Shown here in pieces: positions 1 through 64,000 of a stretch of 64,000 nucleotides of DNA; position 1 is the stretch's first letter, and the number at the start of each line of letters is the position of its first letter. This stretch comes from Janthinobacterium saanense. Lineage in GTDB: Bacteria; Pseudomonadota; Gammaproteobacteria; Burkholderiales; Burkholderiaceae_D. The notes below the pieces were generated by a model that worked only from the letters and a program-made list of their open reading frames with translations, did not search any database and had not been told where the DNA came from. The position numbers were made by a program, and so were the translations under genes. The stretch spans positions 1-64,000 of the forward strand of contig NZ_JACHCI010000001.1 of the NCBI RefSeq assembly GCF_014200675.1, in the 5' to 3' direction.

Positions 1-145
1 GCGCGGCTATGCAAGGCTTGGGTCATGTGAAGGCTGCTGATTGAGGTTGTCTGACAGTGTACGCAAAACGTATCTGGCTTTGAAGAGCGGCCAGTTACGA
101 GAGGGTACATAATCACACGACTCTAGACACCTACCCTACAACATT

Positions 146-181
146 TAGCCTGTCAGCTCAATCAGAAAAGCAGACAGGCTA
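146..181 (-). terminator. Weak hairpin downstream of the Lrp-type gene
   Basis: A perfect 9-bp inverted repeat (TAGCCTGTC / GACAGGCTA) with an 18-nt loop lies just past the stop of the minus-strand regulator. There is no clean T-run after it on the minus strand, so termination is an inference. Bases 1-145 contain nothing I can recognise. Confidence 0.35.
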
Positions 182-200
182 CATCGAGGTCAGATGGAAC

Positions 201-656
201 TTATTTGATCGGCAGCTTGGTGGTGTTCTTGACTTCTTCCATCACGGCATAGGTGTGAGTCTCGCGCACGCCTTTTTGCAGCAAGGTTTTGCCCAGGAAT
301 TCACGGTAAGCGGCCATATCCTTGACCCTCGCCTTGACCAGATAATCGAAGCCGCCAGCGACCATATGACATTCCAGTACCTCTGGAATGATTTGTACGC
401 TATGCTTGAAGGCGTCGAACACTTCCGGTGTCGTGCGGTCCAGCACCACTTCGATGAAAACCAGCAGCGAGACGTCGAGCAATTGCGGGTTCAACTGGGC
501 CGTGTAGCCCATGATATAACCCGATTCATGCAGCTTGCGCACGCGCTCCAGGCACGCGGCAGGCGACAGGTTAACCCGAGCTGCCAGCTCCACATTGCTG
601 ATGCGTCCATCGCTTTGCAATTCCATCAAGATTTTCTTACTGATCTTGTCCAGCAT
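201..656 (-). CDS. Lrp/AsnC-family regulator, probable proline-responsive activator of putA
   Basis: This is a 151-residue Lrp/AsnC regulator: an N-terminal winged HTH (ISNVELAARVNLSPAACLER, about residues 18-37) followed by a RAM ligand-binding domain (HMVAGGFDYLVKARV). Such proteins form dimers or octamers that sense amino acids. It diverges from putA across about 200 bp. The PutA here has no DNA-binding domain of its own, so an Lrp-type activator (PutR-like) is the expected control; that pairing is inference. Earlier in-frame starts exist (TTG at 671, ATG at 662), but a GGGGG Shine-Dalgarno at 665-669 sits 8 nt from the ATG at 656 and only 2 nt from 662, so 656 is preferred. Confidence 0.85.
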   Translation of the reverse strand: MLDKISKKILMELQSDGRISNVELAARVNLSPAACLERVRKLHESGYIMGYTAQLNPQLLDVSLLVFIEVVLDRTTPEVFDAFKHSVQIIPEVLECHMVAGGFDYLVKARVKDMAAYREFLGKTLLQKGVRETHTYAVMEEVKNTTKLPIK

Positions 657-796
657 TACCATCACCCCCAAATAAATATTATTTGGTTAAATTGTCGCAT
701 CAAAAACTATCTATTGCTAGCCCCCTGTATTACCAGAATTAATCCATAAGAATCCCCTTTACAATCGAATCATCTTATCGTTCGACTTTCTGTCTA

Positions 797-821
797 TTTT
801 TGCACCAAAAAGGGGCAAAAA
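797..821. promoter_or_regulatory. Inverted repeat upstream of putA, candidate regulator site
   Basis: TTTTTGC-N11-GCAAAAA is a perfect 7-bp inverted repeat 42 bp before the putA start codon. A second AT-rich quasi-palindrome (AAATAAATATTATTT, 670-684) lies next to the divergent regulator gene. Lrp-family proteins bind AT-rich imperfect palindromes, so both are plausible sites. No binding evidence exists in the sequence itself. Confidence 0.3.
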
Positions 822-863
822 ATAGCGCAAGTTTCGTCTTATTTTTCCTTGTAAAGAGCTTCT

Positions 864-3800
864 ATGCATCCTGCAGGTCCTTCGGCTATTACCCCGATTC
901 CTTTTGCTGCGCTCCAGGCGGAAATCCTGCCTGCAGCCACGCCCCAACGCGCTGCCATCACTGCTGCCTATAGGCGCGATGAGGTATCCGCCGTGCAATG
1001 GCTGCTGGAACAAGTGCGCGCCAGCAGCGCCGAAACCACGGCCGAAGCGCAAGCGCTGGCCCATAATCTGGTGTCCAACGTGCGCCAAAAACGCACACGC
1101 GCATCGGGCGTCGATGCACTGATGCATGAGTTCTCACTATCATCCGAAGAGGGTGTCGCACTGATGTGTTTGGCGGAAGCGCTGTTGCGTATACCCGACA
1201 CTGCGACGGCCGATCGCCTGATTGCCGACAAAATCAGCAAAGGCGACTGGCGCAAGCATCTGGGCGAATCGCCATCGATGTTCGTCAACGCAGCGACCTG
1301 GGGCTTGTTGATTACCGGCAAACTGGTCAGTACCAGCAGCGAAACCGGCCTGGGCGCGGCACTGACAAAACTGATCGCCAAGGGCGGTGAACCCTTAATT
1401 CGCAAAGGCGTCGACCTGGCGATGCGCATGCTGGGCAACCAGTTCGTTACCGGCCAGACCATAGCAGAAGCCTTGAAAAACAGCCGCGAGAACGAAACGC
1501 GCGGCTATCGCTATTCCTACGACATGCTGGGCGAAGCGGCGCTGACGGAAAACGACGCCGTTTACTATTACCAGTCCTATGAAACGGCGATCCACGCCAT
1601 CGGCAAGGCCTCGAATGGCCGCGGCATCAAGAATGGCCCCGGCATTTCCGTCAAGCTGTCGGCCCTGCACCCACGCTATAGCCGCGCCCAGCGCGCGCGC
1701 GTGCTGGAAGAATTGCTGCCGAAAGTCAAAGCGCTGCTTTTACTCGCCAAGCAATACAACATCGGCTTCAATATCGATGCGGAAGAAACCGACCGCCTTG
1801 AATTGTCGCTCGACATGATGGAAGTGCTGGCCTTTGATCCTGACCTGGCTGGTTTCGAAGGCATCGGTTATGTGGTGCAGGCGTATCAAAAACGCTGCCC
1901 GTTCGCCATCGATTACCTGATCGACCTGGCCCGCCGCAGCAACCGTAAATTCATGGTGCGCCTGGTCAAGGGCGCTTATTGGGATGCAGAAATCAAGCGC
2001 GCCCAAGTCGATGGCCAGAGCGGCTATCCGGTCTACACGCGCAAGGTTTACACGGACGTCTCTTACCTGGTGTGCGCGCAAAAACTGCTGGCCGCCAATA
2101 GCCTGATCTACCCGCAATTTGCCACGCACAATGCGCAAACCTTGTCGACCATCTACACCTGGGCCAAGCGCGACGGCATTACCGACTATGAATTCCAGTG
2201 CCTGCACGGCATGGGCGAAACCTTGTACGACCAGGTGGTCGGCCCGGCCAACCTGGACAAGCCTTGCCGCATCTACGCCCCTGTCGGTTCGCATGAAACC
2301 TTGCTGGCCTACCTGGTGCGCCGCCTGCTGGAAAACGGCGCCAACTCGTCCTTCGTCAACCAGATCGTCGATGAAAGCGTGGCCATCGATAGCCTGATCC
2401 GCAATCCGCTGGACCTGGCCCGCGAGCAGGGCGGCTTGCCGCACCCATCGATTCCCTTGCCGCTGGCCATGTTTGGCAGCGAGCGCAAGAATTCGGCCGG
2501 CCTGGACCTGTCGAACGACGACACCCTGCGCGCCTTGTCGGCCAGCATCGCCCAGGACTATAGCTGGAACGCAGCACCGCTGATCGATGGCGCCGTCAGC
2601 GTCAATGCAGCAACGCAACGCATCAGCAATCCGGCCCGCCATGAAGACCATGTGGGCACGGTCGCCGAAGCGGGCACGGCCGACGTGGAAACGGCGCTGG
2701 CCAGCGCTAGCGCCTACGCCATGGATTGGCAAACCACGGAGCCTTTGCTACGCGCACAAGCGCTGCAGCGCGCAGCCGACCTGTTCGAAGAACACCATGT
2801 CGAGCTGATGGCCCTGGCTATCCGCGAAGCCGGTAAATCCTTGCCGAACGCCATCGCTGAAATCCGCGAAGCGGTCGACTTCCTGCGCTATTACGCGGCC
2901 CAGGTCGAGCACGCGCCCAACACCCTGGCGCTGGGCCCGGTCACCTGCATCAGCCCATGGAACTTCCCGCTGGCCATTTTCACGGGCCAGGTCGCTGCTG
3001 CCCTGGCCGCCGGCAATGTGGTGCTGGCCAAGCCAGCGGAGCAAACACCGCTGATCGCCTACCGCGCCGTGCAATTGCTGCACACAGCGGGCGTGCCCTT
3101 GGCTGCACTACAATTCCTGCCAGGTAGTGGTGAAGTAGTGGGCGCCGGCCTGTGCAACGATGCACGCGTCAAAGGCGTGATTTTCACGGGCTCGACAGAA
3201 GTGGCGCAATTGATCAACCGCACCCTGGCCGCGCGCGCCGTGGCCGAGTCGGTCGATATTCCCCTGATCGCTGAAACCGGTGGCCAGAATGCCTTGATCG
3301 TCGATTCGTCCGCCTTGCCGGAACAAGTGGTGCAAGACGTGATGTCGTCGGCTTTTGATAGCGCCGGCCAGCGCTGCTCGGCCTTGCGCGTCTTGTTCCT
3401 GCAAGAAGAAATCGCCGACAAGACCATCAAGATGCTGAAAGGCGCGATGCAGGAATTGCGCGTTGGCAATCCTGACCGTTTGGCCACCGATATCGGTCCC
3501 GTCATCGATGCTGAAGCGCAAGGCAATCTGCTGGCGCACATCAACAAGATGAAAACCGTGGCCCTCGATCACTATACGCTCGACCTGCCACCTGTCACGG
3601 GCACGTTTGTCGCGCCCACCGTGCTGGAAATCAAGTCGCTGGGGCAATTGACGCAGGAAGTCTTTGGCCCCGTGCTGCATGTAATCCGCTATAAACGCGC
3701 GGAATTGCCGCAACTGCTGCAATCGATCAATGACAGCGGTTACGGCTTGACCCTGGGCATTCATACGCGCATCGATGAAACCATCGATTTCATCACCAGC

Positions 3801-4517
3801 CGTGCGCACGTGGGCAATATCTATGTGAACCGCAATATCGTGGGCGCCGTGGTCGGTGTGCAGCCATTCGGTGGCGAAGGCAAATCGGGCACCGGTCCGA
3901 AAGCGGGTGGTCCCTTGTACCTGAAACGCTTGCAGCGCAACGCCGCACCAGGCGCGCAGCACCAGCGCCAGGCTAGCCCGGCACTCGATGCGCTGACGGT
4001 CTGGGCCAAGCAGCACGGCCAGGACAAGGTGATGCATCTGGCGCAGGAATATGCACGCACCACCTTGTTAGATAGCAGCATCGTCTTGCCTGGCCCGACG
4101 GGTGAACGCAATACCCTGAGTTTTGCCTCGCGCGGCACGATTTTGTGCGCAGCTGTCAACACGGGCGTGCTGATGAATCAATTGGCAGCTGTTTTGGCGA
4201 CCGGCAACAAGGCCCTGGTGCTGGCGCAATCAACCAGCCTGATCCCTGCCGATTTGCCGCCAGCCTTGAAAGACCGCATTCAGGTCATCAGAAATATCGA
4301 ATCCGGAAAACATGATTTCCAGATCGCCATGATCGAACCGGTGCTCGATAGCCAGCTCAAACCGCTGCTGGCGGCCCGTGATGGGGCGCTGGTGGGCACG
4401 ATAGAGACGACGGAAGAGGGTGTCATCCCCCTGTGGCGTTTGGTCGCTGAGCGCGCCCTGTGCGTGAATACGACGGCGGCAGGCGGGAATGCCAGCCTGA
4501 TGATGCTGAGTGTTTAA
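864..4517 (+). CDS. putA: Bifunctional proline dehydrogenase / L-glutamate gamma-semialdehyde dehydrogenase (PutA)
   Basis: PutA oxidises proline to P5C (FAD-dependent PRODH domain) and then to glutamate (NAD-dependent ALDH domain), channelling the intermediate. Of 1217 residues, the first part is the PRODH barrel (VRLVKGAYWD near 365-374; QFATHNAQT). An ALDH domain follows (SPWNFPLA near 698; catalytic Cys838 in AGQRCSALR). A C-terminal ALDH-like flap domain (ALDALTVWAKQHG onward) is typical of long PutAs. The N-terminus (MHPAGPSAITPIPF) has no ribbon-helix-helix, so this is the bifunctional form without self-repression. That fits the divergent Lrp-type gene. The ATG at 864 follows a weak AAAGAG. 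A strong terminator follows the gene. Confidence 0.95.
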   Translation: MHPAGPSAITPIPFAALQAEILPAATPQRAAITAAYRRDEVSAVQWLLEQVRASSAETTAEAQALAHNLVSNVRQKRTRASGVDALMHEFSLSSEEGVALMCLAEALLRIPDTATADRLIADKISKGDWRKHLGESPSMFVNAATWGLLITGKLVSTSSETGLGAALTKLIAKGGEPLIRKGVDLAMRMLGNQFVTGQTIAEALKNSRENETRGYRYSYDMLGEAALTENDAVYYYQSYETAIHAIGKASNGRGIKNGPGISVKLSALHPRYSRAQRARVLEELLPKVKALLLLAKQYNIGFNIDAEETDRLELSLDMMEVLAFDPDLAGFEGIGYVVQAYQKRCPFAIDYLIDLARRSNRKFMVRLVKGAYWDAEIKRAQVDGQSGYPVYTRKVYTDVSYLVCAQKLLAANSLIYPQFATHNAQTLSTIYTWAKRDGITDYEFQCLHGMGETLYDQVVGPANLDKPCRIYAPVGSHETLLAYLVRRLLENGANSSFVNQIVDESVAIDSLIRNPLDLAREQGGLPHPSIPLPLAMFGSERKNSAGLDLSNDDTLRALSASIAQDYSWNAAPLIDGAVSVNAATQRISNPARHEDHVGTVAEAGTADVETALASASAYAMDWQTTEPLLRAQALQRAADLFEEHHVELMALAIREAGKSLPNAIAEIREAVDFLRYYAAQVEHAPNTLALGPVTCISPWNFPLAIFTGQVAAALAAGNVVLAKPAEQTPLIAYRAVQLLHTAGVPLAALQFLPGSGEVVGAGLCNDARVKGVIFTGSTEVAQLINRTLAARAVAESVDIPLIAETGGQNALIVDSSALPEQVVQDVMSSAFDSAGQRCSALRVLFLQEEIADKTIKMLKGAMQELRVGNPDRLATDIGPVIDAEAQGNLLAHINKMKTVALDHYTLDLPPVTGTFVAPTVLEIKSLGQLTQEVFGPVLHVIRYKRAELPQLLQSINDSGYGLTLGIHTRIDETIDFITSRAHVGNIYVNRNIVGAVVGVQPFGGEGKSGTGPKAGGPLYLKRLQRNAAPGAQHQRQASPALDALTVWAKQHGQDKVMHLAQEYARTTLLDSSIVLPGPTGERNTLSFASRGTILCAAVNTGVLMNQLAAVLATGNKALVLAQSTSLIPADLPPALKDRIQVIRNIESGKHDFQIAMIEPVLDSQLKPLLAARDGALVGTIETTEEGVIPLWRLVAERALCVNTTAAGGNASLMMLSV

Positions 4518-4536
4518 GCTTGTAGTTCATTAAAGC

Positions 4537-4570
4537 AAAAGGGCAGAACCGATAGTTCTGCCCTTTTTTT
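4537..4570 (+). terminator. Rho-independent terminator of putA
   Basis: A perfect 13-bp stem AAAAGGGCAGAAC / GTTCTGCCCTTTT with a 5-nt loop is followed by further T residues to 4570. It lies between convergent putA and mtnN. The A-run on its left arm means it may terminate both transcripts. Confidence 0.9.
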
Positions 4571-4589
4571 ATGCAAAGTCGATGAAAAC

Positions 4590-5369
4590 TCAGGCAGCCA
4601 AGCGCTGGCACAAGTTTTTAACGACCCCAAACGCATAACGCGACGCCACTGTCTGCACAAAGCGCATGAAGTCGACGGCCGCTTCTTCATTGGCGTTGTC
4701 CGAGATCGTGCGCATGACGGTAAACGGCACACCCAGTTCAAAACACACTTGCGCCACGGCCGCGCCTTCCATTTCGACGGCCAGCAGATCGGGAAGATCC
4801 TGCTTGAGTTGCCGCAAATGCGCTGCGCTGCTGATGAACTGGTCACCGCTGGCAATCATGCCACGGTGCACCCTGGCGTGCTGTAAACCAAATCCTTCGA
4901 TTTCCAGGGCGCTGTCAGCGGGCTTCTCAGCCTGCTGACGCAAGAATTGCTCTGCGGCGCCTGCCAGTGCCTCACTGAGCACCAGATCGCTACCAAAGCG
5001 CTGTAAACCGGTCAGCGGCACTTCGAAGCGGGGAAACAGAGGGCTGGCATCCATATCGTGCTGCAACAACGATTCCGCCACCACGATATCGCCCACGTTC
5101 ACTTTGGGATCACCACTGCCGGCAACGCCCGTGAAGACGATGTGGGTAACTCCGTACTTTTCCACAAGGATAGAAGCTGTCATGGCTGCGGCAACCTTGC
5201 CTATACGCGACAGAACGCACACAGCGTCGATTTCCCACAGGGTTCCCAGGGTGTACTCACGCATGCCGTGCGAGTGGCTTACAGGCCCTTGCATGGCTTC
5301 TATCAGCCCCTGCTGCTCTTCGTGCAAAGCACTAATGATGCCTAAACGCATTTTTTTGCTTGAATTCAT
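4590..5369 (-). CDS. mtnN: 5'-methylthioadenosine / S-adenosylhomocysteine nucleosidase
   Basis: MTAN hydrolyses MTA and SAH to adenine plus the thioribose, clearing inhibitors of methylation and polyamine synthesis. Family motifs in order are LGIISALHEEQQGL at the N-terminus, TGVAGSGDPKVNVGDIVVAE, MIASGDQFI, VEMEGAAVAQVC (ribose-binding Met-Glu) and the catalytic-Asp motif RTISDNANEEA. Starting at the ATG at 5369 (MNSSKKMRLGIISA) gives 259 residues, slightly longer than the usual 230-250. The ATG at 5351 (MRLGIISA) is an alternative. The open frame runs on to 5495, but that part looks unlike protein and lacks a ribosome-binding site. The gene forms the left boundary of the candidate origin. 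Confidence 0.9.
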   Translation of the reverse strand: MNSSKKMRLGIISALHEEQQGLIEAMQGPVSHSHGMREYTLGTLWEIDAVCVLSRIGKVAAAMTASILVEKYGVTHIVFTGVAGSGDPKVNVGDIVVAESLLQHDMDASPLFPRFEVPLTGLQRFGSDLVLSEALAGAAEQFLRQQAEKPADSALEIEGFGLQHARVHRGMIASGDQFISSAAHLRQLKQDLPDLLAVEMEGAAVAQVCFELGVPFTVMRTISDNANEEAAVDFMRFVQTVASRYAFGVVKNLCQRLAA

Positions 5370-5470
5370 GCTGTTTTTACTCGTATGGAAGTGAGAAGGA
5401 TCGTTTTGAAGACAGAAAACTGGATGAGACAGCCGTACAGCATGGTTTTCCACCGTCCGTGCCTGTATAG

Positions 5471-5695
5471 ATGTTTTAAATAAAGATGTATACATAAAAA
5501 TAGTAGTGATAGTAAACGACCATTTTTCTGTGGATAAGTCGGTATACCATCAAAAAATCATCCACTTAGCGTATAAAAAAGTCGCTGCATAAAGCCTGTA
5601 TCGATGGCGGCCATCTTTGGGATAAAAGTGCGCTTGTGGACAAAAGACGCGTTTTCCCACATCTCATCCTGTGGATATGCAGGCACTTATCCACA
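5471..5695 (-). repeat. Origin module 1
   Basis: From left to right: AT-rich tract 5471-5500 (containing GTATACATAAAA), triplets TAG TAG TGA TAG TAA at 5501-5515, then spacer, DnaA box 5529-5537, weak box-like TGTGGACAA 5635-5643, and boxes 5670-5678 and 5687-5695. The third triplet (TGA) is the only departure from the TAG/TAA pattern. Module length from first to last box is 167 bp. Confidence 0.75.
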
Positions 5696-5969
5696 TCAGC
5701 CATCAGGAAATCGCTTTTTTCATGCTCTGCCAGCAAGTTTTGACGCTATCCAGGTCTTCAGTGAGGGTAAGCCCCTGCGTTGAACAGCGTTGGCGCTCAA
5801 CGCTGACTACCTTGGGGCCAGTTTGTATTGTTGGTCTGGGCCTGCCTGGGATTCCTGCCAAACGGTTTTGCCGTGGGAAGTCATGCCGTCGTGGACGCTT
5901 TTTTTGGGAGGTTTTGGCATGCCGGGTGAAAGTATCCCCGCAGTTCGCGGTTTTTGATCGGTTTACAAT

Positions 5970-6180
5970 AGATCTATATATAAAAATAGTAGTAATAGTA
6001 AACGCGGTTTTTTCTGTGGATAAGTCTCTTTTTTTCAACAGGATCAAACGTTTACGCGAAAAATAAAGCCTGCATAATCGCTGTATCGTGTCAGGAGCAA
6101 AATTGTATAAAATAAGGTCCTGCGCATAACTTCGTGTTTACTCACAAGTCATCCTGTGGATATCAAGTGACTTATCCACA
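5970..6180 (-). repeat. Origin module 2 (most canonical copy)
   Basis: AT tract with GATCTATATATAAAAA, then five uninterrupted triplets TAG TAG TAA TAG TAA at 5987-6001, a spacer containing CGCGG, then DnaA box 6015-6023 and boxes 6155-6163 and 6172-6180. First to last box spans 166 bp. The offset from module 1 is 485-486 bp for all three boxes. Confidence 0.8.
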
Positions 6181-6398
6181 AACCTTCTGAAATCCCCCTT
6201 TTTCCCCTATATTTTCCTCACGCTGCTGGCTGGTGCCAGGCGGGACGGCTTCGTGCCGAACTTCGTGCTGAACTTTTAAAAACGGTTTAGCAGCGATGTG
6301 TCTGCTGTGTTGGCTTCGCGATTTTTTTTGATGGCTTGCTGTGCAAGTGCTGAACTGTAGAGCCAGGCAAAGCCGGCGATGTCGGGTTTACCTTAACA

Positions 6399-6609
6399 AG
6401 ATCGTATACAAGAATAGTAATAGTAGTTAACGCCGCAAGTTTCTGTGGATAAGTACGGATTTATCCTTGTAAACAATCGCTTGGGATTCGGATAAGCGCT
6501 GAGTAAGCGTTGTATGGGAAAAGGATGAATTCTGAACAAAAAAGCCATCCGAAAAAATTTTTCGTTTACGCACATTGTGTACTTGTGGATATCCATAGGC
6601 TTATCCACA
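6399..6609 (-). repeat. Origin module 3
   Basis: AT tract with ATCGTATACAAGAA, four triplets TAG TAA TAG TAG at 6415-6426, a spacer with CGCCGC, then DnaA box 6444-6452 and boxes 6584-6592 and 6601-6609. First to last box spans 166 bp. The offset from module 2 is exactly 429 bp for all three boxes. Confidence 0.75.
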
Positions 6610-6824
6610 GAAGAAGAGGGTACTTTTCAGCGTTTTTTACTGCTGCAAACGCCAGTTTTTAGTTGCTAACGAGGAAAATTAAGCTCGCCGTGTGCGGCGA
6701 CTGATGCTACTCTCGAGACGCTCACTTGTTGTTTAGTAGTAATGCATGGATGAATGAATACAGACTCTGATCGAAAGCGGTAGGGAGACAGACCGCGCGA
6801 TCCCTTCAAGGTATAGGAGCTTCA

Positions 6825-8450
6825 TTGGAATCTGCAGGCGAATACGACTACATCATCGTCGGTGGCGGCACGGCTGGTTGCGTGCTGGCCAATCGGCTGA
6901 CACGCGATCAAAACGTCAGCGTCTTGCTGGTGGAGGCGGGTGGCAAGGACGATTACGTCTGGATCCACATTCCCGTTGGCTATCTGCATTGCATCGGCAA
7001 TCCCCGCACCGACTGGCTGTATGCCACTGAAGCCGATGCAGGCCTGGGCGGCCGCAGCCTGAAGTATCCACGTGGCAAGGTGCTGGGTGGCAGTTCTTCG
7101 ATTAATGGCATGATTTATATGCGCGGCCAGGCCGGTGACTATGATCATTGGGCCGACTTGACGGACGATGTGTCCTGGCGCTGGGAACATGTCTTGCCGC
7201 TGTTTAAGCAAAGCGAGGATTATTACGGCGGCGCGTCGGAAAACCATGGTGTGGGCGGTGAATGGCGGGTAGAAAAACAGCGTTTATCGTGGGATATCCT
7301 GAATGCATTTCGCGATGCGGCGCAGCAAACCGACATTTCGAAAACCAGCGATTTCAATGGCGGCGACAATAGCGGCTGCGCGTATTTTGATGTGAATCAG
7401 CGCCGCGGCATCCGCTGGAATACCTCGAAAGCGTTTCTGAAACCGGCGTCGCGCCGGCCCAATCTGACCATCATGACCGGTTGCCACGTGGAACGGTTGC
7501 TGTTTAGCACCCTGGAAAGCGGCCCCCGTTGCACGGGCATCGTGTTTACGGGCGGCGGCACGCAATGGCAAGCCACGGCCAGGCGCGAAACTTTGCTCAC
7601 AGCTGGCGCCATCGGCTCGCCGCAATTGCTGCAATTGTCCGGCATCGGCCCGGCTGACTTGCTGCAACAACATGGCATCGTGCCGGTACACCTGTCCGCT
7701 GGCGTGGGCGCCAATCTGCAAGACCATTTGCAGCTGCGCATGGTGTTCAAGGTGCAGGGCGTGAAAACTCTGAACCAGGTAGCCAGCCGCTGGCTGGGCA
7801 AGATGCAGATCGGCTTGCAATATGCCTTGTTCCAGAGCGGGCCGATGTCGATGGCGCCATCGCAGCTGGGCGCGTTTACCAGGTCCGATCCGGGGCAGGC
7901 GACGCCGAATTTGCAATATCACGTGCAACCCTTGTCGCTCGACAAGTTTGGCGATCCCCTGCATGCGTTTCCCGCTTTCACGGCCAGCGTGTGCAATCTG
8001 CGGCCCACTTCGCGCGGGCAGGTCGCCATCGCCAGTGCCGACAGTTACGCTGCGCCAAAAATCACGCCCAATTACCTGAGCACGGCGCAAGATTTGAAAG
8101 TGGCGGCCGATGCCTTGCGCCTGACGCGCAGCATCGTGGCAGCGCCCGCCTTGAGCAGGTTTGCGCCGCAAGAATATCTGCCTGGCGTGCAATACCAGAC
8201 CGAGGAAGAACTGGCGCAAGCAGCCAGCCAGATCGGCACGACGATTTTTCACCCGGTCGGCACGTGCAGGATGGGCCTGGCCAGCGAGCCGATGTCCGTC
8301 GTCGACAGCCAGTTGCGCGTGATCGGCGTGGCTGGTTTGCGCGTCATCGATGCCTCCATCATGCCCTACATCACCTCGGGAAATACCAACTCCCCCACCG
8401 TGATGATCGCGGAAAAAGCGGCGTTAATGATACAGGCCGCCTGGAAATAA
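6825..8450 (+). CDS. GMC-family FAD oxidoreductase (choline/alcohol dehydrogenase-like)
   Basis: This 541-residue flavoprotein of the glucose-methanol-choline family oxidises an alcohol. Visible motifs are the Rossmann ADP-binding site YIIVGGGTAGCVLANRL near the N-terminus, GMC signature 1 (KVLGGSSSINGMIYMRG, about residues 84-100), GMC signature 2 (GAIGSPQLLQLSGIGP, about residues 262-277) and the C-terminal HPVGTCRMG and GNTNSPTVMIAEKAA that form the active-site His/Asn region. The start is a TTG at 6825, placed 5 nt after an AGGAG; no better ATG is nearby. The substrate cannot be read from sequence. A Liv-type transporter follows 130 bp downstream on its own likely promoter. Confidence 0.9.
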   Translation: MESAGEYDYIIVGGGTAGCVLANRLTRDQNVSVLLVEAGGKDDYVWIHIPVGYLHCIGNPRTDWLYATEADAGLGGRSLKYPRGKVLGGSSSINGMIYMRGQAGDYDHWADLTDDVSWRWEHVLPLFKQSEDYYGGASENHGVGGEWRVEKQRLSWDILNAFRDAAQQTDISKTSDFNGGDNSGCAYFDVNQRRGIRWNTSKAFLKPASRRPNLTIMTGCHVERLLFSTLESGPRCTGIVFTGGGTQWQATARRETLLTAGAIGSPQLLQLSGIGPADLLQQHGIVPVHLSAGVGANLQDHLQLRMVFKVQGVKTLNQVASRWLGKMQIGLQYALFQSGPMSMAPSQLGAFTRSDPGQATPNLQYHVQPLSLDKFGDPLHAFPAFTASVCNLRPTSRGQVAIASADSYAAPKITPNYLSTAQDLKVAADALRLTRSIVAAPALSRFAPQEYLPGVQYQTEEELAQAASQIGTTIFHPVGTCRMGLASEPMSVVDSQLRVIGVAGLRVIDASIMPYITSGNTNSPTVMIAEKAALMIQAAWK

Positions 8451-8512
8451 ACCATGGGTCAGCGCTGTTTGCGCTAATCGAGGTTGTCAAAAAAGCCCGT
8501 AGTTATACTGTA

Positions 8513-8541
8513 TTGTGCGCCAATTTCAAGTTGTGTATTAT
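8513..8541 (+). promoter_or_regulatory. Putative sigma-70 promoter of the liv operon
   Basis: TTGTGC (8513-8518) and TATTAT (8536-8541) are separated by exactly 17 bp, 41 bp before the livG start. This is a consensus-match guess only. Confidence 0.4.
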
Positions 8542-8582
8542 AAAAATGACTATCTAGTACAAAAGCATAACTAGGAGACACG

Positions 8583-9353
8583 ATGTCAGACGTAATCTTG
8601 GAAACAAGAAATTTGACCAAGGAATTCAAGGGATTCACCGCTGTCAGCGATGTCAATTTGAAAGTCGAGCGTGGCCATATCCACGCCCTGATCGGTCCCA
8701 ATGGCGCCGGCAAGACGACCTGTTTCAACTTGCTCACCAAATTCCTGGTCCCGACTTCCGGGCAGATTTTGTTCAACGGCAAGGACATCACGGCCGCGAA
8801 ACCTGCCCAGATCGCCCGCATGGGTGTGATCCGTTCGTTTCAGATTTCCGCTGTTTTCCCCCATTTATCGGTGTTGCAGAATGTGCGCATCGGCTTGCAG
8901 CGCCAGCTGGGCACCTCGTTTCATTTCTGGCAGAGCGAACGGGCGCTGGACCGGCTCAATGAGCGGGCCATGGCTTTGCTGGCCGAAGTGGACTTGACGG
9001 AATTTGCCGACACCATCACGGTCGATATGCCTTACGGACGCAAGCGGGCGCTGGAAATTGCCACCACCCTGGCGATGGAACCGGAAATGATGCTGCTCGA
9101 TGAACCCACGCAAGGCATGGGCCATGAAGATGTGCACCGGGTCACGGAGCTGATCAAGAAGGTGTCGGCCGGCCGCACCATTTTGATGGTGGAACACAAT
9201 ATGAGCGTGGTCTCCGGCATCTGTGACAAGATTTCTGTATTGCAGCGTGGCGCCATGCTGGCCGAGGGCAGTTACGCCGATGTGTCGCGCAATCCGCTGG
9301 TGATGGAAGCGTATATGGGCACCACCCATGCCGAGCTGGAAGGGGCGCATTGA
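8583..9353 (+). CDS. livG: Branched-chain amino acid-type ABC transporter, ATPase LivG
   Basis: One of the two cytoplasmic ATPases of a HAAT (LIV-type) importer. It has 256 residues with Walker A GPNGAGKTTCFNLL, a Q-loop region, an ABC signature-like segment MPYGRKRALEIATTLA, Walker B MMLLDEPTQGMG and the H-loop MVEHNMSVV. The start ATG follows CTAGGAGACACG. The next gene begins within its stop codon (TGATG), indicating translational coupling. Substrate is unproven: LIV-type systems also carry urea, amides and aromatic acids. Confidence 0.92.
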   Translation: MSDVILETRNLTKEFKGFTAVSDVNLKVERGHIHALIGPNGAGKTTCFNLLTKFLVPTSGQILFNGKDITAAKPAQIARMGVIRSFQISAVFPHLSVLQNVRIGLQRQLGTSFHFWQSERALDRLNERAMALLAEVDLTEFADTITVDMPYGRKRALEIATTLAMEPEMMLLDEPTQGMGHEDVHRVTELIKKVSAGRTILMVEHNMSVVSGICDKISVLQRGAMLAEGSYADVSRNPLVMEAYMGTTHAELEGAH

Positions 9354-10072
9354 TGACGACCAACAAGACACCAGCGCTGGAAATTTCGCAGCTGCATACC
9401 TGGTACGGCGAATCGCATATCTTGCATGACGTAAATTTGAAGGTGGAGCAGGGCGAGGTGGTGACTTTGCTGGGCCGCAATGGCGCCGGCCGCACGACCA
9501 CCTTGCGCGCCATCATGGGGCTGACGGGCGCCCGCACGGGTTCGATCAAGGTCCATGGTGTAGAAGCGATCGGTTTGCCGACGCACAAAATCGCTCACCT
9601 GGGTATCGGCTATTGTCCCGAAGAGCGCGGCATTTTTTCCTCGCTGTCGACCGAGGAAAACCTGCTGCTGCCGCCGGTGCTGGTGGGCGCTGACAAGGGC
9701 ATGTCGCTGGCGGAAATCTATGCCATGTTTCCCAACTTGCAGGAGCGCCGGCATAGCCAGGGCACGCGATTGTCTGGCGGCGAACAGCAGATGCTGGCCG
9801 TGGCGCGCATCTTGCGCACGGGCGCGCGCCTGCTGTTGCTCGATGAAATTTCCGAAGGCCTGGCGCCCGTCATCGTGCAAGGCCTGGCGCGCATGATCAC
9901 CACCCTGAAAGCCAAGGGATACACCATCGTCATGGTGGAGCAGAATTTCCGGTTTGCCGCGCCGCTGGCGGACCGGTTTTATGTGATGGAGCACGGTCAG
10001 ATCGTCGAGACTTTTGCTGCATCCGAACTGGAGGCCAAGATGCCGGTATTGACCGAGCTGCTCGGCGTGTAA
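9353..10072 (+). CDS. livF: Branched-chain amino acid-type ABC transporter, ATPase LivF
   Basis: Second ATPase of the importer, 239 residues. It has the LSGGEQQMLAVARIL signature, Walker B LLLLDEISEGLAP and H-loop MVEQNF. The P-loop reads GRNGAGRTTT: the invariant Walker A lysine is arginine at residue 47 (codon CGC at 9491), whereas LivG keeps lysine. Walker B glutamate is replaced by LDEIS context but the E is present. The protein may therefore bind or hydrolyse ATP poorly at its site, with LivG providing the competent one. The start is the ATG overlapping the livG stop. Confidence 0.9.
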   Translation: MTTNKTPALEISQLHTWYGESHILHDVNLKVEQGEVVTLLGRNGAGRTTTLRAIMGLTGARTGSIKVHGVEAIGLPTHKIAHLGIGYCPEERGIFSSLSTEENLLLPPVLVGADKGMSLAEIYAMFPNLQERRHSQGTRLSGGEQQMLAVARILRTGARLLLLDEISEGLAPVIVQGLARMITTLKAKGYTIVMVEQNFRFAAPLADRFYVMEHGQIVETFAASELEAKMPVLTELLGV

Positions 10073-10152
10073 TGCTGATTGTCATCGGCCGTCGATGGGT
10101 CGTCGATTGGCCGTCGTTTAAATAGCAAACAATAATCCCCTACGGAGACACT

Positions 10153-11361
10153 ATGAAACGTAACGCTATCGCCATTGCCACCTCTGCCCTTTGCGCACTG
10201 GGTTTTTCCACCTTGGCCCACGCCCAGATATCGGGCGACACCATCAAGATCGGTTTTATCTCCGACATGTCTGGCGTGTATTCCGACGTCGACGGCCTCG
10301 GTGGCGCCGAAGCCATCAAGATGGCGATTGCCGATGCCGGCGTGGTGATCGCTGGCAAGAAGGTGGAATTTATTTCCGCCGACCACCAGAACAAGGCCGA
10401 TATCGCCGCTTCGAAAGCGCGCGAATGGTTCGACCAGCAAGGCGTCGATATGCTGATCGGCGGCACCAATTCCGGCGCCAGCCTGGCCATGGCCAAGGTC
10501 GCGGCGGAAAAGAAAAAGATTTTTATCGCCATCGGCGCCGGCTCCTCGCGCCTGACCAATGAGGAATGCTCGCCCTACACCATCCATTACGCTTACGACA
10601 CGGTGGCGCTGGCGCGGGGTACGGGCGGCACCATCGTCAAGCAGGGCGGCAAGAACTGGTATTTCATGACGGCCGACTACGCGTTTGGCCACTCGCTGGA
10701 AAAAGACACGGCGGAAGTGGTGCAAAAGGCGGGCGGCAAGGTGCTGGGCAGCGTCAAGCATCCGCTGGGCGCCTCGGACTTTTCCTCCTTCCTGCTGCAG
10801 GCGCAAGCGGCCAAACCGCAAATCCTGGGCCTGGCCAATGCCGGTGGCGACGCCATCAACAGCATCAAGGCAGCCAATGAATTTGGCGTGACGAAAAACG
10901 TGAAACTGGCGGGTTTGCTGATTTTTATTAATGACATCCATTCCCTGGGCTTGAACCTGACGCAAGGCATGTATTTGACCGATGGCTGGTACTGGGACTT
11001 GAATCCGGAAACGCGCGCCTGGTCGAAGCGCTATTTCGACAAGATGAAAAAAGAGCCGTCGATGCTGCAGGCCGCCGATTACTCGGCCGCGGCCAATTAC
11101 CTGAAGGCCGTCAAGGCGGTGGGCACCGACGATACCGACAAGGTCATGGCCTACCTGAAAAAGACCAAAATCAACGATATGTTTACCAAGGATGGCGAGA
11201 TCCGTCCCGACGGCCGCATGGTGCATGACATGTATCTGATGGAAGTGAAAAAGCCATCGGAATCGAAAGCGCCCTGGGATTACTACAAGGTCGTGGCCAC
11301 CGTGCCCGGCGCCCAGGCTTATCTGACCAAGGCTGAATCGAAGTGTTCGCTGTGGAAGTAA
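10153..11361 (+). CDS. Periplasmic substrate-binding protein of the Liv-type transporter
   Basis: This 402-residue secreted binding protein of the leucine-binding (Peripla_BP_6) family has a Sec signal peptide ending at AHA-QI (about residue 25). The mature protein opens with DTIKIGFISDMSGVYSDVDG, typical of the family, and ends with a C-terminal Cys. It captures ligand for LivHM-GF. It is encoded between the ATPase pair and the permease pair, with GGAGACACT before the ATG. The large N-lobe motif HAQ-DTIKIGF resembles binding proteins annotated as branched-chain amino acid or amide carriers; the ligand is unknown. A hairpin follows the gene. Confidence 0.92.
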   Translation: MKRNAIAIATSALCALGFSTLAHAQISGDTIKIGFISDMSGVYSDVDGLGGAEAIKMAIADAGVVIAGKKVEFISADHQNKADIAASKAREWFDQQGVDMLIGGTNSGASLAMAKVAAEKKKIFIAIGAGSSRLTNEECSPYTIHYAYDTVALARGTGGTIVKQGGKNWYFMTADYAFGHSLEKDTAEVVQKAGGKVLGSVKHPLGASDFSSFLLQAQAAKPQILGLANAGGDAINSIKAANEFGVTKNVKLAGLLIFINDIHSLGLNLTQGMYLTDGWYWDLNPETRAWSKRYFDKMKKEPSMLQAADYSAAANYLKAVKAVGTDDTDKVMAYLKKTKINDMFTKDGEIRPDGRMVHDMYLMEVKKPSESKAPWDYYKVVATVPGAQAYLTKAESKCSLWK

Positions 11362-11384
11362 GGCTGTAGCAACTGCCCGCCTTG

Positions 11385-11410
11385 CGCCGCCGCATCTGCA
11401 TGCGGTGGCG
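11385..11410 (+). other. Intercistronic hairpin after the Liv binding-protein gene
   Basis: CGCCGCCGCAT / ATGCGGTGGCG forms an 11-bp stem (one G-T pair) with loop CTGC and no T-run. Such hairpins after binding-protein genes commonly stabilise the upstream mRNA or lower permease expression; that role is inference. Confidence 0.55.
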
Positions 11411-11462
11411 CGTTACCCTTCAGTCCGCACCGCGTAACCGGTGCTTTTTATACTGTGCTGCC

Positions 11463-12347
11463 ATGGAAATTTTCGGCGTTCCATTACAAGCGATGATGAG
11501 CCAGCTGCTGCTCGGTCTCGTCAACGGCTCGTTTTATGCCATGTTGTCCCTCGGTCTGGCCGTCATCTTCGGCTTGCTCAACGTCATTAATTTCTCGCAC
11601 GGCGCCATGTATATGATGGGCGCCTTTCTGGCCTGGATGGGCCTCAGCTATTTCGATATCAGTTACTGGGCCATGCTGGTGATCGCCCCGCTGATCGTCG
11701 GCCTGTTCGGCATCGTGATTGAAAAAACCATGTTGCGCTGGTTATATAAACTCGACCATCTGTATGGCTTGCTGTTGACCTTCGGCATCACCCTGATCGT
11801 CGAAGGCGTGTTCCGCTCGTTTTATGGCGTTTCCGGCCAGCCGTATGCGGTGCCGGAATTGCTGTCGGGCGCGACCGACCTGGGCTTCATGATCTTGCCA
11901 AATTACCGTGCCTGGGTGGTGATCGCCTCGCTCTCGGTTTGCCTGGTGACCTGGTTTGTCATCGAAAAAACCAAGCTGGGCGCCTACCTGCGGGCCGGCA
12001 CGGAAAACCCGAAACTGGTGGAAGCGTTCGGTATCAACGTGCCGCTGATGGTCACCCTGACGTTTGGCTTCGGCGTGGCGCTGGCCGGTTTTGCCGGCGT
12101 GCTGGCCGCACCCATCATCCAGGTTTCGCCGCTGATGGGCTCTAACCTGATCATCGTCGTCTTTGCGGTGGTCGTGATCGGCGGCATGGGTTCCATCATG
12201 GGTTCCATCCTGACGGGCCTGGCACTGGGCGTGATCGAAGGCCTGACCCGCGTTTTTTACCCGGAAGGCTCGGCCACCGTGGTGTTCGTGGTGATGGTCA
12301 TCGTGCTGCTGCTGCGTCCCGCCGGCCTGTTCGGCAAAGAAAAGTAA
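11463..12347 (+). CDS. livH: Branched-chain amino acid-type ABC transporter permease LivH
   Basis: Inner-membrane permease, 294 residues, built of about eight hydrophobic helices. Family motifs are LLLGLVNGSFYAMLSLGLAVIFG at the start and VINFSHGAMYMMGAF. The EAA-like cytoplasmic loop is GAYLRAGTENPKLVEAFGIN and the C-terminal segment is GLALGVIEGLTRVFYPEGSA. The open frame begins at 11382, but its first 27 residues are arginine-rich and unlike the family, so the ATG at 11463 (MEIFGVPLQ) is chosen although no strong Shine-Dalgarno precedes it. Confidence 0.92.
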   Translation: MEIFGVPLQAMMSQLLLGLVNGSFYAMLSLGLAVIFGLLNVINFSHGAMYMMGAFLAWMGLSYFDISYWAMLVIAPLIVGLFGIVIEKTMLRWLYKLDHLYGLLLTFGITLIVEGVFRSFYGVSGQPYAVPELLSGATDLGFMILPNYRAWVVIASLSVCLVTWFVIEKTKLGAYLRAGTENPKLVEAFGINVPLMVTLTFGFGVALAGFAGVLAAPIIQVSPLMGSNLIIVVFAVVVIGGMGSIMGSILTGLALGVIEGLTRVFYPEGSATVVFVVMVIVLLLRPAGLFGKEK

Positions 12348-12377
12348 TTTCATCAGACATAGATTGGAGCACCGACG

Positions 12378-13358
12378 ATGAACAAAAAGATAGGCTACGC
12401 AATCGCCCTGGCGTTGGCGCTGGCCGCACCGTTTTACGGTTATCCCGTTTTCCTGATGAAGTTGCTGTGCTTTGCCCTGTTTGCCTGCGCCTTCAATTTG
12501 TTGATCGGCTACACGGGGCTGCTGTCGTTTGGCCACGCCGCCTTCTTTGGCGGCGCCGGTTATGTGACGGGTTACGCATTGCGCACTTGGGGCTGGCCGA
12601 CGGAACTGGGTTTGCTGGCCGGCGTGGTGACCGGTGCCTTGCTGGGCCTGGTGATGGGCGCGCTGGCGATCCGCCGCCAGGGCATCTACTTCACCATGAT
12701 CACCCTGGCGCTGGCGCAGATGGTGTACTTCCTTGCCTTGCGCTTGCCGTTCACGGGCGGCGAAGATGGTTTGCAGGGTGTTCCACGTGGAACCTTGTTG
12801 GGTATGCTGGACTTGGGCAAGGACATCCATTTGTATTATGTTGTCCTGGCCATCTTTGTCGCCGGCTTCGCCCTGATCGTGCGCACCATCCATTCGCCGT
12901 TTGGCCAGGTCTTGAAAGCGATCAAGGAAAACGAACCGCGCGCCATCTCGCTGGGCTATGACGTCAACAAGTACAAGCTGATGGCAATTGTCCTGTCCGC
13001 TTCCCTGGCGGCGCTGGCTGGCGCCACCAAGACCTTGGTGCTGGGCTTTGAAACCCTGACTGATGTGTACTGGGCCATGTCGGGCCTGGTGGTGCTGATG
13101 ACCTTGGTTGGCGGCATGGGTACCCTGGCCGGCCCCATCATCGGCGCCATGGTGATCATCGGGCTGGAAAACAAGCTTGGTGATTTCGGCACCTACCTGG
13201 CTACGCATACGGGTATCGAGTGGTTCGGCACCCTGGGCGAATCGGTGACCATCGTCACCGGCATCATTTTTGTGATTTGCGTGCTGATGTTCCGGCGGGG
13301 CATCGTCGGTGAAGCCATTGCGCGTTTCGGCGGCAGGGGCACCAAACCCGCCGCCTGA
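12378..13358 (+). CDS. livM: Branched-chain amino acid-type ABC transporter permease LivM
   Basis: Partner permease to LivH, 326 residues, polytopic. Motifs are NLLIGYTGLLSFGHAAFFG near residue 36, the coupling loop GQVLKAIKENEPRAISLGYD around residues 180-200, and GGMGTLAGPIIGAMVIIGLE toward the C-terminus. The ATG follows GGAGCACCGACG. A parS-like sequence lies inside this coding region. The operon ends at a strong terminator directly after the stop codon. Confidence 0.93.
   Translation: MNKKIGYAIALALALAAPFYGYPVFLMKLLCFALFACAFNLLIGYTGLLSFGHAAFFGGAGYVTGYALRTWGWPTELGLLAGVVTGALLGLVMGALAIRRQGIYFTMITLALAQMVYFLALRLPFTGGEDGLQGVPRGTLLGMLDLGKDIHLYYVVLAIFVAGFALIVRTIHSPFGQVLKAIKENEPRAISLGYDVNKYKLMAIVLSASLAALAGATKTLVLGFETLTDVYWAMSGLVVLMTLVGGMGTLAGPIIGAMVIIGLENKLGDFGTYLATHTGIEWFGTLGESVTIVTGIIFVICVLMFRRGIVGEAIARFGGRGTKPAA
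12779..12794. other. parS: parS-like site 1, inside livM
   Basis: TGTTCCACGTGGAACC matches the chromosomal ParB-site pattern TGTTYCACGTGRAACA at all but the last base. It is embedded in the LivM coding sequence (residues V-P-R-G-T), as parS sites often are, 7.3 kb left of the parB gene. Confidence 0.7.
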
Positions 13359-13365
13359 TTTGAGC

Positions 13366-13392
13366 AACGCCGGATTCGTCCGGCGTTTTTTT
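13366..13392 (+). terminator. Rho-independent terminator of the liv operon
   Basis: ACGCCGGA / TCCGGCGT stem with TTCG tetraloop, preceded by an A and followed by six T residues, starting 8 bp after the livM stop. Confidence 0.92.
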
Positions 13393-13439
13393 ATGGGCGT
13401 TCGATGTTGAGCGGTGTCTGATTTCCTTGGAGAACAGCT

Positions 13440-15488
13440 ATGCAAAAGACGTTTACCCTCGCAGGCCTGTGCGGCTTGTTGGCAGCTTGCGGCAGCAACC
13501 ATGCGCCGGAACAATTGAACCAGATGCCCAGTTACCTGGGAACGATCACGCGTGCCGATTACGACGGCAAGAGCAATGACTTGCTGACGGCAGGCTTGGG
13601 CAAGACGGGGCTGGCGGCGGGCACGCCCGCGTATGCCAACCCGGAACAGCCGACGGCGGTCGAATTGCGCCGTAATGCCATCTATGCCAATTACCGCGCC
13701 GTACTCGATATTGCGGCCAACAGCGGTTACGGCAGCCTGTATGGACCGAACGTCGATGCGCAGGGTAAGGTTGGCGGCGGCGAGGGCTTGATAGCCGGCA
13801 GCGAATACATTGCCTATGCCGACGATGGCACCGGTCGTAAAAACGTCACCTTGATGGTGCAGATACCGAATAGCTTCGATCTCGAGCGGGCCTGCATCGT
13901 CACCGGCACCTCCAGCGGTTCGCGCGGCATTTACGGCGCCATCGGCAGCTCGGGCGAGTGGGGTTTGAAAAATGGCTGCGCCGTGGCGTATGCCGACAAG
14001 GGTTCCGGCACCGGCTTGTACGTCATCGAGGACGATAGCGTCAACCTGCAGAACGGCTTGCGTGCGGGGCGGATCGCGGCGGGCAAGCAAGCCATCTTTG
14101 CTGCTGAGCTCAGCGATGCCGATCGCCAAGCTTTTGCCGTCGCTTACCCGAACCGCATCGCTTTCAAGCATGCACATTCACAACAGAACCCGGAAAAGGA
14201 TTGGGGCAGGGTCACCTTGCAGGCGGTCGAGATGGCCTACTACGTACTGAATGAACGCTATGGCCCGTTGGCGCGCGACGGCAGTGGACACACCGTGCGC
14301 TTGCATCCGAGGAACACGATCACCATCGCCTCCAGCATTTCCAACGGTGGGGGCTCAGCCTTGCTGGCGGCGGAACAGGATAGCAAGGGATTGATCAGCG
14401 GCGTGGCAGTCAGCGAGCCGCAAATCCAGCCTGGGACTGCAACGGCATACAGCGTGCGCCAGGGCGGGGTGCTGGTTGCCGCACCGGGCCGTGCCCTGTT
14501 CGACTATGCCACGTATGCGGCGCTGTATCAGCCCTGCATCGCTTCCGTGGCGGGGGCGTCCGGACGTTGCACGGCGCTGGTGGCGAAAGGCTTGTTGACG
14601 GGCCCCGACCTGGTGGCGCAGCAGAACGATGCGAAACGGCGCTTGCAAGCTTATGGCTGGCTGCCCGACTCCGATCCCTTGCAGGCGGCGCACGCGGGCA
14701 CGAATATCTTAGTCGCTGTCACGTATGCCTATGCCTACGGTAAATTTTCCGTCACGGATCAAGTTTGCGGTTTTAACTTTGCGCAGACCGATGGCGCCGG
14801 CAATCCCATCGGTTTCAGCAGCATCCAGAAGGCAGCCAGCTTTGCTGCCCAAAACGGCATCCTCGGCAATGTGCTGTACGAGAAATCCATCGGCGGCGCC
14901 AAAGTCTACACGGCAGGTGTATCGCCATCGAGCAACCTGGCTGACCAGTCGCTCGATGGTTTCCTGTGCCTGCGCAGCCTGGCCACGGGTGTGGATGCCG
15001 TCAGCGGCGCCAGGCTGGAAGGCACGCTGGCCGGGCAAAGCGTCCGTGTTCGTGCTGGCATGGCGGAAGTGCAGGCTACAGGCAAGCTCGGCGGCAAGCC
15101 GGCCATTATCGTGCATGGGCGCAGCGATACGCTGATACCCGTCAATCACGCGTCGCGCGCTTATCTGGGCTTGAACGCCGTGGCCGACGGCGCCAACAGC
15201 AAGCTGCGTTATATCGAGGTGACGAACGCCAACCACTTCGATTCTTTCAGTAACGCCTTGCCCACCTTGATTGTGCCCCTGCATGTGTATTTCAACCACG
15301 CACTCGACGCCATGTATGCGCATCTGCATTCAGGGCAAACCTTGCCGCTGTCGCAAGTGGTGCGCACGGTAACGCGGCTTGACGCCAACACGCTCATCAC
15401 GACTGCCAATGTGCCACCGATCGCCACGTCACCGGCGGCGGGCAATCTGATCCAGGTGACGGCAACGGCGGTGAATATTCCCAACTAG
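13440..15488 (+). CDS. D-(-)-3-hydroxybutyrate oligomer hydrolase, lipoprotein
   Basis: This 682-residue enzyme cleaves 3-hydroxybutyrate oligomers released from PHB into monomers. The N-terminus MQKTFTLAGLCGLLAACGSN is a lipoprotein signal with lipobox LAAC (Cys17), implying membrane anchoring outside the cytoplasm. Family-typical segments are CIVTGTSSGSRGIYGAIGSS, CAVAYADKGSGTGLY, the probable nucleophile region ASSISNGGGSALLAAE, and a C-terminal ITVHGRSDTLIPV-like stretch (IIVHGRSDTLIPVNHASR) carrying the expected Asp, with a later NANHFDSF His. It has its own promoter region after the liv terminator. A secreted PHB depolymerase lies 44 kb away in the same window. Confidence 0.87.
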   Translation: MQKTFTLAGLCGLLAACGSNHAPEQLNQMPSYLGTITRADYDGKSNDLLTAGLGKTGLAAGTPAYANPEQPTAVELRRNAIYANYRAVLDIAANSGYGSLYGPNVDAQGKVGGGEGLIAGSEYIAYADDGTGRKNVTLMVQIPNSFDLERACIVTGTSSGSRGIYGAIGSSGEWGLKNGCAVAYADKGSGTGLYVIEDDSVNLQNGLRAGRIAAGKQAIFAAELSDADRQAFAVAYPNRIAFKHAHSQQNPEKDWGRVTLQAVEMAYYVLNERYGPLARDGSGHTVRLHPRNTITIASSISNGGGSALLAAEQDSKGLISGVAVSEPQIQPGTATAYSVRQGGVLVAAPGRALFDYATYAALYQPCIASVAGASGRCTALVAKGLLTGPDLVAQQNDAKRRLQAYGWLPDSDPLQAAHAGTNILVAVTYAYAYGKFSVTDQVCGFNFAQTDGAGNPIGFSSIQKAASFAAQNGILGNVLYEKSIGGAKVYTAGVSPSSNLADQSLDGFLCLRSLATGVDAVSGARLEGTLAGQSVRVRAGMAEVQATGKLGGKPAIIVHGRSDTLIPVNHASRAYLGLNAVADGANSKLRYIEVTNANHFDSFSNALPTLIVPLHVYFNHALDAMYAHLHSGQTLPLSQVVRTVTRLDANTLITTANVPPIATSPAAGNLIQVTATAVNIPN

Positions 15489-15502
15489 CCTGAGCTGTTC
15501 CA

Positions 15503-15518
15503 CGTTCCACGTGAAACA
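15503..15518. other. parS: parS-like site 2, intergenic
   Basis: CGTTCCACGTGAAACA keeps the CACGTG core and right arm of the parS pattern, with two left-arm departures from TGTTTCACGTGAAACA. It is preceded by a partial copy (TGTTCCACG, 15496-15504). It sits between the oligomer hydrolase and nuoA. Confidence 0.7.
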
Positions 15519-15520
15519 TC

Positions 15521-15555
15521 GGCGCCCGCTACTCCCATTCGAGGGCGCCCTTTTT
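15521..15555 (+). terminator. Probable terminator of the oligomer hydrolase gene, overlapping the nuoA 3' end
   Basis: GGCGCCC / GGGCGCC 7-bp stem with a 15-nt loop, followed by CTTTTT on the plus strand. The stem overlaps the last codons of the convergent nuoA gene. Confidence 0.6.
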
Positions 15556-15888
15556 CCATTCATAGGCGAGGCCGATGACCAGGACGCTGAGGAAAAGCAT
15601 CACGGCCCAGAATCCCATCAGGCCCAGTTCCTTGACATTGGCCGCCCAGGGCATCAGGAAGATGACTTCGATATCGAACAGGATGAAGAGGATGGCGACC
15701 AGGTAAAAGCGGATATCGAACTTCATCCTGGCGTCGCCGAATGCTTGGAAGCCGCATTCGTATTGAGACAGTTTTTGTGGGTCCGGTTTATGTGGTCCCA
15801 GCAGGCGGCCCAGCAGCATGGGCACGATACCCACCAGTGTACCAATCACGATAAACAGCAGGACAGGAAAATAGGCTTCGAGGAACAT
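15529..15888 (-). CDS. nuoA: NADH-quinone oxidoreductase subunit A, stand-alone gene
   Basis: A 119-residue membrane protein of the NuoA/ND3 family, a core part of the Complex I membrane arm near the quinone site. It has three hydrophobic helices. The conserved loop with the redox-state-sensing Cys, [20 protein letters not shown], precedes helix 2 ([22 protein letters not shown]), which carries the conserved Asp/Glu pair. Everything expected of a functional NuoA is present. The gene stands alone: no other nuo gene is within the window, and it follows gdx by 9 bp on the same strand. It may be a second copy in addition to a full nuo operon elsewhere. Confidence 0.88.
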
Positions 15889-15897
15889 GCAGACTCC

Positions 15898-16218
15898 TTA
15901 GTGGGTAGAAGACAGTTTCATCAGCACGATGCCGCAGACGATGAGAATGGCGGCGATCACACGCAGGGTGCTCAGTTGTTCACCGAGCACGACGATGCCG
16001 ACGATAAAGGCGCCGACAGCGCCGATGCCGGTCCAGATCGTGTAAGCGGTGCCGAGGGGAATGGTACGCATGGCGTATGACAGCAAGCCGAAGCTGGCGA
16101 TCATCATGACGAGGGTAATCAGGGTGGGGAGGGGTTTGCTGAAGCCGTTGGAGAGCTTCATCGAATAAGCCCAAACGACTTCAAAAATGCCGGCAATAAC
16201 TAAACAGATCCAGACCAC
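15898..16218 (-). CDS. gdx: Guanidinium exporter Gdx (SugE-type SMR protein)
   Basis: A 106-residue, four-helix small multidrug resistance protein that exports guanidinium in exchange for protons as an antiparallel dimer. The Gdx rather than Emr subtype is indicated by GIFEVVWAYSMK (essential Glu near residue 13 with following Trp), the TAYTIWTGIGAVGAF motif and GIVVLGEQLS. The start is a GTG at 16218, 6 nt after a perfect AAGGAG. The leader contains a guanidine-II riboswitch, which independently supports the assignment. It is probably cotranscribed with nuoA, whose start lies 9 bp beyond the gdx stop. Confidence 0.93.
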   Translation of the reverse strand: MVWICLVIAGIFEVVWAYSMKLSNGFSKPLPTLITLVMMIASFGLLSYAMRTIPLGTAYTIWTGIGAVGAFIVGIVVLGEQLSTLRVIAAILIVCGIVLMKLSSTH

Positions 16219-16237
16219 GGGAGGCTCCTTGCAAGAG

Positions 16238-16281
16238 CGGGCCGTCCCGGTGCGTTCCCATGATGGGGGAGGCCGTCCTCC
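16238..16281 (-). ncRNA. Guanidine-II (mini-ykkC) riboswitch
   Basis: Read on the minus strand, two short perfect hairpins each carry an ACGG tetraloop: GGAGG-ACGG-CCTCC (16281-16268) and CGGG-ACGG-CCCG (16249-16238), separated by 18 nt. The second ends 7 nt before the Shine-Dalgarno AAGGAG (16230-16225) of gdx. Twin ACGR-loop hairpins are the defining feature of this class. Ligand binding stabilises the loop-loop contact and frees the ribosome-binding site, so guanidine should switch translation of gdx on. Confidence 0.92.
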
Positions 16282-16361
16282 TGGTCATCGCCAGCGTGTG
16301 GCGTGCACATGCTTGTAAACGATGCAAGGATGGTAGCTGAAAAGGAGAGTATTTGCCAGCA

Positions 16362-16377
16362 TGTTCCACGTGGAACA
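16362..16377. other. parS: parS site 3, perfect palindrome
   Basis: TGTTCCACGTGGAACA is a perfect 16-bp palindrome matching the chromosomal parS pattern. It lies between the divergent gdx riboswitch leader and the mnmG promoter region, 3.7 kb before parB. Confidence 0.88.
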
Positions 16378-16482
16378 GCGGAATTGGGAGCAGGGCCTTT
16401 TTCTTGCTGAGTAAAAATTAAGCAAAAAATTGAGCCTCGCAAGGTTGCGCTTGCAAAAAGACTCTATAATCGGAGCTCACAC

Positions 16483-16518
16483 CTCGCATTTTTACTCGCA
16501 TCTTTACTTGCATCTCTA
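16483..16518 (+). repeat. Three 12-bp tandem repeats in the mnmG leader
   Basis: CTCGCATTTTTA, CTCGCATCTTTA and CTTGCATCTCTA follow one another without gaps, ending 9 bp before the mnmG ATG. A TATAAT lies just upstream at 16465-16470 without a good -35. There is no Shine-Dalgarno in this leader. Confidence 0.7.
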
Positions 16519-16527
16519 TTTATACTC

Positions 16528-18461
<1,934 letters not shown>

Positions 18462-18465
<4 letters not shown>

Positions 18466-19115
18466 AGCAGCAGTTTGACCGGGCCGCACTGGCCCCGATT
18501 TTGCATGAAGGTATCGCCGCGCTGGACTTGAATCTGAGCGTGGAACAGTCGGAAAAACTGCTCGATTACCTGGCCTTGCTGGCCAAGTGGAATAGTGTCT
18601 ACAACCTGACATCGGTGCGCGATCCGATGCAGATGCTGACCTTGCATGTGCTCGATTCGCTGGCGGCGATACCTGCTTTCGCCGACGCGAAAAACGTGCT
18701 CGACGTGGGCGCCGGTGGTGGCTTGCCGGGCATGGTTTTGGCGATTTCGCGGCCCGATATGAAGGTGGCGATGATCGATACGGTACACAAGAAAACGGCT
18801 TTTTTGACGCAAGTGAAGGCGGAATTGGGCTTGAGCAATGTGACGGTGTACACGAAACGGGTGGAACAGCTGGAAGTGCAGCAAAAATTCGACGTGATCA
18901 CCTCGCGTGCTTTTGCGGACCTGTCCGATTTCGTCAACTGGTCGGGCCACCTTTTGGAAGAGGGTGGTCAATTCATCGCCTTGAAAGGGGTGGCGCCGCC
19001 AGACGAGCGCGAGCGACTGCCAGCAGAGTGGAAAGTGAGCGAATTACGGCCTATCCAGGTGCCAGGGCTAAATGCAGAGCGTCATCTGGTCTTTATAGCA
19101 AGAGTTTTAATTTGA
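18462..19115 (+). CDS. rsmG: 16S rRNA (guanine527-N7)-methyltransferase RsmG (GidB)
   Basis: RsmG methylates N7 of G527 in 16S rRNA; its loss gives low-level streptomycin resistance. It has 217 residues with [20 protein letters not shown], the SAM site [17 protein letters not shown] and the [13 protein letters not shown] segment of the family. The start ATG overlaps the mnmG stop, indicating translational coupling. Confidence 0.95.
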
Positions 19116-19225
19116 AAATTTAAACGGTATAAATCATATAAACAGTTTATACGGTATAAATTATATAAACCGTATAAACGATTTATATTGTATATATGAA
19201 ATAAACAGTATAAATCGTTTCGGTC
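19116..19225. repeat. AT-rich repeat block between rsmG and parA
   Basis: About 100 bp of near-pure AT built on a GTATAAA theme. A 20-bp direct repeat, ACGGTATAAATCATATAAAC (19124-19143) and the same with one C-to-T change (19151-19170), recurs with 27-bp spacing. GTTTATAC/GTATAAAC inverted copies are interspersed, and a further AACAGTATAAATCGTTT copy sits near 19204-19220. It lies where the parAB promoter must be. Possible roles are an operator for ParA/ParB autoregulation, nucleoid-protein binding or a flexible origin-proximal tract; none is demonstrated. Confidence 0.7.
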
Positions 19226-19276
19226 GGACGCCGGAGCGCAATCATGCAGTGTGCATCCTTTACAACTAGAAGATAC

Positions 19277-20047
19277 ATGGCCAAAATTTTTTGTGTAGCA
19301 AATCAAAAGGGTGGTGTTGGTAAAACCACAACAAGCGTCAACCTCTCCGCTGGCCTGGCCAAGTTGAACCAGCGCGTGCTGCTGGTCGACCTCGATCCGC
19401 AAGGCAATGCGACCATGGGCGCCGGCATCAACAAGGCTGGCTTGCCGTCGTCGACCTATGAAGTGATGCTGGGCGAGTCCGATGTCAAAACGGCACGCCA
19501 GCGTTCGGAAGCCGGGCGCTTCGATGTCTTGCCGTCCAACCGCGAGCTGGCCGGCGCCGAAGTCGAGATGGTCGACCTGGATAACCGCGAACGCCGCCTG
19601 AAGGATGCGCTGGCCGAAGTCGATGGCGAATATGATTTCATTTTGATTGATTGCCCACCGGCATTGTCGATGCTGACCCTGAACGGCCTGTGCGCCGCGC
19701 ATGGCGTGATCATCCCGATGCAGTGCGAGTACTACGCGCTGGAAGGGTTGTCCGACCTGGTCAACACGATTAAAAAAGTGCACGCCAACCTGAACCCGGA
19801 TTTGAAGATCATCGGCTTGCTGCGCGTGATGTTCGATCCACGCATGACATTATCGCAACAAGTATCGGCCCAGTTGGAACAGCACTTCGGCGACAAGGTC
19901 TTCAAGACCATCATCCCGCGCAACGTGCGCCTGGCCGAAGCGCCATCGTACGGCCTGCCCGGCGTGACTTTTGACCCCAGCTCGAAAGGCGCGCAGGCGT
20001 ATATCGCTTTCGGCGCTGAAATGGTTGAACGCATCAAACATATGTAA
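19277..20047 (+). CDS. parA: Chromosome-partitioning ATPase ParA (Soj)
   Basis: ParA is a 256-residue Walker-type ATPase. With ParB-parS it segregates the replicated origin region by binding DNA nonspecifically in its ATP dimer form. The deviant Walker A KGGVGKTTT is at residues 11-19, with switch regions LLVDLDPQGNAT and ILIDCPPALSMLTLN. The short N-terminus without an HTH marks the chromosomal (type Ib/Soj) form. The open frame reaches back to 19244, but MAKIFCVANQKGG at 19277, preceded by AGAAGA, is the conserved start. Confidence 0.96.
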   Translation: MAKIFCVANQKGGVGKTTTSVNLSAGLAKLNQRVLLVDLDPQGNATMGAGINKAGLPSSTYEVMLGESDVKTARQRSEAGRFDVLPSNRELAGAEVEMVDLDNRERRLKDALAEVDGEYDFILIDCPPALSMLTLNGLCAAHGVIIPMQCEYYALEGLSDLVNTIKKVHANLNPDLKIIGLLRVMFDPRMTLSQQVSAQLEQHFGDKVFKTIIPRNVRLAEAPSYGLPGVTFDPSSKGAQAYIAFGAEMVERIKHM

Positions 20048-20108
20048 TAGCAGTAAGGCGCGGACACTATGATGTGAGCGCTTACTTAAAAAATACAATT
20101 AGGACAGC

Positions 20109-20996
20109 ATGGCTACGAAAAAACTAAAAGGACTGGGTCGCGGACTCGACGCGCTATTGGGCGGCGGCGGTGGCGACTTCGCCAGTCCCGAGCACAATAC
20201 GCCGAGCAACTTGCCGGTGTCACAAATGCAAGCCGGCAAATACCAGCCGCGCACCCGCATGGACGAGGGCGCCCTGAATGAACTGGCTGCCTCGATCAAG
20301 GCGCAGGGCTTGATGCAACCGATACTGGTGCGGCCGATCGGGCAGGACACTCTGAGCGGTCTTGTCAAATATGAAATCATTGCCGGTGAGCGCAGGTTCC
20401 GCGCGTCGCAACTGGCCGGCCTGACGGAAGTGCCGGTGCTGGTGCGCGATGTGGACGACCTGGCCGCTGCCGCCATGGCGCTGATTGAAAACATCCAGCG
20501 CGAAGACTTGAATCCGCTGGAAGAAGCGCAGGGCATCCACCGCCTGATCACGGACTTCAGTTTTACCCATGAGCAAGCGGCCACTGCGGTCGGGCGCTCG
20601 CGCAGCGCGGTGTCTAACCTGTTGCGCCTGATGAATCTGGCGGCGCCCGTGCAAACCATGCTGATGGCTGGCGATATCGACATGGGCCACGCGCGCGCCT
20701 TGCTGGCGGTCGATGCGGCCAGCCAGATCAATCTGGCCAATCAGGTGGTGGCCAAGCGCTTGTCCGTGCGCGAAACGGAAAAGCTGGTCACGCGCAGCGT
20801 CGAGGAAGCGGCCAACCCGGTCGAGCCACGGCAAAAAGAAAAGTCCGGTGATATTGCCCGTCTGGAAGAAGAACTGTCCGATACCCTGGCCACGCCCGTG
20901 GTGTTCAAGATGGGCAATAAAGGACGTGGACAATTGGTGATCGATTTTGCCGACCTCGATGTGCTCGACGGTGTGCTGGCCCGGCTGCGCGGCTAA
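20109..20996 (+). CDS. parB: Chromosome-partitioning protein ParB (Spo0J), parS-binding CTPase
   Basis: ParB (295 residues) loads at parS and slides as a CTP-dependent clamp. It opens with the conserved MATKKLKGLGRGLDALLG, which carries the ParA-stimulating basic motif. The ParB/Srx domain (PRTRMDEGALNELAASIKAQ) and the CTP-binding GERRFRASQLAGL are around residues 35-110. Then come the parS-reading HTH (SFTHEQAATAVGRSRSAVSNLLRL) and a C-terminal dimerisation domain. RBS-like AGGACAGC precedes the ATG. Three candidate parS sites lie 3.7-7.3 kb upstream. Confidence 0.96.
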   Translation: MATKKLKGLGRGLDALLGGGGGDFASPEHNTPSNLPVSQMQAGKYQPRTRMDEGALNELAASIKAQGLMQPILVRPIGQDTLSGLVKYEIIAGERRFRASQLAGLTEVPVLVRDVDDLAAAAMALIENIQREDLNPLEEAQGIHRLITDFSFTHEQAATAVGRSRSAVSNLLRLMNLAAPVQTMLMAGDIDMGHARALLAVDAASQINLANQVVAKRLSVRETEKLVTRSVEEAANPVEPRQKEKSGDIARLEEELSDTLATPVVFKMGNKGRGQLVIDFADLDVLDGVLARLRG

Positions 20997-21130
20997 GTCA
21001 TCGCCACATCGATATAGTCATCACTGATCATTACCACTAGTTATAGCGAAACACGACGCTGCGGAAGGTGGCCTGGCTTGCCAGTTAACGCTTTCCGCAG
21101 GCAATTGGTGGTTTCTTGCTAACACGCTCA

Positions 21131-21153
21131 AAAGCCGCTGTACAAGCGGCTTT
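21131..21153 (+). terminator. Hairpin between parB and atpI
   Basis: AAAGCCGCT / AGCGGCTTT perfect 9-bp stem with loop GTACA, followed by TGTCATAT (a poor T-run). A second potential stem, CTGCGGAA / TTTCCGCAG, lies near 21058-21104. The rest of the 313-bp gap between parB and atpI holds the atp promoter and nothing else I recognise. Confidence 0.6.
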
Positions 21154-21237
21154 GTCATATATTGGTGCAAATGCCCGCGAATAGTCGGTAAAGCGTCTGT
21201 TTCACGCAGCAATTGCCCTGCTGCGGTGCGGCAACGT

Positions 21238-21267
21238 TTGACTCACTATATCAAAGCCAACTATAAT
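21238..21267 (+). promoter_or_regulatory. Probable sigma-70 promoter of the atp operon
   Basis: TTGACT (21238-21243) and a perfect TATAAT (21262-21267) are separated by 18 bp, 42 bp before the atpI start. It is the best consensus promoter seen in the window, placed where the ATP synthase operon needs one. Confidence 0.65.
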
Positions 21268-21309
21268 CCCGTGTCTTTGCGTGTGTAGATTTTTCTGGGG
21301 ACTTGGTAA

Positions 21310-21678
21310 TTGAGTGATTCACAACAAAATATTGCCAAACCAGTCTACAAAGTAGTTGCCCTGCAACTAGCAATCGTTATCAGCTTTTCAACTGTCACCC
21401 TGTTTTTCGGTGGTAGTATCAAAGGCTGGTCCGCCGCATGTGGCGGCGCTATCGCAGTCATCGGCAGCCTGGCGTATGCCATGTTGGTCGCCAGCGGTTC
21501 CAGCGACGCCAACAAGGCATTCCGGGCGCATTTGCGCGCAGAAGTGGTGAAAATATTTATCACAGCGGTGCTGTTTATCACAGCACTGGTGTTGTTTCAG
21601 TCGGCCGCCTGGTTATGGCTGATCTTGGGTTTCGCGGTGGCAACCTTAGCATACTGGTTTTCATTGCTCGCTGTTTAA
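21310..21678 (+). CDS. atpI: ATP synthase subunit I (AtpI)
   Basis: A 122-residue membrane protein with four hydrophobic segments, located first in the ATP synthase operon. AtpI assists assembly of the c-ring and is often poorly conserved; assignment rests mainly on position plus the helix pattern and segments such as LFFGGSIKGWSAACGGAIAV. The start is TTG at 21310, about 8 nt after GGGGA; no ATG alternative gives the usual N-terminus. Confidence 0.85.
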   Translation: MSDSQQNIAKPVYKVVALQLAIVISFSTVTLFFGGSIKGWSAACGGAIAVIGSLAYAMLVASGSSDANKAFRAHLRAEVVKIFITAVLFITALVLFQSAAWLWLILGFAVATLAYWFSLLAV

Positions 21679-21705
21679 TCATTGGTTTCGGGGTGTATGC
21701 CTTGA

Positions 21706-22536
<831 letters not shown>

Positions 22537-22586
22537 CCTTTAACTTTATATTTTGTTTTTTTAGTATCTTTCGTTTTTAAATTTAG

Positions 22587-22874
<288 letters not shown>

Positions 22875-22917
22875 TTCGCTCCAACCCTAGGAGAAACTTT
22901 TAGTTAGGAGCAAAGGT

Positions 22918-23388
22918 ATGGACATCAATATGTCGCTCATCGGCCAGATGATCACCTTCGCGGTGTTGGTCTGGTTCTCGATGAAGTTCGTATTTCCAGC
23001 GCTGAACAATGCGCTGGATGAGCGTGCCAAACGAATCGCGGATGGATTGGCTGCGGCCGATCAAGGTCAGGCTTCGATGGCAGTCGCTGAAAAGCGTGCG
23101 CAAGAGGCATTGAACAGTGCACGTGAAGAAGCTTCGCAACGCGTTGCGGACGCTGAGAAGCGCGCGCAGCTGGTTGCTGAAGAGATCAAGCAAAATGCAC
23201 AAGCTGAAGCTGCGCGTATCATTGCGCAAGCCCAGTCGGACGCCGAGCAGCAACTGTCGAAAGCACGCGAACAATTGCGCGCTCAGGTGGCTGACCTGGC
23301 TGTTAAAGGTGCCGAGCAGATCTTGAAGCGTGAAGTCAACGCTACGGCTCACGCCGAAATGTTGCAGCGTCTTGCTGTTGAGCTGTAA
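22918..23388 (+). CDS. atpF: F1Fo ATP synthase subunit b
   Basis: Peripheral-stalk subunit, 156 residues: a single N-terminal membrane helix ([19 protein letters not shown]) and a long alanine/glutamate-rich coiled coil (about residues 35-140), which dimerises and contacts delta. Only one b gene is present, so the stalk is a b2 homodimer. atpH begins 2 bp after its stop. Confidence 0.97.
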
Positions 23389-23390
23389 TC

Positions 23391-23936
23391 ATGGCAGAAC
23401 TCGCAACCGTCGCCCGTCCCTACGCGGAAGCTTTGTTCCGCGTAGCCCAAGCTGGTAAGGAGTCAAGCAACCTCGCGGTGTGGTCCGAACTGGTGTCTGA
23501 ATTGACACAGATCGGCAGCCACCCCGAGGTACAGGCGTACGCGCGCAATCCGAAAGTTTCGGAAAGCGATGTCGTCGCCACCATCCTGTCGTTGTTGAAA
23601 TCGCCGCTCAATGAGGAAGTGAAAAACTTCCTCACCTTGTTGATCGAAAATGGCCGCATTAGCCTGCTGCCGGAAATCGGCGCGCAATTCCACGTGTTGA
23701 AAAACAACCTGGAAGGTGCGGCTGACGCCGAGATCACGAGCGCTTTCGATCTGAGCGAAGGCCAAACGGCCGAGCTGGTCGCAACGCTGGAAAAGAAATT
23801 CAGTCGTAAGCTCAACCCTGCCGTGACAGTAGATCCATCGCTGCTCGGCGGTGTACGCGTGGTTGTTGGTGACCAGGTGCTCGACACTTCGGTGCGCGCC
23901 AAGTTGCAGCAACTGCACGCTGCACTGTTGGCGTAA
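23391..23936 (+). CDS. atpH: F1Fo ATP synthase subunit delta
   Basis: Delta (181 residues) joins the peripheral stalk to the top of F1. N-terminal helical domain [16 protein letters not shown] and C-terminal signature [35 protein letters not shown] match the OSCP/delta family. Confidence 0.96.
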
Positions 23937-24014
23937 GAACCGCGCTTCGGCAGGCCAGCTTAGACAGACCCTTACCCCTCGCGCAAGCTGAGAGAAACAC
24001 TTTTAGGAGTTAGT

Positions 24015-25556
24015 ATGCAACTCAACCCATCTGAAATCAGCGAGTTGATCAAGAGCCGGATCCAAGGTCTTGACGGCGGCGCTGAAGTGCGTAACCAAGG
24101 CACGGTTATTTCCGTAGCCGACGGTATCTGCCGCATTCACGGTTTGTCGGACGTGATGCAAGGCGAGATGCTGGAATTCCCAGGCAATACCTTTGGCCTG
24201 GCCATGAACCTGGAGCGCGACTCCGTTGGTTCCGTGATTCTGGGTGCCTACGAGCACATCTCCGAAGGCGACACGGTGAAGTGCACCGGCCGCATTCTGG
24301 AAGTGCCAGTCGGTCCTGAACTGCTGGGCCGCGTAGTCAATGCGCTGGGTCAGCCTATCGACGGCAAAGGCGCCATCGACACCAAATTGACGGCTGCGAT
24401 TGAAAAAATCGCGCCGGGCGTGATCGCCCGTGAATCCGTTTCGCAACCGATGCAAACCGGCCTGAAGTCGATCGATGCGATGGTTCCAGTTGGCCGCGGC
24501 CAGCGCGAACTGATCATCGGCGACCGTCAAACCGGTAAGTCGGCTGTAGCGATTGATGCGATCATCAATCAAAAAGGCCAGGGCATGAAATGTATCTACG
24601 TCGCGATTGGCCAAAAAGCCTCGTCGATCAAGAACATCGTGCGCTCGCTGGAACAACACGGCGCGATGGAATACACCATCGTTGTTGCTGCTTCCGCTTC
24701 GGAATCGGCCGCCATGCAATACATCTCGCCGTACTCCGGTTGCGCCATGGGCGAATACTTCCGTGACCGCGGTGAAGATGCACTGATCGTCTATGATGAT
24801 CTGTCGAAACAAGCTGTTGCTTACCGTCAAATCTCGCTGCTGCTGCGCCGTCCACCAGGCCGCGAAGCGTACCCAGGCGACGTGTTCTACCTGCACAGCC
24901 GCCTGCTGGAACGCGCAGCACGCGTGAACGCCGACTATGTCGAGAAGTTCACCAACGGCGCCGTCAAAGGCAAGACCGGTTCCCTGACGGCATTGCCGAT
25001 CATTGAAACGCAAGCTGGCGACGTCTCGGCATTCGTTCCAACCAACGTGATTTCGATTACCGACGGTCAGATCTTCCTGGAAACCTCGCTGTTCAACGCC
25101 GGTATCCGTCCTGCAATTAACGCCGGTATTTCCGTATCGCGCGTCGGTGGCGCCGCCCAGACCAAGGTCATCAAAAACCTGTCCGGTGGTATCCGTACCG
25201 ACTTGGCGCAATACCGTGAACTGGCTGCGTTTGCGCAGTTCGCTTCCGACCTGGACGAATCGACCCGCAAGCAGCTGGACCGTGGTGCACGCGTAACGGA
25301 ATTGCTGAAGCAAGCCCAATACTCGCCACTGTCGATCTCGCTGATGGCCGTATCGCTGTTCTCGGTGAACAAAGGCTTTATGGACGACGTGCCAGTCAAG
25401 CAAGTGCTGTCGTTCGAAGCTGGTGTCCACGCTTACATGAAGACCAAGCAAGCTGCTCTGCTGGCCAAGATCGAAGAAACCAAGCAACTCGACAAAGACA
25501 GCGAAGCAACTCTGTCGGCGGCCATTGCTGATTTCAAGAAATCCGGCGCATATTAA
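24015..25556 (+). CDS. atpA: F1Fo ATP synthase subunit alpha
   Basis: Non-catalytic nucleotide-binding subunit of F1, 513 residues. P-loop GDRQTGKS is at residues 169-176, the family segment [23 protein letters not shown] in the middle, and the ATPase alpha/beta signature [13 protein letters not shown] near residue 367. RBS TTTTAGGAG precedes the ATG. Confidence 0.98.
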
Positions 25557-25618
25557 GCGGCCAGGCGGCGCCCACCTTGAGTGCGGCGCCGCCCTACGCG
25601 CAGAAGGAGTAAGGACTC

Positions 25619-27924
<2,306 letters not shown>

Positions 27925-27939
27925 GTTAAGTTTGGGCCT

Positions 27940-27967
27940 AACCCCGTCCTTTACTTAGGACGGGGTT
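27940..27967 (+). other. Strong hairpin between atpD and atpC
   Basis: AACCCCGTCCT / AGGACGGGGTT is a perfect 11-bp stem with loop TTACTT, placed 15 bp after atpD. It is followed by CTTC rather than a T-run, so it is more likely an mRNA processing/stabilising element or attenuator than a full terminator. It would lower epsilon relative to beta. Confidence 0.7.
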
Positions 27968-27988
27968 CTTCAACCCGATAGGACAGAC

Positions 27989-28408
27989 ATGGCACACACA
28001 ATTCACGTTGACGTGGTTTCCGCTGAAGAACTGATTTTTTCAGGCGAAGCAGAATTCGTCGCGTTGCCGGGTGAGCAGGGCGAGCTGGGTATCTACCCAC
28101 GCCACACGCCTTTGATTACCCGCATCCGTCCGGGCGCGGTCCGCATCAAGGTAGTCGGCCAGGCTGAAGAAGAATTCGTCTTCGTTGCTGGCGGCCTGCT
28201 GGAAGTGCAGCCCGACACCGTGACCGTCCTGGCCGATACCGCGATCCGCGGTCACGACCTGGATGAAGCGAAAGCGCTGGAAGCGAAGAAGTTGGCGGAA
28301 GAAAATATCCACAACAAGGATTCGGGCATCGACTACGCGCAAGCGCAAGCCGAGCTGGCCAGTGCAATTGCACAGCTGGCAGCGATCCACAAGCTGCGTC
28401 AGCATTAA
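27989..28408 (+). CDS. atpC: F1Fo ATP synthase subunit epsilon
   Basis: Epsilon (139 residues) links the c-ring to gamma and inhibits ATP hydrolysis. Beta-barrel domain at the N-terminus ([19 protein letters not shown]) and the helical hairpin at the C-terminus ([20 protein letters not shown] onward) are both complete. It is the last gene of the operon, closed by a strong terminator. Confidence 0.97.
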
Positions 28409-28432
28409 TTTGCAGACTCGCAGCAATGCAAG

Positions 28433-28457
28433 AGGCAGCCTTCGGGCTGCCTTTTTT
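28433..28457 (+). terminator. Rho-independent terminator of the atp operon
   Basis: AGGCAGCC / GGCTGCCT stem with TTCG tetraloop and a T-run to 28457. The T-run touches the stop codon of the convergent TetR gene. Confidence 0.95.
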
Positions 28458-29115
28458 ATTGGCTTGGCGGTATCGTCTCGACCAGGCCGGCGGCAGTCGC
28501 CTGCAGCAAATAACGCAGCCGGGGACCAAAGTCGAGTGCGACATGGCCCCATGCCGGCACTTCCTGATACAGCTGCGCAAGCGTGGGCGTGGGGTGCGCC
28601 ACTTGCCAATGGCCGGCGGCCAGCATGATCGTCGCCGCCAGCAGACCTTGCAGTTGCTGTTCCGTCATGCTACTGGCCTGCACCAGCATGCTGGCAATCT
28701 TGTCGTGCGCGGCAAAGGCATTGGTTTTGTAACGCCTGGCCCGCTCGATATCGACCGCGCCTTCCAGGCTCAGCGTGACATGTGTCAACAGGTCGCAAAA
28801 GACGGGCAGCGAGATGATGGTATCGGCGACAACCCCGGCAACTTCCATCGGCGTCATGCCAAGCCGCGTTCCCAGCGTGTTTTCGATCGCATCGCGCCAG
28901 CGCATCCAGCAGCGTTCGGCCAGTTCAAGCAATAGCTCTTCCTTGTTGGCGTAATAGCGCCGCACGCCGGTGCGGTGCAAGCCGGCGCGGTCGGTCACCG
29001 CCGCCACCGTCACGAAACGCACGCCTCCCAGCGCAAGGGCCAATGATTCCGCCGCGTCGAGTAACGCTTCGTAACGTTGTTGCTTGTCTTCGATGGAACG
29101 GGCTCTTTCTTTCAT
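28456..29115 (-). CDS. TetR-family transcriptional regulator
   Basis: A 219-residue TetR repressor. The N-terminal HTH covers about residues 10-55 (FVTVAAVTDRAGLHRTGVRRY followed by YYANKEELLLELAERCW). The ligand-binding C-terminal half is family-specific and its inducer cannot be read. It diverges from a short-chain dehydrogenase. The intergenic region carries two copies of a 24-bp palindrome, the expected autoregulatory layout, so it probably represses itself and the dehydrogenase. Confidence 0.9.
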   Translation of the reverse strand: MKERARSIEDKQQRYEALLDAAESLALALGGVRFVTVAAVTDRAGLHRTGVRRYYANKEELLLELAERCWMRWRDAIENTLGTRLGMTPMEVAGVVADTIISLPVFCDLLTHVTLSLEGAVDIERARRYKTNAFAAHDKIASMLVQASSMTEQQLQGLLAATIMLAAGHWQVAHPTPTLAQLYQEVPAWGHVALDFGPRLRYLLQATAAGLVETIPPSQ

Positions 29116-29124
29116 GCCACGATT

Positions 29125-29148
29125 TTAACGCATCTCACTGTGCGTTAC
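29125..29148. promoter_or_regulatory. TetR operator candidate 1
   Basis: TTAACGCA-N8-TGCGTTAC: 8-bp inverted arms with one mismatch, 10 bp before the TetR start codon. Same architecture as the second copy 48 bp away. Confidence 0.7.
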
Positions 29149-29172
29149 ATGAAAAACCGTGCTATCTTCCAG

Positions 29173-29196
29173 TTAACGCATCATTGGGTGCGTTAA
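29173..29196. promoter_or_regulatory. TetR operator candidate 2
   Basis: TTAACGCA-N8-TGCGTTAA: perfect 8-bp inverted arms, 80 bp before the dehydrogenase start. Centre-to-centre distance to copy 1 is 48 bp. Confidence 0.75.
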
Positions 29197-29275
29197 ATGG
29201 AATGGAAGTATGGAGCAGTGTGTCCTGAACGGCCGCCACATACTGACACCGCAGTCAATACATGGAACCACTACT

Positions 29276-30109
29276 ATGAAAACTCAGACAAAACCCGTCG
29301 TCCTGATTACTGGCGCCTCTTCTGGCATGGGCAAGGATTTCGCCTTGCGCCTGCTGTCGGAAGGCTACATCGTCTATGGCGCGGCGCGACGGATTGAACG
29401 GATGCAAGAGATCGAGGCGGCTGGCGGCATTGCGCTGGCGATGGATGTTACCGAGGATGACACGATGGTGGCGGCGGTCGAACGCATCATGCGCGAACAG
29501 GGACGGATCGATGTGCTGGTCAATAGCGCAGGTTATGGGCAGATGGGTGCCCTGGAAGATGTGCCAGTCGACGCAGCCCGCCGTCAGATCGAAGTCAACC
29601 TCATCGGCCTGGCGCGTCTCACGCAACTTTGCCTGCCGCACATGCGCGCGAAAAAATTCGGGAAAATCATCAATATTTCTTCAATCGGAGGGAAGTGTGC
29701 GTTTCCGCTGGCGGGCTGGTATCACGCCTCGAAGTTCGCGCTGGAGGGATATTCGGATGCACTCCGGATGGAAGTGCGTCCTTTCGGTATCGATGTCATC
29801 GTGATCGAGCCGGGAGGAACCGAGAGCGAGTGGTTTCCTGTCGCCATAGCCGAACTCGAACGATATTCCGCGCAAGGCGCTTATGCCCGTCTGGTGCAGG
29901 CAATGCAGCACTCGCCTTCCTGGAAAAGGAAAATGCCACCGGCGGCCGTCATTACCAATCTGCTGATCAAGGCGCTCAAGGCGAAAACGCCGCGAACCCG
30001 CTATCACGGCGCTTCGGGTTCGGGCGTCATCCTGTTTCTGCGATACATATTGCCAGATCGCCTGTACGACCGTCTCATCATGTCGCAGTTCCGCCAGCGA
30101 TCAGTCTGA
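29276..30109 (+). CDS. SDR-family oxidoreductase under TetR control
   Basis: A 277-residue classical short-chain dehydrogenase. The cofactor site TGASSGMGKDFALRL is at residues 12-26, structural NSAGYG near 88, and the catalytic Ser in NISSIGGKCAFP with YHASK (Tyr/Lys). The C-terminal extension and lack of a family-specific signature leave the substrate unknown. The open frame starts at 29210, but the ATG at 29276 (MKTQTKPVVLITG) gives the normal N-terminus. Regulation by the divergent TetR protein is inferred from the shared operators. Confidence 0.85.
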   Translation: MKTQTKPVVLITGASSGMGKDFALRLLSEGYIVYGAARRIERMQEIEAAGGIALAMDVTEDDTMVAAVERIMREQGRIDVLVNSAGYGQMGALEDVPVDAARRQIEVNLIGLARLTQLCLPHMRAKKFGKIINISSIGGKCAFPLAGWYHASKFALEGYSDALRMEVRPFGIDVIVIEPGGTESEWFPVAIAELERYSAQGAYARLVQAMQHSPSWKRKMPPAAVITNLLIKALKAKTPRTRYHGASGSGVILFLRYILPDRLYDRLIMSQFRQRSV

Positions 30110-30172
30110 TGGGCAGATGCTCGCCAGGCATCCGCACTGCTTTACAAGCGAGGGTGTGTGAACGGGCTTACT

Positions 30173-30631
30173 TCATGCACTCACCCTGGCGCGCTTTCCC
30201 TTCTCCTGTACCGCTTTGACCAGCGTCTTCCACTTGGCCCGCGCGGCGATACGGTCGAGCGGGGTTTGTGTTTGCCGCTGGGCTTCACGCAGCAGCTTGT
30301 GATAATTGCGCAGGCGGTTTGCATCGACGGCATCGCGCACCGCGCAGCCGGGTTCCCGGGCATGCTGGCAATCGCGGAACTGGCATTGCTCGGCCAGCGC
30401 GGCGATGTCGTCGAAGGTGGCCGCCAGCGTGTCTGCATCGGTATCGGCGCGCCAGCTGCGCAAGGCCGGCGTATCGATGATGCAGGCGCCCGAGACGCAG
30501 CGGTGCAGCGAGCGGGCGGTGGTCGTATGCCGGCCACGTCCAAAGGCAGAAGTGTCTTGCGTGGCGGCTGCACGGGCGATAGCCTGCTGCAGTCCGATCA
30601 GGCGTAGTGAAGCGAAATCGAAGTCGATCAT
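30173..30631 (-). pseudogene. rsgA-like GTPase with internal deletion (ribosome small-subunit GTPase A paralogue)
   Basis: The 152-residue product starts with MIDFDFASLRLIGLQQAIA, an N-terminus like that of full RsgA-type proteins. It then jumps to GRGRHTTTARSLH (switch I), IIDTPALRSW (a G3 motif with DTPG changed to DTPA) and the zinc knuckle CQFRDCQHAREPGC. The OB-fold, the GTP specificity motif and the Walker A P-loop, expected between about residues 23 and 200, are missing without a frame break. It cannot bind GTP as a normal RsgA would. Either it is decaying, or the zinc/helical tail keeps a binding role. The intact housekeeping rsgA must lie elsewhere. Bases 30632-30909 contain no recognisable gene. 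Confidence 0.75.
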
Positions 30632-30909
30632 GGTAGCGTAATTCCGTATTCTGTCGTCCGCAAGCGGACGTGAAGCCTGCGCGTGCAGGCACCGCCAGTC
30701 AGGGTGGACTGGCACGAAGAATGGGAAGTCGGCTACGCGATCACGCGTCGGGCAAAAACCAGGTCAGCTCGCTAAAACGATGCTAAGGATCGACAGTGAT
30801 CAGGCAGCCGACAAGACGGCAGTATCCAGATGGCGCACGTTATCGACTCCTTTGAAGATGAGGTAGAGCGCCAGTGTGCCAGCAGCACGCAGTGGCGTCA
30901 ATCTGTATG

Positions 30910-31464
30910 TCAGCTACACATGCCGTAAGCCTTGCGCTCGTCAAAATAGCGGTAGGTAAAGGTGCGCACCGGATAGCGCTTGCCGCCGACCAGCATGTCG
31001 GGCATGGACAGGTCAAAACGCTGCGGCATCTGGCGCGGCAGTTGCAGGCGGATGCGCCATTGCGTCTCCTTGCTGTTGCCGACGGCGGAAAACATGATGG
31101 GCAGCTGTTCGATGACATCGACGATTTCCGCCTTCTGGCTCATGCCGCGCTGGTAGATGGTCAGGATCTTGGCCGTTGCAAACGGCTCCTTGTGCGGCTC
31201 TGCCAGCAAGAAGGACAATCGCGTAAAGCTGGCCTGGGTGCCCACGGGCAGCGTGAAGATCAGCGCCAGCTCCGTGCCGCCCGCCTGCAAGGTGACGGGC
31301 GGCGTGGCATAGATGCTGATACCGCGCGGCAGCTCGAAACGCGAGCCTTCCGTCCACGTCTTGCACTCGGGCGTGGTGGCCTGATACAGGCTGGGCGCCG
31401 TGTAATCGTCGCAGGCGGAGACGAGCAGCAGCAGTGGCAGGGCGAATAGAGCAGAGCGGCGCAT
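30910..31464 (-). CDS. Hypothetical lipoprotein
   Basis: I do not recognise the family. The 184-residue product begins MRRSALFALPLLLLVSACDD, a lipoprotein signal with lipobox VSAC (Cys18) followed by DD, which often means inner-membrane retention. The rest has alternating beta-type hydrophobicity (LALIFTLPVGTQASFTRLSF) and ends RTFTYRYFDERKAYGMCS. The open frame extends to 31551, but the lipoprotein start at 31464 is preferred. It stands alone between the broken rsgA gene and the xylose locus. Confidence 0.65.
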   Translation of the reverse strand: MRRSALFALPLLLLVSACDDYTAPSLYQATTPECKTWTEGSRFELPRGISIYATPPVTLQAGGTELALIFTLPVGTQASFTRLSFLLAEPHKEPFATAKILTIYQRGMSQKAEIVDVIEQLPIMFSAVGNSKETQWRIRLQLPRQMPQRFDLSMPDMLVGGKRYPVRTFTYRYFDERKAYGMCS

Positions 31465-31688
31465 GGCGATCACGGGTGGGGACAGGAGCCGACAGTGTAA
31501 GCGATCCACTCGTGGGCTACCAGCACGGCTTGTCGTGTTGCGATGCAGCATAGCGCTGCAGGATGTGGACTGGCGCTGGCCTTATGGCGTCTATCCGGCA
31601 TACCATCATGGCCATACGTGTCGCCTGCCTGTGGTCTGAGGCCTGAAGTATGGGCGGCGCGCCTCTCCACTTTCGCAAAGGAAGCAGC

Positions 31689-33242
31689 ATGAGTTCAATA
31701 TTGGGTATCAGCGGCGATGCCTTGATCAATGGCCAGGCCGTGCGCGGCACGCAAGCGTCTTTCCAGGCGTTTGATCCGGCGCAGGGCGTGGAAATCGCGC
31801 CTGCCTTCTACACCGTCGACAATGCACAGATAGACCAGGCCTGCCGCGCGGCGCAGGCCGCTTTCGATCCCTTCCGTGGCACGACGAACCTGCAGCGGGC
31901 CGACTTCCTGGAAGCCATCGGTGCGCAAATCCTGGCGCTGGGCGACGCGCTGATCGTGCGGGCCATGGCGGAAAGCGGCTTGCCGCGCGCCCGCCTGGAA
32001 GGTGAACGGGGCCGCACGGTGGGCCAGCTGAAGCTGTTCGCCGACCTGCTGCGTGCAGGCGCATGGCAGGATATCCGCGTCGACAAGCCACTGCCCGAGC
32101 GTGCGCCGCCGCGCCCTGAACTGCGTTTGCGCATGATAGGCCTGGGGCCCGTCGCCGTGTTCGGGGCGAGTAATTTTCCGCTGGCGTTTTCGGTGGCAGG
32201 CGGCGACACGGCGGCCGCGCTGGCCGCTGGTTGTCCGGTAGTGGCCAAGGCCCATCCGGCCCATCCCGGCACCTCCGAACTGGTGGCGCGCGCCGTCGTG
32301 CAAGCGGTGGCTGACTGCGGCTTGCCGGCTGGCGTATTTGGTTTGCTGACGGGCGTGGGCAATGCGCTGGGCGGCGAGCTGGTGCGCCATCCCGCCATCC
32401 AGGCTGTCGGCTTTACAGGTTCGCGCCAGGGTGGCGTGGCCCTGATGGCGATAGCCGCCGCCCGCCCGCAGCCCATCCCCGTGTATGCGGAAATGAGCAG
32501 CATCAATCCCGTGTTCCTGTTGCCGCAGGCGCTCGCTGCGCGCGGTGAATCCATCGCCGCCGGCCTGGCTGCCTCGCTGACCATGGGCGTGGGCCAGTTC
32601 TGCACCAATCCTGGCCTGGTACTAGGGCTGGCCGGCAGCCACTTCGAGCACTTCGGTTTCAGTCTTGCCAAGGCACTGGGAGCGGCGCCGGCCGGCGTCA
32701 TGCTCACACCGGGCATCGCTGCCAACTACCAGCGCGGCGTGGTCCATTTGGCCAGCCAGGATGGCGTGCAGACGATGCTGGAACCGGTGGCGTCCGATAC
32801 GTGCAAGGCCTTGCCGGCCGTATTCCGCACGACGAGTGCGGCCTTTCTTGCCAGCGCCGCGCTGGCCGAAGAAGTGTTCGGGCCCGTCACCTTGCTGGTC
32901 GAATGCACGGATGTCGACGACATGCTGTCCATCACGGAGCAACTGGAAGGGCAGCTGACAGCCACCCTGCAAATGGATGCGGGCGACCTGGAAGCGGCGC
33001 GCCGTTTGCTGCCGGCGCTGGAGCGCAAGGTGGGCCGCATCCTCGCCAACGGCTATCCGACCGGCGTGGAAGTGGCCAGCGCCATGGTGCATGGCGGGCC
33101 CTATCCCGCCACCTCGGATGGCCGCAGCACCTCGGTGGGCACGGCGGCGATTCAACGCTTCCTGCGGCCCGTGTGCTATCAGAATTTTGATGAGGCCTTG
33201 CTGCCGCAGGCCTTGCGCGACGGCGTGCCTGGGCACTCCTGA
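31689..33242 (+). CDS. 2-oxoglutarate semialdehyde (2,5-dioxopentanoate) dehydrogenase, Weimberg pathway
   Basis: A 517-residue aldehyde dehydrogenase of the NADP-linked subfamily that oxidises 2-oxoglutarate semialdehyde to 2-oxoglutarate, the last step of non-phosphorylative pentose catabolism. Subfamily features are GPVAVFGASNFPLAFSVAGGDTAAALAAGCP (here near residues 154-184), HPAHPGTSELV, GFTGSRQGG and the catalytic Cys in MGVGQFCTNPGLVLG. AAAGGAAGCAGC precedes the ATG; the open frame upstream to 31650 is not convincing. A terminator follows, so it is probably a separate transcript from xylX onward. Confidence 0.87.
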   Translation: MSSILGISGDALINGQAVRGTQASFQAFDPAQGVEIAPAFYTVDNAQIDQACRAAQAAFDPFRGTTNLQRADFLEAIGAQILALGDALIVRAMAESGLPRARLEGERGRTVGQLKLFADLLRAGAWQDIRVDKPLPERAPPRPELRLRMIGLGPVAVFGASNFPLAFSVAGGDTAAALAAGCPVVAKAHPAHPGTSELVARAVVQAVADCGLPAGVFGLLTGVGNALGGELVRHPAIQAVGFTGSRQGGVALMAIAAARPQPIPVYAEMSSINPVFLLPQALAARGESIAAGLAASLTMGVGQFCTNPGLVLGLAGSHFEHFGFSLAKALGAAPAGVMLTPGIAANYQRGVVHLASQDGVQTMLEPVASDTCKALPAVFRTTSAAFLASAALAEEVFGPVTLLVECTDVDDMLSITEQLEGQLTATLQMDAGDLEAARRLLPALERKVGRILANGYPTGVEVASAMVHGGPYPATSDGRSTSVGTAAIQRFLRPVCYQNFDEALLPQALRDGVPGHS

Positions 33243-33263
33243 GACGGCTGAAGGGAAGAAAAC

Positions 33264-33286
33264 AAAGGCGCTGCGGCGCCTTTTTT
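33264..33286 (+). terminator. Terminator after the semialdehyde dehydrogenase gene
   Basis: AAAGGCGC / GCGCCTTT stem, short loop, then TTTTTTC. Confidence 0.85.
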
Positions 33287-33322
33287 CATGGCTTGGCCTA
33301 TGCTGCATTGCAATAAGAATAA

Positions 33323-33341
33323 TCATCAAGCATTTTGGTGA
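33323..33341. promoter_or_regulatory. Pseudo-palindrome upstream of xylX, candidate XylR site
   Basis: TCATCAA-GCATT-TTGGTGA (one mismatch in 7-bp arms) lies in an AT-rich patch inside the 187-bp gap before xylX. An outer GCAAT...ATTGC pair flanks it. Position suggests an operator for the AraC-type XylR encoded downstream; not supported beyond that. Confidence 0.3.
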
Positions 33342-33429
33342 TTTTCGTAATTGCGGTGGCTCAGGGCTGCGCGCAGAATCGGTACCACCTTGCAGTCATC
33401 CCTTAGTTCCACGCCTTCGAGAGTCCCGC

Positions 33430-34590
33430 ATGCAGCCGATTTCACCATCCACCATCTTGCCTGTCGATTTCAACGCCGCCGTGCTGGTGGGGCGTATCTG
33501 GCGCGATGGTCCCTGCGTCATCGCCGTGCGCAACGGCGAAGTGATCGACATCACGCAGACGGTGTCCACGGTGGCTGAGCTGCTCGACAGCGGCGATGCG
33601 CTCGGCATCGCCCGCCACGCGCCCGGTGTTTCGCTGGGCCCCGTACAGGCGCTGCTGGAACTGGCCTTGTCCGCTCCCGTCGACCAGCCCCTGTTATTGG
33701 CGCCATGCGACCTGCAAGCGATCAAGGCCTGCGGCGTGACATTCGCCGTCAGCCTGCTCGAAAGAGTGATCGAGGAACAGGCCGGGGGCGACGCGGCGCG
33801 TGCCGCGAGCCTGCGCACCGCGCTGCAAGACACCCTGGGCAGCGATTTATCGGCCCTGCGTCCCGGCTCGGATGCGGCGCAGCGCTTGAAGCAGCAGCTG
33901 CAGCAGCGCGGCGCCTGGTCGCAGTATATGGAAGTGGGCATCGGTCCCGATGCGGAAGTGTTTACCAAGGCGCAAGCCATGTCCGCCGTCGGCTGCGGCG
34001 CGCAAGTGGGCTTGCTGCCGAACTCCGCCTGGAACAACCCGGAACCGGAGATCGTCCTGGCCGTCAACAGCCGTGGCGAGGTGCTGGGCGCGACCCTGGG
34101 CAACGATGTGAATTTGCGCGACATCGAAGGGCGCAGCGCGCTCTTGCTGGGCAAGGCCAAGGACAACAACGGCTCCTGCGCCATCGGTCCCTTCATCCGT
34201 CTGTTCGACGAGGGCTTCACGCTCGATACCGTGCGCCAGGCGGAAGTGTCGCTGCTGATCGAAGGTGCCGATGACGGTTTTGTGCTGGAAGGCGCCAGTT
34301 TCATGCGCGAGATCAGCCGTGATCCGCTCGACCTGGTACGCCAGACGGCGGGTGATTATCACCAGTATCCGGACGGCTTCATGCTCTTCCTGGGCACCAT
34401 GTTCTCGCCCGTGAAAGACCGCGATGAGCCGGGCGGCGGTTTCACGCACCACCTGGGCGACCGGGTCACCATCGCCAGTGCCGCGCTGGGCGCCCTGGTC
34501 AATCAAGTGCAGCGCTGCGACGCGATCCCGCCATGGACCTTTGGCGTGCGCGCGCTATATCAAAACCTGGCCAGCCGCGGCTTGCTCTGA
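33430..34590 (+). CDS. xylX: FAH-family 2-keto-3-deoxy-D-xylonate dehydratase (XylX)
   Basis: A 386-residue fumarylacetoacetate-hydrolase superfamily protein whose length and segments fit XylX, which dehydrates 2-keto-3-deoxyxylonate to 2-oxoglutarate semialdehyde. The FAH core begins near EVGIGPDAEVFTKAQAMSAV, with metal-binding EPEIVLAVNSRGEVLGATLGND and LRDIEGRSALLLGKAKDNNG. The C-terminus FTHHLGDRVTIASAALGALVNQV is typical. The ATG at 33430 gives the conserved MQPISPSTILPVDFNAAVLV N-terminus; the longer open frame overlaps the previous gene. The next gene is the pathway's xylose dehydrogenase. Confidence 0.85.
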   Translation: MQPISPSTILPVDFNAAVLVGRIWRDGPCVIAVRNGEVIDITQTVSTVAELLDSGDALGIARHAPGVSLGPVQALLELALSAPVDQPLLLAPCDLQAIKACGVTFAVSLLERVIEEQAGGDAARAASLRTALQDTLGSDLSALRPGSDAAQRLKQQLQQRGAWSQYMEVGIGPDAEVFTKAQAMSAVGCGAQVGLLPNSAWNNPEPEIVLAVNSRGEVLGATLGNDVNLRDIEGRSALLLGKAKDNNGSCAIGPFIRLFDEGFTLDTVRQAEVSLLIEGADDGFVLEGASFMREISRDPLDLVRQTAGDYHQYPDGFMLFLGTMFSPVKDRDEPGGGFTHHLGDRVTIASAALGALVNQVQRCDAIPPWTFGVRALYQNLASRGLL

Positions 34591-34623
34591 TCCGATTTCT
34601 ACAATAAGAAGAGAGACTTTTTT

Positions 34624-35391
34624 ATGCAGCATGCGACTTATCCCAGCCTGGCCAACAAGCGCGTCGTCATTACGGGCGGTGGCACCGGCATTGGCGTGGC
34701 CATCGTCGAAGCGTTTGCGCGCCAGGGTGCCCACGTCACCTTTCTCGACATCGCCCGCGAGGCTTCACAGGCGCTGCAAGCGCAGCTGGCCCACTTGCCA
34801 CAGCCGCCCGTTTTCCGCTATTGCGACCTGACCGACCTCGCTGCGCTGGCCACCACCTTTGCCGACATCGAGCGCAGCGCCGGCGCGGCCGATATCCTCG
34901 TCAACAACGCGGCCAACGATGACCGCCATCAGTTGCAGGACGTGACGCCCGCCTACTGGGATGAGCGCATCGCGGTGAACCTGCGCCACCAGTATTTTTG
35001 CGCCCAGGCCGTGGCGCCCGCCATGCGTACCAAACGCAGCGGCGTGATCCTCAACCTGGGCTCGATTTCCTGGCATCTGGCGCAAGCCAATTTGTCGATC
35101 TACATGACGGCCAAGGCCGGCATTGAAGGCTTGACGCATGGCCTGGCGCGCGACCTGGGTGTTGACGGCATCCGCGTCAACTGCATCATTCCGGGGGCCG
35201 TGCGCACGCCGCGCCAGGAGCGTTTGTGGCATACGCCGGAAGCGGAAGCCGTGATCCTGCAAGGCCAGTGTTTGCAGACGCGCGTCGAGCCGGATGACGT
35301 GGCGGCGCTGGCGCTGTTCCTCGCTTCCGACAATGCCGCCAAGTGCACGGGGCGCGAGTACTTTGTCGACGCGGGCTGGTACGGCGCATGA
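34624..35391 (+). CDS. xylB: D-xylose 1-dehydrogenase, SDR family (XylB)
   Basis: XylB oxidises D-xylose to xylonolactone with NAD, the first Weimberg step. It has 255 residues with TGGGTGIGVAIVEAF (cofactor loop), NNAAND, catalytic Ser in LNLGSISWHLAQ and YMTAK (Tyr/Lys). The SISWHL segment is shared with Caulobacter-type xylose dehydrogenase and with the paralogue at 51 kb in this window. Its stop overlaps the xylD start (ATGA). Confidence 0.87.
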   Translation: MQHATYPSLANKRVVITGGGTGIGVAIVEAFARQGAHVTFLDIAREASQALQAQLAHLPQPPVFRYCDLTDLAALATTFADIERSAGAADILVNNAANDDRHQLQDVTPAYWDERIAVNLRHQYFCAQAVAPAMRTKRSGVILNLGSISWHLAQANLSIYMTAKAGIEGLTHGLARDLGVDGIRVNCIIPGAVRTPRQERLWHTPEAEAVILQGQCLQTRVEPDDVAALALFLASDNAAKCTGREYFVDAGWYGA

Positions 35392-37175
35392 GTAACTCGG
35401 CCACAGCACCGGTGCGCCGCTTCCGCTCGCAGGACTGGTTCGACAATCCCGACCATATCGACATGACGGCGCTGTATCTGGAACGCTTCATGAACTACGG
35501 GATCACGGCCGAGGAACTGCGTTCGGGCCGGCCCATCATCGGCATCGCGCAAAGCGGCAGCGATATCAGTCCCTGCAACCGCATCCACCTGGAACTGGCC
35601 AAACGCGTGCGCGACGGCATCCGCGATGCGGGCGGCATCCCGATGGAATTCCCGCTGCATCCGATCTTTGAAAACTGCCGCCGTCCCACGGCGGCGCTGG
35701 ACCGCAACCTGGCTTACCTGGGCCTGGTGGAGATTTTGCACGGTTATCCTATCGACGCCGTGGTGCTGACGACGGGCTGCGACAAGACCACGCCGGCCCA
35801 GCTGATGGCCGCCGCCACGGTGGACATTCCCGCCATCGTGCTGTCGGGTGGCCCCATGCTCGACGGCTGGATGGATGGCGAATTGGTAGGTTCGGGCGCC
35901 GCCATCTGGAAGGGCCGCCGCCAACTGGCCGCAGGCGCCATCGACAATGATAAATTCCTGCAGATCGCCGCCGCCTCGGCGCCTTCCGCCGGGCACTGCA
36001 ACACCATGGGTACGGCGTCGACCATGAATGCGCTGGCCGAGGCTCTGGGCATGTCGCTCACGGGCTGCTCGGCGATACCCGCGCCCTACCGTGAGCGGGG
36101 CCAGATCGCCTATGAAACGGGGCGCCGCATCGTCGAGCTGGCGCATGCCGACGTGCGCCCGTCACACATTTTGACGCGTGAAGCTTTTCTCGACGCCATC
36201 ATCGTCAATGCCGCCATCGGCGGCTCCACCAACGCCCAGCCACACCTGATGGCCATGGCCCGCCACGCAGGCGTGGAACTGCATTCGAGCGACTGGATGG
36301 CACATGGTTACGACGTGCCGCTGCTGCTGAACATGCAGCCGGCCGGGAAGTATCTGGGCGAGCGTTTTCACCGCGCCGGCGGCGTGCCGGCGGTGATGTG
36401 GGAGCTGTTGCAGGCCGGTTTGCTGCACGCCGAGCGCCCCACCGTCACGGGCTTGAGCATGGCGGCCAACCTGGCGGGCCGCGAAAGCGCCGACCGCGAG
36501 ATGATCCGCCCTTTCCATGCGCCGCTGAAGGAAAAAGCGGGTTTCCTCGCATTGCAGGGCAATCTGTTCGATTTCGCCATCATGAAAACCAGCGTGATCT
36601 CGGCCCAGTTCCGCGAGCGCTATCTGTCGCGCCCCGGCAGCGAGGGCGTGTTCGAGGCGCGCGCCATCGTGTTTGACGGTTCCGCCGATTATCACGCGCG
36701 CATCAACGACCCAGCCCTGGCCATCGACGACAGCTGCATGCTGGTGATGCGCGGCGCCGGTCCCGTGGGTTGGCCCGGTTCGGCCGAAGTGGTCAATATG
36801 CAGCCGCCCGACGCACTGCTCAAGGCCGGCATATTGAACCTGCCTACCCTGGGCGACGGGCGCCAGTCGGGCACTTCGGACAGCCCCTCGATCTTGAACG
36901 CCTCGCCGGAAAGCGCGGTGGGCGGCGGCCTGGCGCTGCTGCGCACGGGCGACACCATCCGCGTCGACCTGAATGCGGGCCGCTGCGACATGCTGGTCGA
37001 TGCCGCCGAACTGGTGCGCCGCGCGCAGGAATTGCCACCGCCCGTGAACGATAGCGCCACGCCGTGGCAGGAAATTTACCGCGCCAGCGTGGGCCAGCTG
37101 GAGACGGGCGCCTGCATGGAACTGGCCTTGAAATACCGCGCCGTGGGGCAGACGCTGCCACGCCATAACCATTGA
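35388..37175 (+). CDS. xylD: D-xylonate dehydratase, IlvD/Edd family (XylD)
   Basis: XylD converts D-xylonate to 2-keto-3-deoxyxylonate using a [2Fe-2S] cluster and Mg2+. It has 595 residues, the usual length. Putative cluster cysteines lie in AQSGSDISPCNRIH, TTGCDKTTPAQ (with the Mg-binding lysine) and AGHCNTMGTASTMN. It is the most divergent of three IlvD/Edd paralogues in the window: the first motif reads AQSGSDISPCN where the other two read CNTWSELTPCN. Translationally coupled to xylB. Confidence 0.9.
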   Translation: MSNSATAPVRRFRSQDWFDNPDHIDMTALYLERFMNYGITAEELRSGRPIIGIAQSGSDISPCNRIHLELAKRVRDGIRDAGGIPMEFPLHPIFENCRRPTAALDRNLAYLGLVEILHGYPIDAVVLTTGCDKTTPAQLMAAATVDIPAIVLSGGPMLDGWMDGELVGSGAAIWKGRRQLAAGAIDNDKFLQIAAASAPSAGHCNTMGTASTMNALAEALGMSLTGCSAIPAPYRERGQIAYETGRRIVELAHADVRPSHILTREAFLDAIIVNAAIGGSTNAQPHLMAMARHAGVELHSSDWMAHGYDVPLLLNMQPAGKYLGERFHRAGGVPAVMWELLQAGLLHAERPTVTGLSMAANLAGRESADREMIRPFHAPLKEKAGFLALQGNLFDFAIMKTSVISAQFRERYLSRPGSEGVFEARAIVFDGSADYHARINDPALAIDDSCMLVMRGAGPVGWPGSAEVVNMQPPDALLKAGILNLPTLGDGRQSGTSDSPSILNASPESAVGGGLALLRTGDTIRVDLNAGRCDMLVDAAELVRRAQELPPPVNDSATPWQEIYRASVGQLETGACMELALKYRAVGQTLPRHNH

Positions 37176-37239
37176 TGTAGGAAGCCGCAACACCTGTAGT
37201 GAAAAACGTTCTTAATAAAATCCAACAAGGAGACACGTA

Positions 37240-38241
37240 ATGAACAAGATCATCAGTGCAGCCCTCATGACCGCCATGCTGGCGCTGACCAGCGGTTCCG
37301 TCCTGGCCGACGCCAAAAATCCGAAGATCGGTTTTTCCATCGACGACCTGCGCGTGGAGCGCTGGACGCGCGACCGCGACTTCTTTATCGCCGCCGCCGA
37401 AAAGCAGGGTGCCAAGGTCTTCGTGCAGTCGGCCGACGCCAGTGAGCAGCGCCAGATTTCGCAAATTGAAAACCTGATTTCGCGCGGCGTGGACGTGCTG
37501 GTGATCGTGCCCTTCAATGCGACTGTCCTCAACAACACCGTCAAGGAAGCAAAAAAAGCCGGCATCAAGGTGCTGTCGTATGACCGTTTGATCCTGAACG
37601 CCGATATCGACGCCTACATCTCTTTCGATAACGAGAAAGTGGGCGAGATGCAGGCCGAAGGCGTGGTCAAGCTGCAGCCCAAGGGTAATTACTACCTGCT
37701 GGGCGGCGCACCGACCGACAACAACGCCAAGATGCTGCGCGAAGGACAGATGAAAGTCTTGAAGCCTTATATCGACAAGGGCGACATCAAGGTCGTCGGC
37801 CAGCAATGGGTCAAGGACTGGAGCGCTTCGGAAGCCTTGTCCATCGTGGAAAACGCGCTGACGGCCAATAAAAACAAGATCGACGCCATCGTCGCCTCGA
37901 ACGACGGCACGGCCGGCGGCGCCATCCAGGCCCTGGCCGCGCAAAAACTGGCCGGCAAAGTGCCGGTGTCGGGCCAGGACGCCGACCTGGCGGCCGTCAA
38001 GCGCGTGATCGCCGGCACGCAGGCGATGACCGTCTACAAGCCCTTGAAAACCATCGCCTCGGAGGCGGCCACGCTGGCCGTGCAACTGGCCCGCAATGAA
38101 AAGCCGGCCTATAACTCCAGCTATGACAATGGCTTGAAAAAAGTCAGCACGGTGCTGTTGAAACCGACGCCGCTGACCAAGGCGAACGTGAATATTCTCG
38201 TCGATGATGGGTTTTATACGAAGGCGCAGCTGGGAAATTGA
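37240..38241 (+). CDS. xylF: D-xylose periplasmic binding protein XylF
   Basis: XylF (333 residues) delivers xylose to XylGH. A signal peptide ends at SVLADA (about residue 24). The mature protein shares strong blocks with Escherichia coli XylF: IDDLRVERWTRDRD, KVFVQSADASEQRQISQIEN, RGVDVLVIVPFNATVL, IDAYISFDNEKVGEMQ and SNDGTAGGAIQALAAQ. CAAGGAGACACG is a strong ribosome-binding site. A hairpin separates it from xylG. Confidence 0.94.
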   Translation: MNKIISAALMTAMLALTSGSVLADAKNPKIGFSIDDLRVERWTRDRDFFIAAAEKQGAKVFVQSADASEQRQISQIENLISRGVDVLVIVPFNATVLNNTVKEAKKAGIKVLSYDRLILNADIDAYISFDNEKVGEMQAEGVVKLQPKGNYYLLGGAPTDNNAKMLREGQMKVLKPYIDKGDIKVVGQQWVKDWSASEALSIVENALTANKNKIDAIVASNDGTAGGAIQALAAQKLAGKVPVSGQDADLAAVKRVIAGTQAMTVYKPLKTIASEAATLAVQLARNEKPAYNSSYDNGLKKVSTVLLKPTPLTKANVNILVDDGFYTKAQLGN

Positions 38242-38253
38242 TCCTTGCGTGAT

Positions 38254-38288
38254 GCCGGCTTGCGCGCTGCGCGCCAAGCCGGCCTTTT
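38254..38288 (+). other. Hairpin between xylF and xylG (attenuator/stabiliser)
   Basis: GCCGGCTT / AAGCCGGC outer stem with GC-rich inner pairing, then CTTTTT. It can act as a leaky terminator giving more XylF than XylGH, the usual stoichiometry for binding-protein transporters. Confidence 0.75.
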
Positions 38289-38315
38289 TCCTTCGTATCC
38301 GCAACGAGAGTGAGC

Positions 38316-39887
38316 ATGTCCGACTATCTGCTTGAAATGAAAGGCATCGTCAAACAGTTTGGCGGTGTCCGCGCGCTCGACGGCATCGACCTGCAGGTGC
38401 GGGCCGGCGAGTGCATCGGTTTGTGCGGCGAGAATGGCGCCGGCAAGTCGACCTTGATGAAGGTGCTGTCCGGCGTCTATCCGCATGGCAGCTGGGAGGG
38501 CGAGATCCTGTGGGAAGGCAAACCCCTGCGGGCGCAGTCGATCCGCGATACGGAAGACGCGGGCATCATCATCATCCACCAGGAGCTGATGCTGGTGCCG
38601 CAGCTGTCCGTGGCCGAGAATATCTTCATGGGCCGAGAAATCACCCTGCCCGGCGGGCGCATGCATTACGCGGCCATGTACAAGCGCGCCGACGAACTGC
38701 TGCGTGAATTGAAGATCCCGGAACTGAACGTGGCGCTGCCGGTGATGAATTACGGCGGCGGCCACCAGCAGCTGGTGGAGATCGCCAAGGCGCTCAACAA
38801 GAATGCGCGTTTGCTGATCCTCGATGAACCCTCGTCGTCGCTGACGGCCTCTGAAATCGCCATGCTGCTCGATATTTTGCGTGCATTGAAGGCGCGTGGC
38901 GTCACCTGCATTTATATCTCGCACAAGCTCGATGAAGTGGCCGCCATTTGCGACACCATCGTCGTCATCCGCGACGGCAAGCATATCGCCACCACGCCGA
39001 TGGCGCAGATGAATGTGGAGCGCATCATCGCGCAAATGGTGGGCCGCGAAATGAGCCAGCTGTATCCGCAGCGCGGGCCGCAGCCGGCCATCGGCGAAGT
39101 GCTGTTCGAGGCGCGCCACGTGAGCTGCATCGATGCCGACAACCCGCAGCGCAAGCGCGTCGACGATGTGTCCTTCAGCTTGCGCAAGGGAGAAATCCTC
39201 GGTATCGCAGGGCTGGTCGGCGCGGGACGCACGGAACTCGTTTCCGCGCTGTTCGGCGCTTATCAGGGGCCATGCCAGGCCGAGGTGTGGCTCGATGGCC
39301 AGCGCATCGATACCTCGACGCCGCAAAAAGCGATTGCCAGGGGCCTGGCCATGGTGCCGGAAGACCGCAAGCACCACGGCATCGTGCCCGACCTCGACGT
39401 GGGGCAGAACATCACCCTGGCCGTGCTGGGCCAATTTGCACGCGCCACGCGCATTGATGGCGAGGCTGAACGGATGGCCGTGCGCGGTGAAATCGCGCAG
39501 CTGGAACTGAAGGCGGCCAGTCCCACCTTGCCGATCACCAGCCTGTCCGGTGGCAACCAGCAAAAGGCCGTGCTGGCCAAGATGCTGCTGACGCGCCCGC
39601 GCGTGCTGATACTCGACGAACCCACGCGCGGCGTGGACGTGGGCGCGAAATATGAAATCTACAAATTGATGCTGGCGCTGGCCGACCAGGGCGTGGCCAT
39701 CATCATGGTGTCATCGGAACTGGCTGAAGTGCTGGGCGTATCCGACCGCGTGCTGGTGATGGGCGAAGGGCGGCTGCGCGGCGACTTCATCAACGATGGC
39801 CTGAGCCAGGAAACCGTGCTGGCGGCGGCGCTGGCCCAGCATCCGGCGCCTGGCGCCAACCATGTACACAAGGAACCCGCCGCATGA
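38316..39887 (+). CDS. xylG: Xylose ABC transporter ATPase XylG
   Basis: Tandem-ABC sugar ATPase, 523 residues. Domain 1 has Walker [18 protein letters not shown], signature [15 protein letters not shown] and Walker [12 protein letters not shown]. Domain 2 has the usual degenerate P-loop [16 protein letters not shown], signature [15 protein letters not shown] and [11 protein letters not shown]. An in-frame GTG at 38310 is possible; the ATG at 38316 is 5 nt after GAGAG. The last 4 nt overlap xylH. Confidence 0.94.
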
Positions 39888-41026
39888 AAGCCATGAGCGT
39901 AAAACAGCTGTTCACCCAATACAAGATGCTGGCCCTGCTGATCGCCGTGGCGTTGATCTGGGCCTTCTTTTCGTGGAAGACGCAAGGCAGTTTCGTCACG
40001 CCGCGCAATCTGTCCAACCTGCTGCGCCAGATGTCGGTCACGGGCATCCTTGCCTGCGGCATGGTGCTGGTGATTATCGCCGGCGAGATCGACCTGTCGA
40101 TCGGTTCCCTGCTGGGGCTATTGGGCGGCATCGCCGCCGTGCTCGACGTAACGCAGCACTGGCCGCTGGCGCTGAACCTGGCTGCGGTGCTGGGCTGCGG
40201 CCTGGTGATCGGCCTGTTGAATGGCTACCTGACGGCCTACCGGGGCATCCCGTCATTCATCGTCGGTCTGGGCGGCATGCTGGCCTATCGCGGCATTTTG
40301 CTGGGCATCACGGGCGGCATCACGATTGCGCCCGTCTCCGATCCGCTGGTCTACCTGGGCCAGGGTTATTTGCCAGCCTTGCCCGGCATCGCGCTTGGCA
40401 TTGGCCTGTTCCTGCTGGCCGCATTCCTGACGTGGCGATCACGCACCAGCCGCGCGCAGCATGGCTTGCCGCAAACGGCGGGGTGGGCCGATGGCTTGCG
40501 CGTGATCGTCATCGGCGCCGTGCTGTACGCCTTCGTGCAGACGTTGAACGATTATGAAGGCATCCCCTTGCCCGTGCTGCTGTTGCTGGCGCTGCTGGGA
40601 TTGTTCAGCTACATCACCAGCCAGACGGTGTTCGGGCGGCGCATCTACGCCGTGGGCAGCAATATGGAGGCAACGCGCCTGTCGGGCATCAATGTGAAAG
40701 CCGTCAAGCTTTGGATCTTTGGCATCATGGGCCTGATGTGCGCACTGGCGGGCCTGATCAACACGGGCCGCCTGGCGGCCGGCTCGCCGTCGGCCGGCAC
40801 CTTCAGCGAGTTGGACGCTATCGCCGCCTGTTTTATTGGCGGCACCTCGATGCGCGGCGGCTCGGGAACCGTGTATGGCGCCCTGATAGGCGCGCTGGTG
40901 ATGGCCAGCCTCGATAACGGCATGTCCATGCTGGACGTCGATACTTACTGGCAGATGATAGTAAAAGGCAGTATCCTGACCCTGGCGGTATGGGTGGACG
41001 TCAGCACCCGCGCTGGACGCCGATAG
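39884..41026 (+). CDS. xylH: Xylose ABC transporter permease XylH
   Basis: A 380-residue polytopic permease of the BPD_transp_2 family. Motifs are [41 protein letters not shown] and the cytoplasmic [20 protein letters not shown]. The C-terminal [22 protein letters not shown] is also typical. It starts inside the xylG stop (ATGA). Confidence 0.94.
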
Positions 41027-41057
41027 CCCTAAAAAAAACTGGCACGGAGGAGACACG

Positions 41058-42251
41058 ATGAAGATGCCGACTGCGCATCGGATAGCGCTGCTGTTTAACG
41101 GGAACAAAGTCTATGACCGCGACATCATCGCGGGCATCGCTGCTTATTTGAACACCACGCGCGTGTCGTGGGATTTGTTCCTGGAAGAGGATTTCCGCTG
41201 CCGCCTGCCCGGTATCGAGCGCTGGCAGGGCGACGGCATCATCGCCGATTTCGACGATCCGGCCGTCTGTGCGGCGCTGGCGCACAGTCATGTTCCCGTG
41301 GTGGCCGTGGGCGGCTCGTATGCGCGCGATGAAGATTATCCGCCCGGCATACCCTACGTGGCCACCGATAACTTCAAGATCGTCAAGCTGGCCTACGACC
41401 ACCTGGTGGAAGCGGGCCTCACGCGTTTCGCCTGTTTCAGCCTGCCCGAGGCGGCCGTCAACCGCTGGGCGCAAGAGCGCGAAACGGCGTTTTGCGCCTT
41501 GATGCAGCGCGACCACATGCGCGCCGATGTCTACCGCGGTGTGGCCACCAGCGCACCCTCCTGGGATGAAGCAGTGGAGCAGCAGATCGCCTGGTTACAC
41601 AGCCTGGAAAAACCGGTGGGCATCATCGCGGTGAGCGATGCGCGTGCGCGCCAGCTGCTGCAGGCCTGCATGCATGCAGGGATCGCCGTGCCGGAGCAGG
41701 TCGCCCTGATCGGTATCGACAATGACCCGCTGGCGCGCATGCTCACGCGCATACCACTCAGTTCCGTGATCCAGGGCTCCGAGGAAATGGGCCGCACGGC
41801 TGCGCATTTGCTGCACCAGATGCTCAATGGCGCGCGCCTGTCCGGCACGCGCATTTTGGTGCCGCCGGCGGGACTGAATGTGCTGGCCTCCACCCGCCAT
41901 CAACCGTTCCAGCACCCGCAGGTGATGCAAGCGCGCCACTTCATCCGCCAGTATGCCTGCCAGGGCATCAAGACGGAACAGGTGGCCGATTACGTGGGCG
42001 TATCGCGCTCTTCGCTGGAAGCGCATTTTCGCCATGAGCTGGGGCGCAGCGTGCATGATGAAATCCTGCACTTCAAGCTCGATGCGGCCAAGACCCTGCT
42101 GGTGCGTGAACCGGGCCAAGTCGCAGAGGTCGCCGTGCGCTGCGGCTTTACCACGGTGCAGTATATGCACGCCGTCTTCAAGCGCGAACTCGGTTGCACC
42201 CCGCGCGAATTCCAGCAGCGCAGCCGCCTTGTGCCTGGGCCAACGGTATGA
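41058..42251 (+). CDS. xylR: Xylose operon activator XylR (periplasmic-binding-like sensor plus AraC HTH)
   Basis: A 397-residue regulator whose N-terminal 270 residues form a LacI/periplasmic-binding-type sensor (ALLFNGNKVYDRDIIAGIAAYL, YVATDNFKIVKLAYDHLVEAGL, VALIGIDNDPLARML). Its C-terminal 110 residues are an AraC-type double HTH (IKTEQVADYVGVSRSSLEAHFR and VAEVAVRCGFTTVQYMHAVFKRELGCTPREF). This architecture is that of Escherichia coli XylR, which activates xylose genes on binding xylose. It lies inside the operon rather than next to the promoter. The stop overlaps the next gene (ATGA). Confidence 0.92.
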   Translation: MKMPTAHRIALLFNGNKVYDRDIIAGIAAYLNTTRVSWDLFLEEDFRCRLPGIERWQGDGIIADFDDPAVCAALAHSHVPVVAVGGSYARDEDYPPGIPYVATDNFKIVKLAYDHLVEAGLTRFACFSLPEAAVNRWAQERETAFCALMQRDHMRADVYRGVATSAPSWDEAVEQQIAWLHSLEKPVGIIAVSDARARQLLQACMHAGIAVPEQVALIGIDNDPLARMLTRIPLSSVIQGSEEMGRTAAHLLHQMLNGARLSGTRILVPPAGLNVLASTRHQPFQHPQVMQARHFIRQYACQGIKTEQVADYVGVSRSSLEAHFRHELGRSVHDEILHFKLDAAKTLLVREPGQVAEVAVRCGFTTVQYMHAVFKRELGCTPREFQQRSRLVPGPTV

Positions 42252-43027
42252 CGCAGCGGGACGCGGACGTCATCTGCACCTTGCGCAATGGACGTGGCAT
42301 GCGCGTGGCCGTCAGTGCGCGCGACGCCAGCCTGCTGTCGTGGTGGTCGCCCGACCGCTATGGCCGCATGGCCGACGTGCTGGCCGCAACCCTGCGGCCA
42401 TCGTCGCCGGCCGGCTGGCAATGCGATGCTGTTAGCGAGTCCAGCCTGTCTTTGAGCTTGCTGCAAGATGGCCTGGCCGCGCGTCTGCGCTATCGCCTGG
42501 ACGACGATGGCAGTCTGCATATCGAGGGCGAGGCCACGGCCGACACCCTGGTTCGCATCCTTTTGCCTGCCCCCGCGTTTAATCTGCGTGGCCAGGAGGG
42601 CAGTGTGGCCGACCATGCGCTGCGCCTGGCCGCCGACCGTTATTATCCCAACGGGGCGGCAGCAAGTGAGCCGCGCGACGTGGCGGGCAGCGCTTTTGAT
42701 TTTCGCCAGTCCGCGCCCATCGCGGCAAGGCTGGCCTGGCCCGGTACAAGCTGCCCGGCTGGTTTTGACCACGTCTTCTGCCTGGCCGGCAATGGGGCCT
42801 TGCATGAGGCAGCAACGGTCAACGACCCTGCATCGGGCAGGGTGCTGCGTTTTTTCACGGGCGGACGACAGCTGCATTTGCTGACCGATGCCAGCCGCTT
42901 TTGCCTGGCGCCGATGGTGCTGGAACTACAACCCGGTCATACCGCGCGGCAGAAATTGGTCTACCGCCTGGGCGTGGCCGATATCGATGCGCTAGGCGTC
43001 AATCAAACAATCAACAGGGAGACATGA
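42248..43027 (+). CDS. Aldose 1-epimerase-like protein, short form
   Basis: A 259-residue protein of the galactose-mutarotase fold, shorter than the usual 330-350. Recognisable family segments are GSVADHALRLAADRYYP (with His), AFDFR and GFDHVFCLAG. The expected N-terminal beta-sandwich part and the canonical catalytic Glu region near the C-terminus are shortened or unclear. It may equilibrate sugar anomers for XylB, which uses one anomer. Translationally coupled to xylR, and its stop overlaps the following lactonase gene. Confidence 0.75.
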   Translation: MTQRDADVICTLRNGRGMRVAVSARDASLLSWWSPDRYGRMADVLAATLRPSSPAGWQCDAVSESSLSLSLLQDGLAARLRYRLDDDGSLHIEGEATADTLVRILLPAPAFNLRGQEGSVADHALRLAADRYYPNGAAASEPRDVAGSAFDFRQSAPIAARLAWPGTSCPAGFDHVFCLAGNGALHEAATVNDPASGRVLRFFTGGRQLHLLTDASRFCLAPMVLELQPGHTARQKLVYRLGVADIDALGVNQTINRET

Positions 43028-43920
43028 TGGAAACACAGGCCGAATTGCTGGTCGATGCGCGCAATATCCTCGGCGAGGGCGTGCGCTGGTGCGAACGCAG
43101 CGGCCGCGTATTCTGGACCAATATCGAAGGCTGCCGGCTGCATGCGCTGGTGCTGGCGACGGGCGAGCGCCAGCAGTGGGACATGCCTGAACGGCTGGCC
43201 TGTTTTGCGCTGACCGGCAACGACGACGTGCTGCTGCTGGGACTGGCCTCGCGGCTGGCGTGGTTCCAGCTGCATAACGGGCTCGTGACGCCCTTGCAGG
43301 CGGTAGAGGCTGACCTTCCCATGACCCGCCTGAACGATGGCCGCTGTGACCGCCAGGGACGCTTTGTCTTCGGTACGCTGGATGAACGCTCCAGCCGCGA
43401 AGCGATAGCCAGCTTTTACCGCCTGAACCTGGACCTGAGCCTGGAGCGCTTGCCGCTGCCGCCGGTCGCCATTTCAAACAGCATCTGCTTCAGCGTCGAT
43501 GGTACGGCCATGTATTTTTGCGATTCGCTGAAAAAGGCGATCTACCGCTGGGACGATTACCTGGGCGGTGACGCTAGCCGGGTACGCGTGTTTGCCGTGC
43601 TCGATGCAGGACCAGGCGCGGCCGATGGCGCCACCATCGATGCGCATGATCAGCTATGGAGCGCGCAGTGGGGAGCGGGCCGCGTGGTGCGCTACGCGCT
43701 CGATGGCAGCGTTGAGCGCCACGTGACGCTGCCCGTATCGCAGCCCAGCTGCGTGAGCCTCGGCGGTCCGCAATACGACGAACTGTTCATCACCACGGCG
43801 CAGGAAAACCTGACGCCGGCCCAGCTGGCGGCTGAACCGCAGGCCGGTGGCCTGTTCCGCGCGCGCCAGACTGGGCTGCGTGGTTTGCCGGAAGTGCGCT
43901 TTGGCACCGCGTTGCTATAG
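43027..43920 (+). CDS. SMP-30/gluconolactonase-family sugar lactonase (xylonolactonase, XylC-like)
   Basis: A 297-residue six-bladed propeller hydrolase that opens aldonolactones, the step between XylB and XylD. Family motifs are LGEGVRWCERSGRVFWTNIE (metal Glu), TRLNDGRCDRQGRFVFGTLD (Asn/Asp ligands), ISNSICFSVDGTAMYFCDSL and DGATIDAHDQLWSAQWGAGRVVRY. Two adjacent ATGs (43024, 43027) are possible; AGGGAG at 43016-43021 gives better spacing to 43027. It may also serve the arabinose/galactose locus that follows, which lacks a lactonase of its own. Confidence 0.88.
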   Translation: METQAELLVDARNILGEGVRWCERSGRVFWTNIEGCRLHALVLATGERQQWDMPERLACFALTGNDDVLLLGLASRLAWFQLHNGLVTPLQAVEADLPMTRLNDGRCDRQGRFVFGTLDERSSREAIASFYRLNLDLSLERLPLPPVAISNSICFSVDGTAMYFCDSLKKAIYRWDDYLGGDASRVRVFAVLDAGPGAADGATIDAHDQLWSAQWGAGRVVRYALDGSVERHVTLPVSQPSCVSLGGPQYDELFITTAQENLTPAQLAAEPQAGGLFRARQTGLRGLPEVRFGTALL

Positions 43921-43929
43921 ACTCTGCGC

Positions 43930-45144
43930 CTATTTATTTTTGTTGATCACATCGACAAACACGGCCGCCAGCAAGACCAGTCCCTTGATCACTTGCTGGT
44001 AGTCGATGCCGATGCCCATGATGGACATGCCGTTGTTCATGACGCCCATGATGAAGGCGCCGATCACCGCGCCCATCACCTTGCCGACGCCGCCCGACGC
44101 CGAGGCGCCGCCGATGAAGCAGGCGGCGATCACGTCCAGTTCAAAGCCGGTGCCGGCTTTCGGCGTGGCGGTATTGAGGCGGGCAGCGAAGATCAGGCCG
44201 GCCAGCGCTGCCAGCATGCCCATGTTGACGAAGGTGTAAAAGCTGACTCGCTCAGTCTTGATACCGGACAGGCGCGCCGCTTTTTCATTGCCGCCGACGG
44301 CATACACGCGCCGTCCCAGCACGGTGCGGTTGGTAACAAAAGTGTAGGCGACGATCAGCACCGACATCACCGCCAGCACATTCGGAAACCCCCGGTAGGA
44401 GGCCAGCAGATAACTGAAATACACCATCACGGCGGCAAACACGCCATTTTTGAGCAGGAAAAAAGCACGCGGTTCGTTTTCCATGCCATGCCGCAGCTGC
44501 TTGGCGCGGCTGCGCAGCGAAGTGACAATCAACGCGCCGGCGGCGGCCACGCCCAGCAGCAGCGACAGGCCGCGCAGATTGTCGCCACCGAACGGGTCGG
44601 GCAAAAAGCCGGAACTGAGCATCTGGAAACCGGGCGGGAAGGGGCCGACCGATTGGCCCGCCAGCAGTGCCAGCGTCAAGCCCTTGAACACCAGCATGCC
44701 AGCCAGGGTGACGATGAAGGAGGGGATCCTGAAAAAGGCGATGAAATACCCTTGCGCGCCGCCGATGATCGCGCCGGCGATCAGGCAGATCACGCTGGCG
44801 GCGACAAAATTCATGTCGTAGTTGACGATCAGGACAGCCGCCAGCGCACCGACGAAGCCGACCACGGAACCGACCGACAAATCGATATGGCCGGCCACGA
44901 TCACCATCAGCATGCCCAGCGCCATGATGACGATATAGCTGTTCTGCAGCACCAGGTTGGTCAGGTTCAGCGGCTGCATCAGTGTGCCGTCGGTCATGTA
45001 CTCAAAAAAGCCCATGATGACGATCAGCGACAGCAGCATGCCGTAGTCGCGCATATTATTTTTCAAGAAGCCGGCGTAGCTGCGCGCGGGCGCCGCTGTT
45101 TCTGGAGCGGGCGTGACCGGTGCGCTGGCGATTTTAGTGTTCAT
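43930..45144 (-). CDS. gguB: Multiple-monosaccharide ABC transporter permease (GguB/MmsB)
   Basis: A 404-residue polytopic permease of the sugar BPD_transp_2 family. Motifs are [45 protein letters not shown], the loop [20 protein letters not shown] and [22 protein letters not shown]. Sequence style and length match GguB of Agrobacterium, which with ChvE and GguA imports arabinose, galactose, fucose and other sugars. It overlaps gguA by 11 nt and converges on the xylose operon with only 9 bp between stops and no visible terminator. Confidence 0.92.
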
Positions 45145-46678
45145 TCTGATTGTCTCCGTGTGTGACGATGGCGCGCATGATTTTTTCCTGCGTCGCTTCG
45201 GCCGCGCTCAGTTCGGCGGCGAACCTGCCTTCATTCATGACGTAAATCCGGTCGCACATGCCCAGTAATTCCGGCATTTCCGATGAAATCATGACGATGC
45301 ATTTGCCCTCGGCGGCCAGCTCGTTGATGATGCTGTAGATTTCGTATTTGGCGCCGACGTCGATGCCGCGGCTAGGTTCATCGAGGATCAGGATGTCGGG
45401 CCGTGAAAACAGCCACTTGGCCAGCACCACTTTTTGCTGGTTGCCGCCAGACAGGTTGACGACTTTTTGCAGGATGCTGGAGCAGCGGATTTTCAGCTTG
45501 CGGCGAAATTCCTCGGCCACGCCAAATTCGCGCGCCTCATCGATCACCAGATGTTTCGACACGGCGCCCAGGTTGGCCAGGCTGGTATTTTTCTTGATGT
45601 CTTCTTCCAGGATCAGGCCTAGTCCCTTGCGGTCTTCCGTGACATAGGCCAGGCCGTGCGCGATGGCCTTGCCGATCGAGCTGACATCGATTTCCACGCC
45701 ATTTTTCAACACGGTGCCGCTGATGCGCTGGCCGTAGGAACGGCCAAAAATGCTCATCGCCAGTTCGGTGCGGCCAGAACCCATCAAGCCGGCGATGCCG
45801 ATGACTTCGCCTTTTTTTGCATGCAGGTTGATGCCCTTGATGACGGCACGCTCGGCATGCTCCGGGTGGAACACGCGCCAGTCGCGCACTTCGAAAATGG
45901 TGTCGCGGATGACGGGTGTGCGCGGTGGATAACGGTCGGCCATTTCACGCCCGACCATTTTCTCGATGATGCGGTCTTCGCTGACTGGCCCCGCGCGGCA
46001 ATCGAAACTGTCCACGGTATTACCGTCGCGCAGCACCGTAATCGCATCGGCAACGCGCGAAATTTCATTGAGCTTGTGTGAAATCAGGATGGACGCGATG
46101 CCTTGCTGCTTCAAGCCCAGCAGCAGGGTCAGCAGCGCGTCGCTGTCGCTTTCATTCAGGCTGGCGGTGGGCTCGTCGAGGATCAGCAGCTTGACGTCCT
46201 TGCACAGCGCCTTGGCGATTTCAATCAATTGCTGCTTGCCGACGCCCAGCTTGGTCACCAGCGTGTCCGGGGATTCCTTCAAGCCGACCTTGTGCAGCAA
46301 TTCACGGGTCTTCGCTTGCGCGTATTCCCAATCGATCACGCCGTTTCTGGATGGCTCGTTACCGAGAAAGATATTCTCGGCGATCGACAGCAGCGGCACC
46401 AGCGCCAGTTCCTGGTGAATGATGATGATGCCGATTTCTTCGCTATCCTTGATGCCGCGAAATTGCCGGGTCTGGCCCTGGTAATCGATGTCGCCGCTGT
46501 AGCTGCCGTGCCCATACACACCGCTCAGCACTTTCATCAAGGTGGATTTGCCGGCGCCATTTTCGCCAACGATGGCGTGGATTTCGCCGCTGCGTACCCG
46601 CAGATTGACGTTGTCGAGCGCAACCACGCCCGGAAACGTCTTCCGTATCCCGCGCATTTCCAGGATCGTGTTTGTCAT
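45134..46678 (-). CDS. gguA: Multiple-monosaccharide ABC transporter ATPase (GguA/MmsA)
   Basis: Tandem-ABC ATPase, 514 residues. Domain 1 has Walker [18 protein letters not shown], signature-like [15 protein letters not shown] and [13 protein letters not shown]. Domain 2 has [31 protein letters not shown] and [11 protein letters not shown]. The ATG at 46678 follows AGAGAGG at 6 nt; the open frame extends further but without support. It is preceded by a hairpin separating it from chvE. Confidence 0.93.
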
Positions 46679-46695
46679 ATAAACCTCTCTGGCAA

Positions 46696-46723
46696 GGTGG
46701 GGCATCGGGGATGACGCCCCACC
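46696..46723 (-). other. Hairpin between chvE and gguA
   Basis: GGTGGGGC / GCCCCACC perfect 8-bp stem with a 12-nt loop and no T-run. Same position (binding-protein gene to ATPase gene) as the xylF-xylG hairpin. Confidence 0.65.
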
Positions 46724-46746
46724 GTGCTGCAGTCTTCTTTGTATTT

Positions 46747-47817
46747 TTATTTGACTTGCGCTTCGGTGTAATAGCCGCTGCCCGTAACTAATACCTGCTT
46801 CCAGTTCGCCTTGTCGACGATGACCGGTTTCAGCAGATAGGACGGCACCACTTTGACGCCATTGTTATAGGTCTTGGTGTCGTTGACGGTCGGCGTTTTA
46901 CCGCTCAACATGGCGTCGACCATATTGGCCGTCACTTTTGCCAGCTCGCGCGTATCCTTGAAGACGGTCGATGCCTGTTCGCCGCGGATGATCGATTTGA
47001 CCGAGGGGATTTCTGCATCCTGGCCCGTCACGATCGGGAAAGGCTGCTTGGGCGTGCCATAGCCGACGCCTTTGAGCGACGACAGAATACCGATGCTCAA
47101 ACCATCGTACGGCGACAGTACCGCATCGACGCGGGCATTGCCGTAATAGGCGCTCAGCAGGTTATCCATGCGGGCCTGCGCCACCGCGCCATCCCAGCGC
47201 AAGGTGGCGACCTTGTCCATGCCCATCTGCTTCGAGCGCACCACCAGCTTGCCCTTGTCGATATACGGTTTCAGCACCGACATGGCGCCGTTGTAAAAGA
47301 AGTGGGCATTGTTATCGTCGGCCGAACCGCCAAACAACTCGATATTGAACGGGCCCTTGCCTTCCTTCAGGTGCAGCGCGCTTTCGATATAGCCTGCCTG
47401 CAGCACGCCGACCTGGAAATTGTCGAAGGTGGCGTAATAGTCGATGTTCGGCGTGCCGCGTATCAGGCGGTCATACGAGATGACCTTGATGCCCTTGTCG
47501 GATGCCTTTTTCAGTACGTCGGAGAGGGTGGTGCCATCGATCGCGGCGATCACCAGCACCTTGGCGCCCTTGGTGATCATGTTTTCCACTTGCGCCAGCT
47601 GGTTCGGAATATCGTCGTCGGCAAATTGCAGGTCGGTCTTGTAGCCGCGTTCCTTGAATACCTTGACCATATTGTCGCCGTCGGCGATCCAGCGCATCGA
47701 CGATTTGGTCGGCATCGAAATACCGATCGCGCCCTTGTCGGCGGCGCTGGCCAGCGGTGCGATTGCCATGCCGGCCAATACCAGGCTGCCGATCAGCATT
47801 TTCATGGTTGTTTTCAT
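46747..47817 (-). CDS. chvE: Periplasmic multiple-sugar-binding protein (ChvE type)
   Basis: A 356-residue secreted sugar-binding protein. The signal peptide ends at PLASAA (about residue 26). The mature protein carries [80 protein letters not shown] and [16 protein letters not shown], all hallmarks of ChvE. In Agrobacterium ChvE also signals to a two-component virulence sensor; no such partner is visible here. The promoter faces away from the arabonate dehydratase and has a copy of the shared 21-bp operator candidate. Confidence 0.94.
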
Positions 47818-47919
47818 TTCAGGTCTCCACCTTCTCTGATTGTTGGTTTGGATGCTGCTGTCTGTCGCGTCCTCTATCGGGATTTGTCATGCCACGCGAT
47901 GGCTGATACTAAATTGTCC

Positions 47920-47940
47920 ATAGATATCTTTCTAATGACT
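47920..47940 (-). promoter_or_regulatory. Shared operator candidate, chvE-facing copy
   Basis: On the minus strand: AGTCAT-TAGAAAGAT-ATCTAT, a degraded form of ATTGAT-N9-ATCAAT with an identical centre. It ends 102 nt before the chvE start. A second element GATATCGAA lies at 47955-47963. The remainder of the 359-bp chvE/dehydratase gap contains only this and the next site. Confidence 0.6.
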
Positions 47941-48078
47941 TTTAAACGTTATCAGATATCGAAACGGGTATCGGCAGGGCAATCTCAGCCATAACGGCTC
48001 CAGCGTACACGCCATGGCCGCTTCCCGGTCTAAAAGTCGGCATATCGATATCGGATTGAATATCGCATTTCAATAAAA

Positions 48079-48099
48079 ATTGATTAGAAAGATATCAAT
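48079..48099 (+). promoter_or_regulatory. Shared operator candidate, dehydratase-facing copy
   Basis: ATTGAT-TAGAAAGAT-ATCAAT is a perfect 6-bp inverted repeat with 9-bp centre, 77 nt before the dehydratase ATG. GATATCGGA at 48047-48055 is the accompanying second element. Size and spacing suit a LysR-type protein such as the GbpR-like regulator encoded at 51.7 kb. Confidence 0.65.
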
Positions 48100-48176
48100 G
48101 GACACTTTATATTCTTGCCATTCCGTCGCAGTTATTTTGACATTGCGCAGCATCAAACATCAGGGGAAGCATCAGC

Positions 48177-49916
48177 ATGTCCGAAAAGAAAAAAGTCGCG
48201 CTGCGTTCGGCACAGTGGTTTGGCACGCAGGACAAGAATGGTTTCATGTACCGCAGCTGGATGAAGAACCAGGGCATCCCCGACCATGAATTCCAGGGTA
48301 AACCCATCATCGGCATTTGCAATACCTGGTCCGAACTGACGCCGTGTAATGCTCACTTCCGCAAGCTGGCCGAACACGTCAAGCGCGGCATCCTGGAAGC
48401 CGGTGGTTTTCCAGTCGAATTTCCCGTGTTTTCCAACGGTGAATCGAATCTGCGGCCGACCGCGATGCTGACCCGTAACCTCGCTTCCATGGATGTCGAG
48501 GAATCGATACGCGGCAATCCGATGGATGCGGTAGTACTGCTGGTCGGCTGCGACAAGACCACGCCGGCGCTGCTGATGGGCGCCGCCAGTTGCGACATTC
48601 CCACCATCGTGGTGTCCGGCGGGCCTATGTTGAACGGCAAGCTCGATGGCAAGGACATCGGCTCCGGCACGGCCGTGTGGCAGTTGCACGAAGCGGTGAA
48701 AGCCGGCGCCATCAGCATGCACCAGTTCATGGCGGCCGAATCAGGCATGTCGCGCTCGGCCGGCACCTGCAACACCATGGGCACGGCGTCGACGATGGCC
48801 TGCATGGCCGAAGCGCTGGGTACTTCGCTGCCGCACAATGCGGCGATTCCCGCCGTCGATTCGCGGCGCTACATCCTGGCCCATATGTCGGGCATTCGCA
48901 TCGTTGAAATGGTGTGGGAAGACTTGCGCCTGTCGAAGGTGCTGACGCGCGCGGCGTTTGAAAACGCGATCCGCGTCAACGCCGCCATCGGCGGTTCGAC
49001 CAATGCCGTGATCCATTTGAAAGCGATTGCCGGGCGCATCGGCGTGCCGCTGGAACTGGAAGACTGGACCACCATCGGCAAGGGCACGCCGACCATCGTC
49101 GACCTGCTGCCCTCGGGCCGCTTCCTGATGGAAGAATTTTATTATGCGGGCGGCTTGCCGGGCGTGATACGCCGCCTGGGCGAAGGCGGCCTGCTGCCGC
49201 ACCAGGATGCGCTGACCGTCAATGGCAAGACGCTGTGGGACAACTGCCTTGATGCGCCTGTGTATAACGATGAAGTTATCCGCAAGCTGGAGCAGCCCTT
49301 GATTGCTGATGGCGGCATTTGCATCTTGCGCGGCAATCTGGCGCCGCGCGGCGCCGTGCTGAAACCGTCGGCCGCATCGCCGGAACTGATGCAGCACAGG
49401 GGCCGCGCGGTGGTGTTCGAAGACTTCGACCATTACAAGCAGCGCATCAACGACCCTGACCTCGACGTTGACGCCAGCTCGGTGCTGGTGCTGAAAAATT
49501 GCGGCCCCAAGGGTTATCCCGGCATGGCCGAAGTGGGCAATATGGGCTTGCCGCCCAAGCTGCTGGCGCAGGGCATCAAGGACATGGTGCGCATTTCGGA
49601 TGCGCGCATGAGCGGCACGGCCTACGGCACGGTGGTCTTGCACGTGGCGCCGGAAGCGGCTGCCGGCGGCCCGCTGGCCATCGTGCGCGACGGCGACTAC
49701 ATCAGCCTCGATTGTGATGGCGGCATTTTGAACCTCGATATCACGGAGGAAGAACTGGCCAGCCGCATGGCGGCGCGGCCGGCGCCACCAGCCATGCCGT
49801 TCCAGAACGGCTACCAGCAACTGTATATCGAGCGCGTGCTGCAAGCCGATGAAGGCTGCGATTTCGACTTCCTGGTTGGCCAGCGTGGCGCGGCCGTACC
49901 CAAACATTCGCATTAA
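48177..49916 (+). CDS. L-arabonate dehydratase, IlvD/Edd family
   Basis: A 579-residue [2Fe-2S]/Mg2+ dehydratase that turns L-arabonate (often also D-fuconate or galactonate) into the 2-keto-3-deoxy acid. Cluster cysteines are in GICNTWSELTPCNAHFR, LVGCDKTTPALLMGAASC (with Mg-binding Lys) and RSAGTCNTMGTASTM. The conserved RISDARMSGTAYGTVVLHVAPEAA tail contributes the catalytic Ser. Called L-arabonate dehydratase because of close resemblance to that group and the ChvE/GguC context. AGGGGAAGC precedes the ATG. Confidence 0.87.
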   Translation: MSEKKKVALRSAQWFGTQDKNGFMYRSWMKNQGIPDHEFQGKPIIGICNTWSELTPCNAHFRKLAEHVKRGILEAGGFPVEFPVFSNGESNLRPTAMLTRNLASMDVEESIRGNPMDAVVLLVGCDKTTPALLMGAASCDIPTIVVSGGPMLNGKLDGKDIGSGTAVWQLHEAVKAGAISMHQFMAAESGMSRSAGTCNTMGTASTMACMAEALGTSLPHNAAIPAVDSRRYILAHMSGIRIVEMVWEDLRLSKVLTRAAFENAIRVNAAIGGSTNAVIHLKAIAGRIGVPLELEDWTTIGKGTPTIVDLLPSGRFLMEEFYYAGGLPGVIRRLGEGGLLPHQDALTVNGKTLWDNCLDAPVYNDEVIRKLEQPLIADGGICILRGNLAPRGAVLKPSAASPELMQHRGRAVVFEDFDHYKQRINDPDLDVDASSVLVLKNCGPKGYPGMAEVGNMGLPPKLLAQGIKDMVRISDARMSGTAYGTVVLHVAPEAAAGGPLAIVRDGDYISLDCDGGILNLDITEEELASRMAARPAPPAMPFQNGYQQLYIERVLQADEGCDFDFLVGQRGAAVPKHSH

Positions 49917-49927
49917 GGATAAAGACC

Positions 49928-50920
49928 ATGCTGCTGGTTCAATTCATAGACCCGCAAGGCCGGCGCAGAGTCGGCATGCTGGAACAGGAACAACTGCACG
50001 TCATCGAAGGATATGACAGCACCTATGCGCTGGTGCGCGCCGCCATCGCCGCCAACACGGGCCTGGAAAAACTGGCAAGCGCCTCGCTGGGCGATACACA
50101 TTACCGTTTTGAAGAAATCGCTGCCGCTGGTGATTTGCTCACTCCGCTGGACCATGCAGACGATGCCCATTGCCATGTCACCGGCACCGGCCTGACCCAT
50201 TTGGGCAGCGCCGACACGCGCGATGCCATGCATCAGAAAATCGGCGGTGATGCCAACGCGCTCAGTGATAGCATGCAGATGTTCCGCATGGGTCTGGAAG
50301 GCGGCAAGCCGCCGGCTGGCCAGCGCGGCGTGCAGCCGGAATGGTTTTACAAGGGCGATGGCAGCATCGTCATGGCCAGCGGCCAGCCTTTGACCATGCC
50401 CGAATTTTCGCTCGACGGCGGCGAAGAGCCGGAAATCGCCGGCCTGTATGTGATCGGCGACGACGGCCAGCCTTACCGCGCCGGCTACGCCATCGGCAAC
50501 GAGTTCTCCGATCATGTCACCGAGCGCCAGAATTATCTGTACCTGGCCCATTCCAAATTGCGTGCCTGCGGCCTGGGGCCGGCACTGCTGGTCGGCGACT
50601 TGCCCGAGCACGTGGCTGGTACCTCGCGCATCTACGACAAACAAGGTGCGCTGCGCTGGGAAAAGCCTTTCCTCAGTGGCGAACAGAATATGTCGCATAC
50701 CATCGCCAACCTGGAATACCATCATTTCAAATACCCGTTATTCCGCAGGCCCGGTGATGTGCACATCCATTTCTTTGGCACTGCAACTCTGAGTTTTGCC
50801 GATGGCATTGCCGTGGCCGCCGGCGACAGCTATGAAATCGAGGCGCCTGCATTTGGCCCGGCCTTGCGCAACACGCTGGCCGTGCATGCCGACGCCAGCA
50901 CGGCGGTGATCGCCTTGTAA
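49928..50920 (+). CDS. gguC: GguC/AraD1-family protein, FAH superfamily (probable 2-keto-3-deoxyaldonate-processing enzyme)
   Basis: A 330-residue protein of the AraD1/GguC group. Recognisable FAH-fold segments are DAMHQKIGGDANALSDSMQM, EPEIAGLYVIGDDGQPYRAGYAIGNEFSDHVTE and YLYLAHSKLRACGLGPALLVG. The metal-binding EPE and the later D/E residues are in place. In Agrobacterium gguC follows gguAB; here it is on the other strand, 12 bp after the dehydratase. Its likely job is dehydration of 2-keto-3-deoxy-L-arabonate to 2-oxoglutarate semialdehyde, by analogy with XylX; the biochemical role of GguC is not settled to my knowledge. Confidence 0.85.
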   Translation: MLLVQFIDPQGRRRVGMLEQEQLHVIEGYDSTYALVRAAIAANTGLEKLASASLGDTHYRFEEIAAAGDLLTPLDHADDAHCHVTGTGLTHLGSADTRDAMHQKIGGDANALSDSMQMFRMGLEGGKPPAGQRGVQPEWFYKGDGSIVMASGQPLTMPEFSLDGGEEPEIAGLYVIGDDGQPYRAGYAIGNEFSDHVTERQNYLYLAHSKLRACGLGPALLVGDLPEHVAGTSRIYDKQGALRWEKPFLSGEQNMSHTIANLEYHHFKYPLFRRPGDVHIHFFGTATLSFADGIAVAAGDSYEIEAPAFGPALRNTLAVHADASTAVIAL

Positions 50921-50975
50921 TCCATACTGCTTGACGCCGCCGCGATGGCATACTGAACAAAAAACAGGAGACAGC

Positions 50976-51743
50976 ATGGCCAACATCAGCAGCTACACCA
51001 GCTTGCGTGGGAAAAATGTATTCATTACCGGTGGCGGCAGCGGCATCGGCGAAGCCCTGGTGGCCAATTTCGCGGCGCAGGGTGCGCGCGTGGCTTTTGT
51101 CGATATCGCCAGGGACGCCAGCATCGCCCTGTGCGAACGGCTGCAAACGGCAGGTTTGCCGGCGCCGCTGTTCCGCCATTGCGACATTACCGATATCGCC
51201 GACCTGCAGCGCGTGATGGCGGAACTGGCGCAGGAACTGGGCGACTTCGATGTGCTGGTCAATAACGCCGCCAATGACCAGCGCCATGCACTGGAAGACG
51301 TCACCGTCGATGACTGGAACGAGCGTGTGGCGATCAACCAGCGGCCCATGTTTTTTACCTGCCAGTCGGTGCTGGCCGGGATGAAGCGCAAGGGTGGCGG
51401 CTCCATCATCAACCTCAGTTCGATTTCATGGCATATCAAGGGCGGCGGTTATCCAGCCTATGCGGCGTCGAAGGCGGCGGTGGTGGGCTTGACGCGTGGC
51501 CTGGCGCGTGACCTGGGCCAACATCATATCCGTGTCAATACGGTCACGCCGGGCTGGGTCATGACGCAGCGCCAGCTCGAGCTGTGGGTCGACGAGGCGG
51601 CCGAAATCGAGATCGCCAAAAACCAGTGCCTGCCGGGCAAGCTGATGCCTGACCATATCGCAGCGATGGTGCTGTTCCTGGCGGCCGACGACAGCATTAT
51701 GTGTACTGCGCAGGAATTCATCGTGGACGCCGGCTGGAGTTAA
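50976..51743 (+). CDS. SDR-family sugar 1-dehydrogenase (arabinose/galactose/fucose type)
   Basis: A 255-residue short-chain dehydrogenase, the same length as XylB. The cofactor loop is TGGGSGIGEALVANF, with NNAANDQRHALEDVTVDDWN, catalytic Ser in INLSSISWHIKGGG, and YAASK. It is clearly a paralogue of XylB at 34.6 kb, with a diverged substrate loop (WHIKGGGYPAY against WHLAQANLSIY). It should oxidise the aldose taken up by ChvE-GguAB to its lactone. CAGGAG precedes the chosen ATG at 50976. It converges on the LysR gene with a 4-bp gap. Confidence 0.85.
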   Translation: MANISSYTSLRGKNVFITGGGSGIGEALVANFAAQGARVAFVDIARDASIALCERLQTAGLPAPLFRHCDITDIADLQRVMAELAQELGDFDVLVNNAANDQRHALEDVTVDDWNERVAINQRPMFFTCQSVLAGMKRKGGGSIINLSSISWHIKGGGYPAYAASKAAVVGLTRGLARDLGQHHIRVNTVTPGWVMTQRQLELWVDEAAEIEIAKNQCLPGKLMPDHIAAMVLFLAADDSIMCTAQEFIVDAGWS

Positions 51744-51747
51744 GGGA

Positions 51748-52689
51748 TCAATAAATCTCTTTGGCAGCCACGCGTATCGCATCGAGCATCACCGTCGCAC
51801 CGGGTGACAGCAAATGGCTGCGCCGCGTGATGATGCCAAAGGCGTCCATGCGGCACGGCAGTTCGATCGGCAGGATGCTGAGGATATTGAGCGACACATA
51901 ATAACGCGCCACTTCGACCGGCATCACGTGCAGGCTGTCGGTGTGCTGCAAGAGCGCGGTGGTCAGCAGCAGCGCGGTGGTGTCGACCACGTTGATGGGC
52001 GGCGGCAAGCCGGCGCCACGGAACATCATCTCGCAGCGGTGGCGCAGCACGCTGCCTTGCGGCGGCAGGATCCAGGCCGCACCTGCGATGGCTTGCAAGT
52101 CCAGGCCGTGCGCGCTGGCCAGCGGATGGCCGACCCGCGCCACCGCGCAGACGGGTTCTTCGGCCAGTTCTTCGTACTGCAGGTCGGTATCGGGCTGTTC
52201 TTCGAGGATACGGCCGACCATGAAGTCCAGGCTGCCGCGCCGCAAGCGTTCCAGCAAGATGTTACTCGTTTCCATTTGCACGCCGATGCGCAGCAGGGGG
52301 GCGTTTTCCTTGACGCGGGAAATCGCCCGCGGCATCAGCGACATGCTGGGCGCCATGATGATGCCGACATCGACCTGGCCGGCCAGGCCGGCTTTCAGCG
52401 CCACGATATCTTCATGCGCCAGCGACAGGCTGGTCAGCGCCATGCGTGCATGGCGGATCATGGTTTCGCCATAAATGGTTGGCCGCATGCCGCGTGGCAA
52501 ACGGTCGAACAGCTCGACGCCGAGCATGTCTTCCAGGTCTTTCAGCTGTTTCGACGCGGCCGGCTGCGTCATGTTCAGCTCTTCGGCGGCGCGGTGGATA
52601 TTGCGTTGCTCATCGAGCGCGATCAGCAGCAAGAGTTGCCGCGTTTTCAGGCGGGCCTTTAAAAACCAGTTCGGGTTGGGCGTGTCCAT
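51748..52689 (-). CDS. gbpR: LysR-family regulator, GbpR-like (galactose-binding-protein regulator)
   Basis: A 313-residue LysR regulator. The HTH is near residues 18-60 (IHRAAEELNMTQPAASKQLKDLEDMLGVELFDR), followed by a PBP2-type effector domain (VGIIMAPSMSLMPRAISRVKENAP; RILEEQPDTDLQYEELAEEPV). GbpR controls chvE in Agrobacterium, and the ChvE/Ggu context supports the same here. It diverges from dgoK. The open frame continues far upstream to 53697, but that is antisense to dgoK and not part of the gene; the ATG at 52689 gives the normal N-terminus. Confidence 0.87.
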   Translation of the reverse strand: MDTPNPNWFLKARLKTRQLLLLIALDEQRNIHRAAEELNMTQPAASKQLKDLEDMLGVELFDRLPRGMRPTIYGETMIRHARMALTSLSLAHEDIVALKAGLAGQVDVGIIMAPSMSLMPRAISRVKENAPLLRIGVQMETSNILLERLRRGSLDFMVGRILEEQPDTDLQYEELAEEPVCAVARVGHPLASAHGLDLQAIAGAAWILPPQGSVLRHRCEMMFRGAGLPPPINVVDTTALLLTTALLQHTDSLHVMPVEVARYYVSLNILSILPIELPCRMDAFGIITRRSHLLSPGATVMLDAIRVAAKEIY

Positions 52690-52743
52690 GCCATAAATAG
52701 TAGCAGAAACCCATATCAAAATCGATATCGAAATCAGCGAATA

Positions 52744-52764
52744 ATTGATTGGTAAGATATTGGT
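52744..52764 (+). promoter_or_regulatory. Shared operator candidate, dgoK-facing copy
   Basis: ATTGAT-TGGTAAGAT-ATTGGT: left arm and the AAGAT part of the centre match the copies near 48 kb. It ends 76 nt before the dgoK ATG, nearly the same distance as at the arabonate dehydratase (77 nt). GATATCGAA at 52724-52732 is the second element. Confidence 0.6.
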
Positions 52765-52840
52765 CGCCCCTTTACCATGAGACTTCTTGCTCCTTTGATA
52801 GCTGTTTTTGGCCCGCCGCCAATTTTCAATACTGACACTC

Positions 52841-53842
52841 ATGCATATCGTCACCATCGATGCCGGCACCACCAATACCCGCAGTGCGTTGTGGACCGAT
52901 GGCAAGCTGGTGGCCCAGGTCCAGGTCGAAGTGGGCGTGCGCGACAACGCCATCGCCGGCAATAAATATGCCTTGAAACAGGCGGTGCGCGACACCATCG
53001 CCGGGGCATTGGCGCAAGCCGGTGTCGATCCGGCCCAGGTGACCCTGGCGCTGGCGTCCGGCATGATTACCTCTGCACTGGGTTTGCTGGAAGTGCCCCA
53101 TGTGCCAGCCCCGGCCGGCATTGCACAGCTGGCACAGGGCATGGTGCAGCTGCAGATGCCGGAAGTGTTTTTACAGCCGCTGTGGCTGGTGCCTGGCGTG
53201 CGCAACCAGACTGGCAGCGTCGGTTTGCACAACGTCGAAGCGATGGACATGATGCGCGGTGAGGAAAGCGAAGTGATCGGCCTGCTCGACCGCCTGCAAT
53301 TGACGGGCCGCGCCATGCTGATCATGCCCGGCTCGCATACCAAACTGGTCAGCGTGGACGAGCAGGGCCGCATCGCCGGCTGCGCCACGACGCTCGCGGG
53401 TGAACTGCTGCAGGCGATTACCCAGCACACCTTGATCAGCCAGACCCTGGAAGCGGGCTTCGCGCAGGAGCTGGTGCCGCAGATGGTGTTGGCTGGCGCG
53501 GCTGCCGCGCAAAAGACGGGGCTGGCGCGCGCCTGTTTCAGCGTGCGCACCCTGGGCCAGTTCACCGATGTCGAGCGCAACGAACGCGCCAATTTCCTGC
53601 TTGGCGCGGTGCTCGGCGGCGACTTGCTGGCGCTGAAAAACAGCAGTGCCATCCAGATGCGGCCCGATACCAGCATCATCATCACTGGCAAACCCATGCT
53701 GCGCCAGGCACTGGCCTTGCTGATCGAAGAAAACGGCTTTTTCTATGGCAGGCGCATCGTCGTCAGCGACGAACAGCAAGCCGGCATGGCTGGCCACGGC
53801 ACCATGCTGATCGCCCGTGAGCGCGGCCTGCTTCCCCACTAA
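52841..53842 (+). CDS. dgoK: 2-dehydro-3-deoxygalactonokinase (DgoK)
   Basis: DgoK phosphorylates 2-keto-3-deoxygalactonate with ATP in the De Ley-Doudoroff route. It has 333 residues with the phosphate-1 loop IDAGTTNTRSALW at residues 6-18, then VALASGMITSALGL-like segment, LIMPGSHTKLVSVDEQGRI and a C-terminal GKPMLRQALALLIEENG. The ATG at 52841 is chosen because the family N-terminus begins there; no clear Shine-Dalgarno is seen. It heads the operon with the third dehydratase and the aldolase. Confidence 0.9.
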   Translation: MHIVTIDAGTTNTRSALWTDGKLVAQVQVEVGVRDNAIAGNKYALKQAVRDTIAGALAQAGVDPAQVTLALASGMITSALGLLEVPHVPAPAGIAQLAQGMVQLQMPEVFLQPLWLVPGVRNQTGSVGLHNVEAMDMMRGEESEVIGLLDRLQLTGRAMLIMPGSHTKLVSVDEQGRIAGCATTLAGELLQAITQHTLISQTLEAGFAQELVPQMVLAGAAAAQKTGLARACFSVRTLGQFTDVERNERANFLLGAVLGGDLLALKNSSAIQMRPDTSIIITGKPMLRQALALLIEENGFFYGRRIVVSDEQQAGMAGHGTMLIARERGLLPH

Positions 53843-53857
53843 AAATACAGAGACATC

Positions 53858-55582
53858 ATGACCACAGCCAAACGCCCGCTTCGTTCGCACGCCTGGTTCG
53901 GCGGCGACGATAAAGACAGTTTTATCCACCGCAGCTGGATGAAGAACCAGGGTTACCCCAGCGATTCATTCGATGGCCGGCCGGTGATCGGCATCTGCAA
54001 TACCTGGTCGGAACTGACGCCGTGTAATGGCCATTTCCGCGAGCTGGCCGAATTCGTCAAGCGCGGCGTGCTGGAAGCAGGCGGCTTTCCCGTCGAATTC
54101 CCGGCCATGTCGCTGGGGGAATCGAATTTGCGGCCGACCGCGATGTTGTTCCGCAACCTGGCCAGCATGGATGTCGAAGAATCGATACGCGGCAATCCCA
54201 TCGATGGCGTGGTACTGCTGACCGGCTGCGACAAGACCACGCCAGCCTTGCTGATGGGCGCGGCCAGCGTCGACCTGCCGACCATCGTGCTGTCCGGCGG
54301 GCCTATGCTGAACGGGAATTACCGGGGCAAGCCGATAGGTTCCGGCACCGATGTATGGAAGTTTTCGGAAGACGTGCGGGCCGGCCGCATGAGCTTGAAC
54401 CAGTTCAAGGAAGCCGAATCGTGCATGTCGCGCTCGACCGGCCACTGCATGACCATGGGCACGGCTTCCACCATGGCGAGCATGGTCGAAGCGCTGGGCG
54501 TGACCTTGCCTGGCAATGCGGCGATACCGGCGGTCGATGCGCGGCGCAAGCTGCAGGCGCAACTGACGGGCCGGCGCGTGGTGGGCATGGTGCATGAAGA
54601 TTTGAAGCTGTCGCAAGTACTGACCAGGCAGGCTTTTGAAAACGCCATCATGGTCAATGGCGCCATCGGCGGCTCGACCAACGCGGTGGTGCATCTGCTG
54701 GCGATTGCCGGGCGCATCGGCGTCGACCTGAGCCTGGCCGACTGGGACCGGCTGGGCCGCGACGTGCCATGCCTGCTGAACCTGATGCCATCGGGGCAGT
54801 ATTTGATGGAGGATTTTTATTACGCCGGTGGCTTGCCGGTGATCATGCGCGACTTGCTGGGCAAGCTGCATGGCGAGGCGCTGACCGTCACCGGGACCAG
54901 CGTGGCGGTCAATGTGGCCGACGCTGAAAACCATAATCCCGACGTGATCACGCCCTTGGCCCAGCCCTTCAAGGACGAGGGCGGCATCGCCGTCTTGCGC
55001 GGCAACCTGTCGCCGCGCGGCGCCATCATCAAGCCCTCGGCCGCCTCGCCAGCACTGATGCAGCACCGTGGCCGCGCGGTGGTGTTCAGCAGTATCGAGC
55101 ATTACAAGGAGCGCATCGATGATCCTGAGCTCGATATCGACGCCAGTTGCGTGATGGTGCTGCAAAACTGCGGCCCGAAGGGTTATCCCGGCATGGCCGA
55201 AGTGGGCAATATGGGGCTGCCCAAAAAACTGCTGGCGCTGGGTGTGAGCGACATGGTGCGCATCTCGGATGCGCGCATGAGCGGCACCGCCTACGGCACC
55301 GTGGTCTTGCACGTGGCGCCGGAAGCGGCGATGGGCGGCCCGCTGGCGCTGGTGCGCGACGGCGACATGATAGAACTCGACGTGCATGGACGGCGCTTGC
55401 ATCTCGACGTCAGCGATGCAGAGCTGGCGCGCCGCAAGGAACAATGGACGGCGCCGGAACAGGCCATGCGCGGCGGTTACCAGGCCATGTATATCAAACA
55501 CGTGACGCAGGCGGACGAAGGCGTTGATCTCGATTTCCTGGTCGGCTGCCGTGGTTCGGCTGTGCCGCGCGAGTCGCATTGA
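53858..55582 (+). CDS. IlvD/Edd-family aldonate dehydratase, probable D-galactonate (or D-fuconate) dehydratase
   Basis: A 574-residue paralogue of the dehydratase at 48.2 kb with the same motifs: GICNTWSELTPCNGHFR, TGCDKTTPALLMGAAS, RSTGHCMTMGTASTM and RISDARMSGTAYGTVV. The third cluster motif reads GHCMTMG instead of GTCNTMG. Lying between dgoK and dgoA, it fills the slot of D-galactonate dehydratase, an enzyme usually drawn from the unrelated enolase superfamily (DgoD). No DgoD-like gene is present. Substrate is inferred from context. Confidence 0.8.
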   Translation: MTTAKRPLRSHAWFGGDDKDSFIHRSWMKNQGYPSDSFDGRPVIGICNTWSELTPCNGHFRELAEFVKRGVLEAGGFPVEFPAMSLGESNLRPTAMLFRNLASMDVEESIRGNPIDGVVLLTGCDKTTPALLMGAASVDLPTIVLSGGPMLNGNYRGKPIGSGTDVWKFSEDVRAGRMSLNQFKEAESCMSRSTGHCMTMGTASTMASMVEALGVTLPGNAAIPAVDARRKLQAQLTGRRVVGMVHEDLKLSQVLTRQAFENAIMVNGAIGGSTNAVVHLLAIAGRIGVDLSLADWDRLGRDVPCLLNLMPSGQYLMEDFYYAGGLPVIMRDLLGKLHGEALTVTGTSVAVNVADAENHNPDVITPLAQPFKDEGGIAVLRGNLSPRGAIIKPSAASPALMQHRGRAVVFSSIEHYKERIDDPELDIDASCVMVLQNCGPKGYPGMAEVGNMGLPKKLLALGVSDMVRISDARMSGTAYGTVVLHVAPEAAMGGPLALVRDGDMIELDVHGRRLHLDVSDAELARRKEQWTAPEQAMRGGYQAMYIKHVTQADEGVDLDFLVGCRGSAVPRESH

Positions 55583-55613
55583 AAACCCGAGTTCATTAGT
55601 AAAGAGAAAACCC

Positions 55614-56261
55614 ATGTTAAAACACGCCATCTTCCAGGGTATCGTGCAGCGCCGCATGGTCGGTATCGTGCGCGCCGGCAGTGCCGATATCGCACTCGGC
55701 ATCGCTGAAGCCTGCATCGCTGGCGGCATCACTGCGCTGGAAGTGGCGTTTACCACGCCGGGCACGCTGGACGTCATCAAGACGCTGCGCCAGCGCCATG
55801 GCGATGGTGTGATGCTGGGCGCAGGCACGGTGCTCGATCCGGAAACGGCGCGCCTGGCGATACTGGCGGGCGCCCAGTTCATCATTTCGCCGAGCGTCAA
55901 TGTGGATACCATCCGTATGTGCCAGCGCTACCAGGTGCTGGCCATGCCGGGCGTGATGACGCCGACGGAAATCGTCACTGCGCTCGATGCGGGCGCCGAC
56001 ATCATCAAGATCTTCCCGGCCGAGATGTTTGGTCCGGCCTATATCAAGGCGCTCAGCGCGCCGCTGCCGCAGGCGCCGCTGATGCCGACTGGCGGCGTGA
56101 CGGTCGATAACCTGGGCGAGTGGTTCGCCAACGGCGCGCTGGCCGTCGGCATCGGCAGCAGCTTGAGCGGTCCGGGCGCCAGCGGCGATTTTGTGGCGGT
56201 CGAGACGCGGGCCAGGGCCTTTGTCGCAGCGATGGAGAAGGTGCGCAGCAAGCTGCCATAA
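55614..56261 (+). CDS. dgoA: 2-dehydro-3-deoxy-6-phosphogalactonate aldolase (DgoA / KDPG-aldolase family)
   Basis: A 215-residue class I aldolase that splits the phosphorylated keto-deoxy acid to pyruvate and glyceraldehyde-3-phosphate. Motifs are MVGIVRAGSADIALGIAEACIAGGI, the catalytic Glu in ITALEVAFTTPG, GAGTVLDPETARLAILAGAQFIISP and the Schiff-base Lys in ADIIKIFPAEMFGPAYIKAL. The family covers both KDPG and KDPGal; the neighbouring dgoK favours KDPGal. The open frame before 55614 overlaps the dehydratase and is discarded; AAAGAGA precedes this ATG. Confidence 0.87.
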   Translation: MLKHAIFQGIVQRRMVGIVRAGSADIALGIAEACIAGGITALEVAFTTPGTLDVIKTLRQRHGDGVMLGAGTVLDPETARLAILAGAQFIISPSVNVDTIRMCQRYQVLAMPGVMTPTEIVTALDAGADIIKIFPAEMFGPAYIKALSAPLPQAPLMPTGGVTVDNLGEWFANGALAVGIGSSLSGPGASGDFVAVETRARAFVAAMEKVRSKLP

Positions 56262-56309
56262 TCTGCTACGCTAGCCGGGCAATGTCGCACGCTTTTTTTC
56301 GATCACATC

Positions 56310-56732
56310 ATGTCCAACATCGTCCGCATCCTGCAAGACAGCCGCATCATCGCCATCGTTGGCATGTCCGACAAGCCCGAACGCGCCAGCCACGAGGTGG
56401 CCGCCTATCTGATCGAGCATGGCTACCGCGTGCTGCCCGTCAATCCAGCCCTGGCCGGCAAAGAGGTGCTGGGCCAGCGCGCTTACGCCAGCCTGAGCGA
56501 GGCCGCTGCTGCCGTGGCGCCGGCGCGCATCGATATCGTCGATTGCTTCCGCAAATCGGCCGACATCGTGCCCATTGCCGAAAAAGCCATCGCCGTAAAA
56601 GCGGGCTGTTTGTGGCTGCAGCTGGAGGTGATCAATGAAGAAGCGGCTGCGCTGGCGCGCGCGGCGGGGCTGGAGGTGGTGATGGATCACTGCACAAAAA
56701 TTGAGCACCGCAAGCTGGCGGTGGCGGCATGA
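56310..56732 (+). CDS. CoA-binding domain protein (YccU type)
   Basis: A 140-residue single-domain Rossmann protein of the CoA_binding_2 family (IIAIVGMSDKPERASHEVAAYL; YRVLPVNPALAGKEVLGQRAY; IDIVDCFRKSADIVPIAEKA; CLWLQLEVINEEAAALARAAGLEVVMDHC). Function unknown; the fold resembles the nucleotide-binding part of succinyl-CoA synthetase. It overlaps the PPK2 gene by 4 nt, so the two are co-translated. Confidence 0.85.
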   Translation: MSNIVRILQDSRIIAIVGMSDKPERASHEVAAYLIEHGYRVLPVNPALAGKEVLGQRAYASLSEAAAAVAPARIDIVDCFRKSADIVPIAEKAIAVKAGCLWLQLEVINEEAAALARAAGLEVVMDHCTKIEHRKLAVAA

Positions 56733-57571
56733 AGGCGCGCAGCCTGTTCCGCGCCCATAAAGACTACGATCTGGATGAAGATTTCGCGGGCCAGCGCTTG
56801 CTGGGCGCCGCCACCAAGGCTGGCAACAAGAAGCTGACATCGGCCCAGTGCAAGGCGCTGGACCGCGAGGAAACGGTGGCGCTGACGGCGCAGATCGCCG
56901 AATACCAGAGCATGCTGTACGCGCAGCGCAAGAAGAAAGTGCTGCTGGTTTTGCAGGGCATGGATACCTCGGGCAAGGATGGCACGGTCAAGTCGATGTT
57001 CGCCAATATCAATCCGATGGGCATACGCGCCGTGGCCTTCAAGGGGCCGACCGATATCGAACTGGCGCACGACTACCTGTGGCGCGTGCATCAGCATGTG
57101 CCGGTCAAGGGCGAGATCGCCATCTTCAACCGCAGCCATTATGAAGATGTGCTGATCACGCGCGTGCAGGACATGATAGACAAGCCGGAATGCCAGCGCC
57201 GTTATGGGCACATCCGCGATTTCGAGCGCATGCTGAGCGACACGGGCACCGTCATCCTGAAAATATTCCTGCATATATCGAAGGAAGAGCAGCGCGAACG
57301 GCTGCAGGAGCGGCTCGACGATCCAGACCGTCAATGGAAGTTTGACCCCAACGATATCGCCCAGCGCAAGAAGTGGGATGCTTATCAGCGCGCCTATCAG
57401 ACGGCAATCCGCGAGACCGATGCCGACCATGCGCCGTGGTATGTCGTGCCATCCAATTCCAAGACCCAGCGCAATCTGGCGGTGGCGACCCTGCTGCTGG
57501 AAACCCTGCAGGGCATGAAACTGGCGTATCCGCCGCCGGATGCAAAACTGTCATCGTTCAAGGTGGAGTAG
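56729..57571 (+). CDS. Polyphosphate kinase 2 family protein (PPK2)
   Basis: A 280-residue PPK2 that transfers phosphate from polyphosphate to nucleotides (AMP, ADP or both). The Walker A loop is LQGMDTSGKDGTVKSMF (about residues 75-91), with FNRSHYEDVLITRVQDMI as the Walker B/lid region and FLHISKEEQRERLQERLDDP in the lid. Length and the single domain, plus the Asp-Thr-Ser P-loop, suggest a class I or III enzyme; the nucleotide preference cannot be decided by eye. Confidence 0.88.
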   Translation: MKARSLFRAHKDYDLDEDFAGQRLLGAATKAGNKKLTSAQCKALDREETVALTAQIAEYQSMLYAQRKKKVLLVLQGMDTSGKDGTVKSMFANINPMGIRAVAFKGPTDIELAHDYLWRVHQHVPVKGEIAIFNRSHYEDVLITRVQDMIDKPECQRRYGHIRDFERMLSDTGTVILKIFLHISKEEQRERLQERLDDPDRQWKFDPNDIAQRKKWDAYQRAYQTAIRETDADHAPWYVVPSNSKTQRNLAVATLLLETLQGMKLAYPPPDAKLSSFKVE

Positions 57572-57649
57572 CCGTGTCGGGGGCCTGCAGGATCACGTGT
57601 GCTGTGGCATAGTATCCTCCGTCGATATGTAAACAGACCGGAGATGTAT

Positions 57650-59104
57650 ATGCTGCAATTGAACGATTCCTCCTTGCTGCGCCAGCAGGCTTACCTGAAC
57701 GGCGCCTGGGTTGATGCCGACAGCGGCCAGACTTTTGACGTGACCAATCCCGCCACCGGCGAGACCATCGGCACAGTGCCCCTGATGGGCGCGGCCGAGA
57801 CGCGCCGCGCCATCGAAGCGGCCAATGCCGCCTGGCCGGCCTGGCGCAAGAAGAGCGCCAAGGAGCGCGCTGCCGTGCTGCGCCGCTGGTACGATCTGAT
57901 CGTGGAAAACAGCGATGATCTGGCGCTGATCATGACCACCGAACAGGGGAAACCGCTGGCCGAAGCCAAGGGTGAAATCCAGTTCGGCTCGGCCTTCATC
58001 GAATGGTTTGCCGAAGAAGCCAAGCGCATTGCGGGCGACACCCTGCAGTCGCCCTGGGCGGACCGTCGCATCATCGTCACCAAGGAGCCGATTGGTGTGT
58101 GCGCCGCCATCACGCCATGGAATTTCCCTTCCGCGATGATCACCCGCAAAGTCGGCCCGGCGCTGGCTGCCGGCTGCCCGATGGTCTTGAAACCGGCTGA
58201 ATCGACACCGTTTTCCGCGCTGGCGCTGGCCGTGCTGGCCGAGCGCGCAGGCGTTCCTGCCGGTGTGTTCAGCATCGTCACCGGCGCGCCGAAAGAGATC
58301 GGCGGCGAGATGACGTCCAACTCCATCGTGCGTAAACTCACGTTTACGGGGTCGACCCAGGTCGGCCGTCTGCTGATGGAACAATCGGCGCCAACCGTCA
58401 AGAAACTGTCGCTGGAACTGGGCGGCAACGCCGCCTTTATCGTCTTCGACGATGCCGATCTGGACGCCGCCATCGAAGGCGTGATGGCTTCGAAATACCG
58501 CAACGTGGGCCAGACCTGCATCTGCGCCAACCGCATCTATGTGCAAGACGGCGTGTATGAAGCGTTCGCCGAAAAACTGGTGGCGGCAGTCGGCAAGCTG
58601 AAGGTGGGTAATGGTACCGAAGCGGGTGTCACGCAAGGTCCGCTGATCGACGACAAGGCCGTGCAAAAGGTGGAAGGCTATGTGGCCGATGCGCTGGCCA
58701 AGGGCGGCCGCCTGCTGGCCGGCGGCAAGCGCCACGCGCTGGGCCACAGCTTTTTCGAGCCGACCGTGATCGCCGACATGACCAACGATATGCGCGTGGC
58801 GACCGAAGAAATCTTCGGCCCGCTGGCGCCGCTGTTCCGCTTCAAAACCGACGATGAAGCCGTCGCCCTGGCCAACAACACGGAATTCGGCCTGGCCTCG
58901 TATTTCTACTCGCGCGATATCGGCCGTGTCTGGCGCGTGGCCGAAGGCCTGGAAACGGGCATGGTCGGCGTCAATACGGGCTTGATTTCAAACGAGGTCG
59001 CCCCCTTCGGCGGCGTCAAGCAATCGGGCCTGGGCCGCGAAGGGTCGACCTACGGCATGGATGACTATTTGGTGATCAAGTACATCTGCATGGGTGGCAT
59101 CTAA
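57650..59104 (+). CDS. gabD: NAD(P)-dependent aldehyde dehydrogenase, succinate-semialdehyde (GabD) type
   Basis: A 484-residue GabD-class dehydrogenase. Motifs are ITPWNFPSAMITRKVGPALAAGC (NAD loop), TFTGSTQVGRLLMEQ, catalytic Glu in LSLELGGNAAFIV and catalytic Cys in VGQTCICANRIYV. The C-terminus GLGREGSTYGMDDYLVIKY is typical. GGAG sits 6 nt before the ATG at 57650 and touches the earlier ATG at 57644, so 57650 is chosen. Enzymes of this subgroup also act on 2-oxoglutarate semialdehyde, so it could finish arabinose oxidation for the neighbouring locus; that is inference. Confidence 0.87.
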   Translation: MLQLNDSSLLRQQAYLNGAWVDADSGQTFDVTNPATGETIGTVPLMGAAETRRAIEAANAAWPAWRKKSAKERAAVLRRWYDLIVENSDDLALIMTTEQGKPLAEAKGEIQFGSAFIEWFAEEAKRIAGDTLQSPWADRRIIVTKEPIGVCAAITPWNFPSAMITRKVGPALAAGCPMVLKPAESTPFSALALAVLAERAGVPAGVFSIVTGAPKEIGGEMTSNSIVRKLTFTGSTQVGRLLMEQSAPTVKKLSLELGGNAAFIVFDDADLDAAIEGVMASKYRNVGQTCICANRIYVQDGVYEAFAEKLVAAVGKLKVGNGTEAGVTQGPLIDDKAVQKVEGYVADALAKGGRLLAGGKRHALGHSFFEPTVIADMTNDMRVATEEIFGPLAPLFRFKTDDEAVALANNTEFGLASYFYSRDIGRVWRVAEGLETGMVGVNTGLISNEVAPFGGVKQSGLGREGSTYGMDDYLVIKYICMGGI

Positions 59105-59110
59105 GTTGGC

Positions 59111-60241
59111 CTAGCGCGAGCCGCGGCGCGCAGCCAAACGGTCCAGCATGGCCTTGACCGCCGCCATTTGCGTGCCGCTCTTGCGGAAAAATTCCGGATT
59201 GAGCGGGTTGATGCTGGTGTAGCCCCAGAAATCCCAGCAGCCTTGCGGGTTGTAGGGGAAGACGGGGCTAGGCTCCGCTTGCGGATACAGCACGATGATC
59301 TTGTTGGTCTCTGCTACCTGGTTGTAGCCGGTGCGCGTGTAGAAACGGTCGCCGATATCCTGCGTGGTTTGCAGGCAGCCATGGAAGACTACGTGCACGC
59401 GGCAGGTCTCGCTGGTGCACGCTTGCGGTACATAGGCGTAAGCCGTATTGCTCATGCTGGACGCAATCGCGTTCTGAATAAAGCTGCGCTGGTTAAAGGC
59501 GATCAGCTTGCCATTCAAGGTGCTGGAGGATGGCTGCAGGTCTGGATACAGGTGCTGCAGGATATCGCGTGCCTGGACAAAATTGCAGTCGTTGATGAAG
59601 GGCGACGCCGTCAGGCCGCAAGCCTGGTCCTGGCTGTTGTTGGTGATGATGGCGTGGCCCGCGCCCACCGTATCGACGAAGCGGATTTGCGCGGCCGGCG
59701 TGCCGGCCAGTTGATAGAATTTAGCCACCTGTTCCACCACCGGCCGCGTCACGGTCTGGTCTTTCGTACCGCTGAACAGATATATGCGCTGGCGCTGCAG
59801 GTAGGCCGTATCGTCAATCTGCTTGTCCCTGGCAAAGCCTTGCGCCGAGCGCAGCAAGCCGCTGGCGTCGGGTGGCGCCACCTGCTTTTCAGCAGGATTC
59901 ATGCAGGTGGTCAGGGCGTTGTTCAGGTAGGAAATATAGGGAAAGCGGCCAGGCTGGCTGGCGCAGTAATACGGTCCGCCCGCGATGATGCCGGCACCGG
60001 ATACGGTGGCCGAATAAGCGACGGCAAACTGCGCCGCCATGAACGCGCCCGACGACAGGCCGGATACGGTGGTCTGGCTCAGGTCCACTTGATAGGCGGG
60101 CAGGGCGATGACGTCGCCCGTGGCGGCCGCAGTCGTGGTAGTGGTGGCTGCGATGGCTGGCATGGGCAGTGGCGCCAGCAAAACAAGGCTGAGAGCCAGC
60201 AGGCCGGTGGTGCGTAGGGCAACAGGGTAGCGCTTGGTCAT
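59111..60241 (-). CDS. Secreted PHB depolymerase-like esterase
   Basis: A 376-residue exported alpha/beta hydrolase of the extracellular short-chain-length PHA depolymerase type (type 2 catalytic domain). A signal peptide ends at MPAIAA (about residue 30), followed by a Thr-rich stretch. The lipase box GLSSG has Ser63 as nucleophile, near the N-terminus as in this type. Later segments are IYLFSGTKDQTV (Asp), VGAGHAII (His) and CRVHVVFHGCLQTTQDIG. There is no separate substrate-binding domain, so it may act on amorphous polymer or oligomers. AGGAG precedes the ATG at 60241. Confidence 0.85.
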   Translation of the reverse strand: MTKRYPVALRTTGLLALSLVLLAPLPMPAIAATTTTTAAATGDVIALPAYQVDLSQTTVSGLSSGAFMAAQFAVAYSATVSGAGIIAGGPYYCASQPGRFPYISYLNNALTTCMNPAEKQVAPPDASGLLRSAQGFARDKQIDDTAYLQRQRIYLFSGTKDQTVTRPVVEQVAKFYQLAGTPAAQIRFVDTVGAGHAIITNNSQDQACGLTASPFINDCNFVQARDILQHLYPDLQPSSSTLNGKLIAFNQRSFIQNAIASSMSNTAYAYVPQACTSETCRVHVVFHGCLQTTQDIGDRFYTRTGYNQVAETNKIIVLYPQAEPSPVFPYNPQGCWDFWGYTSINPLNPEFFRKSGTQMAAVKAMLDRLAARRGSR

Positions 60242-60444
60242 GAGGATCTCCTCTGTAGGGGGCGTAATGCAGGCCTGAGGGTCGAGCATAAGCAAAAAAA
60301 CAATCCGCTAGGCAAGTATTGGACGCTGCTTGATGTCGCTCAAGCGGCCCTGGTGCATCGCGGCACACGCCGTCCCGCACATGCTGGCGGTGTTTGGCAT
60401 AGAATGATTCCTTTGTTCTTTTACTCTTTTTTGATGGTGCCCCC

Positions 60445-61053
60445 ATGTCCAAGACCTTTGCCCAGCTGTTCGCTTTGACCGCCTTGTGCGCGGGCGCGAC
60501 GATGACCGTCTCCGCTTCCGCCGCCCAGCCTGCAACGGCTGCGCCGGCTGCCGCTGCGGCAGCCCCCGTCGCCTGTCCTGCCATCCTCAAGCAGACTTTC
60601 AACCGTTTGCAGGATGAAACGCCGCAAAACCTGTGCCAGTATGCGGGCAAGGTCGTGCTGATCGTCAATACCGCCAGCTATTGCGGTTTTACCAATCAGT
60701 ACGAAGGACTGGAAGCGATGTACGCCAAGTACGGCAGCAAGGGCCTGGTGGTGCTGGGCTTCCCGTCGAACGACTTTGGCAAGCAGGAGCCGGGCAGCAG
60801 CAAGGAAATCGCCGATTTTTGCTATAACACCTATGGCGTGAAATTCCCGATGTTCTCGAAATCGGTGGTGTCCGGCCCGAACCCGAACCCGCTGTACGCG
60901 CAATTGATCAAGCTGACCGGTAAAACCCCGGCCTGGAACTTCCATAAATACCTGATCGACCGCAACGGTAAAGTGGTGGAAAGCTTCCCCAGCAAGGTGA
61001 CGCCGGACGACAGGCAACTGGTGGGCGCGGTGGAAAAAGCGCTGGCGATGTAA
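60445..61053 (+). CDS. Glutathione peroxidase family thiol peroxidase, exported
   Basis: A 202-residue GPx with a signal peptide (cleavage near SASAAQ) and an Ala/Pro-rich linker, then the catalytic domain: peroxidatic Cys80 in VNTASYCGFTNQY, Gln in FPSNDFGKQEPGS and Trp in WNFHKYLID. Cys replaces selenocysteine, as normal in bacteria. A resolving Cys candidate lies in ADFCYNTYG. It would detoxify peroxides in the periplasm, probably with thioredoxin-like reductants. Confidence 0.9.
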   Translation: MSKTFAQLFALTALCAGATMTVSASAAQPATAAPAAAAAAPVACPAILKQTFNRLQDETPQNLCQYAGKVVLIVNTASYCGFTNQYEGLEAMYAKYGSKGLVVLGFPSNDFGKQEPGSSKEIADFCYNTYGVKFPMFSKSVVSGPNPNPLYAQLIKLTGKTPAWNFHKYLIDRNGKVVESFPSKVTPDDRQLVGAVEKALAM

Positions 61054-61072
61054 GCTGCCTACGAACATAGTG

Positions 61073-61098
61073 AAGCAGGCCGCTGGCCTGCTTTTTTT
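61073..61098 (+). terminator. Rho-independent terminator after the peroxidase gene
   Basis: AAGCAGGCC / GGCCTGCTT perfect 9-bp stem, loop GCT, T-run to 61098. Confidence 0.93.
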
Positions 61099-61182
61099 AT
61101 TTCATTGCCGTGCTTGTTGTATTGCTATTGCTGTCCTAAGCTGTCTGTTCTGCTTCTTAAAACAACAGTCGAGGAGATCATC

Positions 61183-61542
61183 ATGGCGTATGTCGATGGA
61201 TTTGTTGTGCCCGTACCAAAAGCCAAGCTTGACGCCTATCTGGCCATGTCGCGCACCTGCGGCGCCATCTGGCGTGAACTGGGTGCGCTGGAATTTCGCG
61301 AATGCGTGGGCGACGATGTCAAGCCGGGAAAATGGACTTCGTTCCCGCAGGCGGTGGACTTGCAGGATGGTGAAGTGGTGGTATTTTCCTGGATCATCTA
61401 CGAATCGCGCGCCAGGCGTGATGACATCAACGACAAGGTCATGAAAGACCCGCGCATGGCCGACATGATGGATCCGGCCAAGCTGCCGTTCGACGGCAAG
61501 CGGATGATCTATGGCGGCTACGAAATGCGCATTGACGCCTAG
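61183..61542 (+). CDS. DUF1428 family protein (YbaA-like)
   Basis: A 119-residue protein of the DUF1428 family, of unknown function, with a dimeric alpha/beta-barrel (ABM-like) fold. It is recognised by MAYVDGFVVPVPKAKLDAY at the start, FRECVGDDVKPGK, and FSWIIYESRARRDDINDKVM and FDGKRMIYGGYEM near the end. GAGGAG lies 8 nt before the ATG at 61183. Its stop overlaps that of the convergent pabBC gene by 4 nt. Confidence 0.87.
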   Translation: MAYVDGFVVPVPKAKLDAYLAMSRTCGAIWRELGALEFRECVGDDVKPGKWTSFPQAVDLQDGEVVVFSWIIYESRARRDDINDKVMKDPRMADMMDPAKLPFDGKRMIYGGYEMRIDA

Positions 61543-63377
61543 CTTGTCAGCTGCGCGGCCATCGCACCGCGCAAGGCATTACAGACGACGATGGCTTGCG
61601 CTTCGGCCAGCATGGCCCGCGTGATGACGGTTTCCTGCGCATCCCAAGCCGGGTCGGCCAGCATGGCCGCGCGCTGTACGCCCGGCAGCAGGCCGCAGGA
61701 CAGGGGCGGCGTATGCCAGCGGCCGTCCAGTTTGACGAACACATTGCTGCGCCCGCCCTCCGTCAATTCATCGCGTTCATTAAAGAACAGCATGTCGAAG
61801 CAGCCGTACGCCTCGGCGGCGCGCCAGGCGGCGTCATAGCGCGTGCGCACGCTGCTCTTGTGGCGCAGGAACAGGTCGTTCGCCGTGGTGGGCTCTGGCG
61901 CCAGCATGATCTTTACGGTAGCTGGCAACGGCAGCAGCGCACCGCTTTGCACCGTGAACCTGCCATCGTGGCGCAGCGCCAGGCGCAGGCGGAAGGGGGC
62001 GTCGTCTGAGCGTGCTGCGCATGCAGTTTGCAGGGCGGCGCGGGCAGCGCTGTCATCCCAGACAAAGCCGAAATAGGCGGCTGACGCAGCCAGGCGCACC
62101 AGGTGGCGCTTCTGCTGGCGGCAGCCATCCGCACGGCTGGCATACAGGGTTTCAAACAGCTCGAACTCATTCACCAGGCCCGTCAGGAAGCGCGCCTTGA
62201 GCTGGCATTCGGCGTATTCATCCTGCGCATCGCTGTCGTAGACGATGCCGGCGCCCACGCCCATTTCGCCGCGCTGCACGCCGTCTGTGCCGGGCGGCTG
62301 CAGGGCCAGGGTGCGGATAGGCACGGACATGCAAAAGTCGCCCACGGCGTGGCCTGCACCGGCTACGGGTGGATCGAACCAGCCGATGGCGCCCGTGTAC
62401 ACGCCGCGCGGCGCCGGTTCCAGTTCGGCGATGATTTCCATGGTGCGCCGCTTGGGTGCGCCCGTGATCGAGCCGCACGGGTACAAGGCCTGGAAGATGT
62501 CAAGCAGGCTGGCGTCTTCGCGCAGGCGGGCCTGCACGGTGGAGGTCATCTGCAGCACGCTGCTAAAACGGTTCACTTCGAACAGGGCCGGTACATGTAC
62601 CGAGCCGGTGGTCGCGATGCGGCCGATGTCGTTGCGCAGCAGGTCGACGATCATCAGGTTTTCCGCGCGGTTCTTCGGGTCCTGCGACAGCGCCAGTGCG
62701 CGGCGTGCGTTTTCCTCTACCTGTCCGGCCGCAGCGGCTGGCGCCGTGCCTTTCATGGGCCGCGCCGTCAATTCGCCCTGCACATGGCGCACGAACAGTT
62801 CGGGCGACAGCGACAGCAGCGCGCCGCCGTCTGGCAGCAGCACCAGCGCGCCATACGGCACCGGCTGGCGCGCCCGCAGCCGGGCATACAGGGCCAGGGG
62901 CGAGCCGAAGGCGTCGAAGCGCAAGCGGTAGGTGTAGTTGACCTGGTAGGTGTCGCCAGCGGCGATGTAGTCGTGGATACGGCTAAGTGCGCGCGTAAAT
63001 TCAGCCTGGCCGACATTGGCAGTGATAGCGGCAATGCCGGCCGGCGTATCCGTGCTTGGCGCGTGATCTGCCAACCATTGCGCCACCTCGTCTTGCGACA
63101 GCTGCTGGCAGTGTTCAAACACCAGTATCTGCGCCAGCGGTGGTGCATCGGCAGCAGGAACCCGTGGCGGCATCTCCAGCAGATGCGCCCCCAGTTCATA
63201 GCTGCACACGCTGACAGCGTACTGGCCGCGTGCCAGGGCTGCTTGCATTGCGTCGAGCAGCGCCGGCCACTCGCCGGCGGTCTCGCAGCGCAGCATGGCC
63301 ACCAGGCCCGTGTAGAGGCGCGAGCCGGCGCCTGAGGCGCTGGCGTCGTCGAGCAGGGCAAAGCAATCGGGATGCAT
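61539..63377 (-). CDS. Fused aminodeoxychorismate synthase component I / aminodeoxychorismate lyase (PabB-PabC)
   Basis: A 612-residue bifunctional enzyme for p-aminobenzoate (folate) synthesis. Residues about 90-350 form the chorismate-binding PabB domain (TYQVNYTYRLRF, ARPMKGTAPAAA, ENLMIVDLLRNDIGRIA, CGSITGAPKRRTMEIIAELE). From about residue 375 a PLP-dependent PabC domain follows (ETLYASRADGC; catalytic Lys likely in RHKSSVRTRYD; NERDELTEGGRSNVFVK; GLLPGVQRAAML). The glutamine amidotransferase PabA is not in the window. SlmA is encoded 22 bp upstream on the same strand, so the two are probably cotranscribed. Confidence 0.92.
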   Translation of the reverse strand: MHPDCFALLDDASASGAGSRLYTGLVAMLRCETAGEWPALLDAMQAALARGQYAVSVCSYELGAHLLEMPPRVPAADAPPLAQILVFEHCQQLSQDEVAQWLADHAPSTDTPAGIAAITANVGQAEFTRALSRIHDYIAAGDTYQVNYTYRLRFDAFGSPLALYARLRARQPVPYGALVLLPDGGALLSLSPELFVRHVQGELTARPMKGTAPAAAAGQVEENARRALALSQDPKNRAENLMIVDLLRNDIGRIATTGSVHVPALFEVNRFSSVLQMTSTVQARLREDASLLDIFQALYPCGSITGAPKRRTMEIIAELEPAPRGVYTGAIGWFDPPVAGAGHAVGDFCMSVPIRTLALQPPGTDGVQRGEMGVGAGIVYDSDAQDEYAECQLKARFLTGLVNEFELFETLYASRADGCRQQKRHLVRLAASAAYFGFVWDDSAARAALQTACAARSDDAPFRLRLALRHDGRFTVQSGALLPLPATVKIMLAPEPTTANDLFLRHKSSVRTRYDAAWRAAEAYGCFDMLFFNERDELTEGGRSNVFVKLDGRWHTPPLSCGLLPGVQRAAMLADPAWDAQETVITRAMLAEAQAIVVCNALRGAMAAQLTS

Positions 63378-63398
63378 GGAAACAGCGATAAGGGCGGC

Positions 63399-63974
63399 TT
63401 AGCCCAGCAGCATGGCGATTTGCAGCGCCGCTTCCTGGGAAGGCTGGATCTTGAAGCCGCTCTTGGCGTAGCGGTGCCAGCGTCCGATGACGAAGCTGAC
63501 CATCATGGTGGCGCGCGCCGGCACTTCGCTTTCCTTGCCATGGCCTTCGGCGGCGGCCACGCGCAGCGACTGCTTGAGCGCCAGTTCCACGCGGTCGTAG
63601 AACTGGTTCATGCGCGCTTGCAGGCGCTCGTCTTCATTGACCAGCGCGTCGCCGATCAGCACGCGCGTCATGCCTGGGTTGCTGGTGGCGAAATTGAGCA
63701 GCATGCCGACGATGTCGCGCGTTTGCGTCATGCCGTCGCTGTGCTTTTCCGCGATCTGGTTGATCAGGCCAAACACGCTCGATTCGATGAATTCGATCAG
63801 CCCTTCGAACATTTGCGCCTTGCTGGCGAAATGACGGTACAGGGCCGCTTCCGACACGGCCAGTCTGGCGGCCAGTGCGGCTGTGGTGATCTTTTCGCCT
63901 TTCGGCTGCTCCAGCATTGCGGCGAGGGCCTGAAGAATTTGTAGCCTGCGTTGGCCCGGCGGTGTACTTGCCAT
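63399..63974 (-). CDS. slmA: Nucleoid occlusion factor SlmA
   Basis: A 191-residue TetR-fold protein that binds DNA over the nucleoid and blocks FtsZ assembly there. The HTH is ITTAALAARLAVSEAALYRHFASK (residues 29-52); the rest shows SlmA-typical EGLIEFIESSVFGLINQI, NFATSNPGMTRVLIGDALVNED and the ending FVIGRWHRYAKSGFKIQP. The start ATG at 63974 is near the window edge, with no strong Shine-Dalgarno visible. Confidence 0.92.
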   Translation of the reverse strand: MASTPPGQRRLQILQALAAMLEQPKGEKITTAALAARLAVSEAALYRHFASKAQMFEGLIEFIESSVFGLINQIAEKHSDGMTQTRDIVGMLLNFATSNPGMTRVLIGDALVNEDERLQARMNQFYDRVELALKQSLRVAAAEGHGKESEVPARATMMVSFVIGRWHRYAKSGFKIQPSQEAALQIAMLLG

Positions 63975-64000
63975 GTTTTCTCTTGTAGTTAAAAAAAAAT

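Follow-up and report, generated by a model that had tools for sequence, protein, structure and literature searches.

The intergenic region between mtnN and a GMC-family oxidoreductase gene of Janthinobacterium saanense, at 5484-6609 of the window (the whole 64,000-nucleotide stretch of DNA analysed), holds three tandem units in the same orientation, and this array is very probably the origin of the chromosome. Most descriptions of a bacterial origin give it a single unwinding site, and origins are usually sought beside the initiator gene dnaA. The model favoured here, which we regard as probable, proposes that the array is an origin made of three copies of an ancestral unit, each of which would be opened through DnaA and IHF, with the work shared among them.

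Each unit follows the same order: an AT tract, five triplets, 13-14 bp, DnaA box 1 and an IHF-like site at +28, followed in the distal part by box 2 at +140 or +141 from box 1 and an inverted box 3 lying 17 bp further. Unit 1 (5484-5695, plus strand; match to the unit profile at 5476-5697, E 1.7e-43) has its AT tract at 5484-5500, triplets at 5501-5515, box 1 at 5529-5537 (minus strand), IHF-like site at 5557-5568, a TTTCCCACA element at 5653-5661, box 2 at 5670-5678 (minus) and box 3 at 5687-5695 (plus). In unit 2 (5970-6180, plus strand; profile match 5963-6182, E 3.1e-43) the AT tract spans 5970-5986, the triplets 5987-6001, box 1 6015-6023 (minus), the IHF-like site 6043-6054, a TTACTCACA element 6138-6146, box 2 6155-6163 (minus) and box 3 6172-6180 (plus). 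The corresponding parts of unit 3 (6398-6609, plus strand; profile match 6394-6611, E 1.2e-38) are the AT tract at 6398-6414, triplets at 6415-6429, box 1 at 6444-6452 (minus), IHF-like site at 6472-6483, TTACGCACA element at 6566-6574, box 2 at 6584-6592 (minus) and box 3 at 6601-6609 (plus). All three units share box 1, TGTGGATAA (starting at 5529, 6015 and 6444), box 2, TGTGGATAT, which has one mismatch to the consensus (5670, 6155 and 6584), and box 3, TTATCCACA (5687, 6172 and 6601). Unit 1 alone carries a tenth DnaA box, TTGTCCACA, with one mismatch (5635-5643, minus strand), which is kept in all 21 loci formed by the window and L002-L021. A sequence-only reading of this DNA had described nine boxes in three groups of one geometry, and this description holds, with 141, 140 and 140 bp from box 1 to box 2 and 17 bp from box 2 to box 3 in every unit, as does its placing of the triplet runs 28, 28 and 29 bp before box 1 (starts 5501, 5987 and 6415; gaps of 13, 13 and 14 bp). 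Its naming of the triplets as TAG or TAA does not hold for all of them, since unit 1 contains a TGA and unit 3 ends in TTA; the IHF-like site and the TTnnnCACA element of each unit were both absent from its list. The box 1-box 2 geometry has three matches in the window against none in 100 dinucleotide shuffles. The array is flanked on the left by mtnN (MTA/SAH nucleosidase; 4590-5351, minus strand) and on the right by the gene for the GMC-family, choline dehydrogenase-like oxidoreductase (6825-8450, plus strand). The listed mtnN open reading frame begins at 5495, but homology to the family starts only at its residue 49, and the array is therefore most likely intergenic.

The unit was followed through related loci with the GMC protein as bait, the best 80 of 423 relatives being kept to give, with the window, 81 loci. 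A strict box rule, allowing 134-151 bp between box 1 and box 2 and 10-25 bp between box 2 and box 3, returned 174 units spread over 71 of these loci; 171 of the units were cut out, the other three lying too near a locus end. Box 2 lies 140-143 bp from box 1 in all 171 units, and box 3 lies 17 bp from box 2 in all 148 units with a recognised box 3 (23 are without one), whereas the distance from unit to unit ranges from 284 to 3549 bp across loci; the spacing is thus fixed within the unit and free between units. When 43 of the 171 units are aligned, T recurs at every third base through the triplets and is invariant at alignment positions 28, 31, 34 and 37, and five T-phased triplets with a gap of 13-15 bp to box 1 are found in 150/171 units. 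The IHF-like pattern A[TA]CAN5TTR, drawn from what we take to be the IHF consensus, begins exactly at +28 from the start of box 1 in 161/171 units and would occur by chance about 0.01 times in each scan stretch, as estimated from the plus strand of the window; GTCA or CTCA stands at that position in the eight units inspected among the remaining ten. A gene for IHF-alpha is encoded. The element TT[ACT]NNCACA precedes box 2 in 167/171 units. The strict geometry is matched by 111 of 294 family genomes, and the same geometry read backwards has no match across the 294. In six loci (L040, L044, L047, L065, L066 and L079) an additional inverted box accompanies box 1 of the last unit at +17, in a mirror image of the distal box 2/box 3 pair; L047 and L065 show this in their middle unit as well.

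The three copies have long been separate lineages, as judged by a quick tree of the 93 units of 31 loci with three units each (34 loci have three units by the strict rule and 39 by the profile). Position labels need four changes on this tree, against at least 37 (mean 43.8) in 100 within-locus shuffles. Two label changes, the minimum, suffice for a group of 26 loci from Janthinobacterium, Pseudoduganella, Rugamonas and their relatives (two of these loci titled Massilia), and likewise for five other Massilia loci; the deep branches between the Massilia and the Janthinobacterium triplet of units are weak. Because the units group by position and not by genome, the copies are ancient, and on this evidence they have kept their own identities without homogenisation. 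Among the most distant loci, however, same-position identity is scarcely above the identity between copies (in L022, 0.60-0.67 against 0.58-0.62). The proposal that the elements are under selection while the sequence between them has diverged is upheld over 20 of the 21 Janthinobacterium loci (L008 left out), where conservation in each copy reaches 0.98-1.00 in the triplets and 0.99-1.00 in the boxes, and 0.94-1.00 in the AT tract and triplet stretches together. The two spacers are poorly conserved at 0.74-0.75, the one after unit 1 (5696-5969) having a mean of 0.75 over 5700-5960 and the one after unit 2 (6181-6397) a mean of 0.74 over 6185-6390. The IHF-like stretch is conserved at 0.85-0.94 in these 20 loci, no better than the rest of the unit middle at 0.82-0.91.

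For an oriC, a nearby parS is typical and adjacency to dnaA common, although neither trait is defining. The array offers the cluster of DnaA boxes with an AT-rich element that characterises an oriC, and it does not adjoin dnaA: in the complete genome LM6 the array occupies 354.9-356.1 kb, which is 354 kb from dnaA (0.7-2.1 kb). The cumulative GC-skew minimum of LM6 falls at 354.0 kb in a scan of 325-385 kb, about 1 kb from the array. Sampled in twenty 20-kb stretches, LM6 skew is negative from 3.7 Mb round to 345 kb, save for a single value of +0.014 at 120 kb; between 365 kb and 2.9 Mb it is positive, although close to zero at 1.2 Mb. In G115 a local skew minimum at 3.640 Mb compares with an array at 3.636 Mb, and samples on both sides of dnaA (3.999 Mb) are positive, with one contrary negative sample at 3.75 Mb; G079 has no clear switch at the array or at dnaA. 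A switch of strand composition at the array is therefore seen in two of three sampled genomes (LM6 and G115), and no sign change occurs around dnaA in the samples of those two. At E 0.01, the unit profile has no match in the dnaA stretch of LM6 (20 kb) or in that of the window's genome (4.4 kb). An origin next to dnaA, which the sequence-only reading had named as a result that would speak against it, was thus not found, given the remoteness of dnaA in LM6, the constant sign of the sampled skew around dnaA in LM6 and G115, and the lack of a unit match in these two dnaA stretches. In 14 of 15 genomes, every exact match to what is presumably the parS pattern lies at a distance of 6-17 kb from the array, whereas G027 has no exact match; this closeness holds whatever the distance between array and dnaA (19 kb to several hundred kb). 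The sole exact match in the 48-contig assembly of the window's genome is a parS-like site at 16362-16377, which lies directly upstream of the gene for a SugE-like SMR transporter.

The three units differ in how their triplets compare with published DnaA-trios. The BUS program, as set out in the excerpted text of PMC8287927, calls for at least three NAN motifs whose run ends no more than 16 bp from a DnaA box. In the window, unit 2 passes cleanly with seven motifs and a gap of 13 bp, the gap of unit 3 (six motifs) is 1 bp too long at 17 bp, and unit 1 has two motifs at a gap of 13 bp and a three-motif run in another frame, at a gap of 5 bp, that satisfies the letter of the rule only. A looser rule, T[AGT][AG], had been applied first, and the published rule gave the less favourable count, with 57/171 units passing overall. 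In three-unit loci these are 28/34 middle, 5/31 first and 0/34 third units; in loci with two strict units they are 21/35 first and 3/35 second units, and single units give 0/2. The rule is unspecific, since 761 of 5000 random window positions also pass. By the published rule, canonical DnaA-trios thus depend on unit position, the middle unit usually having them and the third never, which suggests specialised roles of the units, and because the outcome differs by position the case for three equal unwinding elements is weakened. Units 1 and 3 are not assigned to the BUS/DnaA-trio class and may function like a BUS. Of the initial claim of three complete unwinding elements, then, three related origin units survive, but only unit 2 is clean by the trio rule.

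In the mechanism that we propose, the array would be made up of three copies, all in one orientation, of an ancestral oriC unit that moved away from the neighbourhood of dnaA. DnaA would occupy box 1 and the box 2/box 3 pair of every unit, IHF would bend the DNA at its site 28 bp from box 1, the distal boxes would fold back, and a DnaA oligomer would extend from box 1 across the 13-15 bp spacer onto the triplets, upon which the AT tract would open for helicase loading. Selection would maintain the copies, each with its own identity. From the anatomy, spacing, conservation, position and ancestry of the units, all of them observed, we infer DnaA and IHF binding, the opening of each copy and a division of labour; the purpose of the three copies is the least certain part of the mechanism. 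Opening at each copy is favoured because the triplets are conserved in every copy, and the strict trio rule points to a main site at unit 2 with helpers. Given its canonical trios, unit 2 is the likeliest main opening site, and units 1 and 3 would on balance open as well, as cooperating or alternative sites.

That the three copies are a recent, functionless tandem duplication, or an artefact of assembly, is scarcely credible. The copies are indeed tandem and of one orientation, but those of the window are 57-63% identical to each other, against 76-94% for same-position copies in L002, L013 and L018, which refutes recent duplication; moreover, three copies are present in 21/21 loci from separate assemblies, and each is conserved by itself. 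It is also quite unlikely that the array serves as a DnaA-titration or regulatory locus while the true origin lies beside dnaA. Origins close to dnaA are common. In the portions consulted of the papers on Janthinobacterium sp. HH01 and H. seropedicae, the origin is placed by dnaA and skew (PMC3566124, PMC3093359); however, the LM6 and G115 samples have no skew switch at dnaA, parS-like sites adjoin the array, the dnaA stretches of LM6 and of the window's genome hold no profile match, and in some other families a unit of the array type is what adjoins dnaA.

A more serious alternative, to which we give something short of an even chance, accepts the array as the origin and proposes that opening is limited to a single copy, most probably unit 2, and that the others are origin-derived, DnaA-binding helpers or regulators that act by titration or by a datA/DARS-like control of the nucleotide state of DnaA. 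The trio rule, usually passed by middle units only (28/34 against 5/31 and 0/34), speaks for this, as does the existence of family genomes with fewer copies, and E. coli datA and DARS2 also pair DnaA boxes with IHF sites (PMC10380432, in excerpt). However, helpers would need no triplets or AT tracts, yet these are conserved at 0.94-1.00 in every copy, and the three-base T period runs through all aligned units; datA and DARS regulators in particular are characterised by the lack of an unwinding element, a set arrangement of boxes and an effect on the nucleotide state of DnaA, and the AT tract and triplets found in every copy here speak against such an identity. Possible too, though less likely than not, is an ancestral multi-unit origin composed of two or three anciently diverged, non-interchangeable oriC units whose work is divided by position, in which the middle unit would be the one with canonical trios and the flanking variants would open as well, load the second helicase or fire in different circumstances.

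Parts of the proposed origin of three shared-work copies can be recognised in known systems. The B. subtilis oriC BUS and its predicted relatives likewise have triplets beside a DnaA box with an AT tract beyond, and the spacer between box and triplets is 13-14 bp in the array against a published BUS peak of 10-13 bp (PMC8287927, excerpted text). Unlike the BUS, the array repeats this arrangement three times, each time as part of a larger unit that also has an IHF-like site and, distally, an inverted pair of boxes. As described in the same excerpts, the BUS program keeps the best-scoring candidate, more than 99% of genomes being left with one (PMC8287927), and repeated units would therefore be passed over. 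The left half of E. coli oriC, in which an AT-rich unwinding element, the R1 box, an IHF site and further boxes follow one another, resembles in this order each array unit with its IHF-like site, but it has one unwinding element, and its box number, spacing and triplets differ (PMC10380432, in excerpt). Bipartite and putative double origins (Gao 2015, PMC4403523) share with the array more than one DnaA-box cluster per chromosome, but their clusters are split by dnaA or lie 150-882 kb apart, with no repeat at one site; the second site of Ralstonia pickettii, 291 kb from dnaA (PMC4403523), might be kin. On chromosome 1 of Cupriavidus metallidurans CH34 the skew switch likewise lies away from dnaA, by about 90 kb, and adjoins three perfect DnaA boxes in 213 nt, although a repeated unit is not among the features described in the excerpted account (PMC2864759). 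Displacement of the origin from dnaA thus has a precedent in Cupriavidus. Among the matches listed in open-licence literature there is no description of a repeated complete origin unit.

The sequence-only reading had raised the possibility that copy number in the mtnN-GMC region varies across the family, and it does, from none to three per locus: 39 of the 81 loci have three units, 35 two, four one and three none. These counts drop profile hits covering fewer than 150 positions and, because the loci extend at most 5 kb upstream, are lower bounds; L055 is truncated shortly before the region, and L074 and L078 belong to Undibacterium. All of L002-L021 are titled Janthinobacterium; together with the window they have three units in 21/21 cases, and L024, a more distant metagenome record of that title, has two. 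The strict patterns undercount: of 27 genomes of the genus, among them the window's own, two (G230 and G282) fall below three copies by these patterns, and the profile recovers three units in both of these and in L008. At the level of genomes, the profile matches 109/116 in the family and 37/40 genera, with no match in 7 genomes, one in 31, two in 54, three in 22 and four in 2; overlapping matches inflate these counts, so that 78/116 genomes with at least two matches is an upper count. By these matches the array is not peculiar to the window's genome. A fourth profile match in that genome is no additional unit, for it overlies unit 2 in part, on the reverse strand. Pairs of units in opposite orientation occur upstream of the GMC gene in L056:1080-2387, L063:1138-2445, L075:1809-2441 and L080:2489-3314 (three Noviherbaspirillum and one Herminiimonas metagenome record) and likewise in L193:517-1822, with start-to-start distances of 0.4-1.1 kb over the five loci; G024 also has two opposed units. 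In L022:1245-3575 and L049:1694-3646 two units are separated by a gene identified by eye as GGDEF (diguanylate cyclase-like), so that the origin appears to be split by a gene. The family thus keeps two or three full units and supplies natural variants in number, spacing (284-3549 bp) and orientation, through which the choice between one opening and two for the two helicases, and the sharing of DnaA among competing units, become testable. The LM6 result further suggests that the dnaA-based origin given in the excerpted paper on Janthinobacterium sp. HH01 may be wrong for the genus, and the unit profile can help to locate displaced origins in Burkholderiales.

The unit itself is, by its profile matches, older than the family. 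Of 200 genomes of the order, 80, including 6 family members, are matched by a profile built only from family units, as are 60/109 genera; many of these matches are partial or weak. The strict pattern, found in 1 of 242 sampled non-family genomes, had suggested a trait of the family only, a view overturned by the profile matches across the order. Where dnaA was located, in 20 hand-picked non-family genomes, a profile match lies at most 200 bp after dnaA in 12 and elsewhere in 8, numbers from which no rate can be derived because many of the genomes were picked for a match near a contig start. Direct reading, with at least four triplets and a box of at most one mismatch, finds the triplet-box order in 4/7 dnaA-linked loci and in 9/16 loci looked at. 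Three dnaA-linked loci (G339, G479 and G358) are without that order by this rule, and in the dnaA-linked G332, G376, G521 and G518 the triplets are followed after 13 or 7 bp by a box and at +27 or +28 by an IHF-like site. Multi-unit origins may be more widespread in Burkholderiales. Weaker pairs of profile matches occur in other families of the order, in L187, L188, L189 and L190 (G432, G393, G502 and G501, respectively), those of G393 and G502 lying away from dnaA.
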